Source: Spirulina subsalsa FACHB-351 (lineage in GTDB: Bacteria > Cyanobacteriota > Cyanobacteriia > Cyanobacteriales > Spirulinaceae). From it: a stretch of DNA of 41,243 nt. This document shows, piece by piece, positions 1-41,243 of the stretch. The notes under the pieces were generated by a model. It was not told the DNA's origin. It made no database searches and worked only from the letters and a program-made list of their open reading frames with translations. The translations under genes were made by a program, and so were the position numbers. Within the stretch, counting starts at the first letter, position 1; each line of letters starts with the position of its first letter. The stretch covers positions 1-41,243 of the forward strand of contig NZ_JAIHOM010000040.1 in the NCBI RefSeq assembly GCF_026130165.1, in the 5' to 3' direction.

Positions 1-372
1 AGGGGGTGGGGAAAAGGAGGGAATCTCGAACCTTGGACTGGGGAGGTTCAAGGGGGGAGGAGTCCAACTGGGTAGACTGGGGGAGGGTTCCGGTTGGGGA
101 GTAGGTGGAAGGTCAGGGGGGGAGGGGGTTTCCGCTTCGGGAATGGGGGGAATATCTACACTACGGGAGGGTAACTGGGTAATCTTAATCAGGTCTTCGT
201 CGTTAATTTTAGCTTGAGTTTGGGGGGAGTCTTCCTGAAGGGGGAGGAATAAAATCCCACCATGTAGACCCAAGGAAATGAGCAACATGGGTCGCCACAG
301 AAAACGTAACCAGGGGGGGGTGGTGAGTTTAGAGGAGGAGGCAGGAATATCTGTGGCAGCGTTCTCAAACAT
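1..372 (-). CDS. TonB-like energy transducer, N-terminal part (cut by window edge)
   Basis: The frame opens at an ATG at 372 and runs off the left edge, showing 124 residues. After a ~28-residue cytoplasmic segment there is one membrane span (about residues 29-44) containing SLGLH. The Ser and His lie four residues apart, as in the Ser/His pair of the TonB transmembrane helix. From about residue 65 the chain is strongly proline-rich (PSPPDLPPTPQPEPSPS), the usual periplasm-crossing rod. The C-terminal TonB domain would lie outside the window, so the call rests on the membrane helix and the Pro-rich rod only. Known role of the family: coupling of ExbB/ExbD proton flow to outer-membrane transporters. 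No exbB/exbD is visible here. The gene diverges from cobH across 147 bp. A generic Pro-rich membrane protein is the alternative. Confidence 0.6.
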   Translation of the reverse strand, partial: MFENAATDIPASSSKLTTPPWLRFLWRPMLLISLGLHGGILFLPLQEDSPQTQAKINDEDLIKITQLPSRSVDIPPIPEAETPSPPDLPPTPQPEPSPSLPSWTPPPLNLPSPRFEIPSFSPPP

Positions 373-519
373 GGAACAGAAAGGGGGGTTGTCGGCGCTC
401 TCTTGTCTCAGACCTCAAAGAATCTGGAGTTGTTTCCTGTTTTAACATATTTGTTGGAAACTCTGGATATACCATGGAAGGCGGTACAATATTACGTCCT
501 AATCATTTGAGTATTAACA

Positions 520-1146
520 ATGGAGTGGCACACAACCGACGCGCAAAGTTTGGCAATTATTGATCAGGAGATTGGTGAACATATTTTCGCCCCGGCAGAG
601 TATGAACTTGTGCGTCGTGTCATCTATGAGACGGCGGATTTTGAGTATAAGTCTTTGATTCGCTTTTCGGAGCGATCGCTGCAAGCGGGAGCGGCGGCTT
701 TGGCTGCCCGGAGTACCATTGTTGTAGATGTCCCGATGGTTCAGGTGGGGATTGCTTTAGCCCTTCAAGAAACCTTCGCCAATCCGGTCTATTGTAGCCT
801 AGAAACCATCACTCGCCCCCAAAAGGAAAAAACCCAAGCGGCTTGGGGAATTCAGACCCTAGCGCGCCGTTATCCCGAGGGAATTTTTGTGATTGGTCAG
901 TCCCAAACGGCTTTAACGGCTTTGGTGGAGTTGATTGAGTCGGAGGAAATTCGCCCGGCTTTGGTGGTTGGTACTCCGTCTGGTTTTGTGGGGGCGGATG
1001 TGGCAAAGGAACGGTTACAGGATTCTATGATTCCCAATATTCGCATCAATGGCCGCAAGGGGAGTGCTGTGGTGGCGGTGGCGTTGATCAATGGTTTGGT
1101 GGATTTGGCTTGGGAGGCTTATGGAAAGCCGAATCCGGAGTTTTAA
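520..1146 (+). CDS. cobH: Precorrin-8X methylmutase (cobalamin biosynthesis)
   Basis: The 208-residue protein has the CobH/CbiC length and sequence: an N-terminal WHTTDAQSLAIIDQEIG, RRVIYETADFEY, VDVPMVQVGIA, an ANPVYC segment, a long AAWGIQTLARRYPEGIFVIGQ stretch split by conserved Gly, and TPSGFVGADVAKERL with RKGSAVVAVALINGL near the end. The family moves a methyl group from C-11 to C-12 of the corrin ring, giving hydrogenobyrinate or cobyrinate. In characterised CobH/CbiC enzymes a His follows VI in the first motif. Here that position (residue 36) is Tyr, which I believe may be general in cyanobacteria but cannot check. It stands alone, with a divergent TonB-like gene upstream and a convergent gene downstream. 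Confidence 0.93.
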   Translation: MEWHTTDAQSLAIIDQEIGEHIFAPAEYELVRRVIYETADFEYKSLIRFSERSLQAGAAALAARSTIVVDVPMVQVGIALALQETFANPVYCSLETITRPQKEKTQAAWGIQTLARRYPEGIFVIGQSQTALTALVELIESEEIRPALVVGTPSGFVGADVAKERLQDSMIPNIRINGRKGSAVVAVALINGLVDLAWEAYGKPNPEF

Positions 1147-1195
1147 CAAAATGTTGCTGAATTCCCCTTCCTCGCCAACGGCAGGGTGGGGTAGT

Positions 1196-1753
1196 TCACG
1201 GGTTCTCCCATCCTTGCTCAAAACCTTGCCAATAGCCCACTAAATACCCACTAAGATATTGAGGTAGCCACACCACACTAGAGGGGGGATTCGGTTGATA
1301 TTCCAGTCCTTGAGTTTGAGCGGACCGACCTTCTTTTAAGCCCATTTGATAACCGCGATTATAGCCATCTTCAAATTCTTCTACCTCATTTGAGGTCAAG
1401 TTCGCGTGGTTATAGAATCCATCGTGAAACCCGGCTAAAAATCCGGCTTTATAGCCTGCGATCGCCCTTTGATCTGTTTCTCCTTCTAAAATGTCTCCAA
1501 TGCCCAGAATCGTGGGATCGTAGTCTAACTGGTGACTCCGGTCTAATTCCCCTTGGTGTAACCCCAAGGTATAGCCGAGATCGTAGCCTTGGGAAAAGGC
1601 AGAGTCCGCATAGGTTTGAGCCGGGGGGGAAGACACTTCTATCGTTACGGGACTCAGGGAAACAGCAACTGGATTTAGACACAGGGTTGCGATCGCCAGA
1701 AAACACAAAACGTTCATACACACACCCCAGTAGAAGCATTTGGTTGTCTTCAT
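1196..1753 (-). CDS. Secreted protein with four GxxxGxxxGxxxG (glycine-zipper-like) blocks
   Basis: I do not recognise a named family. The frame is open from 1864, but the ATG at 1753 puts a good signal peptide at the N-terminus (MKTTKCFYW then a hydrophobic stretch to about residue 34), so I prefer it; this gives 185 residues. The mature part carries four blocks with glycine every fourth residue, usually followed by an aromatic: QGYDLGYTLGLHQG, AGYKAGFLAGFHDG, DGYNRGYQMGLKEG and SGYLVGYWQGFEQG. Acidic or polar linkers separate them. Such spacing puts the glycines on one helix face, so helix packing or membrane association is a reasonable inference, but the function is unknown. The gene converges with cobH and diverges from the PP2C gene, its start lying ~135 bp away. 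Confidence 0.6.
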   Translation of the reverse strand: MKTTKCFYWGVCMNVLCFLAIATLCLNPVAVSLSPVTIEVSSPPAQTYADSAFSQGYDLGYTLGLHQGELDRSHQLDYDPTILGIGDILEGETDQRAIAGYKAGFLAGFHDGFYNHANLTSNEVEEFEDGYNRGYQMGLKEGRSAQTQGLEYQPNPPSSVVWLPQYLSGYLVGYWQGFEQGWENP

Positions 1754-1888
1754 TTTAACCGGACTTTTTCGGTACACTGGAAGATAGGCACTTTCGCGGA
1801 TTGGCCATTCCCGAAAGCGTCTCGACTGGTGTGGATAGTTTGTTGGAAAACCTTCTAAAGCCATTGCCCCCTATCGTCCAGATTTCTC

Positions 1889-4183
1889 ATGAATAATCCT
1901 GCGGTTGCCCTTTACTGCTCGGATGCCAAGTGTCAAGCAGCAAATGACCTGAATCATAAATTTTGTCAAGCTTGTAGTACGCCGTTACTGCGACGGTATT
2001 TATGGATGATTGGGGGAGATGTACGAGATGTGGCTCAGGGGACCCTATTAGAAGAGCGTTATCAAGTCTGTCAAGCGCGGATTGTTCTGGATACGAAACC
2101 CGCCGAATCGCCTACTCCACCCGAGGATATTCCCGAGGCGATCGCACCTTACCTAAAACTCATCCCCTATCGCCTCCATTTGCCCCAAGTTTACGGCATT
2201 ATTTCCTTGGCCAATCGACCCACCCCCACCTGGTTATTAGAATACGGCACCCTCCCCAACGCCCCCGACTTCAGCACCGGGCATATTCTCCCCTCCCTCC
2301 TACAACAATGGCCCCACGCCACCGCCGTCCGCCAACTCAATTGGCTGTGGCAAATCGCCCAACTGTGGGAACCCCTCGAAAATCAAGGCGTAGTGTCCAG
2401 CTTACTCAGTCCCGCCCTAATCAGGGTTCAAGGGCAAATTTTGAAACTGGCCGAACTCCAAGGCGATACTCGCCGTGAGAACCCCGAAATTCCCACCCTG
2501 AGCCATCTGGGGCAACTGTGGCTCACTTGGCAACCCCTCGCCTCTCCCCTGATTCGTAAATTTATTCAACAACTGGCTGAAGCCTTACAAAATGGCAAGA
2601 TTAGCGACTCCCACCAACTGATCTATGTCTTGGATCAGGCGATCGCCCAAGCCACCCAAGCCCGTCAACAGGAACATCACCTCTCCACCGCCACCGATGC
2701 CGGCCCCTCCCGTAGTCATAACGAAGATGCCTGTTACCCCCCCCATAACACCCGTCAATCCCTCGCCCAAGGGGAAAATAGCCTCGCCATTGTTTGTGAT
2801 GGCATCGGCGGTCATGACGGAGGAGAAATCGCCTCCCAATTAGCCATAGAAGCCCTCCAGCAGAGCGTACAACCCCTGTTAGCCGAACCCCCAGCCCAAT
2901 CCCCCGAAATCATCACCGAACTCCTCGAAACAGCCATTTCCCGCGCCAATGATCTAATCAGCCAACGGAACGACAGCGAACAGCGCCAGATGCGCAAACG
3001 CATGGGAACCACCCTCGTCATGACCCTTTCCCATCAACATCAAATGTTTTGCGCCCATGTGGGCGACTCCCGCATTTATTGGATTACCCGTTCCGGTTGT
3101 CATCAACTCACCCTTGATGATGATATTGCCTCCCGAGAAGTGCGCTTAGGCTATGCCCTTTATCTCGATGCCGTCTCCTACCCCAACGCCGGAGCCCTAG
3201 TCCAAGCATTAGGCATGAGCGCCTCCACCCGTCTTTATCCCAACGTTGGGCGGGTGATCATTGACGAAGACTCCGTTTTCCTGCTGTGTTCCGACGGTTT
3301 GAGTGATGATGATCGGGTAGATCAATACTGGGCGACAGAAATTCTGCCCATTTTGACCGAAAAACGGGATCTCAAAACCGTCACCGACCGTTTAATGGAA
3401 ATTGGTCAAACCAAAAACGGCCACGACAACATCACCATTGCCCTAGTCCATTGTCAAGTTCAAGCCAAACCCGCCACCGGGAGTAACCTGATCACCTTAC
3501 CCCCCTTACACGAACTTCCCGCCCCCTCCATCTACCACAAGACCCAAACCCCCGCCCCGTTGGACGAACCCACCGAACCCATGTTAAAGCTCAAACCCCG
3601 TTTAAACTGGGTACAGCGTTCCCTACTGGCGGGAGGAATTTTACTGGGTTTAGTCCTGGCTCTCGGTTCTCTCTCTTGGTTCATGTTCCCCGAAATGCGG
3701 CAACAGGCGGATCGGTTGTTGGGCAATAGTCCCGCCCGTCCCCCGGTAGCTTCCCCTCCCCCAATATCGCCCCCCACTACCCTCCCCCAACCCACCCAAT
3801 CTATTACCGAAGTCAGCTTAAACCAGTGGGTTGTTTTTGAGCGTTCTGTAGAGCTATATCCCAGCCCAGAGGTGGTGAGCAATCCCCAAACAATCCCCCC
3901 CCAGACTCCCTTACAAATCCGTAGTCGTAGCACCCGTGGGGAACAAGTGACTTGGATTCAATTCCGTCATTGTTTACCCTCCCCGAGGGAGGAGGGGATA
4001 AACCCGGAGGAAACGACCCCACCCTCCCCCGGAATCACCTCCCCAGATTCCCCGATGCCCCCCAATGAGGGAGAATTAGAAGAAGAGTTCAAGGTGGGTT
4101 GGATGCGGGTGGACTTAACAAGGGAGGCTCAAATGCTTCTAGTGACAGTTGTTGCGCCCGTAACTGATTGTCTCCCTGAATAA
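1889..4183 (+). CDS. Zinc-ribbon / pseudokinase-like / PP2C-type Ser-Thr phosphatase, membrane-anchored
   Basis: The protein has 764 residues. Residues 10-29 form a CX4C...CX2C zinc ribbon. Residues ~53-240 resemble a decayed protein-kinase fold: LLEERYQV at the start, a hinge-like LLEYG (~117), then ENQGVVSSLLSPALI and LKLAEL where HRDxxPxN and DFG would sit. This part is my inference. The PP2C domain (~265-525) has all metal-site motifs: SHNED (276-280), CDGIGGHDGG (303-312), GTT, HVGDSR with Asp393, CSDG with Asp469 and GHDN with Asp513. A membrane span follows (578-600), then a Pro-rich linker and a C-terminal domain of unknown type. Known PP2C role: Mn/Mg-dependent dephosphorylation of phospho-Ser/Thr. 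The CHAT-FHA gene follows on the same strand 132 bp later, pointing to one signalling unit whose FHA domain could read the phosphorylation state. Confidence 0.88.
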   Translation: MNNPAVALYCSDAKCQAANDLNHKFCQACSTPLLRRYLWMIGGDVRDVAQGTLLEERYQVCQARIVLDTKPAESPTPPEDIPEAIAPYLKLIPYRLHLPQVYGIISLANRPTPTWLLEYGTLPNAPDFSTGHILPSLLQQWPHATAVRQLNWLWQIAQLWEPLENQGVVSSLLSPALIRVQGQILKLAELQGDTRRENPEIPTLSHLGQLWLTWQPLASPLIRKFIQQLAEALQNGKISDSHQLIYVLDQAIAQATQARQQEHHLSTATDAGPSRSHNEDACYPPHNTRQSLAQGENSLAIVCDGIGGHDGGEIASQLAIEALQQSVQPLLAEPPAQSPEIITELLETAISRANDLISQRNDSEQRQMRKRMGTTLVMTLSHQHQMFCAHVGDSRIYWITRSGCHQLTLDDDIASREVRLGYALYLDAVSYPNAGALVQALGMSASTRLYPNVGRVIIDEDSVFLLCSDGLSDDDRVDQYWATEILPILTEKRDLKTVTDRLMEIGQTKNGHDNITIALVHCQVQAKPATGSNLITLPPLHELPAPSIYHKTQTPAPLDEPTEPMLKLKPRLNWVQRSLLAGGILLGLVLALGSLSWFMFPEMRQQADRLLGNSPARPPVASPPPISPPTTLPQPTQSITEVSLNQWVVFERSVELYPSPEVVSNPQTIPPQTPLQIRSRSTRGEQVTWIQFRHCLPSPREEGINPEETTPPSPGITSPDSPMPPNEGELEEEFKVGWMRVDLTREAQMLLVTVVAPVTDCLPE

Positions 4184-4315
4184 TAACCAACGCCCCTTCT
4201 GTTTGTTGATCTCGGGTTTGGGTTGGGAGTTGTTCTGAAGGGCTTTATCACTCCGGAGAGATTCAGCCTGTCCCCCAAACCACTGCGAAAATCCATTGTT
4301 AACCCATTGCTTGGA

Positions 4316-5914
4316 ATGTCTGAAGAAACCCCTTGTTTGAGTTTGGCGCTTACCCGTCTCCAAACGGCCGGACACACAAATTATGCGATTTGGGTGATTA
4401 AAGCCCCGGTTCCCGATGGCTATGTTCACCACGACTCTGAGTGGCCGCCGGAGTTAACCCGGCAATGGTTGGCTTGGCAACAAATGTTTTCTTTAGCGAT
4501 GGGGCCTCATTTGCCTGTGATTCATGACAATGTGGATCTGGAGGTGGGATTTTTATTGGAGGAGTGGTCGGGAACGCCTCAGAATATTGGCGGGCGGTTG
4601 ATGCAGGATTTGGGGATTAGTTTGTGGCAGTGGTTATTTGCTGGGGCGATTGGTAAGACGTTGATGCAGAGTCAGGGGGTGGCCATTGGACAAGGGAAGG
4701 CGTTGCGTCTCCGGTTGGATATTCGGGATCCCAATTTAATTCCTCTGCCTTGGGAGATTATGCAGCCGGGAGCGGGGAAACAAGCGATTTCGTTGAATCA
4801 ACAGTTATTGTTTAGTCGCACGACGAGCGATGTGGATCCTTTGAGTATTCAAGGGACTCAAGATCGGCTACAAATTTTGTTAGTTTTAGGGGAAAGTTCT
4901 TATCCTTCTCAAGATACTTTGGATTTAGATGCCGAGGCGGCTACGTTGTCGCGGTTTATTGAACAACGGACGGGACAGGCGAAGTATGAGCGATCGCATT
5001 ATCCTGTCCCGACCTATGTCACCCCCCTCCTCCAACCCACTCGCGGTCAATTGATTGAAGCCCTAGAACGCAGTCGTTACAATGTGTTTTTCTACGCGGG
5101 ACATGGGACTCCCGCACCGGATGGGGGGTTACTCTACCTACGTCAGGATGCCACGATTAACGGTACGGAATTAGCCCAGATTTTAGTCCGCAATCAAGTA
5201 ACCTTGGCGTTATTTAATGCCTGTTGGGGGGCGCAACCGGATCAAGTGGACGAGCAAACAATTCCCCGCAGTAGTTTGGCTGAGGTGTTGATTCATCATG
5301 GGGTGCCTGCGGTGTTGGCTATGCGGGATTCTATTGCCGATCAAGAGGCGTTAAGTTTTATTCAGGCTTTTACTGAGGCTCTCTCGGAACGGATGCCCAT
5401 TGATCAGGCTGTTGCGATCGCCCGTCAACAACTCCTCACTCTCTACAAGTTTAACCAACCCGCTTGGACTTTACCCATTCTCTATATGCACCCGGAGTTT
5501 AACGGTGAATTGGTGCAGGTTTTAGGGGAAGGAATTACCGAACTCCCCACCATTCTCCCCGGGACTTCTGTCACTCTACCCCAGGCCAATTTGCGATCGC
5601 TCCAAGATCATCACCGCGTGTGGCCAGTGCAGGGGGGATTAATACGCATTGGCCGTCATCCTACCAATGATGTGGTCATTCAAGAGCGTTGGGTCAGTCA
5701 AGAACACGCCGAAATTTTCTATCGGGAAACCTTTACCACCTCTGGCAATGGCCCTAATTACTTCCTCCGGGACTTTTCTCGCTATGGCACCCTGATCCAG
5801 GATAGCCAAGGGTGGCGCACGGTCCACCGTCAAGAAATCCCCCTCCCCTCCGGCACCCAAATTAAACTCGGCAGTAGTCAAGGTCAGATTCTCGAATTTG
5901 TCGTTGAGGGGTGA
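4316..5914 (+). CDS. CHAT-domain (caspase-like) protein with C-terminal FHA domain
   Basis: The frame is open from 4223, but the ATG at 4316 (MSEETPCLSLALTRL) begins the conserved-looking part; this gives 532 residues. The N-terminal ~200 residues are a cyanobacterial CHAT-leading region (LRLRLDIRDPNLIPLPWEIM). The CHAT protease fold carries its His in YAGHG (His263 from this start) and its Cys in FNACWGAQ (Cys303), the dyad of caspase-like peptidases. The C-terminal ~100 residues are an FHA domain: RIGRHPTNDVVI, then VSQEHAEI and DFSRYGT, the Gly-Arg, Ser-x-x-His and Asn/Gly-type positions that bind phosphothreonine. Known: CHAT proteases can be effectors or processing enzymes. Inference: a phosphorylation-gated protease working with the PP2C protein upstream. 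Substrate unknown. Confidence 0.88.
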   Translation: MSEETPCLSLALTRLQTAGHTNYAIWVIKAPVPDGYVHHDSEWPPELTRQWLAWQQMFSLAMGPHLPVIHDNVDLEVGFLLEEWSGTPQNIGGRLMQDLGISLWQWLFAGAIGKTLMQSQGVAIGQGKALRLRLDIRDPNLIPLPWEIMQPGAGKQAISLNQQLLFSRTTSDVDPLSIQGTQDRLQILLVLGESSYPSQDTLDLDAEAATLSRFIEQRTGQAKYERSHYPVPTYVTPLLQPTRGQLIEALERSRYNVFFYAGHGTPAPDGGLLYLRQDATINGTELAQILVRNQVTLALFNACWGAQPDQVDEQTIPRSSLAEVLIHHGVPAVLAMRDSIADQEALSFIQAFTEALSERMPIDQAVAIARQQLLTLYKFNQPAWTLPILYMHPEFNGELVQVLGEGITELPTILPGTSVTLPQANLRSLQDHHRVWPVQGGLIRIGRHPTNDVVIQERWVSQEHAEIFYRETFTTSGNGPNYFLRDFSRYGTLIQDSQGWRTVHRQEIPLPSGTQIKLGSSQGQILEFVVEG

Positions 5915-5956
5915 TTAGACTCTCAAGGTCAGGTAATCCAGGAATCGGGAGTCGGG

Positions 5957-5996
5957 AGCAGGGGAGCAGGGGAGCAGGGGAGCAGGGGAGCAGGGG
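5957..5996 (+). repeat. Octamer tandem repeat (AGCAGGGG)x5
   Basis: Five perfect head-to-tail copies of AGCAGGGG, framed by degenerate GAGTCGGG units on both sides, lie just after the CHAT-FHA gene. The same octamer occurs in the opposite orientation at 9562-9585. Short tandem intergenic repeats of 7-8 bp are common in filamentous cyanobacteria; no function is known to me. Confidence 0.9.
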
Positions 5997-6039
5997 AGTC
6001 GGGTGTAATGTCATTGACTAACTTTGACTAACTTTAGCC

Positions 6040-6101
6040 AGAAACCGGGTTGCATTCATTGTCTAGTTTTCTCGATACACCCTAGCAAAAACCCGGTTTC
6101 T
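6040..6101. repeat. 12-bp perfect inverted repeat (AGAAACCGGGTT)
   Basis: AGAAACCGGGTT at 6040-6051 is repeated inverted at 6090-6101, leaving a 38-bp centre. Similar AAACCGGGTTT-type palindromic repeats are dispersed in many cyanobacterial genomes. It could be a small non-autonomous element or a transcript-end hairpin between the CHAT-FHA gene and the convergent DUF3067 gene. It has no T-tract, so I do not call it a terminator. Confidence 0.7.
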
Positions 6102-6105
6102 CATG

Positions 6106-6132
6106 TCAATTATCAATTATCAATTATCAATT
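6106..6132. repeat. Heptamer tandem repeat (TCAATTA)x3 plus a partial unit
   Basis: Three perfect TCAATTA heptamers and a truncated fourth abut the stop codon of the DUF3067 gene. The 7-bp unit is of the STRR type known from heterocystous and related cyanobacteria. No other role is evident. Confidence 0.8.
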
Positions 6133-6136
6133 CCCA

Positions 6137-6445
6137 CTAAACCATCCACTCAGAAGCTCGTTCCCCTAAATCTAGGGGGATGCTCACCGCTTTCCCTAAA
6201 CGGGGACGCTCTCGACTATTCTCAATAGTCTGCTTGACCTGTTCTACTACACCCCAGCCATTGAGATACTGGGCGATCGCATTTAAATGTTCCTCATACT
6301 CCAGTGCCGAGAGGGGAAAGGAAGCCTGTTCCAGATACTTCCACATCACCTGAACATATATCTTGCCCTTAATTCGCCGAATTTGAACATCGTAGGAACA
6401 GCCCCACTTGGCCTGTAAGAGTTGCTGGAGTTCTTGTCCGGTCAT
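6137..6445 (-). CDS. DUF3067 family protein (cyanobacterial conserved)
   Basis: The 102-residue protein closely follows the DUF3067 pattern as I remember it: an N-terminal MTGQELQQLLQAKWG, IRRIKGKIYVQVMWKYLEQ in the middle, and the near-invariant tail RPRLGKAVSIPLDLGERASEW. Length is full for the family. It is soluble, with no signal peptide or membrane segment. Its function is unknown; the family is shared by cyanobacteria and plant plastids, suggesting a housekeeping or photosynthesis-linked role. It is divergent from petC, with a 235-bp region between the two starts. That region contains the petC regulatory sequences described separately, an HIP1 site and no further ORF. Confidence 0.85.
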   Translation of the reverse strand: MTGQELQQLLQAKWGCSYDVQIRRIKGKIYVQVMWKYLEQASFPLSALEYEEHLNAIAQYLNGWGVVEQVKQTIENSRERPRLGKAVSIPLDLGERASEWMV

Positions 6446-6612
6446 CGCGATCGCCTCATCTACTGCACAATCTTTTGATCTTCAGGTTATCCCCTGTGAA
6501 TGCCCCTTTTCTGTAATAATTTAATACAAAGAGTTGTAACGCTTTTTAAACAGCGAACCCCTATTCAACTCCTAATACGCTTGCTCGCTGAGTTTGGTTT
6601 AGCATAACTTGG

Positions 6613-6641
6613 CAGGATTCTGAGAAAGTCTTCAGGATTCT
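6613..6641 (+). promoter_or_regulatory. Direct repeat CAGGATTCT upstream of petC, 20 bp apart
   Basis: CAGGATTCT occurs at 6613-6621 and again at 6633-6641, exactly 20 bp (two helical turns) apart. The repeats lie 40-68 bp before the petC start. Downstream are TTTACA (6641-6646) and TATAAA (6660-6665), but their 13-bp spacing is too short for an ordinary sigma-70 pair. This could be an activator or repressor site; that is inference from geometry only. Confidence 0.35.
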
Positions 6642-6680
6642 TTACATTCTTTACAAAAGTATAAACTCTAGCGTTTAGTT

Positions 6681-7220
6681 ATGACACAGATTCCCGCTTC
6701 CGATGTCCCTAGCATGGGTCGCCGCCAATTCATGAACCTGCTGGCTTTCGGCACGATCACCGGAACCGCATTAGGCGCTTTATATCCCATTGTTAAATAT
6801 TTTATTCCTCCCTCCAGTGGTGCAGCCGGGGGTGGAGTCACCGCCAAAGATGCCCTAGGGAATAACGTGAAAGTTAGCGAATTTTTAGCCGAACACAAAC
6901 CCGGCGATCGCACCCTGACCCAAGGCCTCAAAGGAGATCCCACCTACCTCATCGTCCAAGAAGATGCTACCCTGGCCTCCTACGGCTTAAACGCCATCTG
7001 TACCCACCTCGGTTGTGTCGTACCTTGGAACGCCAGCGCCAACAAATTCATGTGTCCCTGTCACGGCTCCCAGTACAATGCAGAAGGCAAAGTCGTCCGA
7101 GGCCCCGCGCCCCTGTCCTTAGCCTTAGCCCATGCCACAGTCACCGACGAGGACACAGTAGAATATACCCCCTGGACAGAAACCGATTTCCGCACCAACG
7201 AAAATCCTTGGTGGGCATAA
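6681..7220 (+). CDS. petC: Cytochrome b6f complex Rieske iron-sulfur subunit
   Basis: The protein has the standard cyanobacterial length of 179 residues. A twin-arginine motif RRQFMNLL (Arg14-Arg15) precedes the single membrane anchor (~20-43) and a Gly-rich hinge (SSGAAGGG). The 2Fe-2S ligands are in CTHLGC (Cys107, His109) and CPCHGS (Cys125, His128), and the disulfide pair is Cys112 and Cys127. It carries electrons from plastoquinol to cytochrome f in the thylakoid membrane. petA follows after 45 bp in the same operon, the usual petCA order. Confidence 0.98.
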
Positions 7221-7265
7221 ATCCCCAGACCTTGCCATATCAATTTGAGAGCTTTTGATGTAGAG

Positions 7266-8255
7266 ATGAGAACACCCTCCTTTTTAAACTTGCTGCGCAT
7301 GAGTCAGCAGGTTGCCGTAAAACTGACCATCTTAGTCGTGGCAACCGTTGCAGTCTTCTTGACCAGTGATCTAATTGCCCCCCAAAGTGCGGGCGCTTAT
7401 CCCTTCTGGGCGCAAGAAACCGCCCCGGAAACCCCCCGCGAAGCCACCGGGCGAATCGTGTGCGCCAACTGCCACCTCGCCGAAAAACCCGCAGAAGTGG
7501 AACTTCCCATGTCCGTTGCACCGGACACCGTATTTGAAGCCGTCGTTAAAATTCCCTACGACCTAAACAGCCAACAAGTCCTAGGAGACGGTTCCCAAGG
7601 CGGTTTAAACGTCGGAGCGGTATTAATGCTGCCCGAAGGCTTCAAAATCGCCCCCCCCGACCGGATTCCTGAAGAAATGCAGGAAAAAGTGGGCGGTCTT
7701 TACTTCCAATCCTACACCGCCGATCAAGAGAACGTCGTCATCGTCGGGCCTTTACCCGGGGAACAATACCAAGAGATCACCTTCCCCGTCCTTTCTCCTG
7801 ACCCCAAAACTGATAAAAACCTGCACTTCGGGAAATATCCCGTTCACTTGGGTGCAAACCGTGGTCGCGGTCAACTGTACCCCACAGGAGCCAAGAGCAA
7901 TAATAACGTCTTTACTGCTCCTGTGGCTGGCACTATTAGCGACATTACCGAAGAGGCAGGCGTTGGCGCAACGGTGACAATTACCGCCGCCGACGGCAAA
8001 ACCGTTGTCGAAAACATTCCCGTTGGGCCTGAATTAATTGTAACCGCAGGTCAAACCGTTGAAGCAGGTCAAGAGTTAACCACTAATCCTAATGTGGGTG
8101 GTTTTGGTCAAGAAGATTCAGAAATTGTCCTACAAGATCCCGCCCGGATTAAATGGTTATTACTCTTCTTTGTGGGTATTGCCTTAAGTCAAATGTTCCT
8201 CGCCCTGAAGAAGAAACAAATCGAACGAGTCCAAGCGGCAGAAATGAACATCTAA
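7266..8255 (+). CDS. petA: Apocytochrome f, cytochrome b6f complex
   Basis: I start at the ATG at 7266 (329 residues) rather than the in-frame TTG at 7245, because MRTPSFLN followed by the hydrophobic signal at ~17-36 gives a typical leader ending SAGA. Mature cytochrome f then begins YPFWAQ; its N-terminal Tyr amine (Tyr45 of the precursor) is the axial haem ligand. The haem attachment motif CANCH is at 66-70. A large lumenal domain follows, and one C-terminal anchor ([15 protein letters not shown]) ends with the stromal KKKQIERVQ tail. Its role is transfer of electrons from the Rieske protein to plastocyanin or cytochrome c6. It is co-transcribed with petC, and a strong terminator lies 23 bp after the stop. 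Confidence 0.98.
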
Positions 8256-8277
8256 TCGATTTTTTAGATTTTCCCCT

Positions 8278-8322
8278 AGGGTTTAAACATTGTTGAATGG
8301 CAACTGTTTAAGCCCTTTTTTT
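8278..8322 (+). terminator. Intrinsic terminator of petCA
   Basis: AGGGTTTAAACA (8278-8289) pairs with TGTTTAAGCCCT (8305-8316), 12 bp with one G-U. An inner GTTG/CAAC stem extends the hairpin, and seven T follow at once. Position just after petA and the T-run make this a convincing rho-independent terminator. Confidence 0.9.
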
Positions 8323-8352
8323 GTGGGTTATTTTTTGACCTGTTGAAATAGA

Positions 8353-8389
8353 TGGAATCCCCGTCCCTTGTAGGGCGGGGAGTTGTCAA
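8353..8389 (+). mobile_element. Solitary IS200/IS605-type right-end hairpin (no tnpB beside it)
   Basis: GGAATCCCC, then a CCCCG-CCCT/AGGG-CGGGG hairpin (8359-8380), then AGTTGTCAA match the ends found after the tnpB genes of this window (12067-12098 and 40160-40195 on the minus strand). No tnpB lies next to it. It is either a remnant left by deletion or a very small non-autonomous copy between petA and the bestrophin gene. Confidence 0.6.
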
Positions 8390-8459
8390 TGGGATGGTAG
8401 AATCTTCCTGAGAATAGTTGACATCTACCTCCGAGTAATATTCACTCAATTACCCATGA

Positions 8460-9395
8460 ATGATTGATTATTGGTCAATGCAAAAAACAAAATCATTTAA
8501 CTTTAAAAGTATGTGGCTAACAAAAACCTTTAGCATCAAAGGTTCTGTTTTTCAGGGAGTTTGGAAACGATCCCTACTTTGTGGGTTATTTGGTCTGCTG
8601 GTTTCTTTCCTGTACTCGAATCAATGGCCGGTTTCTGAACCGATTTTAGGCGGTATCATTCCCAGTATTGTTTTAGGTTTACTGCTTGTTTTTAGAACGA
8701 ATACCGCTTATGAGCGATTTTGGGAAGGTCGAAAACTTTGGGGCAGCACTGTCAATACAATTCGCAATTTAGCTTGGCAATTGTCTGTCAGCCTTAAGGA
8801 AGTTGAACCGGGGGATCGCGATCGCAAAATTCAAGCCTTACACTTACTATCTGCCTTTGCGATCGCCAAAAAACGCCATCTGCGTTATGAAGCACCTAAT
8901 GAAGAGTTAAAACCTTGGGTTTCCCCCTCTCAATACCAAGTTTTGCAAAATACTGACAATATGCCCCTCAAAATTACCCACTGGTTAGGGGATTATTTAC
9001 AGCAAGAATACAATCGAGGTCTTTTAACAGTAAACCAACTGGCTAGTATTCATAGTCTTATGACTCGTTTAATGGATAATGTGGGCGGGTGCGAACGGAT
9101 TTTAAAGACACCCATTCCCCCAGCTTACGTCATTCATCTCAATCAACTGATTCTCCTCTACTGCCTACTGTTGCCCTTTCAGGTAGTCCAAGAACTAGGT
9201 TTTTCTACAGGGATTTTTGTTGCTATCATCAGTTTTGCGTTGTTTGGCATTGAGGAAATTGGGGTAGAAATCGAAAATCCCTTTGGTTATGACCCCAATG
9301 ATTTACCCTTAGATAAAATTTGCGATACGATTATCCAGAATATTGAGGAATTTACTCACTCTAACTCCGAGGAAGTCCCCAAACCAGTTGATTAA
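8460..9395 (+). CDS. Bestrophin-family (UPF0187) anion channel
   Basis: The 311-residue protein has the bestrophin/YneE signature VFRTNTAYERFWEGRKLWG after two N-terminal hydrophobic spans (about 38-56 and 64-80). Two more lie around 225-260 (LILLYCLLLPFQVV and GIFVAIISFALFGIEEIG), followed by the conserved IENPFGYDPNDLPLD. Four spans and ~300 residues are normal for the bacterial family. Bacterial bestrophins form pentameric anion channels. In cyanobacteria they may allow anion or bicarbonate movement across the thylakoid membrane, but which membrane this one serves is not shown here. An alternative start is Met7 at 8478. It is monocistronic as far as I can see. Confidence 0.9.
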   Translation: MIDYWSMQKTKSFNFKSMWLTKTFSIKGSVFQGVWKRSLLCGLFGLLVSFLYSNQWPVSEPILGGIIPSIVLGLLLVFRTNTAYERFWEGRKLWGSTVNTIRNLAWQLSVSLKEVEPGDRDRKIQALHLLSAFAIAKKRHLRYEAPNEELKPWVSPSQYQVLQNTDNMPLKITHWLGDYLQQEYNRGLLTVNQLASIHSLMTRLMDNVGGCERILKTPIPPAYVIHLNQLILLYCLLLPFQVVQELGFSTGIFVAIISFALFGIEEIGVEIENPFGYDPNDLPLDKICDTIIQNIEEFTHSNSEEVPKPVD

Positions 9396-9561
9396 AAAAA
9401 TTTTTAAGGGGCAATATTTTCAACCGTCGCTACCCTCTCGAAAAACAGAGGCAAGAGGGCAGAGGGAAGAAAAGAGAGAATTTTCCTCTATCCTGTATCC
9501 TCAATAAGGGAACAGGGGACTGACAATTGATAATTGACAATTATTCCTGATTCCCGCAAAT

Positions 9562-9585
9562 CCCCTGCTCCCCTGCTCCCCTGCT
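9562..9585 (-). repeat. Octamer tandem repeat (CCCCTGCT)x3, inverse of the 5957 repeat
   Basis: Three perfect copies of CCCCTGCT, the reverse complement of AGCAGGGG at 5957-5996, end 20 bp before the GH57 start codon. They happen to be open in the GH57 frame and give a spurious Pro/Cys/Leu-rich extension, which I exclude from the gene. Confidence 0.85.
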
Positions 9586-9605
9586 CCCCCTTTCCCCTAT
9601 TCCCT

Positions 9606-11222
9606 ATGACTCACCCTCTCTATATCGCCTTTATCTGGCATCAACATCAACCCTTTTATCGCCCTTGTTCTAGCCGCAAAAATTATGTTGTCCCTTCAGT
9701 GCGACAACACGCCACCAAAGACTATTTAGACCTGATTTTACATCTAGAAGCCTATCCCCAACTCCATCAAACCATTAACCTTACCCCTTCTCTCATTTTG
9801 CAACTAGAGGCCTATATTAACGGCGAGGCCAAGGATGAAGATTTAGCCTTTTCCCTCAGTGATGAACACTATTTTAGCGAAGTAGATCAGCGCTATGTGT
9901 TGGCCAATTTTTTCCGAGGTTATGCCCCCCATATTATCGCCCCCCATGCCCGCTATCAGGAGCTATACGACCAATGGCAAACGGAGGGGGAAGATTGGTG
10001 TTTAACCCATTGGCAGACCCAAGATTATGGGGATCTGATGGCCTGGCATGATTTAGCTTGGATTGATCCCCTGTTTTGGGATGATCCAGAGATAGCGCAC
10101 TGGTTTAAACAGGGGCGGAATTTTACGTTAGGCGATCGCGAGGCCATTTGGCAAAAACAACGGCAAATCATGAGCCAAATCCTGCCCAAACACCGCCAAA
10201 TGCAGGAACAGGGACAGTTAGAGATTATCACCTCTCCCTATGCTCACCCCCTATTACCCCTACTGGCTGATACCAACGCCGCACAAGTGACACAGCCTGA
10301 TCTGACCTTGCCTTCCCCGGCCTTTCAGTGGTCCCAAGATATAGAGCGACATTTAAGGAAAGCTGGGACAATTTACGGCGATCGCTTTGGTCATCCTCCT
10401 TTAGGATTATGGCCCTCAGAACAGGCCGTCAGTCCTGCCATATTACCCCCCATCGCCCAACAGGGCTTTCAGTGGCTCTGCTCCGATGAAGCTGTGTTAG
10501 GTTGGACTTTGAACCACTTTTTCCACCGAGATGACCAAGGTCGCCTCACTGACCCAGAACTGTTGTATCGTCCCTACCGAATTACAACCCCCCAAGGGGA
10601 CTTAGCAATGGTGTTTCGGGATCATACACTCTCCGATCGGATTGGCTTTGATTATGGCCGAATGTCCCCAGAAACCGCAGCGCGGGACTTAATCCAACGA
10701 TTAGAGGCCATAGCACAACAACAGCAAAACCAGTCTAGCCCAGACCCTTGGCTAGTCACCATCGCCCTAGACGGGGAAAACTGTTGGGAATATTACCCCC
10801 AAGATGGCGGCCCCTTCCTCAACCATCTTTACGCCCAATTAAGCCACCATCCCCAGTTAAAATTAGTTACCGTCAGCGAATTTCTCCAACAATTCCCCCC
10901 CACCGTCACCCTCCCGGCCGAACAACTGCACAGTGGCTCCTGGGTTGATGGCAACTTTACCACTTGGATCGGCCACCCCGCCAAAAATCGCGCTTGGGAA
11001 TTACTCCAAGCTGCCCGCCAAACCCTGGCCAATCACCCCGAAGCCACCCCAGAAACCCATCCAGAGGCTTGGGAGGCCCTCGACGCGGCCGAGGGTTCCG
11101 ATTGGTTTTGGTGGCTCGGTAAAGGCAACGCCGCCCCCTATGAAGAACTATTTGAGCAAGTTTTTCTCGACCATCTCCGCGCTATTTATCAGGCACTCAA
11201 TGAACCCATGTTGTTAGATTAG
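9606..11222 (+). CDS. Glycoside hydrolase family 57 (amylase/amylopullulanase type)
   Basis: I start at the ATG at 9606 (538 residues). The in-frame extension to 9534 translates intergenic octamer repeats. GH57 landmarks occur in order: HQHQPFY near the N-terminus, FRGYAPHIIAPH, a central TSPYAHPLLPLL, GLWPSEQAVSP containing the presumed nucleophile Glu, VFRDHTLSDRIGFDY with the acid/base Asp, and ALDGENCWEYYPQDGGPFL. The C-terminal part (GSWVDGNFTTWIG...WFWWLGKGN) resembles amylopullulanase-like GH57 members. The family acts by retention on alpha-1,4 and alpha-1,6 glucans, so glycogen turnover is the likely role in the cytosol. There is no signal peptide. The beta-barrel-like gene starts 44 bp after the stop. 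Confidence 0.9.
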   Translation: MTHPLYIAFIWHQHQPFYRPCSSRKNYVVPSVRQHATKDYLDLILHLEAYPQLHQTINLTPSLILQLEAYINGEAKDEDLAFSLSDEHYFSEVDQRYVLANFFRGYAPHIIAPHARYQELYDQWQTEGEDWCLTHWQTQDYGDLMAWHDLAWIDPLFWDDPEIAHWFKQGRNFTLGDREAIWQKQRQIMSQILPKHRQMQEQGQLEIITSPYAHPLLPLLADTNAAQVTQPDLTLPSPAFQWSQDIERHLRKAGTIYGDRFGHPPLGLWPSEQAVSPAILPPIAQQGFQWLCSDEAVLGWTLNHFFHRDDQGRLTDPELLYRPYRITTPQGDLAMVFRDHTLSDRIGFDYGRMSPETAARDLIQRLEAIAQQQQNQSSPDPWLVTIALDGENCWEYYPQDGGPFLNHLYAQLSHHPQLKLVTVSEFLQQFPPTVTLPAEQLHSGSWVDGNFTTWIGHPAKNRAWELLQAARQTLANHPEATPETHPEAWEALDAAEGSDWFWWLGKGNAAPYEELFEQVFLDHLRAIYQALNEPMLLD

Positions 11223-11266
11223 AATCCACCTCAAAAGTGGGGAACAGGCAGAACGGAAATTAATCA

Positions 11267-12067
11267 GTGAAAAGTAAAAGGTTGTCTATGGTTGGTTTTT
11301 TAGCGAGTGTTTTTGTGAGTCAAGGTCGAAAAGCCGGGGGCGTAGTTGCCCTGTTTAGCGTCATTTTCGGGGCAGTTGACCCTGTTTGGGGGAATCCTTC
11401 ATCTCCCCCCCTCCAAACCCTTGGAAACGCATCAAAACAGTGGATCACACAAGCATCCGCCCCCCCATCCACCCCCTTGGACATTGAGCCAGAGATTTTA
11501 GATGAAAGTCCGGTGTTGCAACGGTGGTCTGAAGAAATCCCCGATGTCCTCCACGATATCCGCCATGATCCCAGCTTTAAAACCCGTGTGCGTCTGGGTT
11601 ATAGTCAGTTTCCCTCTACCCATCATCGCAGTGGGTGGACCATTGGGGTGGAGGATGTGTTTCTGGGCAAAACAGGGCTAACCGTTAGTGCAGAGTATCA
11701 AGGAACCTTTAAAGGCGATCGCACCACTTGGGGGGGAGATTTGCGTTATTATGTTCTCCCCTTGGGCAGTCGGGTAAATATTGCCCCAGTTTTAGGCTAT
11801 CGCAACATCACCACGGGAGCGTATCAAACCGATGGGATCAATGTAGGAGCAAAACTGAAATTAATTCCCTCCCGCACCGGGGCGGCCGATCTTTCCTTAA
11901 CTCAAACCTTTGTCTCTCCCGGCAGTAGCGATGAAGTAGGCATTACTACCCTTTCCGTCGGTTATGCCATCACCCCCCAATTGCGCATCTCAACGGATTT
12001 GCAAAAGCAGAATTCCGTGGCAAAAAAAGATAGTCGAGTGGGGATTATTTTAGAGTGGATGCCTTGA
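11267..12067 (+). CDS. Secreted beta-barrel-like protein of unknown function
   Basis: I do not recognise a named family. The frame starts at a GTG (11267); the ATG at 11288 is an alternative. A hydrophobic, signal-like segment (GGVVALFSVIFGAVDPVWG) ends around residue 43. A low-complexity Pro-rich linker and EEIPDVLHDIRHDPSF follow, then ~160 residues of alternating polar and hydrophobic strands: RVRLGYSQF, GWTIGVEDVFL, LTVSAEYQGTF, GGDLRYYVLPL, NIAPVLGYRNI, INVGAKLKLIP, AADLSLTQTFV, TTLSVGYAI and LRISTDLQKQ. About eight to ten strands with turns and a final RVGIILEWMP suggest a small outer-membrane barrel. That is inference from the strand pattern. Confidence 0.6.
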   Translation: MKSKRLSMVGFLASVFVSQGRKAGGVVALFSVIFGAVDPVWGNPSSPPLQTLGNASKQWITQASAPPSTPLDIEPEILDESPVLQRWSEEIPDVLHDIRHDPSFKTRVRLGYSQFPSTHHRSGWTIGVEDVFLGKTGLTVSAEYQGTFKGDRTTWGGDLRYYVLPLGSRVNIAPVLGYRNITTGAYQTDGINVGAKLKLIPSRTGAADLSLTQTFVSPGSSDEVGITTLSVGYAITPQLRISTDLQKQNSVAKKDSRVGIILEWMP

Positions 12068-12098
12068 CTTGACACTCCCATCGCTAAAAGCGAGGGAT
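12067..12098 (-). mobile_element. Right-end hairpin of the decayed tnpB element
   Basis: On the minus strand the sequence reads GAATCCCTCGC-TTTT-GCGATGGGAGTGTCAAG, a stem with one mismatch, 20 bp past the tnpB pseudogene stop. It is the same class of end as at 40160-40195 and 8353-8389. In TnpB systems this end is the 3' part of the omega/reRNA scaffold, so a guide-RNA remnant is plausible. Confidence 0.65.
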
Positions 12099-12118
12099 TC
12101 TTGGTTCAACGAGTTTCC

Positions 12119-12826
12119 TTAACTTGGCAGGACGTATCCAACCAAGCCAGAGGGAATCTCTCCCCAAGCGTGAGTTCCGGTATGCCCTACCGTACTTAGT
12201 CCCTTTTTCAAAATATTGATAGCGGCGTTAATATCTCTATCTTCTACATAACCACAATGGGGACAAACATGGGTTCTTGTCCATAGAGATTTAAATATCT
12301 TTTCTCCACAATTAGAACAATTCTGACTGGTATTATGGGGCGGTACTGCTGCCGTAGCCTTACCATATTTAAAGCCAAAATACTCTAACCCTTGTCGAAA
12401 AGTTGACCAAGCCGCATCATTGATAGATTTAGCTAGTTTCGAGTTTTTTACCAGTCCTTTAACATTTAAGTCTTCGTAGGCGATAAAATCGTTAGATTTA
12501 ATGACGTGCAATGCCTCTCTCTGGACAAAGCCTTTACGTTGTCTACTTACTCTTAAATGCTTTAAGGCATCTCTCTTCCTAGCTTTTTTGTAGTTGTTTG
12601 ATTGGGGTTGACCTTTCTTCTTACAATTGTCATAGAAACGAGAAATAGCAGACCATGCCCTTTCTGCCGATGCTTGTCTAGCTGTAGAGTTAAGGTCATC
12701 AGCGAACTTAAATTCTTTGGCTAAAACCGCACAATACTTATTGAGAGAATATTTATCTATTTTATCCTCTGGTTTAGCATCCATCCAAAGTCTTAAAGCT
12801 TTGTTTCTGATGAATTGAACTGTGCG
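12119..12826 (-). pseudogene. tnpB: tnpB (IS200/IS605 OrfB) with in-frame internal deletion
   Basis: The C-terminal half is clearly TnpB: KHLRVSRQRKGFV, FIAYEDLNVKGLVKN (RuvC-II Glu), PPHNTSQNCSNCG with CPHCG (zinc finger) and EDRDINAAINIL (RuvC-III Asp). The N-terminal piece (FIRNKALRLWMDAK...SAISRFYDNCKKK) is also TnpB. Between them about 135-140 residues are missing compared with the copy at 40175-41243, including the RuvC-I Asp segment (AIDVGLKFF there). The true N-terminus is missing too: the open frame upstream runs into the end of the neighbouring Rpn-like gene and encodes unrelated residues. The frame stayed open, but the protein cannot be an active nuclease. Decay is the simplest reading; a retained RNA-binding derivative is possible but unlikely. 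Confidence 0.8.
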
Positions 12827-12858
12827 AAAGGGGGTTTGGGGGGAACGGTCAAATCGAC

Positions 12859-12878
12859 TGAAAAACACAGGTTTTTCA
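12859..12878 (-). terminator. Hairpin at the end of Rpn-like copy 1
   Basis: TGAAAAAC (12859-12866) and GTTTTTCA (12871-12878) form a perfect 8-bp stem with a 4-nt loop overlapping the stop codon of copy 1. It is A/T-rich and not followed by a clear T-run on the minus strand, so termination is only a possibility. Confidence 0.35.
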
Positions 12879-13811
12879 AGCACCAAATCGTTCTAATAAC
12901 TCCTCACGGGATAAGGTTAAAAGCAGAGGGATAAATTCTTGAGAGGGGAGGGAGATGATGGAGTCCATAATAGTTCTCAGTTGAGGGTCAATGGAGTTAA
13001 AACGGGTTTGTAATAAGCTCTCTACTGTTGCCCGTCGTTCTTGCTGAGTTCCTTGTTCTAAACCCCGTTCCAGACCCTGTTCCAGACCTCGTTCCAGACC
13101 CTGTTCAACTCCTCGTTGAGTCGCTTCTTCAAGTCTTTGTAAATACACTGGGGATAACTGCATAATTAGCTCCTCCTCCTCTGTCTCTAACGGTTCATCT
13201 TGCGCCCGACGCATTTCTAATTGAGCTAACAGGTTATACACCAATTCTAAGGTATTTTCTCGGTGAGGATGGTCTGATGGCATTCTCTGTAATTCCTCTA
13301 GGGCCTGTTGTTGCACTCTTCCCCTCCCTAATATTCTTAACCATAGGGTTTCTGGGGTCACAGGTAACTGATGAATCACAATGATTCCCGTGTGCAGGGT
13401 GAAGGGCAATTGATAAATCCCTGATGTCCCATTTTCCTCTAGGGCGGCACAATCTTCTAGGATGGCACTGGAGGCTGTGGGGGTTAATATCCACAAGTAA
13501 GGTAGTTCGTTTTCTGGTAAAGAACGATTGTCTCGTAAGAGTCCTTCCTGAATGGTGAAGAGTTTATTGATGCAACTGCGGATGTTTTGCCGGGTCACGG
13601 GATTACGGAAGGGTTCAAATAAAGCTGAATGATTGACTAAGTTTCCTAACAGACCGAGATGGTGGGGAATGGTGGAAGTCCGGGGAATAAACCAAACATC
13701 GACATAACGGATTTCTGAGGAAATGGGATGTTCGGTCTGGACTTCTCCGAGGGGGGAGAGGAGTTCTGTTAAGTAGTTTTTGGCGAAGTCGTCGTGGGGG
13801 AAACGAGTCAC
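12876..13811 (-). CDS. Rpn-like PD-(D/E)XK-type protein with EQGLERGL repeats, copy 1
   Basis: The 311-residue protein starts at GTG, as copy 2 does. The N-terminal part (HDDFAKNYLTELLSPLG, then EIRYVDVWFIPR) matches a large cyanobacterial family that I relate to Rpn/PD-(D/E)XK nuclease-like proteins. Other conserved pieces are LGLLG, LFEPFRNPVT, RSCINKLF, LPYLWILTP and LPVTPETLWLRILGRG. About residue 230 begins a heptad-like linker with two EQGLERGL units. The tail ESLLQTRFNSIDPQLRTI...LSREELLERF resembles DUF4351. Function is unknown; the family is multi-copy and associated with mobile DNA. A complete catalytic triad is not obvious to me. This copy and copy 2 are near-identical and in direct tandem. 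Copy 1 differs by having two fewer repeat units and by M/I and G/N changes near the C-terminus. Confidence 0.8.
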   Translation of the reverse strand: MTRFPHDDFAKNYLTELLSPLGEVQTEHPISSEIRYVDVWFIPRTSTIPHHLGLLGNLVNHSALFEPFRNPVTRQNIRSCINKLFTIQEGLLRDNRSLPENELPYLWILTPTASSAILEDCAALEENGTSGIYQLPFTLHTGIIVIHQLPVTPETLWLRILGRGRVQQQALEELQRMPSDHPHRENTLELVYNLLAQLEMRRAQDEPLETEEEELIMQLSPVYLQRLEEATQRGVEQGLERGLEQGLERGLEQGTQQERRATVESLLQTRFNSIDPQLRTIMDSIISLPSQEFIPLLLTLSREELLERFGA

Positions 13812-13849
13812 AGAGTTAGGTGGGGATGGACGGGTCTAGGCTCATTGTA
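12885..13849. repeat. Direct tandem duplication, unit A (965 bp)
   Basis: Unit A covers the whole Rpn-like copy 1 plus its upstream ~38 bp, ending in TCTAGGCTCATTGTA. It matches unit B (13911-14923, 1013 bp). The length difference is exactly 48 bp, fully explained by two extra 24-bp minisatellite units in B. Only a few base substitutions separate them, so the duplication is recent. Confidence 0.9.
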
Positions 13850-13878
13850 CCCCCTAGGGCTTCGATGAGAACGATATT

Positions 13879-13910
13879 AATGCCTGAAAAATAGAGGTGT
13901 TTCAGGCATT
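13879..13910 (-). terminator. 11-bp perfect hairpin over the copy 2 stop codon
   Basis: AATGCCTGAAA (13879-13889) and TTTCAGGCATT (13900-13910) form a perfect 11-bp stem with a 10-nt loop; the TGA stop of copy 2 (13902-13904) is inside it. There is no T-run beyond. It may end transcription or be the scar of the duplication. Confidence 0.45.
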
Positions 13911-14885
13911 AAATCGTTCTAATAACTCCTCACGGGATAAGGTTAAAAGCAGAGGGATAAATTCTTGAGAGGGGAGGGAGATGATGGAGTCAATAATAGT
14001 TCTCAGTTGAGGGTCAATGGAGTTAAAACGGGTTTGTAATAAGCTCTCTACTGTTGCCCGTCGTTCTTGCTGAGTTCCTTGCTCTAGACCTCGTTCCAGA
14101 CCCTGTTCCAGACCTCGTTCCAGACCCTGTTCAATCCCTCGTTCCAGACCCTGTTCCAGACCTCGTTCCAGACCCTGTTCAACTCCTCGTTGAGTCGCTT
14201 CTTCAAGTCTTTGTAAATATACTGGGGATAACTGCATAATTAGCTCCTCCTCCTCTGTCTCTAACGGTTCATCTTGCGCCCGACGCATTTCTAATTGAGC
14301 TAACAGGTTATACACCAATTCTAAGGTATTTTCTCGGTGAGGATGGTCTGATGGCATTCTCTGTAATTCCTCTAGGGCCTGTTGTTGCACTCTTCCCCTC
14401 CCTAATATTCTTAACCATAGGGTTTCTGGGGTCACAGGTAACTGATGAATCACAATGATTCCCGTGTGCAGGGTGAAGGGCAATTGATAAATCCCTGATG
14501 TCCCATTTTCCTCTAGGGCGGCACAATCTTCTAGGATGGCACTGGAGGCTGTGGGGGTTAATATCCACAAGTAAGGTAGTTCGTTTTCTGGTAAAGAACG
14601 ATTGTCTCGTAAGAGTCCTTCCTGAATGGTGAAGAGTTTATTGATGCAACTGCGGATGTTTTGCCGGGTCACGGGATTACGGAAGGGTTCAAATAAAGCT
14701 GAATGATTGACTAAGTTTCCTAACAGACCGAGATGGTGGGGAATGGTGGAAGTCCGGGGAATAAACCAAACATCGACATAACGGATTTCTGAGGAAATGG
14801 GATGTTCGGTCTGGACTTCTCCGAGGGGGGAGAGGAGTTCTGTTAAGTAGTTTTTGGCGAAGTCGTCGTGGGGGAAACGGGTCAC
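13902..14885 (-). CDS. Rpn-like PD-(D/E)XK-type protein with EQGLERGL repeats, copy 2
   Basis: The 327-residue protein is nearly identical to copy 1 through the first ~235 residues and through the DUF4351-like tail. The only length change is in the linker, where four units (EQGLERGL, EQGLERGI, EQGLERGL, EQGLERGL) replace two. The start is a GTG at 14885. An ATG start would remove the conserved HDDFAKNYL region, so I keep GTG. No strong ribosome-binding site precedes either copy. The linker is rich in Glu/Gln/Arg/Leu and likely forms an extended charged helix or coiled coil. Function unknown. The 61-bp spacer between the duplicated units is unique and carries the hairpin described above. Confidence 0.8.
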   Translation of the reverse strand: MTRFPHDDFAKNYLTELLSPLGEVQTEHPISSEIRYVDVWFIPRTSTIPHHLGLLGNLVNHSALFEPFRNPVTRQNIRSCINKLFTIQEGLLRDNRSLPENELPYLWILTPTASSAILEDCAALEENGTSGIYQLPFTLHTGIIVIHQLPVTPETLWLRILGRGRVQQQALEELQRMPSDHPHRENTLELVYNLLAQLEMRRAQDEPLETEEEELIMQLSPVYLQRLEEATQRGVEQGLERGLEQGLERGIEQGLERGLEQGLERGLEQGTQQERRATVESLLQTRFNSIDPQLRTIIDSIISLPSQEFIPLLLTLSREELLERFNA

Positions 14886-14923
14886 AGAGTTAGGTGGGGA
14901 TGGACTGGTCTAGGCTCATTGTA
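13911..14923. repeat. Direct tandem duplication, unit B (1013 bp)
   Basis: This is the partner of 12885-13849. The internal minisatellite on the plus strand is built of a 24-bp unit alternating CTCGTTCCAGAC and CCTGTTCCAGAC-type halves, at about 14083-14180 here and 13054-13106 in unit A. Confidence 0.9.
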
Positions 14924-15057
14924 ATGATTTGGGTTCTACTTCTCAAATCAGGACAAGATAGAACTAGGGTTTGCTGGTCGAGATTCATCACACACCGAAA
15001 TGTTTTTGTTGGTGCATAGTGTTTACGGTGTGGGGCTTTTCTTGACTGACATTTAAG

Positions 15058-16041
15058 TTAAATTCCTGTTCCCTCGTCCTCCCAAGACCAGCGATAAACT
15101 CCCTCATATTGATTCACTGTTTCTGAGGTGACGATATCAATGGGAACTTCAATTAATGGGGGGACGGTTTTTCCTTGGTGGAGGTCGATTAAAACTTTTA
15201 CTCCTTGTTCTCCTTCCTGATAAGGATCTTGCTGGACTACACCCAGCACAAAACCTTCTTTTAACCCTTGAATGGCGGCAGGACTGAGATCCCAGCCAAC
15301 AATTACGGTTCGATCTGTTTGACGTTGAAAACGGACTTGGGCGATCGCACTAATTAAGGCGGGTTCTCCTGTGGCAAAAATAGCATCAAGTTTAGGAAAA
15401 TTGGCTAACAGTTCTTCGGCTGCTTGTTTGGCGATCGCCTTTTCATTGTTCCCATTCACCACAGCGACGATTTGATGCTGATTGCCCGTTACTCGCTCGA
15501 TAAAGGCCTGTTGACGCTGGTTTTGAATCCAAGACTCAAAAGCACCGATCACGCCAATTTGAGCCGCTGTTAGACCCTGTTCTCTCGCCCAGTGATTAAA
15601 AAATCCCGCGATTTGACGGCTTCCCCCAATATTATCCACCCCAATCTGAACGATGACTCCCGGATGTTCTAGAATCCCATCTACTGCAATGACGGGAATA
15701 TCTGCTAGTTGTGCTGATGTAATGGCTTCTTGGAGTAACTCTGATTCAATGGAGACTACAATAATCCCATCCACTTGATTGGTCACAAATTCTTGAATAT
15801 AATCTCGTTGCAGTTGGGGATCTCCGTTCGGATTTTTGATGAGCAACTCAATATTATTATCCTGTGCTGCTTGTTTAGCACCTTCAAGCATTTGATTGAA
15901 AAATAAAGCTTGTAAATTATTGGTCACTAAACCGATCCTGAGCGTTGGGGAGGCAGTTCCCGTCCACTGGTTCAGGGTTTGACAACAAACTAAGCCAATA
16001 ACAACAAAAAACAGTAGAATAGTTCGAGTCGTCCGTTTCAT
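15058..16041 (-). CDS. Periplasmic sugar-binding-type protein (type 1 PBP, RbsB-like), orphan
   Basis: The 327-residue protein opens with a signal peptide (MKRTTRTILLFFVVIGLVCC), possibly a weak lipobox. The mature part is a Peripla_BP_4/RbsB-like domain: LRIGLVTNNLQALFFNQMLEGAK at the first strand-helix, VDGIIVVSIES, IPVIAVDG, VQIGVDNIGGSRQIAGFF, IGVIGAFESWIQNQRQQAF, LDAIFATGEPALISAIAQV and VIVGWDLSPAAIQGLKEGFVLGVVQQDPY. Such proteins bind sugars or other small ligands and deliver them to an ABC importer or a sensor. No permease, ATPase or histidine kinase is next to it, so its partner is unknown. The final RWSWEDEGTGI tail is short. The 172 bp downstream hold only a loose CACACCG/CGGTGTG inverted repeat (14991-15032). 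Confidence 0.85.
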   Translation of the reverse strand: MKRTTRTILLFFVVIGLVCCQTLNQWTGTASPTLRIGLVTNNLQALFFNQMLEGAKQAAQDNNIELLIKNPNGDPQLQRDYIQEFVTNQVDGIIVVSIESELLQEAITSAQLADIPVIAVDGILEHPGVIVQIGVDNIGGSRQIAGFFNHWAREQGLTAAQIGVIGAFESWIQNQRQQAFIERVTGNQHQIVAVVNGNNEKAIAKQAAEELLANFPKLDAIFATGEPALISAIAQVRFQRQTDRTVIVGWDLSPAAIQGLKEGFVLGVVQQDPYQEGEQGVKVLIDLHQGKTVPPLIEVPIDIVTSETVNQYEGVYRWSWEDEGTGI

Positions 16042-16121
16042 GGTCTTCCACGAGTTAGGAATGGGGAGGGCGCGATCGCTCCATTGGCATTATTGAGCTT
16101 GCATTCTTTTTGTTACATATC

Positions 16122-16667
16122 ATGAATCCAAAATCTTTAATCTTGATCGGTTTTCTGCTCTTCACTCTTCCCCTACCCCTTCAATCCTGTAAAGCACCCC
16201 TTGAGTCAACCGATGAGTCTAACTCTTTAGAAGAGGGCTTTGATCTCATGCAGAGTGAGACGTTGGGAGGATGGTTAAAGGTCGGTTTACCCGCTTCCGC
16301 TATTGTAGACCAACTGGGCGACCCCCCCCAAAAAGGTGAGGCGGTTTTCTGGGGAGCTATTGGTACCTATGTCCAACAATGGGACTATCCGAGTCAGGGC
16401 ATTAATCTACAAATGGAGTCGGAAGAATCGGATGGAGAGCAAAGAGTTTTACACTTAACTTTATCGTCTCCTAGTAATTTGAAAACCCGTCAAAATATCG
16501 GCATTGGCAGTTTTCGGACTGAGGTAGAACAAGCTTATCAAGAGTATGGACAAGTTACTCCAGACAATCCCAATACTTTTATTGCTGGAACGGTTTATGG
16601 GGGGATTATTTTTGAGTTTGAAGATGATCAAGTGACCCATATTTTTATTGGTGCGGCGGCGGAATAG
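16122..16667 (+). CDS. Lipoprotein of unknown function with two BamE-like half repeats
   Basis: I start at the ATG at 16122 (181 residues) rather than the TTG at 16110, because it gives a clean lipoprotein signal, MNPKSLILIG...LPLQSC with the Cys of LQSC as the lipid site. The mature part has two similar halves. The first is LKVGLPASAIVDQLGDPPQKGEAV followed by QWDYPSQGINLQME. The second is IGIGSFRTEVEQAYQEYG followed by VYGGIIFEFEDDQVTHIFIG. The G-x-S/A-x-x-x-V-x-x-x-x-G pattern with a closing beta hairpin recalls the BamE/SmpA fold, but I do not claim homology. It diverges from the binding-protein gene across ~80 bp, and a second lipoprotein gene follows. Confidence 0.65.
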   Translation: MNPKSLILIGFLLFTLPLPLQSCKAPLESTDESNSLEEGFDLMQSETLGGWLKVGLPASAIVDQLGDPPQKGEAVFWGAIGTYVQQWDYPSQGINLQMESEESDGEQRVLHLTLSSPSNLKTRQNIGIGSFRTEVEQAYQEYGQVTPDNPNTFIAGTVYGGIIFEFEDDQVTHIFIGAAAE

Positions 16668-16815
16668 TGAGCAGAGAAGCGGAGAGGAGACTGGTACAAC
16701 CGGAATCGAGGGAATAGACACTGTAGAGTAATTTATTGATTCTCAATGTTTTGCTGGGTACCTTTAGCGCATGACTGTTCGATCTTCCTTCATCTCTCAT
16801 ATCCCCTCTCAAGGG

Positions 16816-17277
16816 ATGTTGTCTTGGCATAAACTGCTGTGGCTGGGTTCTTTGGTATTTTTAGCTAGTTGTCAGTTGAATGTCCAAATCCCTCCCCTAG
16901 ATAGTGGCGATCGCGCTCAATTTTTCCTCAAAACGGTTGCTAAAGGGCAAGAAGGCTACTACAAAGCCAATGGAGAGTTTGCCACCTCCCTCGAAAAACT
17001 CTCCCTCAATCTGAAACTAGACACCCCCGACTATCGTTATGATCTCGTCTCCTATGGAGAACCTGCCGAAAGTTTAATTATGACGGCAACAGCGAAAGAG
17101 GAAGGCCTCGAAAGTTATGCCGGAGTTATTTATATCCAACAGAATGAAAGTGAAGTTAACGCGGTGGTAAATTTGTGTAAAACTAGCACTCCCTCGAAGA
17201 CTCCCCCCCAACTCTCTCCCCAGCCCCAACCCGGTCAAGAGTTAAAATGTCCTGATGGATCGGTGTCTGTAAATTGA
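16816..17277 (+). CDS. Lipoprotein with a type IV pilin-like G/H domain
   Basis: I choose the ATG at 16816 (153 residues), which leaves MLSWHKLLWLGSLVFLASC, a compact lipoprotein signal with lipobox LASC. The frame is open to an ATG at 16771, an alternative. The mature part matches the cyanobacterial pilin GH domain (PF16734 as I recall): AQFFLKTVAKGQEGYYKANGEFATSLEKLSLNL, then YRYDLVS and YAGVIYIQ. In normal members this domain follows a prepilin helix with a type III signal; here a lipoprotein signal replaces it. The C-terminus has two Cys (NLCKT and LKCPDG) around a Pro/Ser linker. It may be an anchored minor-pilin-like protein; function unknown. Confidence 0.7.
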   Translation: MLSWHKLLWLGSLVFLASCQLNVQIPPLDSGDRAQFFLKTVAKGQEGYYKANGEFATSLEKLSLNLKLDTPDYRYDLVSYGEPAESLIMTATAKEEGLESYAGVIYIQQNESEVNAVVNLCKTSTPSKTPPQLSPQPQPGQELKCPDGSVSVN

Positions 17278-17312
17278 ACCAAAATAGCGGTTCTGATGCG
17301 GGTGAAAAGAGA

Positions 17313-17756
17313 CTAGAGATGATGAATTAAAACATTGCCCCATTGTTTTTCTAAATATTCGGCAACTAAGCGACGGTGACAGTGATGGGGTTCTGGTTCG
17401 CTACAGAGCAAACAGGCATGATTAAGCAACTCTGGGGTTACTTTTTGCTCAATTTTACGCTTTTTAATGAGAGCATTAAATTGAGTTTCGTAGGTGTCCC
17501 AGTCTCCTTTCTGCTTTTTGTATTGATCTAATATATCTTGGGTTGGGGCAAGGTCTACAATATGAGTATATTCGATATTGCCAATGGTTTTTAGGAAATA
17601 TTCAAGGTCTTTTCTTTTGGCAAATCCAGCGAGTTGGGAGACATTATTTAAGCGGGTATCTATTATTCGCTGAACTCCGGCTTTTTGTAAGGTAGTAAAA
17701 AATTGTTCGGCTGTTTTTTTCGTAAATCCAATAGTATATAAATTAAGCTGTTTCAT
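17313..17756 (-). CDS. DUF488 family protein (second gene of a pair)
   Basis: The 147-residue protein begins LYTIGFTKKTAEQFFTTLQKAGVQRIIDTRLN, the DUF488 opening with its Asp-x-Arg. Toward the end it has ACLLCSEPEPHHCHRRLVAEYL, the Cys-x-Glu...Cys-His-Arg motif of the family. It is the shorter of two DUF488 proteins; its start lies 6 bp past the stop of the longer one, so they form an operon. DUF488 proteins have no firmly known activity. The conserved Asp, Arg, Cys and His residues suggest an enzyme or nucleic-acid-linked role, which is inference. It converges with the pilin-like lipoprotein gene. Confidence 0.85.
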   Translation of the reverse strand: MKQLNLYTIGFTKKTAEQFFTTLQKAGVQRIIDTRLNNVSQLAGFAKRKDLEYFLKTIGNIEYTHIVDLAPTQDILDQYKKQKGDWDTYETQFNALIKKRKIEQKVTPELLNHACLLCSEPEPHHCHRRLVAEYLEKQWGNVLIHHL

Positions 17757-17762
17757 GTTAAA

Positions 17763-18404
17763 TCAAGCAAGTTCTGGGTCAATATAAGCAATTTTATCCC
17801 CTTGTTTCTCATAGGCTTCTTGTAAACATTGCTCCCGGTCGGGGGGGGCTTGCATTGTGTCAAAAAGGGAGAGTTGTTGGGGTTGGTTTGGGGGGGGAAA
17901 TAAGGAGGTAAAGCCTTGGGTTTGCAGGAGGCGGTTTTCTAGGTCAAGGTGAGATTCTAACTCGCCGTTGGCTAAGATGTGTTCTATGTTGAGATGGGGG
18001 GTTAATTGTTTCATCTGCCGACAAACGAGGATGGTTCTATGGCAGGTGATGGGGTCTTTTTCGGCGCAAAGGAGACTAATTCTATAGGTCTGTAATCCGG
18101 TTTGTAAGCGTTGGAGTCCTTGCTGAAAAAGTTCGGTTTGAGCGATGCGTTGATAGAGGGCTTTTCCGTTATTGTAACAGCTTAGGTCTTTGGGTCTTGC
18201 TCCGAGTTCTTGACCGAGGAAAACGTAGTGTAAGTGATGGGATTTTAGGGCGGTTTTTAGTTCGTTTTGGTTGAAGTGGGGAAGATAGCGACTGTAGGGG
18301 TGCGATCGCACATCCGCGACGGCCTGAATCTGATGGTGTTGGAGTAGTCCGATTAAGGTTTCTAAACTGTGGTTTGAGTGTCCTAGGGTATACAGGGTTT
18401 CCAT
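17763..18404 (-). CDS. DUF488 family protein (first gene of a pair)
   Basis: The 213-residue protein opens with LYTLGHSNHSLETLIGLLQHHQIQAVADVRSHPYSR, the full DUF488 signature. The central part is HLHYVFLGQELGARPKDLSCYNNGKALYQRIAQTE, with RISLLCAEKDPITCHRTILV further on, holding the paired Cys and the His-Arg. A C-terminal extension (PPNQPQQLSLFDTMQAPPDREQ...) goes beyond the core domain; its QQLSLFD resembles a beta-clamp-binding peptide, a weak observation. It is the upstream gene of the pair, with a paralogue 6 bp downstream. The minus-strand terminator at 18458-18489 lies just upstream, so the pair has its own promoter in the short gap (18405-18457). Confidence 0.87.
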   Translation of the reverse strand: METLYTLGHSNHSLETLIGLLQHHQIQAVADVRSHPYSRYLPHFNQNELKTALKSHHLHYVFLGQELGARPKDLSCYNNGKALYQRIAQTELFQQGLQRLQTGLQTYRISLLCAEKDPITCHRTILVCRQMKQLTPHLNIEHILANGELESHLDLENRLLQTQGFTSLFPPPNQPQQLSLFDTMQAPPDREQCLQEAYEKQGDKIAYIDPELA

Positions 18405-18457
18405 GATGGTCTAGGGAAAATCCGCAATCTATTATACGGACTTCTGATGTCTGAGCC

Positions 18458-18489
18458 AAAAAAGTCCCACCCTCTCAGGAGAGGATGGG
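18458..18489 (-). terminator. Intrinsic terminator after the Psb35-like gene
   Basis: On the minus strand the stem is CCCATCCTCTC paired with GAGAGGGTGGG (one mismatch, 2-nt loop), followed by AC and six T. It lies 69 bp after the stop of the gene at 18558-18788 and before the DUF488 pair. Confidence 0.85.
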
Positions 18490-18557
18490 AAAACTGCGAA
18501 AGTTAATTAACCCGATTGTTTTAGAGAGATTTTGCTGTCTGGTAGGAGTGACTAAAC

Positions 18558-18788
18558 TTAGGAGTCTACGCGCACCCGCACCGCGTAAGCGTCGAGACTG
18601 TAGGCCGGGGTGCGATCGCCATAGTCGGTGTCACGACCTGTAAAGGATTTGGCTAAGGTATCAAAGGCGCTAGAGTTCCAATTCCGTTGGTGGATGGGTT
18701 TGCTTTGTTCTCCTCGGAAGTACGCTTGAGTCCCTAAGACTGCTGCCGCGACCCAACCCACGATTAAGACTGCTAATAAAATTGCCAT
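18558..18788 (-). CDS. Small single-span membrane protein, probably Psb35-related
   Basis: The 76-residue protein has one N-terminal membrane span (ILLAVLIVGWVAAAVLGTQ) and a conserved soluble tail starting YFRGEQSKPIHQRNWNSSAF. I remember this GTQAYFRGEQ-KPIH-RNW pattern from small cyanobacterial thylakoid proteins named Psb35-related. Psb35 is reported to stabilise the CP47 module and its high-light-inducible proteins during photosystem II assembly. I cannot verify the match, so I leave the symbol blank. A strong ribosome-binding site (GGAGGT, 8 bp before the ATG), a good promoter and a terminator frame it as a single, well-expressed transcript. Confidence 0.65.
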   Translation of the reverse strand: MAILLAVLIVGWVAAAVLGTQAYFRGEQSKPIHQRNWNSSAFDTLAKSFTGRDTDYGDRTPAYSLDAYAVRVRVDS

Positions 18789-18843
18789 ATTATTTGACCT
18801 CCGGTTAGAGCTTTATGTACTTTTGTTAACTTATCTGTAAACA

Positions 18844-18872
18844 AATGTAACAATTTTTAACAAAAGTGTCAA
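18844..18872 (-). promoter_or_regulatory. Sigma-70-type promoter of the Psb35-like gene
   Basis: On the minus strand, TTGACA (18867-18872) and TACATT (18844-18849) are separated by exactly 17 bp. This leaves a 5' leader of about 50 nt before the GGAGGT site. The -35 is perfect; the -10 matches the consensus in four of six positions. Confidence 0.6.
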
Positions 18873-18881
18873 GGGTATGGG

Positions 18882-20333
18882 TCAAGTTCCTGTTTTTTCC
18901 CCCAGATGCTGGAATAGCAGGACTTCATCTTGAGAGAAGGTCAGGGTAAGATGGGGGTCATTTTGGCAGTATTGCCGCAAACGGGCGATCGCATCGGGAG
19001 AGGATCCAAAGTCAGGATGACGTTGATCCAGTAAAATCGCGTCGAATTGACTCACCTGTTGGGGGGTTAATTCTTCCCGTGGGAGTTGGATGAGAGGACG
19101 ATGGGTGAGGTGGGGAACAATGCCAGAGGGGGCGATTACAGAGGCATGAGGGGGGATGAGTGCGATCGCCTGACGGTTGGCCTCCCAAGTGTCAATCTTC
19201 CTTAAATATACGCTGCCAAAGTAGCTGTACTTAGCTAAACACAAGAATCCTAGGACTGACCAGACTAAAATAAATTTACGACTTTTGACCCACAGTTGAT
19301 CTTGAGACAAGGCCAAAATTAAGGTCAACAGGAGGAAGGGGAAGAGGGGGACTGAATACTGTTGAACTAAATTGCGTTGATTAAAATTATCTGAGAGTAA
19401 ATTAATCGCCAAGGTGGGGAGAGTGGCTACAAGGGGGGAGAGATTCGGCCATCGTATCCCCCAGAAGACGGGGACAAACAACAGCAGGAAGTATTCTAAA
19501 CTGCTGAGGGAGAGTAGATGACCCCAGACTAGGTGAGGTTTTAGGAAGACATTCAAAGCAATTTCTAGGACAGAATCCCCTAAGTAACTGTAGCGCCCCA
19601 CGGCTGCCGCTTCCATGCCGCTAAATTGAGGAATAATCCATTGCGTCGTGGCTAAAAACCAAGCTATCCCCCCACTTATAGCCAAAATGCCATAGAGGGG
19701 GCGTTTTTCAAGGCACAGCGCCCAAAATCCCAGCGCGGCAACGGTGAGGGAAAGCACCGCTTTACAACTGAGGATGACCAGTAAACAGAAGATAAAGCCT
19801 AGGATATCGCGCCATCGGGGTTGATGACGTGATTCTCCTGCCGAGATACGATGCGATCGCACAATCCCAATCGCTCCCAATAAAGCGGGAAAGGCCAAAA
19901 CTTCCGGATGGAAATCATATAGATTGACATTGAAGACAAGGGGATATAAATAATAAACTCCCACCATTAACCAACTATCTGGTTTTGCAAGTCCCTCCCG
20001 TCGTGCCAACTGCCACACCAATCCCCCACTCCCGGCCAAAGCGAGCGCCTGTACCCCCAACAGCCAATACACGGAAGGATAGACCTTATAAAATAAGGCC
20101 AGGGGGTAGAGAATCACAGCCACATGATCCCCCAATAGGTGATAATCTCCCGCAAAGGACACCACAGGGGGAAGTCCCACACTCACGAGATACACTAACT
20201 GATCAAACCATCCCAAATCGTAAGCATTGGACTGGAAAAGAAGATGACGAATTACACTACAAGCGAAAAAAAGGAAGAAACTCCCCCCCATTACTCCCCA
20301 GAGAATAGGCTGTTGTGTTGGTTTATCTTTCAT
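18882..20333 (-). CDS. DUF2079 polytopic membrane protein
   Basis: The 483-residue protein has about ten hydrophobic spans. The DUF2079 signature is clear: NAYDLGWFDQLVYLV near the N-terminus, then GDYHLLGDHVAVILYPLALFYKVYPS, and a second conserved patch NVNLYDFHPEVLAFPALLGAIG. The C-terminal soluble part (residues ~390-480) contains ALIPPHASVIAPSGIVPHLTHRP and FDAILLDQRHPDFG, as in family members. The architecture resembles GT-C glycosyltransferases, with an early acidic loop and a periplasmic tail. The reaction is unknown; transfer of a polyprenyl-linked sugar is the usual speculation. The gene is divergent from another large membrane protein gene, their starts ~40 bp apart. Confidence 0.8.
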   Translation of the reverse strand: MKDKPTQQPILWGVMGGSFFLFFACSVIRHLLFQSNAYDLGWFDQLVYLVSVGLPPVVSFAGDYHLLGDHVAVILYPLALFYKVYPSVYWLLGVQALALAGSGGLVWQLARREGLAKPDSWLMVGVYYLYPLVFNVNLYDFHPEVLAFPALLGAIGIVRSHRISAGESRHQPRWRDILGFIFCLLVILSCKAVLSLTVAALGFWALCLEKRPLYGILAISGGIAWFLATTQWIIPQFSGMEAAAVGRYSYLGDSVLEIALNVFLKPHLVWGHLLSLSSLEYFLLLFVPVFWGIRWPNLSPLVATLPTLAINLLSDNFNQRNLVQQYSVPLFPFLLLTLILALSQDQLWVKSRKFILVWSVLGFLCLAKYSYFGSVYLRKIDTWEANRQAIALIPPHASVIAPSGIVPHLTHRPLIQLPREELTPQQVSQFDAILLDQRHPDFGSSPDAIARLRQYCQNDPHLTLTFSQDEVLLFQHLGEKTGT

Positions 20334-20371
20334 CAGAATTTAAAATCGTTAATCTACTTTCCGTAATTATC

Positions 20372-21859
20372 ATGACCATTTTTTCAGCTTCTGTGTGGTT
20401 TAAATTTCAAAAATGGCTACAGACTCCACAAGGTAACGATTTTAGCTTAATCTTTCTCACGGGAGCGATCGCCTTTCTCACCTTTTTATCTCCCGATAAA
20501 ATTAACGTCGGGGATGGGTTTGGCTGGGATGGAAGTCGTTATGCAGAACTCGCTCAAAACTTTTATCAAAGATTTGCTCAAGGGATTGATAATTATTATA
20601 TCAGTCGCATTCTGCCATCCTTCCTCATCTTCCATACCTTACAATTTTTCAGGCTAGAACATAGCAACAGCAATATTATTCACAGCTTTGGGCTTTTAAA
20701 CGCTTTACTAATTACTCTAAGTATGTATTTTTGGTGCTTAATCGCCCAACAATTACAAATTAGTTCACAGGGAAAATGGATCGGCTTTATTGCCTTTATC
20801 TTGAACTGTTTTATTTTAAAAATAACCCCCTACTATCCCGTTTTAACCGACGTTGCGGCTTATTCTATTAGCATGGCGATGTTTTACGCTTATCTAAGCC
20901 GCAGAACCTTCCTCCTGATGGGCTTAATTGCTATCGGTACATTTAGCTGGTCAAACTTATATTATTTTGGAGCAACTTTGCTCCTCTTTCCTGCCCCAGA
21001 AACCCCTAATTATAAGCTTCCCACTACCGCAAAATCCGCCCTTTTAACCGCAGGAGCTTTAACCCTTGCAGCAGTCGTTTATATGGTCATATTAGCCCAC
21101 TCTGGGCGAGAAATTCGAGCAGAATGGCAGATTGCTCCCCTACTCCATTCAACCGTTTATTTAAGCATTGCACTGTCCGCTAGTTATTTATTTTTTGGGC
21201 TATTTTATTTATTAAAAAGTTCGAGCTTTTTTAACCTAAAAAGTTGGTTCAGTCCCTTTAACTACATTACCCTTGCAGGTAAAGTTTCCTTTTTATTTTT
21301 TTTAAATACACTTGCTCAATCCTTAGTTACAGAACCGGGCAATACTTTATCCTTTGGCTTACTCCTAGAATTTGTCGTCTGGACAAGTATCATCCAACCC
21401 GCTACTTTTTTTGTTTCTCATGTCATGTACTTTGGTTTAATTGTCTGGTTTCTCGTCTTTTATTGGTCTAAAATTACTCAACTGATTAATCAACAGGGTT
21501 TAGGGCTAAGTTTATGTGTGTTTATTGGCATTATTCTAAGTCTAGCCAGTGAATCTCGCTATTTGGTTAATATCATTCCTCTCGTCTTTCCCTTTGCCAT
21601 TAAAATATTAGACCAACAACAATGGACGATCAAGCAAATGGTCGGATTTTTCTTAGCGTCTTTGCTCTTTTCTAAAGTCTGGCTAACCATTGGAGAACTA
21701 TCAGGAGATTATGGGGAATTTCCTATGCAGCGTTATTTTATGAATGTCGGGCCTTGGATGTATCATCCGATGTATATTGCTCAAGGGGTTGCTGTTGCTT
21801 TAGCGGGGGTGGGATTGTATTATTTTTATGTTAGTAAATCAAGCCACCATACGCCTTAA
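20372..21859 (+). CDS. Large polytopic membrane protein, possibly GT-C-like
   Basis: I start at the ATG at 20372 (495 residues); the in-frame TTG at 20315 would overlap the divergent DUF2079 gene. There are at least ten hydrophobic spans. The first loop contains KINVGDGFGWDGSRYAELAQNFYQRF with acidic residues, then YYISRILPSFLIFH. The topology and first-loop Asp resemble GT-C-type or EpsG/O-antigen-polymerase-like proteins, but I see no diagnostic motif and make no firm assignment. AT-rich codon use and many Leu/Phe fit a membrane protein. The divergent pairing with a DUF2079 gene and the acetyltransferase downstream suggest a cell-surface glycan role. Confidence 0.65.
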   Translation: MTIFSASVWFKFQKWLQTPQGNDFSLIFLTGAIAFLTFLSPDKINVGDGFGWDGSRYAELAQNFYQRFAQGIDNYYISRILPSFLIFHTLQFFRLEHSNSNIIHSFGLLNALLITLSMYFWCLIAQQLQISSQGKWIGFIAFILNCFILKITPYYPVLTDVAAYSISMAMFYAYLSRRTFLLMGLIAIGTFSWSNLYYFGATLLLFPAPETPNYKLPTTAKSALLTAGALTLAAVVYMVILAHSGREIRAEWQIAPLLHSTVYLSIALSASYLFFGLFYLLKSSSFFNLKSWFSPFNYITLAGKVSFLFFLNTLAQSLVTEPGNTLSFGLLLEFVVWTSIIQPATFFVSHVMYFGLIVWFLVFYWSKITQLINQQGLGLSLCVFIGIILSLASESRYLVNIIPLVFPFAIKILDQQQWTIKQMVGFFLASLLFSKVWLTIGELSGDYGEFPMQRYFMNVGPWMYHPMYIAQGVAVALAGVGLYYFYVSKSSHHTP

Positions 21860-21954
21860 TGCAATACTTTTATTCAGTGGTAACATTAGGTTGGTGGGAG
21901 AATTGGTCAAGTCTCTCTATTAATCTTTACCCGTTTTTATGATAATTGTTTAAT

Positions 21955-21982
21955 GTTGGGTTGCGCTGGCGCTTCACCCAAC
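21955..21982. repeat. Palindromic repeat GTTGGGT...ACCCAAC
   Basis: GTTGGGT (21955-21961) and ACCCAAC (21976-21982) enclose TGCGCTGGCGCTTC. This GGGTTGCGCT-CACCCAACCTACG type is a common dispersed repeat in cyanobacteria. It sits between the membrane-protein gene and the acetyltransferase gene and could act as a hairpin in RNA. No T-run follows. Confidence 0.6.
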
Positions 21983-22028
21983 CTACGGATAAAATACAAC
22001 TACTTACTAATTCTTTTTAACTATAACT

Positions 22029-22568
22029 ATGGATTATTTTGTTCATTCTCACGCTTTGGTGGAAACGGAAGATATCGGGAAAGATACTAAAATTTGGGCA
22101 TTTACTCATATACTTTGGGATGTAAAAATTGGAGAAAATTGTAATATTTGTGATCATGTTTTTATCGAATGTGGTGTTAAAATAGGAAATGGGGTGACAA
22201 TAAAAACTCATGTTTCGCTCTGGACTGGGGTGATAATTGAGGACTATTGTTTTATTGGTCCTAACGTGGCTTTTGTGAATGATCTTTATCCCCGTTCCCA
22301 TAGAAATCCTGCTATGCAGGAGCGCTATTTTAGTAATCAAGATGATGGCTGGTATCGGGATAAAACCTTGATTAAAGAGGGGGCATCTCTGGGGGCAAAT
22401 GCGACAATTTTATGTGGGGTAACGGTGGGAGAATATGCTATGGTTGCGGCGGGGGCGGTGGTAACTCGTGATGTGAACCCTTTTGAGTTAGTGGGGGGGA
22501 TTCCGGCTAAACATTGGGGATGGGTTGATCGGGAAGGGAAGAAACAGGCTCATCCTCCTGAGCATTAA
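22029..22568 (+). CDS. Left-handed beta-helix (hexapeptide) sugar N-acetyltransferase, WbpD/QdtC type
   Basis: The 179-residue protein is built of hexapeptide repeats: IWAFTHILWDVKIGENCNICDHVFIE, VKIGNGVTIKTHVSLW and VIIEDYCFIGPNVAF. NDLYPRSHR then marks the loop before the active site, and the second half continues VKEG-type repeats (LIKEGASLGANATILCGVTVGEYAMVAAGAVVTRDV) to the closing VGGIPAKHWGWV. This is the pattern of acetyltransferases acting on nucleotide-linked amino sugars, for example UDP-2-acetamido-3-amino-glucuronate (WbpD/WlbB) or dTDP-3-amino-hexoses. The exact sugar cannot be told. No aminotransferase partner lies nearby, so the pathway is split or the substrate differs. Confidence 0.85.
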   Translation: MDYFVHSHALVETEDIGKDTKIWAFTHILWDVKIGENCNICDHVFIECGVKIGNGVTIKTHVSLWTGVIIEDYCFIGPNVAFVNDLYPRSHRNPAMQERYFSNQDDGWYRDKTLIKEGASLGANATILCGVTVGEYAMVAAGAVVTRDVNPFELVGGIPAKHWGWVDREGKKQAHPPEH

Positions 22569-22592
22569 TAATTTACAATATAACCCAAAAAG

Positions 22593-23222
22593 ATGAGCGA
22601 AAAACGAGAACCTTTTAGTAGTTTAATGTTGTACCACCTGTTTAAATGGTCGGTGGTGAGTCCGATGCTCCATGTCTATTTTCAAGGGAAAATTACGGGG
22701 GCGGAACAGGTGCCGCGTGAGGGTGGATTTGTGGCGGTGAGTAACCATGCCAGTTTCTTTGATCCCCCGATTCTCTCTAATTCTGTGGGTCGTCCGGTGG
22801 CGTTTATGGCGAAGGAGGAACTGTTCAAAATTCCGGTTTTAAAGCAGGCGATTCGTCTTTATGGAGCCTATCCCGTTAAACGCAGTTCGGCAGACCGTAG
22901 CGCGATTAAAGCAGCCTTAGAGTGTTTAAAGGAAGGTTGGGGGGTGGGGATTTTTTTAGAAGGGACTCGCACGGAGGACGGCACGATTCAGAATCCTAAA
23001 TTAGGGGCGGCGATGATTGCGGCGAAAGCACAGGTTCCTCTGGTGCCGGTGAGTTTGTGGGGAACGGATCAGATTGGCTCTGGGGTGCCTCGTGCGGTTC
23101 CGGTGACGGTGCGCATTGGTGCGCCGATGAGTCCCCCCCCTTCGACAAAACGGGAGGATTTAGAGGCGGTGACGGAAAACTGTGCGGCTATAATTAACGA
23201 GATGCACGCCCTAGGTCGTTGA
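22593..23222 (+). CDS. plsC: 1-acyl-sn-glycerol-3-phosphate acyltransferase
   Basis: The 209-residue protein has the acyltransferase motifs in order: NHASFFD (Asn51 to Asp57, the NHx4D catalytic pair), GAYPVKR at ~91-97, EGTR (123-126) and VPLVPVSLWG. This is the PlsC/LPLAT family, which makes phosphatidic acid from lysophosphatidic acid at the membrane. Length is a little under the typical 230-240 because the N-terminal span is short. It lies 24 bp after the acetyltransferase gene and 18 bp before the DUF2288 gene on the same strand, so an operon is likely, though no shared pathway is clear. Confidence 0.92.
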   Translation: MSEKREPFSSLMLYHLFKWSVVSPMLHVYFQGKITGAEQVPREGGFVAVSNHASFFDPPILSNSVGRPVAFMAKEELFKIPVLKQAIRLYGAYPVKRSSADRSAIKAALECLKEGWGVGIFLEGTRTEDGTIQNPKLGAAMIAAKAQVPLVPVSLWGTDQIGSGVPRAVPVTVRIGAPMSPPPSTKREDLEAVTENCAAIINEMHALGR

Positions 23223-23240
23223 TGATCTAGTTTCAGTTTC

Positions 23241-23534
23241 ATGCCAGACGATTTAAAAACAACGTTGACGGAGAGTATTGATCAGGCTTCTTGGGAGTGG
23301 TTGCTTCCCCACGTCAAACGGGATGCGGTGTTGATGGTGTCGGATGATTTGGACTTGGTGGAGGTGGGTTATGCGATCGCCTCCGATCAAGTCCAGTTGG
23401 TTCAAACTTGGATAGACAGCCAGTTAATCCATAAACCCTGGACCGAACAAATCAGCGACTGGAATGGTCAACCCCAAATCCGTTTTAATGCCTTAATTAT
23501 TCAGCCCTTTGTTCTGGTTCAACCCATTCCCTAA
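23241..23534 (+). CDS. DUF2288 family protein
   Basis: The 97-residue protein fits DUF2288: ASWEWLLPHVKRDAVLMVSDDLDLVEVGYAIASD at the start, then QTWIDSQLI and a C-terminal FNALIIQPFVLVQPIP. It is cytosolic with no membrane segment. Function is unknown. Its 3' end overlaps the 3' end of the convergent YdcF-type gene by 38 bp, so both stops lie within the other gene and mutual antisense control is possible. Confidence 0.85.
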   Translation: MPDDLKTTLTESIDQASWEWLLPHVKRDAVLMVSDDLDLVEVGYAIASDQVQLVQTWIDSQLIHKPWTEQISDWNGQPQIRFNALIIQPFVLVQPIP

Positions 23535-24153
23535 GGGGTTCTACATCAAGGTTATGGGCTAATTCCTCCCCCGTAGACCCGGTAAATAACCATAATACGG
23601 CTCTGGCTCCATCCCGGATCGATTTACTCCAAGGTTCCGGTTCTTGGTCAGTCTGGACGGGGAGGGGCTGAATGGCAATGCCTCGACTCCCAAAGACAAT
23701 TTCACCAATAATCCGCGCTCGTCTCATGTGGTTGTCGGAGGTGATTAGATACACACTATCCACCCCAGCCGCCCGCAGGTCATCTACGAGGGAGGTAAAG
23801 TTAGTCACGGTATCTTGAGCGGCATAGTCTAAATGGAGGCGATCGCGCTCTACCCCCGCCCGGTCAAAAATCATCTGGACATAGTGCTTAGGACTGCCAG
23901 AAGACACCCAGATTTCTAAATCCGGGTGATTCCGCGCTAAACGGGCGGCAAAGGCTTCCCGCGTCTCTAATCCCCCCAACACAAACACCGCTTGGGGGGG
24001 GCGCTGGGCGGCTTGATGTCGGTTTTGGAGGTAAAATCCGATCCCGGCGATCGCAATGGCCACCAATAAACGCCACCTAACCCGCTTCTTGGCTGATCGG
24101 CGTGGTTTGGCCTTCGACTTTTGCCAACGAGAATCCAGCTTTAAGAACATCAA
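23497..24153 (-). CDS. YdcF/SanA family (DUF218) membrane protein
   Basis: The 218-residue protein has an N-terminal basic segment, one membrane span (~28-41, RLLVAIAIAGIGFYL), then the DUF218 domain: AVFVLGGLETREAFAARLA, LEIWVSSGSPKHYVQMIFD, DYAAQDTVTNFTSLVDDL and VDSVYLITSDNHMRRARIIGEIVF. The DNHMRRA motif is the family's conserved closing part. The family (SanA, YdcF, ElyC) is linked to envelope precursors and vancomycin tolerance in enterobacteria; a role in envelope polysaccharide is likely but unproved here. The start is 18 bp from the end of the tRNA-Arg 3' exon. Confidence 0.85.
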   Translation of the reverse strand: MMFLKLDSRWQKSKAKPRRSAKKRVRWRLLVAIAIAGIGFYLQNRHQAAQRPPQAVFVLGGLETREAFAARLARNHPDLEIWVSSGSPKHYVQMIFDRAGVERDRLHLDYAAQDTVTNFTSLVDDLRAAGVDSVYLITSDNHMRRARIIGEIVFGSRGIAIQPLPVQTDQEPEPWSKSIRDGARAVLWLFTGSTGEELAHNLDVEPLREWVEPEQRAE

Positions 24154-24207
24154 TTTACATCAAAATTCAACGGGACTGGCCGGATTTGAACCGGCGACCT
24201 AGCGCTT

Positions 24208-25115
24208 CAGATTTGTGTAAGTTTCCCCACTCTCTGGACTATTCCTTCACCCGCAACTTACCCGTTCCGGGGGTAGCCGTTATGCTGTAGGAGGTGTTTA
24301 TTTTATAGAGCATACTAGATGGCACATAGGGAGCCAACTGGCTTAAAAAGGCCTGACCGCCTTTTGTCCCTATTCGCAAACGATAACATCCTGTCCGCTT
24401 ATTTTGAGAACTTAATCCCCACTGAACCCCCCAATTTTCCAGAAAATACTTGACAATTGTTTCATTCTCTGATTTAGGTAAATTCGTATTGAGATAAACC
24501 TCTAAAGCGTGGATTTTACCCTGCCGTTTCTTAAAGGTCTTACTCCCACAATCGAGAAACCAAATCGCCACCCCTTGGGGGGTTAACTCCTCCAAAAACT
24601 GGGGAGTGATAACTTTTCCCCCAGAACCCCGATATAACTTTTGCATCAGAATCCGAGTCAGGGGAATTAACGGCGGTTGGAGTCTCAGGTAGGGAACGCC
24701 TTGGGAATTCACGCTAGGACAACAGGGAACTGATTGTCCTGTAATCCGTTCTAACCAGTCTTGTTTAAAGCGCAAATAGTCTAATTCGCGCTGGTCATAG
24801 GCCGCCACATAGAAATTATGGCCATTCCGTTGTGCGCAGCCTAGCAACATTCCGGCCAGAACCCCTCGTTGTTCTTTTTTCGTGAGGGTTGGTGTTTTCC
24901 CCATGCTCTGGGGATGAGACATAAAGTCCATCAATCGACTCTCTACAACCAGTCTCTGCACCTTCCACTAGGTAACGGTTTAAACCTGAGTCTAGTGGCT
25001 TGGCTCAAGATTACCCTATGCAGAGGTTCGGGTATCCCCAACGGCCTCGCACTTAGGCTTCCTTGAATTTGACTACATTCATTCATGAAGTTACCCTCAT
25101 GATGCCCGACTGTTC
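24208..25115 (-). ncRNA. Group I intron (tRNA type) in tRNA-Arg(CCU), ~908 nt, with ORF in P8
   Basis: Conserved core elements can be read in order on the minus strand. P is AATTCAAGGAAGCCTAAG (about 25049-25070). Q is GGGTAATCTTGAGCCAAGCC (about 24998-25020). P6 is CCACTAG/CTAGTGG (24998-24992 with 24971-24965). R is GGTGCAGAGACTGG (about 24950-24963). S is ATAGTCCAGAGAG (24229-24242), whose AGUC pairs with GACU of R to form P7. The Q and R strings are those of cyanobacterial tRNA-Leu(UAA) introns (group IC3) as I remember them. The last intron base is G and the base before the intron is U, as required. I could not draw a convincing P1 with the canonical U-G pair: the best I find is CCUC with GAGG (25095-25098). 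Confidence 0.85.
24239..24931 (-). CDS. Intron-encoded LAGLIDADG-family protein, both catalytic acids replaced by Cys
   Basis: From the ATG at 24931 the protein has 230 residues; ATG 24922 and an upstream GTG at 24961 (inside the R element) are alternatives. Two LAGLIDADG motifs are recognisable: VLAGMLLGC (first, Cys32) and VAIWFLDCGS (second, Cys128). They correspond to LAGLLLGD and LAIWFMDDGS of the PF03161-type homing endonucleases. FKQDWLERITG and RIGTKGGQAFLSQLAPYV also fit that group. In active enzymes the last acidic residue of each motif binds the metal at the active site; here both are Cys (TGC and TGT codons). The protein may be an inactive endonuclease, a maturase for the intron, or an enzyme with altered metal use. 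Its stop codon TAG is part of the S element of the intron. Confidence 0.82.
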   Translation of the reverse strand: MDFMSHPQSMGKTPTLTKKEQRGVLAGMLLGCAQRNGHNFYVAAYDQRELDYLRFKQDWLERITGQSVPCCPSVNSQGVPYLRLQPPLIPLTRILMQKLYRGSGGKVITPQFLEELTPQGVAIWFLDCGSKTFKKRQGKIHALEVYLNTNLPKSENETIVKYFLENWGVQWGLSSQNKRTGCYRLRIGTKGGQAFLSQLAPYVPSSMLYKINTSYSITATPGTGKLRVKE

Positions 25116-25304
25116 AGGAGGCGCTTGCTCTATCCAACTGAGCCACAGCCCCAAATTGATCAAGGCGATCGCACTTTGTCCCGCTTCAGGAACTCGATTG
25201 ACCACCAAGCCAGACTGATTCTACCAAATCCCCCGGAAATCCTGCAAACCGATCTCAGAGAATTGATGTTCCACTTGTTTATTCATAATCACACTTCCCA
25301 CTGA

Positions 25305-28300
25305 TTAAGGTTCTACCGTATCCAGCAATTGCTCCTCATAACTCTCTAACGAGCGAATAATAGCCTCTTCCTCCTCATCCAACTCAGCCGGATTAAAAAT
25401 CCCAGCTAAAGCCTGATCTAACGTCGGAGCCATGACAATCGTATTTTCATACACCACAATCACCCGCACCAGCGTCGGCACACTATTCTGTTCCGCCTCT
25501 AAATACAACGGTTCAACATAGAGTAAAGAATCCTCCAAGGGAATCACCAACAAATTTCCCTTAACCACATTAGATCCTTGAATATCCCACAAAGAAATCT
25601 GTTGAGAAATGCGGGGATCTTGGTTAATTAACGCCTCAATTTGGGACACCCCAAACACTAACCGTTGTTTCGGGAACTGGTATAACAATAACTTGCCGTA
25701 TTGTTGCCCATCCGAACGCGCCGCTAACCAAGCAATTAAATTAGGACGCGCTACGGGCGTGTAGGGATGGAGTAAAATAAACTCCTCACTTTGTTCCTGG
25801 GGCAAACGCATAATCAAATGATAGGGTTCCACAGGTAAAGGCTCTTCCCCATAAATTTCCTTCGGAATTTGCCATTGATCCTCCCGGTTATAAAATACCG
25901 TTGGATCGGTCATATGATAGGTTAATAAACTTTCCGATTGAATCCTAAAAAAGTCCGTCGGGTAACGAATATGATTAAACAATTCCGGGGGCATTTCCTC
26001 CATTGACTTGAACAAAGTCGGGAAAACCTTTTGCCAAGTTTTAATCATCGGATCATCCAAATCCACCACATAAAAATTCACCGTCCCGCTATAGGCATCA
26101 ATCACCACTTTAACCGGATTGCGAATATAATTAAACGCTTCCCCATCAGGGTCAGAATAGGGATAATAGGGACTGGTGGTATAAGCATCTACAATCCAAT
26201 ATAAATAACTCCCCAACTCTCTCGCTTTTGGATCACCAATATCGGCATTGACTAAATAGGGATCATGATCATAGTTTAAGAACGGCGCAATGCGGCGGAT
26301 TCGCTCATTAATATTGCGCCGAAATAGCAGCTTTGTTTCCGGTGTAAAGTTCTGGGTAAACAGCATTTGCCAGTCCTTTAAATACTGAGCAAAGGCGAAC
26401 CGTTTCCACCTTGAACCAATATCAATCCCCCCCATGCCATCATAGACATTTAACACATTATCCTGACCACTGGGATAGTCTAACTCTTTAACCTGAGTTG
26501 AAGTCATGACATAAGTATTAGTCAATTCTCCGTAATAAATGCGGGGATGACCGATGGGAATACTCCCTTGAATGATTTCATCGGATAAACGCAGAGTGCC
26601 GCCCTCTTCTTCCGTGGCGATATCTTGGACAAAATACACAGGCAACCCCCCCTCACCGACGCGATTCACAGGGGATAAAGTAAAGCCATAACCGTGGGTA
26701 TAAACCAGATGTTTATTCACCCAAGTTTGAGCGGCTTCTGGGACTTTTTCATAGTCTAATTCTCGTGGAGAAATGACAATCTGTTGTTTTTGTTCTCGAA
26801 ATTCTGAGGGAATATCAGTCCGGCGAATTTGCATCGAGTAGCGATCAATATCCGCATCATTGAAGGTATAGTAAAGGCGGATTTCTTGCAGTTGTCGGTT
26901 AGCTTTGAGAATGGGTCGAGTATCCCAGAGGCGGATATTTTCAATGGTGAGTCGGTTTGCCTCTAGTTGACTGGGGGAAAACGTCGGTTGAGGGTCGAAG
27001 GTTTCGGCTTCGATACGGTCGAGGGCGAAGGCGGCACGGGTGGCGGCAATACTGCGCTCTATATAGGGGGTTTCTCGTTCGAGTTCGTTAGGTTGGACAA
27101 TCAGGCGCTGGACGGTGGTGGAAGCGAAAGCACCGAGGAGGACAGCTAGGCCGTAGAAGAAGACGAGGACGAGGGAAAGGGGAACAATTGAGCAGGTTTG
27201 GCGGCCGGGGATGGGGCAGGCGATGCTGTGGAGGGAGGGGCGGAAACGGGCTTTATAAAGCAACCAGATGGCAACAAGGGCGGCGAGTAGGCTGAGGGCG
27301 ATTTCTAGGGGGAGTTGTACGTTGGTGTCGGTGTAGCTGGCTCCATAGTTAACGCCGCGTTTGGAGTAGAGGAGGTCAAAACAGGCTAGACCGTGGGCAA
27401 AGGCGAGGGTGAGGAGAAAAAGCCCGCCGAGGGTTTCCAGATGGCGCAATTGGGGGCGAGAGAAGCCAATAAAGCGTCCTTGGGAGAGACTATCCCCGGA
27501 GAGGAGATAAAGGAGGGTGCAGGCGATGAGACTGTAAAGACAGAGGCCTTCTAGGCAAAAGTAGAGGAGTTTCCACAAGGGGAACTGGAAGATGTAAAAG
27601 CTAATGTCGAGGTGGAAGAGGGGATCTTTGGTTTCAAAGGGGGTGGGATTGAAAAAGGCGAGGATGCGGCTCCAGTTGGTGGAGAGGATAAAACCGAAGT
27701 AGAGACTGAGGAGAAGTGCGATCGCCTGCAACAAAAAATTCGCCGCAAACAGCACACCACAGACTACACCTAGCAAGACCACAATCTCGGCATAAAAGAA
27801 AGGAGTCCCCCATTCCACGCCCCCCACAAGGTGCAAAATGGATTCCACTTTAAAGGGACTGGGGACAGAAGGTGTGCTTCTACTCCAACTCGGAGCAAGG
27901 AGGTTATAGGTCAGCAGTGTTTCCCCATAGTGCAGCAAGAGAAAGCCCAAGAGTAAATTTAACCCCAACACAAGAGGTAATAGATGACTCAGTTTAATCT
28001 GGGAGGGATAACGATTGGAGGGCGAGGTAGCAGGGGGCGGCGCTGAGGTTTGCCGATGGAGCAGAATGGCCTCTTTCAGGGAGAGGGGGGCGGTGTTAGC
28101 ATAGGCAGCTTGTTGAGCGGGGGCGGGTTTGCCCCGTTGCGCCCGTTCCGCACTTTCCGGGGGTTGAGGATGTTGGAATTTCCTCACCTGACGCAAGTTT
28201 AGGAACAAGAAGATGGCTGATCCTCCAGTGCCGAAGAGCCACAGTCCCCCTTGAGTGCCTACCTGTAACCAAAACACCTCTAAATACTGCACTTCTGAAA

Positions 28301-28391
28301 ACCAGAGGGTTTCTGCTAAGGCCCGGGCAGCGAGTTCAAAGAGCAACCACAGCCCGAGGAGAAGGAGAATAGGTTTTAAGAGGGTGTGCAT
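25305..28391 (-). CDS. UPF0182 (COG1615) large membrane protein
   Basis: The 1028-residue protein has about seven or eight spans in its N-terminal third and a large extracytoplasmic domain after about residue 430. Family landmarks are WFSEVQYLEVFWLQVGTQ near the start, YGASYTDTNVQLPLEIALSLLA, RETPYIERSIAATRAAFAL, IENIRLWDTRPILKANRQLQEIR, VYTHGYGFTLSPVN, LGSYLYWIVDAYTTSPYYPYSDP and RYPTDFFRIQSESLLTYHMTDPTVFYNRED. The length is normal for UPF0182. Its function is unknown. It lies divergent from fructosamine kinase. The 152 bp between its end and the tRNA-Arg gene contain one HIP1 site and nothing else I can call. Confidence 0.92.
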   Translation of the reverse strand: MHTLLKPILLLLGLWLLFELAARALAETLWFSEVQYLEVFWLQVGTQGGLWLFGTGGSAIFLFLNLRQVRKFQHPQPPESAERAQRGKPAPAQQAAYANTAPLSLKEAILLHRQTSAPPPATSPSNRYPSQIKLSHLLPLVLGLNLLLGFLLLHYGETLLTYNLLAPSWSRSTPSVPSPFKVESILHLVGGVEWGTPFFYAEIVVLLGVVCGVLFAANFLLQAIALLLSLYFGFILSTNWSRILAFFNPTPFETKDPLFHLDISFYIFQFPLWKLLYFCLEGLCLYSLIACTLLYLLSGDSLSQGRFIGFSRPQLRHLETLGGLFLLTLAFAHGLACFDLLYSKRGVNYGASYTDTNVQLPLEIALSLLAALVAIWLLYKARFRPSLHSIACPIPGRQTCSIVPLSLVLVFFYGLAVLLGAFASTTVQRLIVQPNELERETPYIERSIAATRAAFALDRIEAETFDPQPTFSPSQLEANRLTIENIRLWDTRPILKANRQLQEIRLYYTFNDADIDRYSMQIRRTDIPSEFREQKQQIVISPRELDYEKVPEAAQTWVNKHLVYTHGYGFTLSPVNRVGEGGLPVYFVQDIATEEEGGTLRLSDEIIQGSIPIGHPRIYYGELTNTYVMTSTQVKELDYPSGQDNVLNVYDGMGGIDIGSRWKRFAFAQYLKDWQMLFTQNFTPETKLLFRRNINERIRRIAPFLNYDHDPYLVNADIGDPKARELGSYLYWIVDAYTTSPYYPYSDPDGEAFNYIRNPVKVVIDAYSGTVNFYVVDLDDPMIKTWQKVFPTLFKSMEEMPPELFNHIRYPTDFFRIQSESLLTYHMTDPTVFYNREDQWQIPKEIYGEEPLPVEPYHLIMRLPQEQSEEFILLHPYTPVARPNLIAWLAARSDGQQYGKLLLYQFPKQRLVFGVSQIEALINQDPRISQQISLWDIQGSNVVKGNLLVIPLEDSLLYVEPLYLEAEQNSVPTLVRVIVVYENTIVMAPTLDQALAGIFNPAELDEEEEAIIRSLESYEEQLLDTVEP

Positions 28392-28567
28392 TGTGTCAAG
28401 TCCCAGATATAGCGTTCAATCAATCCGCGAACAGCAGATCCTAAGTCTTTGGCGCTAAAGCCCAACTACGAACCCGTTATGGTCACAGCACTCTCGCCGC
28501 CGTTTTTGGGTGGGGTTCAATATGGGGCTATGATAGCATTGGGGGCAAGCCCTAGGCGAAGAGTGAA

Positions 28568-28584
28568 CCTCCCTAGAAGGGCGG
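28568..28584 (+). mobile_element. Short IS605-type end remnant upstream of fructosamine kinase
   Basis: GTGAACCTCCCT-AGA-AGGGCGGAGCTTG forms a 7-bp stem with one mismatch. It resembles the GAATCCCC...GGGGAG ends elsewhere in the window, and is followed by CTTGTATCCC, an end I associate with cyanobacterial TnpB elements. It lies within the 240-bp gap 28392-28631, which otherwise holds only the divergent start regions. Confidence 0.35.
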
Positions 28585-28631
28585 AGCTTGTATCCCATCA
28601 ATTCTGGTCACGCCATCCAATCCCTAGACTT

Positions 28632-29492
28632 ATGTGGAATGAAATCGCCAAGCAAATTAGCCAAGCTATCGGACAACCTTTTACCGTTGAAACTCGCCGT
28701 TCTGTCTCGGGAGGCTGTATTAACCAAGGGTATGCGATCGCCGATGGTCAACGGACTTACTTTGTAAAAGTTAATACCGCCTCCCAAGTGGAAATGTTTG
28801 CGGCTGAGGCCTTGGGACTCAAACAAATGTACGAAACCCAGAGCATTCGTGTTCCCCAACCTTTGACTTGGGGGGTGGCGGGCAATTCCAGCTATATTGT
28901 CATGGAATGGCTAGAATTTGGGCGAGGGGATCACACTTCTTGGGAAAAAATGGGGCAAAACTTAGCCGCTATGCACCGTTATCAAAGGGCGACCAAGTTC
29001 GGCTGGGATTGTAACAATACCATTGGTTCTACTCCTCAAGTGAACGATTGGACGGAAAACTGGGCGGATTTTTTCACCGAACACCGGATTGGGTTTCAAT
29101 TGCGTTTAGCTAAACGACGGGGGGGAGGTTTCCCCGATCTTGGCACGGTACTTGATGCGGTAAGAGATAGATTAGGGGACTGGCAACCCCAACCTTCCTT
29201 AGTTCATGGGGATTTATGGTCGGGAAATGCCGCTTGTACGGTGCAGGGAGAACCAGTTATTTTAGACCCGGCGACTTATTGGGGCGATCGCGAAGTTGAT
29301 CTGGCCATGACCGAACTCTTTGGAGGGTTTCCCGCCCCCTTCTATCGCGGTTATAATCAAGCTTGGCCCCTAGATGCCGGGTATCAGGAACGCAAAAATC
29401 TATATAATATCTATCATATCCTAAATCATTTTAATTTATTCGGTGGGGGCTATGGGTCCCAAGCGAATCGAATGCTCCAGAAAATTTTGTAG
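28632..29492 (+). CDS. Fructosamine kinase family protein
   Basis: I start at the ATG at 28632 (287 residues), where MWNEIAKQISQAIGQPF opens like other bacterial members. The frame is open to 28449, but that stretch overlaps repeat-like DNA. Family motifs are VSGGCINQGYAIADGQRTYFVKVN (Gly-rich loop and ATP Lys), EMFAAEALGLKQM (helix Glu), LVHGDLWSGN (catalytic Asp and metal Asn), VILDPATYWGDREVDLAMTELFGGF (metal Asp and substrate loop), and the closing YNIYHILNHFNLFGGGY. Members phosphorylate fructosamines or ribulosamines on glycated proteins, leading to deglycation; a repair role in the cytosol is likely. The gene lies between two solitary TnpB-type hairpin ends. Confidence 0.93.
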   Translation: MWNEIAKQISQAIGQPFTVETRRSVSGGCINQGYAIADGQRTYFVKVNTASQVEMFAAEALGLKQMYETQSIRVPQPLTWGVAGNSSYIVMEWLEFGRGDHTSWEKMGQNLAAMHRYQRATKFGWDCNNTIGSTPQVNDWTENWADFFTEHRIGFQLRLAKRRGGGFPDLGTVLDAVRDRLGDWQPQPSLVHGDLWSGNAACTVQGEPVILDPATYWGDREVDLAMTELFGGFPAPFYRGYNQAWPLDAGYQERKNLYNIYHILNHFNLFGGGYGSQANRMLQKIL

Positions 29493-29521
29493 ATCACATT
29501 GGTTCACTGTGGACAGACTGG

Positions 29522-29556
29522 GAATCCCCGTGCCTTTAGGCCGGGGAGGATGTCAA
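29522..29556 (+). mobile_element. Solitary IS200/IS605-type right-end hairpin downstream of fructosamine kinase
   Basis: GGAATCCCCGTGCC-TTTA-GGCCGGGGAGGATGTCAAG shows the same order as 8353-8389: GAATCCCC, a hairpin (29526-29546), then GTCAAG (29552-29557). No tnpB is adjacent. It lies in the 245-bp gap between fructosamine kinase and dnaJ; the rest of that gap shows no gene. Confidence 0.6.
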
Positions 29557-29737
29557 GAAGGAGCCTTGTTGATTATTGATCTGTGCGGCAAAAAGTGCGG
29601 GAATTGCGACTTGCCCCCATCCAATAACCGAACGGGATAGGTTCTAATCTTTGCTAGAGTGTTAACTGGGGCATATCCCCAAGCATCCGTAAGACCCTAA
29701 CTTGAGTCCACAAACAAACACGAGGAGATGATGGTTA

Positions 29738-30730
29738 ATGGCCTCCACTGACTTCAAAGATTACTACGCCATTCTAGGAGTGGGTAAAACTGCCAGCGCT
29801 GAGGAAATTAAAAAGGCCTTTCGCAAATTGGCCTTAAAATATCATCCTGACCGAAATCCGGGGGACAAAGTCGCAGAAGCTCGCTTTAAGGAAGTCAGTG
29901 AAGCTTACGAAGTTCTCTCCGACTCGGAAAAACGGCGGAAATATGACCAATTTGGGCAATATTGGCGACAAGCAAGCTCTCAGGCCGGGGGTGGATTTGG
30001 TCGAGGTCCGGTGGATTTTGGGGGGGTGGATTTTGGACGCTATAGCAGTTTTGAAGAATTTATCAGTGATTTGTTGGGGGGATTAGGAGGAGGTCCTAGC
30101 ACCCGTACTCGCACCTATCGCAGCAGTAACGGACGCAGTACCTATCAAAGTCCGGGGGGTGGTACAGGGTTTAATACGACCACCCAAAGCACAGGAGGCG
30201 ATCGCGAGGCCACCATTCGTCTGACCTTCACCGAAGCATTCCGGGGCGTTCAGAAGCGTCTCAATGTGGGATCAGAAATTATTGATGTGCGCATTCCCCC
30301 CGGAGCAAAACCCGGTAGTCGGGTGAGAGTGCGCGGGAAAGGCAACATCAGCGCCTATTCCCAACAACGGGGAGATTTATATTTAAATGTTGACTTAGAA
30401 CCCCATAGTTTTTTTGCCTTCGACGGGGATAATTTATTGTGTGAAGTGCCGATTACCCCCGATGAAGCGGTTTTAGGGGCTGAGATTCAAGTCCCCACCC
30501 CCGATGGTTTAGTGACCATGAAAGTTCCGTCTGGCATTCGGGGGGGTCAAACCCTACGCTTACGAGGTAAGGGGTGGGTGAATCCCAAAGGAGGACGGAC
30601 GGATCAATTGGTGAAAATTGCGATCGCCACTCCCCCCAATCCCACCCCAGTCGAACGGGAATACTACGACAAAATCCGCAAAAGTCGCACCTATAACCCC
30701 CGTCAACATTTACAAACCGTTCACTTGTAG
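29738..30730 (+). CDS. DnaJ-class co-chaperone without zinc finger (CbpA type)
   Basis: The 330-residue protein begins with a J domain (~6-75): [31 protein letters not shown] with the HPD loop, and [18 protein letters not shown] Gly/Phe-rich region (82-150) follows, then the C-terminal peptide-binding domains ([65 protein letters not shown] and [18 protein letters not shown]). The CxxCxGxG zinc repeats are absent, so it is the type II (DnaJ B/CbpA) form. It stimulates Hsp70 ATPase and delivers clients. GAGGAG lies 10 bp upstream. A second ATG pair at 29728-29733 is out of frame. No CIRCE operator is visible. Confidence 0.95.
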
Positions 30731-31082
30731 CCGATTGCCAATACAACCAATCGTCTGAGGGGGATTGGTTTCCCCACCCGTCTATGCAGTGGGGCAGTTC
30801 GTCATTTTCCCCGAGGTCACGCCACGGGAACGGGAGTCGGGAGTATGCCAAGCACAGACCTAGGCGTTTCAGACAGTCTCGGAAAATTGTGGCAGAATAG
30901 CAGCATATTGATACAACTTGTCAAGGTCAGGCAATAGGGAATAGGAAATAGGGAATCAGTAACTGATGACTGATTACTGGTTACTGACTACTATTCACTG
31001 TATATCTGGGACTTGACAAAATGCACACCAGCTTAACTTGTCAAGGGTGTCTATTGACAATTGATCATTGCCTCTCTACCCT
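30731..31082. other. Intergenic region with simple repeats
   Basis: These 352 bp have no gene. They hold GAATAGGAAATAGGGAAT-type and TAACTGATGACTGATTACTGG-type degenerate short repeats (about 30935-30995), common between cyanobacterial genes. They also hold three copies of ACTTGTCAAG/ACTTGACAA-like words (30917, 31012, 31036). A TTGACA lies ~30 bp before the wzc-like start, but no matching -10 was found. Confidence 0.6.
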
Positions 31083-33359
31083 ATGGTTTCTAATCTCAAC
31101 CCTCAATCTTCCCTACCATCCGGCAGCCCAAGTCCCCAACCCCTGCCCGGCAAACCGATATTAGAACCTCCCTTTGCCCCCAAAGCCGAGGAAGAATCCT
31201 TAAACCTGCGGCAAGCCCTTTCTGTATTGCGGAGACGGTGGTGGGTGATGTTGCTCGTCAGTGGTGCCGTGAGTTGTGCAGTCGGTTTTAGAGTCCTCAA
31301 TGAAGTGCCACTTTATCGCAGTCAATTCCGCTTGCTGATTGAACCCATTGCCAGTGATGAGAGTTTTGACCAATTCAGTCAGCGCCTGATTGGACAGTAT
31401 GCGGCCGAAATTGACTATGAAACCCAGATCGAGGTGTTGGTGAGTCCGACGGTCATTAATCCCATTTTGACCCAGATTCAAACTCGTTACCCAGATATGG
31501 ACTACAACGCCTTGGTGAGTAATTTGGGCATTGGACGAGTGGGGCCGACCAAGATTTTAGAGGTGAGTTATCAAGACTCCAACCCCGAAAAGATTCAGTT
31601 TGTCTTAGAACAAGTTTCGGAAGGGTTTATTGAGTATTCCCAACGGGAACGGAAAACTGGGAATCAAAAGGGGTTGAATTTTGTGGAGGAACAATTACCT
31701 GTTTTGCAAAAGCGGGTGAATGATTTACAAATTGAGGTGCAACAGTTCCGCCAGCGACATAATATTTTAGACCCCAATGAACAGGGACAGGCCGCCGCAG
31801 GTCGTCTAAATGGGATTCGGGAGGAAATCCTACTGACTCAACGGGATTTACAGGAAACACAATCTCTCATCGCCCAACTCCAAGAACAGCTAAATACGGA
31901 TCTAGGTCAGGCGCTGGTGATGAATGCCTTAAGTGAGGCTCCCCGTTATCAGGCGTTGTTAAGTCAATTACAGGAGATTGAAAGCCAAATCGCGTTAGAG
32001 TCGGCGCGGTTTACGCCCAATAGCCCGAATATTCAGGTTTTACAAGAGCGACGCAATAATTTGCTGCCCTTGCTTCAGGCGGAAGCCCAAGTGGTGTTAG
32101 GTCGTCAGGGACTGCCCAGTGGAGGCCAAAATTTGGCAGCTTCGCCCAATGCCTTGCGATCGCAAACCACCCAGCAACTCATTGATACCCTTAACCGTCG
32201 TCAAGTCCTCACCGTGCGACAAGCCGCCCTGAGCCAAGCCGAAGCCGCCCAAACGCGACAAGTGCAGAATTTCGCCACCCTCAGCCGTCAATATGCCGAT
32301 TTAATGCGGGAGTTAGAAGTAGCCACAGAAGGGTTAAAACGCTTCCTCTCGGTACAGGAAGACTTACAAATTGAATCCGCCCGACGGACTATTTCTTGGG
32401 AGTTGCTCAACGCCCCCCAAATTCCCCTTTATCCTATTGCCCCTAATGTCCCTCGGGGGTTAACCATTGGTTTAGTGGCCGGAGTGTTGGCCGGGGCTGG
32501 AGCCGCCCTGATTGCGGAAAAACTTGACGTGCGCTTCCACTCCCCCGAAGATTTGCGGGATGCGGTGGGTTTACCCATTTTAGGAGTCATTCCCTACCGC
32601 AAGGAAATTAAAGATAGCCGGGTGAAAGATCGACCCCTACCCCGCTTGTCCGGGAGTCGTTACCGGGCTTCTCCTTTCTTGGAATCCTTCCGCAGTCTCA
32701 ACGCGAATTTATCCTTTTTTACCCCGGACAAACCCTTACAGGTTTTAGTAGTCAGTTCTTCTGTTCCCCTTGAAGGCAAGTCCACCACCTCAATTAATCT
32801 CGCCCAAGCGGCCGCCGCTATGGGGCAACGGGTGTTATTAGTAGATGCCGATTTGCGCCGTCCTCAAGTCCATGTGATGACCGATTTACCCAATGTGTGG
32901 GGATTATCCCATGCCATCTCAATGGATATTGAAGTAGAGGATATTATTCAACCCTTCCCCAGTATCAATGGGGGGACTTCTGGAGAGGACAATCTCTATA
33001 TTTTAACCTCGGGTCAAATTCCCCCAGACCCCACCCGGTTACTATCGTCCCAAAAAATGCGATCGCTGATTGAATATTTCCGTCAATCCTTCGACCTAGT
33101 GATTTTTGACACCCCCCCCATGTTAGGGTTAGCCGATGCCAAATTCCTAGCGGCTCAAGCCGATGTGATGTTAATGGTGGTAAGGTTAGGCTGGACCGAC
33201 CGGGCTATCTTTAAGCAAGTCATTGATGGGCTGAAAGTCTCCCAAACCTCCGCATTAGGTCTGATTGCCAACGGAGCTAAAGACTTCAGTTCCGGTTCTT
33301 ATTATTACTATCATCGTTATTTTGCCACCGAAGAGGGGGCGCATCCTGTAGACTCATGA
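31083..33359 (+). CDS. Wzc-type polysaccharide co-polymerase / bacterial tyrosine kinase
   Basis: I use the ATG at 31083 (758 residues); the TTG at 31068 is the only upstream alternative. The first part is a Wzz domain, with membrane span 1 at [17 protein letters not shown] and span 2 at GLTIGLVAGVLAGAGAAL (~458-478). Between them is a long periplasmic coiled coil (VLQKRVNDLQIEVQQFRQRH and following). The cytoplasmic BY-kinase part has Walker A SSVPLEGKST (Lys566), A' VLLVDADLRRPQ and Walker B LVIFDTPP. A C-terminal Tyr cluster SYYYYHRY ends the chain, the autophosphorylation tail of the family. It controls chain length and export of a surface polysaccharide. The stop overlaps the next gene by ATGA, so the two are translationally coupled. 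Confidence 0.93.
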   Translation: MVSNLNPQSSLPSGSPSPQPLPGKPILEPPFAPKAEEESLNLRQALSVLRRRWWVMLLVSGAVSCAVGFRVLNEVPLYRSQFRLLIEPIASDESFDQFSQRLIGQYAAEIDYETQIEVLVSPTVINPILTQIQTRYPDMDYNALVSNLGIGRVGPTKILEVSYQDSNPEKIQFVLEQVSEGFIEYSQRERKTGNQKGLNFVEEQLPVLQKRVNDLQIEVQQFRQRHNILDPNEQGQAAAGRLNGIREEILLTQRDLQETQSLIAQLQEQLNTDLGQALVMNALSEAPRYQALLSQLQEIESQIALESARFTPNSPNIQVLQERRNNLLPLLQAEAQVVLGRQGLPSGGQNLAASPNALRSQTTQQLIDTLNRRQVLTVRQAALSQAEAAQTRQVQNFATLSRQYADLMRELEVATEGLKRFLSVQEDLQIESARRTISWELLNAPQIPLYPIAPNVPRGLTIGLVAGVLAGAGAALIAEKLDVRFHSPEDLRDAVGLPILGVIPYRKEIKDSRVKDRPLPRLSGSRYRASPFLESFRSLNANLSFFTPDKPLQVLVVSSSVPLEGKSTTSINLAQAAAAMGQRVLLVDADLRRPQVHVMTDLPNVWGLSHAISMDIEVEDIIQPFPSINGGTSGEDNLYILTSGQIPPDPTRLLSSQKMRSLIEYFRQSFDLVIFDTPPMLGLADAKFLAAQADVMLMVVRLGWTDRAIFKQVIDGLKVSQTSALGLIANGAKDFSSGSYYYYHRYFATEEGAHPVDS

Positions 33360-34849
33360 CCCATCAACCCATGAAAATCCCGTCCATCCTTCAGGGTTCA
33401 TTGCTTTTGTTCCTGTTACTCCCTCTCCAGGCCCAGGCGCAAATCCCCACCTTTACCCCCCTAGATTTAGACCTTCCCACTCCCGAGGAAGCCCCCCTCA
33501 ATCCCCCCCCTTGGGACGAGGGAGAACCCCCAGAGGTAACTCCTCCCGAGGTCGCCCCAGCCTTTACCCCTTCCTTCCTACCTCCCAACCTACCCTATAC
33601 CCTCGGAGCAGGCGATCGCGTCCGGCTCGATATCTTCAACGTACCCGAGTATAGTGGGGAATATCCCGTGTTAATTGATGGCACCCTCAACCTCCCCCTC
33701 ATCGGCACCATTCCCGTCGCTGACCTCACCCTCCAACAGGCCGCCGACCTTCTTTCCCAACGTTACGCCCTCTATTTAACCCGTCCCATCGTCACCCTCG
33801 GTTTACTCCGGCCCCGTCCCGTGCGGTTAGCCATTGCCGGAGAAGTCCAACGACCCGGTTCCTACACTGTCACCGTCGATGAAGGCCGCCAGTTTCCCAC
33901 CGTCACCGAGTTAATCGCCCTCGCCGAAGGGATTACCCTCTCCGCCGATGTGCGGCAAGTGAGAATCCGTCGCACCTATCAAGGGGTAGAACAAACCTAC
34001 ACGGTAGACCTTTGGCAACTCCTGCAAGCGGGAGAATTGGGTCAAGATATTCCCCTGCGAGATGGGGACGCTTTAATTATCCCCACAGCAATGGCCATTA
34101 ATCCCCAAGAATTGCGTCAACTCGCCGATGCGAGCTTTGCCCCCGATGCCCCCAGTTCCATCCAGATTGCTATAGTCGGGGAAGTAGTACGACCAGGAAC
34201 CCATACCCTGCGCGTCGATGCCCTAGGAGTTCTCCCCACCGTCACCACGGCGATTAAAGAAGCGGGGGGAATTACCACCCTCGCCAATGTGCGCAATATT
34301 GAACTCCGTCGCACCCCCCGCAACGGTCAAGAAGAAACCATTCAGGTAGATTTATGGGAGTTACTGCAAAGCGGCGACTTGAGTCAGGATGTGTTATTAC
34401 AACCGGGCGATCGCATTGTAGTCGCCCAAGCCCCCGAAATTGACAGCGCCACCATTGGCACCCTCACCTCCGCCACCTTCTCCCCCAACACCGTGCGGGT
34501 CAATGTCGTAGGCGAAGTCAACCGAGGCGGCACCCTAGAACTTCCCCCCAATACCCCCTTAAACCAAGCCATTTTAGCCGCCGGAGGGTTTAATAATCGA
34601 GCGCGCAAGAGTCGGGTGGAATTAGTGCGACTCAACCCCAATGGCACCGTTTCTCGGCAAGAGTTCGCCGTGGATTTAACCCAAGGCATTGATAATGAAA
34701 ATAATCCCGTTCTGCTCAACAACGATGTCGTTGTGGTAAATCGTTCCTTCCTCGCCCGCACCACCGACACCCTCACCTCAGTCCTCGCACCTGTGGGGGG
34801 TTTTGTCTCGTTTATCAACTTTTTCCGCATTTTCGGGTTTTTGAATTAA
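33356..34849 (+). CDS. Wza-type polysaccharide export protein with SLBB domains
   Basis: The 497-residue protein has a signal peptide (IPSILQGSLLLFLLLPLQAQAQ) and a Pro-rich linker to residue ~75. The polysaccharide export (PES) domain follows (YTLGAGDRVRLDIFNVPEYSGEYPVLIDGTLNLPLIG). Three SLBB-type repeats come next, each starting VRLAIAGEVQRPGSYTV, IQIAIVGEVVRPGTHTL or VRVNVVGEVNRGGTLEL. Two of them close with RDGDALIIP or QPGDRIVVA. The signal end QAQAQ-IPT has no Cys, so it is not a lipoprotein like E. coli Wza. It forms the outer-membrane export channel partner of the Wzc-type protein. No glycosyltransferases or wzx/wzy are nearby, so synthesis genes are elsewhere. Confidence 0.92.
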   Translation: MTHQPMKIPSILQGSLLLFLLLPLQAQAQIPTFTPLDLDLPTPEEAPLNPPPWDEGEPPEVTPPEVAPAFTPSFLPPNLPYTLGAGDRVRLDIFNVPEYSGEYPVLIDGTLNLPLIGTIPVADLTLQQAADLLSQRYALYLTRPIVTLGLLRPRPVRLAIAGEVQRPGSYTVTVDEGRQFPTVTELIALAEGITLSADVRQVRIRRTYQGVEQTYTVDLWQLLQAGELGQDIPLRDGDALIIPTAMAINPQELRQLADASFAPDAPSSIQIAIVGEVVRPGTHTLRVDALGVLPTVTTAIKEAGGITTLANVRNIELRRTPRNGQEETIQVDLWELLQSGDLSQDVLLQPGDRIVVAQAPEIDSATIGTLTSATFSPNTVRVNVVGEVNRGGTLELPPNTPLNQAILAAGGFNNRARKSRVELVRLNPNGTVSRQEFAVDLTQGIDNENNPVLLNNDVVVVNRSFLARTTDTLTSVLAPVGGFVSFINFFRIFGFLN

Positions 34850-34902
34850 CTCCCCTCGGGCAGATTGTATCCAGATCAATCCCCTGACCTCCCCATTTGC
34901 TG

Positions 34903-34919
34903 AGGATAGCAGTTATCCT
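34903..34919 (+). terminator. Weak hairpin after the Wza-type gene
   Basis: AGGATA/TATCCT form a 6-bp stem with a 5-nt loop 53 bp past the stop, followed by GAAAGGGGTTTT. The stem is short and the T-run is late, so termination is only a guess. Confidence 0.3.
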
Positions 34920-34967
34920 GAAAGGGGTTTTCGTATTTAGATTTTAAGATTTTAAGCCTAACGTTTT

Positions 34968-36170
34968 ATGACTACAGCATCTCAACGCATTGTCATCCTA
35001 GGGGGAGGATTTGGGGGACTCTATACGGCTTTACGCTTAAGCCAATTCCCCTGGCAGGGAAACCAGCCCGAAATTGTGCTAGTGGATAAAAATGACCGCT
35101 TTTTGTTCTCTCCCCTCCTCTACGAGCTAATTACAGGAGAGTTGCAAAGCTGGGAAATTGCCCCGCCTTTTGAGGAATTATTGAGTCAGACTGGGATTCG
35201 CTTTTATCAGGCGAAGGTGACGGGGATTCAGGTAGAAGAACAGTATGTAGAGTTAGAAAATCGCCCCGCTTTGGCCTATGACTATTTAGCCATTGCACTC
35301 GGAGGACAAACACCCCTCAACAATATCCCCGGTGTACAAGATTATGCCATCCCCTTCCGTACCCTCCCCCATGCCTACCACCTCTTGGAAAAATTGCGCA
35401 TTCTTGAACAGTCCGACCTGGATAAAATCCGCATCGCCATTATCGGCGGGGGATATAGTGGGGTAGAGTTAGCCTGTAAGCTAGCCGATCGTTTGGGGGA
35501 ACGGGGGCGGATTCGCATTGTGGAACGGGGCGAAAAATTGCTCAAAACGGCCACCGATTTTAACCGTCAAGCGGCGGAAAAAGCCCTAGAAGAGCGGAAG
35601 GTTTGGGTAGATTTAGAAACCTCCGTGGAGTCTGTGGGGGCCGATTCCTTGGAATTGCTCTACAAAGGACAAATTGACCTGTTACCCGTGGAAATTGTAC
35701 TGTGGACCGTGGGAACTCAAGTCTGTGACCTGATTCGCCATTTACCTCTGCCCCACAACGAACGGGGTCAATTAATGACCCAGCCTACCCTGCAAGTGGT
35801 AGACTATCCCCATCTGTTCGCCTTGGGAGATGCCGCCCTGTGTCAGGATGTCACCGGGCAAGAACTTCAGGCCACGGCACAGGTGGCGATTCAACAGGCC
35901 GATTATTGCGCCTGGAACCTTTGGGCTTCGTTGTGCGATCGCCCATTACTGCCATTCCGCTATCAAAGCCTCGGAGAGATGCTAGCATTAGGAGTCGAAA
36001 CAGCCACCCTTAACGGGTTGGGGATTAAGTTGGATGGGTCCCTAGGGTATGTCGCCCGCCGACTCGCCTATTTATACCGTTTACCCACCCTACAACATCA
36101 ACTCGCGGTAGGGGTGAACTGGCTCACTCAGCCACTCCTTAACGTTCTATCCCAGTCCAAAAACTCGTAA
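34968..36170 (+). CDS. ndbB: Type II NAD(P)H dehydrogenase, demethylphylloquinone reductase (NdbB type)
   Basis: The 400-residue protein has two Rossmann motifs: FAD-binding VILGGGFGGLYTALRL (8-23) and NAD(P)H-binding IAIIGGGYSGVELACKLADRLG. Other family marks are VDKNDRFLFSPLLYEL, LAIALGGQTPLNNIPGV, TVGTQVCDLIRHLPLPHNERGQL and LFALGDAAL. The C-terminal amphipathic part (LARRLAYLYRLPTLQHQLAVGVNW-like) attaches to the membrane. I remember a near match to slr1743 (NdbB), which reduces the demethylated quinone before the last methylation of phylloquinone for photosystem I. A general respiratory NDH-2 is the alternative. The stop overlaps the start of the HAD gene (TAATG). Confidence 0.85.
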   Translation: MTTASQRIVILGGGFGGLYTALRLSQFPWQGNQPEIVLVDKNDRFLFSPLLYELITGELQSWEIAPPFEELLSQTGIRFYQAKVTGIQVEEQYVELENRPALAYDYLAIALGGQTPLNNIPGVQDYAIPFRTLPHAYHLLEKLRILEQSDLDKIRIAIIGGGYSGVELACKLADRLGERGRIRIVERGEKLLKTATDFNRQAAEKALEERKVWVDLETSVESVGADSLELLYKGQIDLLPVEIVLWTVGTQVCDLIRHLPLPHNERGQLMTQPTLQVVDYPHLFALGDAALCQDVTGQELQATAQVAIQQADYCAWNLWASLCDRPLLPFRYQSLGEMLALGVETATLNGLGIKLDGSLGYVARRLAYLYRLPTLQHQLAVGVNWLTQPLLNVLSQSKNS

Positions 36171-36811
36171 TGTCTAAACCAAAAGTCATTCTATTCGATG
36201 CCGTGGGAACCCTGTTTGGGGTGAAGGGCAGCGTCGGGGAAGTCTACAGTGCGATCGCCCAAGAATTTGGCGTACAGGTCGAGCCTAAGCTACTAGACCA
36301 AGCCTTTCATGACACCTTCAAAAAAACCGTACCCCTCGCCTTCCCCGGAGCGAAGTGGGTAGAAATTCCCGAAAAGGAGTATAACTGGTGGCAGGCGATC
36401 GCTAAAGCCACCTTCGCTCAAGCCGGAGTCCTCGAAGACTTTCAGGACTTCCCCGCCTTCTTCAATCGACTTTACGGTTATTTTGCCACCCCAGACCCCT
36501 GGGAAATTTACCCCGACATCCTCCCCTCCCTAGAAAAGTGGCGCTATGAACGCATCGAATTAGGCATTATCTCAAATTTCGACTCTCGGATTCATTCAGT
36601 GTTAGATGGGTTAGATTTGAAGAAATTTTTCCAAAGTATCACCATTTCCTCCTCCTGCGGTGTCGCGAAACCCAATCCCAAAATTTTCACCAAGGCCCTC
36701 GAAAAACATCAATGTTCCCCCAGTCAAGCCTGGTTTATCGGGGATAGTTTAGAAAACGACTATCGCGGAGCCAAAGCGGCTGGTTTGCGCCCCTTCCTCC
36801 TCCAACGTTAA
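36170..36811 (+). CDS. HAD-superfamily hydrolase (subfamily IA)
   Basis: The 213-residue protein opens with VILFDAVGTLFG; the nucleophile is Asp10, but position 12 of the usual DxDGT is Val here (DAVGT), as in the HDHD3/REG-2-like branch. Motif II is IISNFDSR, the motif III Lys is in CGVAKPNPKIF, and motif IV is FIGDSLENDYRGAKAAG. A helical cap lies between ~18 and 95. DAVGT replaces the acid/base Asp of ordinary phosphatases, so activity may be low or altered. TAATG overlap with ndbB points to coupled translation; no shared pathway is known. Confidence 0.88.
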   Translation: MSKPKVILFDAVGTLFGVKGSVGEVYSAIAQEFGVQVEPKLLDQAFHDTFKKTVPLAFPGAKWVEIPEKEYNWWQAIAKATFAQAGVLEDFQDFPAFFNRLYGYFATPDPWEIYPDILPSLEKWRYERIELGIISNFDSRIHSVLDGLDLKKFFQSITISSSCGVAKPNPKIFTKALEKHQCSPSQAWFIGDSLENDYRGAKAAGLRPFLLQR

Positions 36812-36867
36812 CCGGAAAAGTCACAAACCCGAGAGAATCAAGCACTGACACCCGAAATCAGCTATCT

Positions 36868-37809
36868 TTGAATCAAGTTCGTCTCAAGTGGGGGGAAAGA
36901 ACCTTGGATGCGGCCAATCAGCAAAAAATCTTAGGATATTTTATTGAGGAAGCGAGGGAACACCTCGAAACCTTAGCGCAAGGGGTGATGGATCTCCCCA
37001 AAGTCTGTAAAGATCCAGAAGCCCTCAACGAGTTATTTCGTGCCGCTCACTCCGTCAAAGGGGGATCGGCTATGTTGGGCTACGATAGTATTCAAAAAAC
37101 AGCCCACCGTCTCGAAGATTGCTTTAAAATCCTGAAAGAACATGATGTTCCCGTTGATAGCAAACTAGAAGCCTTATTTCTCAAAGGGTACGACACCCTG
37201 CACACCCTCCTCGATCACCTCGAAAGTCCCGATGGTTTACAAGACGCAACAGCCCACCGAATCACCAAAGCGGCTGAACCGGATTTTGATACCCTCGAAA
37301 ATTATTTACATCAGTTGGTGAGTGGGGAAGTCGTCGAAGAAAGTCCAAAACCCCAAAAAGCCCCCGTCGCCACCCCGCCACCCTCAGATCCCTTTGCTAA
37401 CGAAACCAAGGCTTTGTTAAAAGAAATGCTCGCCCTCTTCAAAGCTAAAGCCACCCCCGAAGGCCGCAAACAACTACAAAAGTTATGTGTGCGCTTGGCT
37501 AAATTAGCCCCTAAAGAGAAAGGCTGGCAAATGGTCACTAAATCCTGTCATCAGGTCATAGGCAATCCAAAATATTCCTATCGCACCCTTGCCCCGGTTA
37601 TTATAAAAGAACTCAAACACAACAGCGACTTGAAGGTTTTAGGTCAGTCGGACGAAATTCACGTTAGCCCGACCTTAAAACAACTGGCTGAGGCTAAAAC
37701 GCCCCAAGTTCTGATTCCTGTAGAACCTAAAGCGGCAGCGAAAACTTTAATTAATGTGTTTAGTAAACAACAACTCTCCCAACTGGTGGAATTACTCGCG
37801 GCCAAATAG
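36868..37809 (+). CDS. Hpt (histidine phosphotransfer) domain protein
   Basis: The frame begins at a TTG (36868, 313 residues). A second TTG at 36904, preceded by GGGGGGAAAGAA, would give the more usual short N-terminus; neither is certain. The Hpt domain (~20-125) has YFIEEAREHLETLAQGVM and FRAAHSVKGGSAMLGY with the phospho-accepting His of AAHSVKGG. A Pro-rich linker and a ~130-residue helical C-terminal part (KALLKEMLALFKAKATPEGRK...) of unknown type follow. It resembles a CheA N-terminus without the kinase domain, so it likely relays phosphate in a chemotaxis-like or motility pathway. No kinase or regulator genes are adjacent. Confidence 0.85.
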   Translation: MNQVRLKWGERTLDAANQQKILGYFIEEAREHLETLAQGVMDLPKVCKDPEALNELFRAAHSVKGGSAMLGYDSIQKTAHRLEDCFKILKEHDVPVDSKLEALFLKGYDTLHTLLDHLESPDGLQDATAHRITKAAEPDFDTLENYLHQLVSGEVVEESPKPQKAPVATPPPSDPFANETKALLKEMLALFKAKATPEGRKQLQKLCVRLAKLAPKEKGWQMVTKSCHQVIGNPKYSYRTLAPVIIKELKHNSDLKVLGQSDEIHVSPTLKQLAEAKTPQVLIPVEPKAAAKTLINVFSKQQLSQLVELLAAK

Positions 37810-37842
37810 TAGATTTTTAGTTCCTGCTCATTGTATCGGTCT

Positions 37843-38133
37843 ATGTTTCAACTCCTTGCCCCCTTTGTTCATGCCATCCAACCCTTTTTAATCCCCTTGT
37901 GTTTCCTATTCGCTTGGCTGTTCATTCTCAGCCTAATTAGCTCCATGGTGGGCAGTGTTCGAGAGATCATCGCCCGTAGTCAAACCATGCACCAGATCCC
38001 TTGCTCTGACTGCCAATTTTTCACCAATGATCATCGCTTGAAATGTACAATTCACCCTACCATTGCCAATACAGAACAAGCGATTTATTGCCGAGATTTT
38101 CAGCCGCACCAAAGCTTTAGCTCTCTTTCCTAA
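37843..38133 (+). CDS. Small membrane protein with CxxC...C...C motif (conserved cyanobacterial)
   Basis: I start at the ATG at 37843 (96 residues); a TTG at 37831 is possible. One membrane span (FLIPLCFLFAWLFILSLISSMV) lies near the N-terminus, followed by a basic stretch and a soluble tail: IPCSDCQFFTNDHRLKCTIHPTIANTEQAIYCRDF. The four Cys there look like a small metal or redox site. I recall conserved cyanobacterial proteins with the same CQFF...LKC.(V/I)HP...CRDF pattern but no function. It lies 33 bp after the Hpt gene and before the TnpB element, whose left end I cannot fix within 38134-38197. Confidence 0.7.
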   Translation: MFQLLAPFVHAIQPFLIPLCFLFAWLFILSLISSMVGSVREIIARSQTMHQIPCSDCQFFTNDHRLKCTIHPTIANTEQAIYCRDFQPHQSFSSLS

Positions 38134-38197
38134 TGGCGTGTTCAATTAATGAAAAATAAAATTAAAAATTCTGAAATAATCAGCAAACAAGATCAAG

Positions 38198-39634
38198 ATG
38201 ATCGTAACTCATAAGTACAAACTTAAGCCATCAGAATCCCAAGTAAAAATAATGCTGAATTGGATAACGATGCTTAAAAGTCATTATAACTATTGTTTGA
38301 GAGATAGGATAGAAGCATACGAGGAGGTAAAAGCACCCCGACTAGGAGAATATTGTGATTTGAGAACGAAAGCTCATTGCACACCATTAACCTGTTCTAT
38401 TTCCAAAAATTCTAACTTAGGAGAACCGTTTAAAAAGAACGGGAAAAAGCGAAGTGCTTATGAACAGCAATCCTCAGAATTACCTAGTTTCAAAAAGTCT
38501 CATCCTTGGTACAAACTCATTCATTCTACGGTATTGCAACAAAATCTCAGACGATTAGACAAAGCCTTTCAAAATTTATTTCAAGCGGGAAAAGGGTATC
38601 CCAACTTCAAAAAACGACATCAGTTTAAGAGTTTTTCTTATCCCCCTAATCAGGTAAAAGTAGTAGGAGACAAAATCTATCTCCCGTCTATCGGTTGGAT
38701 GAAAATGTACTTATCTCGTCCTTTAAGAGAAGGATTTGAGGTAAGAAGTGTCACCGTGAGACAGAAAGCCGATGGTTTCTATGTAGCCATTCAGTTAGAA
38801 GATAAGTCAATCCCTCAAACAGAAACAATAGATGTGAACCAAATCAAGGCGGTAGTAGGGGTTGATTGTGGTGCTAGACCCCATAAACTACTGGCCTTAT
38901 CTAACGGAAAAAATATCCCTAATCCTGAGTATGAGAAAAGATTAGCGAAGCGAAAAACATTAAGACAACGTAGAGCTAGTCGTAAAAAGCGTGGTTCTAA
39001 TAATCAAAAAATTGCTTATAGAAAAGTAGCGAGATTAGAACAAAAAATAGTAAATCAACGGGAGGATTACCAATGGAAGGTTGCACACAAATTACTACAG
39101 TTGGCAGATGTCATCGTCATGGAAAAATTAAATATTCAGGGCATGAGCCGTAAAGGTAAACCAAAACAGGATGAAAATGGGCATTACCTTAAAAATGGAC
39201 AAAATGCCAAAAAAGCCTTAAATCGCTTAATTAGAGACTGTTCTTGGGGAGGATTAAAAGGAAAAATTCGTCAGGTAGCTGAAAAGTTTGGGCGCATTTT
39301 CCTAGAAGTTGATCCCAAATACTCATCTCAAACCTGTTCTAGTTGTGGATTTAAGGACAAAAAAAATAGACACAAGGAAAGTTTCTTGTGTCTAAATTGC
39401 AACACCCCTATAGATGCGGATACTAATGCTGGTATTGTACTAGGTAAAAGGGGTTGTCAAATACTTGGTATCAGTTTCGATACTCTACTGGGAGTCACCC
39501 AGAAAGTTACGGGTACGCCTGAAACAACAGGTGCGAGCAATCGGGATACATCAGAAGCGTTAGCCTCTGAGCCTACCAACCCTCTGCAACTTTCGTTGTT
39601 TGAGTGGATGAATGGTCGAGCAATCGGCTGTTAG
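38198..39634 (+). CDS. tnpB: TnpB (IS200/IS605 OrfB), apparently intact
   Basis: The 478-residue protein begins like TnpB (MIVTHKYKLKPSESQVKIM, then a helical N-terminal part). It has the three RuvC acids: VVGVDCGARPHKLL (Asp), VIVMEKLNIQGM (Glu) and IDADTNAGIVLG (Asp). The zinc finger is CSSCGFKDKKNRHKESFLCLNC. A ~65-residue tail follows the last Asp. TnpB is an RNA-guided nuclease that uses an omega (re)RNA made from the element's right end. The GC-poor codon use and a different subfamily from the other two tnpB genes here suggest separate acquisition. No tnpA (Y1 transposase) is nearby, so it cannot move without help. Confidence 0.92.
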   Translation: MIVTHKYKLKPSESQVKIMLNWITMLKSHYNYCLRDRIEAYEEVKAPRLGEYCDLRTKAHCTPLTCSISKNSNLGEPFKKNGKKRSAYEQQSSELPSFKKSHPWYKLIHSTVLQQNLRRLDKAFQNLFQAGKGYPNFKKRHQFKSFSYPPNQVKVVGDKIYLPSIGWMKMYLSRPLREGFEVRSVTVRQKADGFYVAIQLEDKSIPQTETIDVNQIKAVVGVDCGARPHKLLALSNGKNIPNPEYEKRLAKRKTLRQRRASRKKRGSNNQKIAYRKVARLEQKIVNQREDYQWKVAHKLLQLADVIVMEKLNIQGMSRKGKPKQDENGHYLKNGQNAKKALNRLIRDCSWGGLKGKIRQVAEKFGRIFLEVDPKYSSQTCSSCGFKDKKNRHKESFLCLNCNTPIDADTNAGIVLGKRGCQILGISFDTLLGVTQKVTGTPETTGASNRDTSEALASEPTNPLQLSLFEWMNGRAIGC

Positions 39635-39635
39635 A

Positions 39636-39670
39636 ATCCCCACCTTCTACGAAGTAAGGTGGGGAGCTTC
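39636..39670 (+). mobile_element. Right end of the tnpB element: perfect 9-bp hairpin
   Basis: Immediately after the tnpB stop, CCCCACCTT (39638-39646) and AAGGTGGGG (39656-39664) form a perfect stem with a 9-nt loop, preceded by GAAT and followed by AGCTTCAAG. By analogy this is the transposon right end and the 3' scaffold of the omega RNA, with the guide continuing into 39671 onward. Confidence 0.75.
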
Positions 39671-39698
39671 AAGATATTGAATTGGGGAAAATTGTCCT

Positions 39699-40046
39699 AT
39701 GGAAACAGTAACAGATAAATTAAAGCATTATCAGCAAATTGTAGAACAATTGTTGATGGGTTATGCCGAAAGTAAACCTGCTTATGGCGAGATTGAGGTT
39801 GAGACAATTTTTGACACCCAGCGCAATCATTATCAAATTGTACATCTAGGTTGGCATCATCAGCGCTGGGTACATCATTGTGTTATCCATCTAGATATTC
39901 GCCAAGAGAAAATCTGGATTTTCTACAATTCAACAGAGCATGATATTGCCTCAGATTTAGTCGATTTGGGTGTCCCTAAACAAGATATTGTGCTAGGGTT
40001 TTATCCTCCTTTCATGCGGGAAATGAGTGAATATTCTGTGGGTTAA
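39699..40046 (+). CDS. xisI: XisI protein (fdxN-element excision controlling factor family)
   Basis: The 115-residue protein matches XisI throughout: METVTDKLKHYQQIVEQLL, VETIFDTQRNHYQIVHLGWHH, RWVHHCVIHLDIRQEKIWIFYNSTEHDIASDLVDLGVPKQDIVLGFYPP, and the last MREMSEY. Full family length. XisI was named for control of fdxN-element excision in heterocysts but is widespread and multi-copy in cyanobacteria, usually right behind and overlapping xisH. Here no xisH is present: tnpB's right end lies just ~28 bp upstream. Its cellular role is unknown. The start ATG at 39699 has no clear ribosome-binding site. Confidence 0.92.
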   Translation: METVTDKLKHYQQIVEQLLMGYAESKPAYGEIEVETIFDTQRNHYQIVHLGWHHQRWVHHCVIHLDIRQEKIWIFYNSTEHDIASDLVDLGVPKQDIVLGFYPPFMREMSEYSVG

Positions 40047-40159
40047 AAGTGGGTCGTAGTAGTCCCTTGACAAACTATAGCATTTCCCCATCATTGATCA
40101 ACTCTCAGAGAAGTTTCTCATAATACTTCAAGCTCCTTGTCACCCTTGTATACTGTTTT

Positions 40160-40195
40160 GACGTTCGCCCCTGCCTAAAGGCGAGGGGATTCTTC
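40160..40195 (-). mobile_element. Right-end hairpin of the second tnpB element, overlapping its stop codon
   Basis: On the minus strand GAATCCCCTCGCC-TTTA-GGCAGGGGCGAACGTC contains the TAG of the tnpB gene in its loop. The stem has one mismatch. The layout is the same as for the other ends in the window, and the 3' part of an omega RNA would overlap the coding end. Confidence 0.7.
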
Positions 40196-41243
40196 ATTCA
40201 ACGAGTCTCCGTTAGCCAGCAGGATTTCTCCAACTAACCAAGAGGGAATCTCTCCTGAAGCGTTTAAAGTTTGGCTGCGCCCCAACCTACTTAATCCCTT
40301 TTGCAAGATGTTTAAAGCAGCGTTTCTATCCCGACAATCCGTATATCCACAATGGGGACAAACATGGGTTCGAGTTGATAGAGACTTTTGCACTTTTTCC
40401 CCACAATTAGAACAATTTTGACTGGTATTATGGGGAGGAACAGCAACAGTTATTTTGCCGTATTTATCCCCAAAATACTCTAACCATTGCCTAAAAGTAG
40501 ACCATCCTGCATCAGTTATGGACTTAGCTAAACGACGATTTTTAACCATGCCTTTCACATTTAAGTCTTCATAGGCTACTAAGTCGTTAGACTTGATTAA
40601 GCGGAGTGCCACACTCTTGACAAACTCTGTTCGCTGCCTACTTACTCTTAAATGTTTACGAGCATAACGTTGTCTTGCTTTGTGATAATTACGGGATTGT
40701 TTAACACCTTTACGGTATTTTTTAGACTTCTTACGATTGAGCCGATTTAATCGTTTTTCTGATTTTCTATAGTATTGAGGACAATCAACCTGATTACCTT
40801 GACTATCTACTAAGAAAAACTTTAAACCAACATCAATTGCAGTGGTTTGTTGAGATGGAGTTAAAGGGTTTACGGTATCTCTAGAGTCTAGTTTGATGGA
40901 AAACTGGACATAGTATCCATCTGCGCGTTTAACTATTCTAACCCGCTTAATTTGTTCAGGTTGATAATAATTAATATCTCTAGATCCTATCAACTTTAAA
41001 CCACCAATACCTTTTTTGTCTGTAAAGGTAATATAGCGTTTATTTTCTGATAGTTTCCATCCAGAGACTTTATATTCAACTGAACGAGAATGTTTTTTAA
41101 ACTTAGGGTATCCCTTTTTGCCTTTAACGTTATTCTTGCAATTATCAAAAAATCGAGTAATTGCTCTTAACGTTCTCTCAACAGCAGTTTGACAAGCGTG
41201 GGAGTTTAAATCATTAACAAATTTAAACTCTCTTCTAAGCCTA
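40175..41243 (-). CDS. tnpB: TnpB (IS200/IS605 OrfB), N-terminus cut by window edge
   Basis: The frame stays open to the right edge (about 356 codons seen; a TTG at 40993 is not the real start). The visible part begins RLRREFKFVNDLNSHACQTAVERTLRAITRFFDNC. Then come the WED-type region (GYPKFKKHSRSVEYKVSGWKL), RuvC-I TTAIDVGLKFFLVD, SRQRTEFVKSVALRLI, RuvC-II LVAYEDLNVKGMVKN, the zinc finger NCSNCG/CPHCG and RuvC-III CRDRNAALNIL. All three acids are present. It is a close relative of the decayed copy at 12119-12826 and unlike the tnpB at 38198-39634. It faces xisI tail to tail. Confidence 0.9.
   Translation of the reverse strand, partial: RLRREFKFVNDLNSHACQTAVERTLRAITRFFDNCKNNVKGKKGYPKFKKHSRSVEYKVSGWKLSENKRYITFTDKKGIGGLKLIGSRDINYYQPEQIKRVRIVKRADGYYVQFSIKLDSRDTVNPLTPSQQTTAIDVGLKFFLVDSQGNQVDCPQYYRKSEKRLNRLNRKKSKKYRKGVKQSRNYHKARQRYARKHLRVSRQRTEFVKSVALRLIKSNDLVAYEDLNVKGMVKNRRLAKSITDAGWSTFRQWLEYFGDKYGKITVAVPPHNTSQNCSNCGEKVQKSLSTRTHVCPHCGYTDCRDRNAALNILQKGLSRLGRSQTLNASGEIPSWLVGEILLANGDSLNEESPRL

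Follow-up and report, generated by a model that had tools for sequence, protein, structure and literature searches.

The window analysed here is a 41,243-nucleotide stretch of DNA from the cyanobacterium Spirulina subsalsa FACHB-351, and it carries on its minus strand a tRNA-Arg(CCU) gene that is divided by a group I intron. The 5′ exon (25116..25152), identified by its sequence and by the exon pattern of homologues, ends in the anticodon loop with U36, and the 3′ exon (24171..24207), identified by its sequence, begins with A37, which places the splice site after U36. The intron between these two halves is 908 nt long (24208..25115) and ends with a terminal G; its boundaries are set by the exon halves. 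It matches the Rfam group I intron model RF00028 at 24215-25128 of the minus strand (E 1.3e-5), with a score of 30.8 bits that lies below the gathering score of 50, we assume because of the inserted open reading frame (ORF). At gathering scores Rfam gives no match in the window, and ARAGORN finds no tRNA there. Judged by the RF00028 match and by 40 ORF-bearing introns, the window intron has the P3–P8 core, the P7 helix and the terminal G of the group I class. The same genome contains one further group I intron match, which is stronger (67 bits; G000:C64:27865-28080) and where ARAGORN reports no tRNA. At locus L146, no tRNA was found.

The intron ORF occupies 24239..24931 of the minus strand without interruption of its frame. 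It encodes 230 amino acids from the ATG at 24931, or 240 if translation starts at the GTG at 24961, upstream of this ATG. The M-D-[YF] start of the window ORF is shared by most homologues. Seven members (L002, L005, L018, L019, L020, L026 and L094) have Ile-Asp in place of Met-Asp, encoded by ATA where the DNA was seen, and in most of these seven a Shine-Dalgarno (SD)-like sequence lies upstream. The protein matches the Pfam family LAGLIDADG_2 (PF03161) with an E value of 1.3e-22 and 81 bits, above the curated cut-off of 25. The NCBIfam search with the protein, the plasmid search and the scan of genome contigs with the single protein as query each gave no match, and among the titles and abstract openings listed by searches of open-licence PMC, none concerned this ORF family.

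Structure of the intron RNA

The ORF is interwoven with the intron core. In the consensus fold of 40 ORF-bearing introns, the P3 strands GTAGTC (25071..25076) and GGCTAC (24273..24278, inside the ORF) on the minus strand are 100% paired, with double changes at 2 pairs. P4 is also 100% paired, and P8 is 99% paired (91% in its inner part). The P7 strands GACT (24951..24954) and AGTC (24237..24240), again on the minus strand, pair in 160/160 cells of the 40 introns, and the 3′ strand overlaps the TAG stop codon of the ORF. Between P7 and P3 lies a P7.1 hairpin, the loop of which contains the ORF. Its 5′ strand is GTTGTAGAGA (24940..24949, minus) and its 3′ strand is CTACAGC (24284..24290, minus), which falls within the C-terminal codons of the ORF. 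P7.1 is 95% paired and shows double changes at four of its seven pairs, although the 3′ strand is coding. The idea that P7.1 occurs only together with an ORF was rejected, as most of 36 ORF-less introns, inspected by eye, have P7.1 with a short loop. The core helices are about equally paired in the ORF-bearing introns and in 25 ORF-less ones, and therefore no RNA defect has been found that a maturase would have to mend.

The region of the P7.1 3′ strand (24284-24298 and its equivalents in relatives) reads ACCTC[CT]T in 25 of the 40 introns, a stretch that we take to resemble the anti-SD of 16S rRNA. An SD-like core is located in the facing stretch, near the P7.1 5′ strand, in 19/40, and 13/40 have both elements; translation and intron folding may therefore compete. 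Two other tRNA-Arg introns, of 670 and 678 nt, carry on the opposite strand an ORF of 153-155 amino acids that appears HNH-like by eye (L116:1589-2050 and L131:1588-2055).

Related introns without a reading frame

Among 388 genomes of the order searched with exact patterns, 168 have an uninterrupted tRNA-Arg gene, and in 201 the 5′ exon runs into an intron-type G. In all 30 loci fetched from these 201, the 3′ exon is found 220-859 nt further on. The P4 marker of the window's intron type occurs in 124 of 335 genomes, 39 with the ORF and about 85 without an ORF match. Thirty-six of these 85 introns, hand-picked for spread over families rather than sampled at random, are 204-330 nt long, which is too short for the ORF.

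On a tree of the intron core, built without L122 and L125, ORF-bearing and ORF-less introns interleave with 6 changes between the two states; the starred branches force at least 4, and several branches are long. A single ORF-bearing lineage with one ORF-less offshoot had been considered, based on a tree in which 24 of 25 ORF-less introns belong to another P4 type. It was rejected because ORF-less introns of the same P4 type are common and interleaved. It follows that the intron type as such does not need the protein. If the protein is a maturase, the dependence of its intron would be local or partial.

Catalytic positions and fold of the protein

LAGLIDADG homing endonucleases that are active carry an acid at the end of each motif. 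In the window protein, motif 1 reads VLAGMLLG-C-AQ and motif 2 reads VAIWFLD-C-GS, and both acids are absent. The two catalytic columns, placed by the family alignment, are occupied by Cys42 (240-residue numbering; codon TGC at 24836..24838, minus strand) and Cys138 (codon TGT at 24548..24550, minus strand), as the preliminary description had reported for an intact frame. An AlphaFold2 model of the protein (pLDDT 84.7, pTM 0.80) contains two LAGLIDADG helices and saddle β-sheets. Its best fold match is I-SceI (Z 19.8 over 188 residues, 19% identity); weaker matches include the WhiA proteins (Z 10.9-12.2), the bI3 maturase (2ab5; Z 11.3) and I-AniI (1p8k; Z 10.7).

A search of PDB by sequence yields weak matches only. 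In one of these (E 0.28), the second Cys aligns to the second Asp of the I-SceI motif WFMDDG. The first Cys corresponds to I-SceI residue 44 by the offset of the fold-aligned range (model 24..223 on I-SceI 26..225). Asp44 and Asp145 are, as we take it, the catalytic acids of I-SceI, an assignment for which a literature search returned no paper, and by alignment and model both Cys residues would thus sit at their positions. A shifted acid was considered and rejected: the window protein has neither Asp nor Glu in the vicinity of motif 1, and D137, the residue before the second Cys, is also present in relatives with intact motifs. A conserved Cys pair, whether as a disulfide, a Zn site or another Cys metal site, was likewise rejected, given that the sister species (L014) has Arg/Cys at the two positions in a protein 0.90 identical to the window protein over aligned columns.

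Residues at both motifs across the family

The family was assembled from searches of cyanobacterial genomes and, with identical aligned sequences merged, comprises 40 distinct proteins. All 40 are encoded in a tRNA-Arg intron, and the 5′ exon pattern is identical in 40/40. An order-wide search gives matches in 52 of 388 genomes, of which 41 belong to the tRNA-Arg intron family (assigned by reading the list) and 11 are more distant.

The motif-1 column contains 13 residue types (D 9, Q 8, K 3, V 3, E 3, C 2, R 2, W 2, H 2, N 2, A 2, T 1 and G 1), and the motif-2 column contains nine (R 18, K 9, C 4, D 4, and one each of N, Q, H, S and A). Both acids are found in only two homologues (L005 and L054), one acid in 12, and neither in 26. 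In the window's own family, 10 of 13 genomes carry the ORF and none of these ten carriers has an acid at either column; in the other three genomes, which lack the ORF, the tRNA gene is uninterrupted. The preliminary description had named an unusual active site as one alternative, but Cys occurs at motif 1 in 2/40 and at motif 2 in 4/40, and the sister species has Arg at motif 1. Cys is thus not conserved, and the pair is one draw from columns that became free. By the same alignment, the double loss in the window protein is one case of a family-wide pattern.

Outside the family, the acids are mostly retained. The alignment holds 26 further rows: a 29-residue fragment of the family itself (L067, with D at motif 1) and 25 distant relatives. 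Among those distant relatives that align at the respective column, 19/22 have D at motif 1 and 25/25 at motif 2. The three exceptions at motif 1 (E, K and K) belong together in another tRNA-intron clade, hosted by tRNA-Asn(GUU). These LAGLIDADG relatives in a tRNA-Asn(GUU) group I intron (L027, L028, L108, L111 and L112) come from another cyanobacterial family and keep DD at motif 2.

The motif-1 column has an entropy of 3.35 bits (median 1.07), rank 2 of 199, and its rate ranks 5 of 201, beside a directly preceding LLG that is invariant in 40/40. The motif-2 column ranks 27 of 199 in entropy and 38 of 201 in rate, and W134, D137 and G139 around it are invariant in 40/40. Lys or Arg accounts for 27 of the 36 non-acidic residues at motif 2, a count from related and not independent sequences, and 6 basic/non-basic changes fall on the tree. 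The Lys/Arg codons at this column are at least two base changes away from Asp codons. In this basic protein, 23 columns are richer in Lys/Arg, so that the motif-2 column ranks 24th of 201.

In trees built without the two catalytic columns, the 26 acid-less proteins form one side of a branch, with support of 97/87 (bootstrap/SH-aLRT) under a mixture model and 70 under LG+F+G4, and this clade covers several families. Under parsimony, the LG+F+G4 tree with four outgroup rows requires 3 switches between acidic and non-acidic residues at motif 1 and 4 such switches at motif 2. The protein tree has a distant outgroup and long branches for several family members; three long-branch outgroup rows, which had fallen inside the family, were left out of later trees.

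Selection on the reading frame

The selection tests cover the ORF up to about ten terminal codons, which overlap the intron core. Between the window and its sister species there are 38 synonymous differences at 130 sites and 24 nonsynonymous differences at 452 (Fisher P 1.8e-12), with dN/dS of 0.15 (NG86) or 0.18 (YN00). In 28 Q/R pairs, dN/dS is 0.075-0.352 (NG86), with YN00 values of up to 0.53 for one close pair, and a W/K pair gives 0.16. Fisher tests on six acid-less pairs indicate purifying selection, with P from 1.2e-8 to 5.8e-23.

Of the 40 homologues, 36 have neither a frameshift nor an early stop, 2 are frameshifted, and two more (L002 and L005) end a few codons early. Two lineages (L026/L060 and L029/L030/L061) have their frameshift in one and the same tract of 9-10 A, within the SFKKK codons, and slippage there could restore the frame. 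Homologues with Asp at the same columns, together with decay in this lineage, had been named in advance as evidence against a retained role. Such homologues exist, two of the 40 having both acids, but the decay is contradicted by purifying selection and the lack of a stop. The earlier proposal that the ORF is kept for another role after the loss of both acids is therefore supported. The window protein has been kept by selection while, judging by the role of the acids in this active site, it should be incapable of cutting.

Function of the protein

These observations argue both against simple decay and against a conserved Cys site; the ability to cleave DNA has probably been lost while another function is kept. 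At a probability of about 0.5, this function is that of a group I maturase or RNA chaperone that helps its own intron to fold and splice. A maturase is the first choice because the protein is intron-encoded, the tRNA gene that it would target is interrupted in carriers, and degenerate LAGLIDADG maturases are known, among them mitochondrial ones. Degenerate or bifunctional LAGLIDADG proteins are numerous among maturases (PMC3073962, excerpt), and one monofunctional maturase regained nuclease activity by a single substitution (PMC3943268, excerpt). Several findings count against this reading: the fold of the window protein is less similar to the bI3 maturase and I-AniI than to I-SceI, many introns of this type lack the ORF and interleave with those that have it, their core is about equally paired, 2/40 homologues are frameshifted, and the motif-2 column reaches no more than rank 24 of 201 in Lys/Arg.

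The other explanations differ in what the retained protein does, if anything. WhiA is a regulator with a LAGLIDADG fold, and its similarity to the window protein (Z as given above) would fit a nuclease-dead regulator that binds the tRNA gene, the intron DNA or its own mRNA and controls expression rather than splicing. The facing SD-like and ACCTC[CT]T elements point the same way, as translation and RNA folding could compete there. I-TevI is also cited as an autorepressor (PMC1995217, excerpt). However, the natural DNA target, the tRNA gene, is interrupted by the intron at the ORF's own locus in 40/40, and no binding site has been identified, which makes a regulator unlikely. Ordinary decay, in which the acids were lost after fixation in a homing cycle and the ORF is simply still present, accords with the interleaving of ORF-less and ORF-bearing introns and with two lineages frameshifted at one A-run. 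The current model is one of degeneration after fixation (PMC1995217, excerpt), and loss of catalytic residues has been counted as degeneration (PMC13190283, excerpt). The low dN/dS of the acid-less pairs and the Fisher tests on six of them speak against it, as do the 36 homologues without frameshift or early stop in a family whose acid-less clade covers several families, and a catalytic column that varies beside invariant neighbours. On the selection data, decay is largely refuted and distinctly improbable.

A protein that is still a homing nuclease could act through a Cys-bound metal or through the invariant D137, the first Asp of DDG, which is Asp in 40/40. The column aligned to I-SceI Lys122 is K/R in 35/40 and that aligned to Lys223 in 37/40, both residues presumably having a catalytic role in I-SceI. 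Against this, motif 1 of the sister species already has Arg instead of Cys, the residues W, V, G, A, K and R seen in this column are not expected as metal ligands, and the window protein has no acid close to motif 1. Since distant relatives whose motifs are intact have this Asp before the catalytic column as well, D137 is probably structural. An active nuclease is thus hardly to be expected.

The maturase or chaperone reading can be cast as a sequence of steps. The ancestor would have been a LAGLIDADG homing endonuclease whose activity carried the group I intron of tRNA-Arg(CCU) from one cyanobacterium to another. Both metal-binding acids have been lost in the clade that holds all ten carriers of the window's family, and with these acids gone the protein should no longer cut DNA. 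It may have been retained since it binds the RNA of the intron or of the precursor tRNA and aids folding and splicing as an RNA-only maturase, with the motif-2 Lys/Arg possibly contacting the nucleic-acid backbone at the former metal site. The preference for Lys/Arg at motif 2, which is not expected from single base changes off Asp, hints at a basic side chain replacing the metal. A more far-reaching version, which we hold only tentatively, is that the whole clade has turned from DNA cutting to RNA work: Lys/Arg took the place of the motif-2 acid on several occasions, protein charge thereby replaces Mg2+ and holds the backbone uncut, and the freed motif-1 position drifts. The clade would then parallel in bacteria what the maturases are in mitochondria, and proteins with both acids, with one and with none would represent all the steps among its living relatives.

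Comparison with known systems and significance

The monomeric homing endonucleases I-SceI and I-WcaI are the best fold matches and share with the window protein two motifs in one chain. They differ in that the window protein has both catalytic Asp replaced and resides in an intron of a bacterial tRNA gene. The bI3 maturase of yeast mitochondria is also a LAGLIDADG fold within a group I intron, and has been described as a splicing factor that binds RNA and was recruited from a role in DNA binding (PMC2813881, excerpt). It is mitochondrial and its RNA binding has been shown, whereas RNA binding by the window protein is proposed here, and bI3 gives no sequence match to the window protein in the PDB search. 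I-AniI, both endonuclease and maturase, is similar in fold but still has nuclease activity; its two activities are separable by mutation (PMC3943268, excerpt). A LAGLIDADG protein of a Thermotoga neapolitana 23S intron likewise comes from a bacterial group I intron and has maturase-like activity (PMC3984707, excerpt), but its host gene encodes rRNA. I-Ssp6803I, from the Synechocystis tRNA-fMet intron, is a cyanobacterial tRNA intron endonuclease (PMC1995217, excerpt). In contrast to the window protein, it belongs to the PD-(D/E)XK family and is an active nuclease.

A LAGLIDADG match in a cyanobacterial tRNA intron should accordingly not be taken as an active endonuclease. To our knowledge, the switch from endonuclease to splicing factor has so far been argued from a handful of proteins, most of them mitochondrial. 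The orthologous family described here, at a single insertion site, contains proteins with both acids, with one and with none; some of its members come from named isolates (Laspinema, Oscillatoria sp. PCC 10802), and the ORF-less introns of the same type serve as natural controls. With all steps extant and such controls at hand, an endonuclease-to-maturase switch becomes testable in bacteria.
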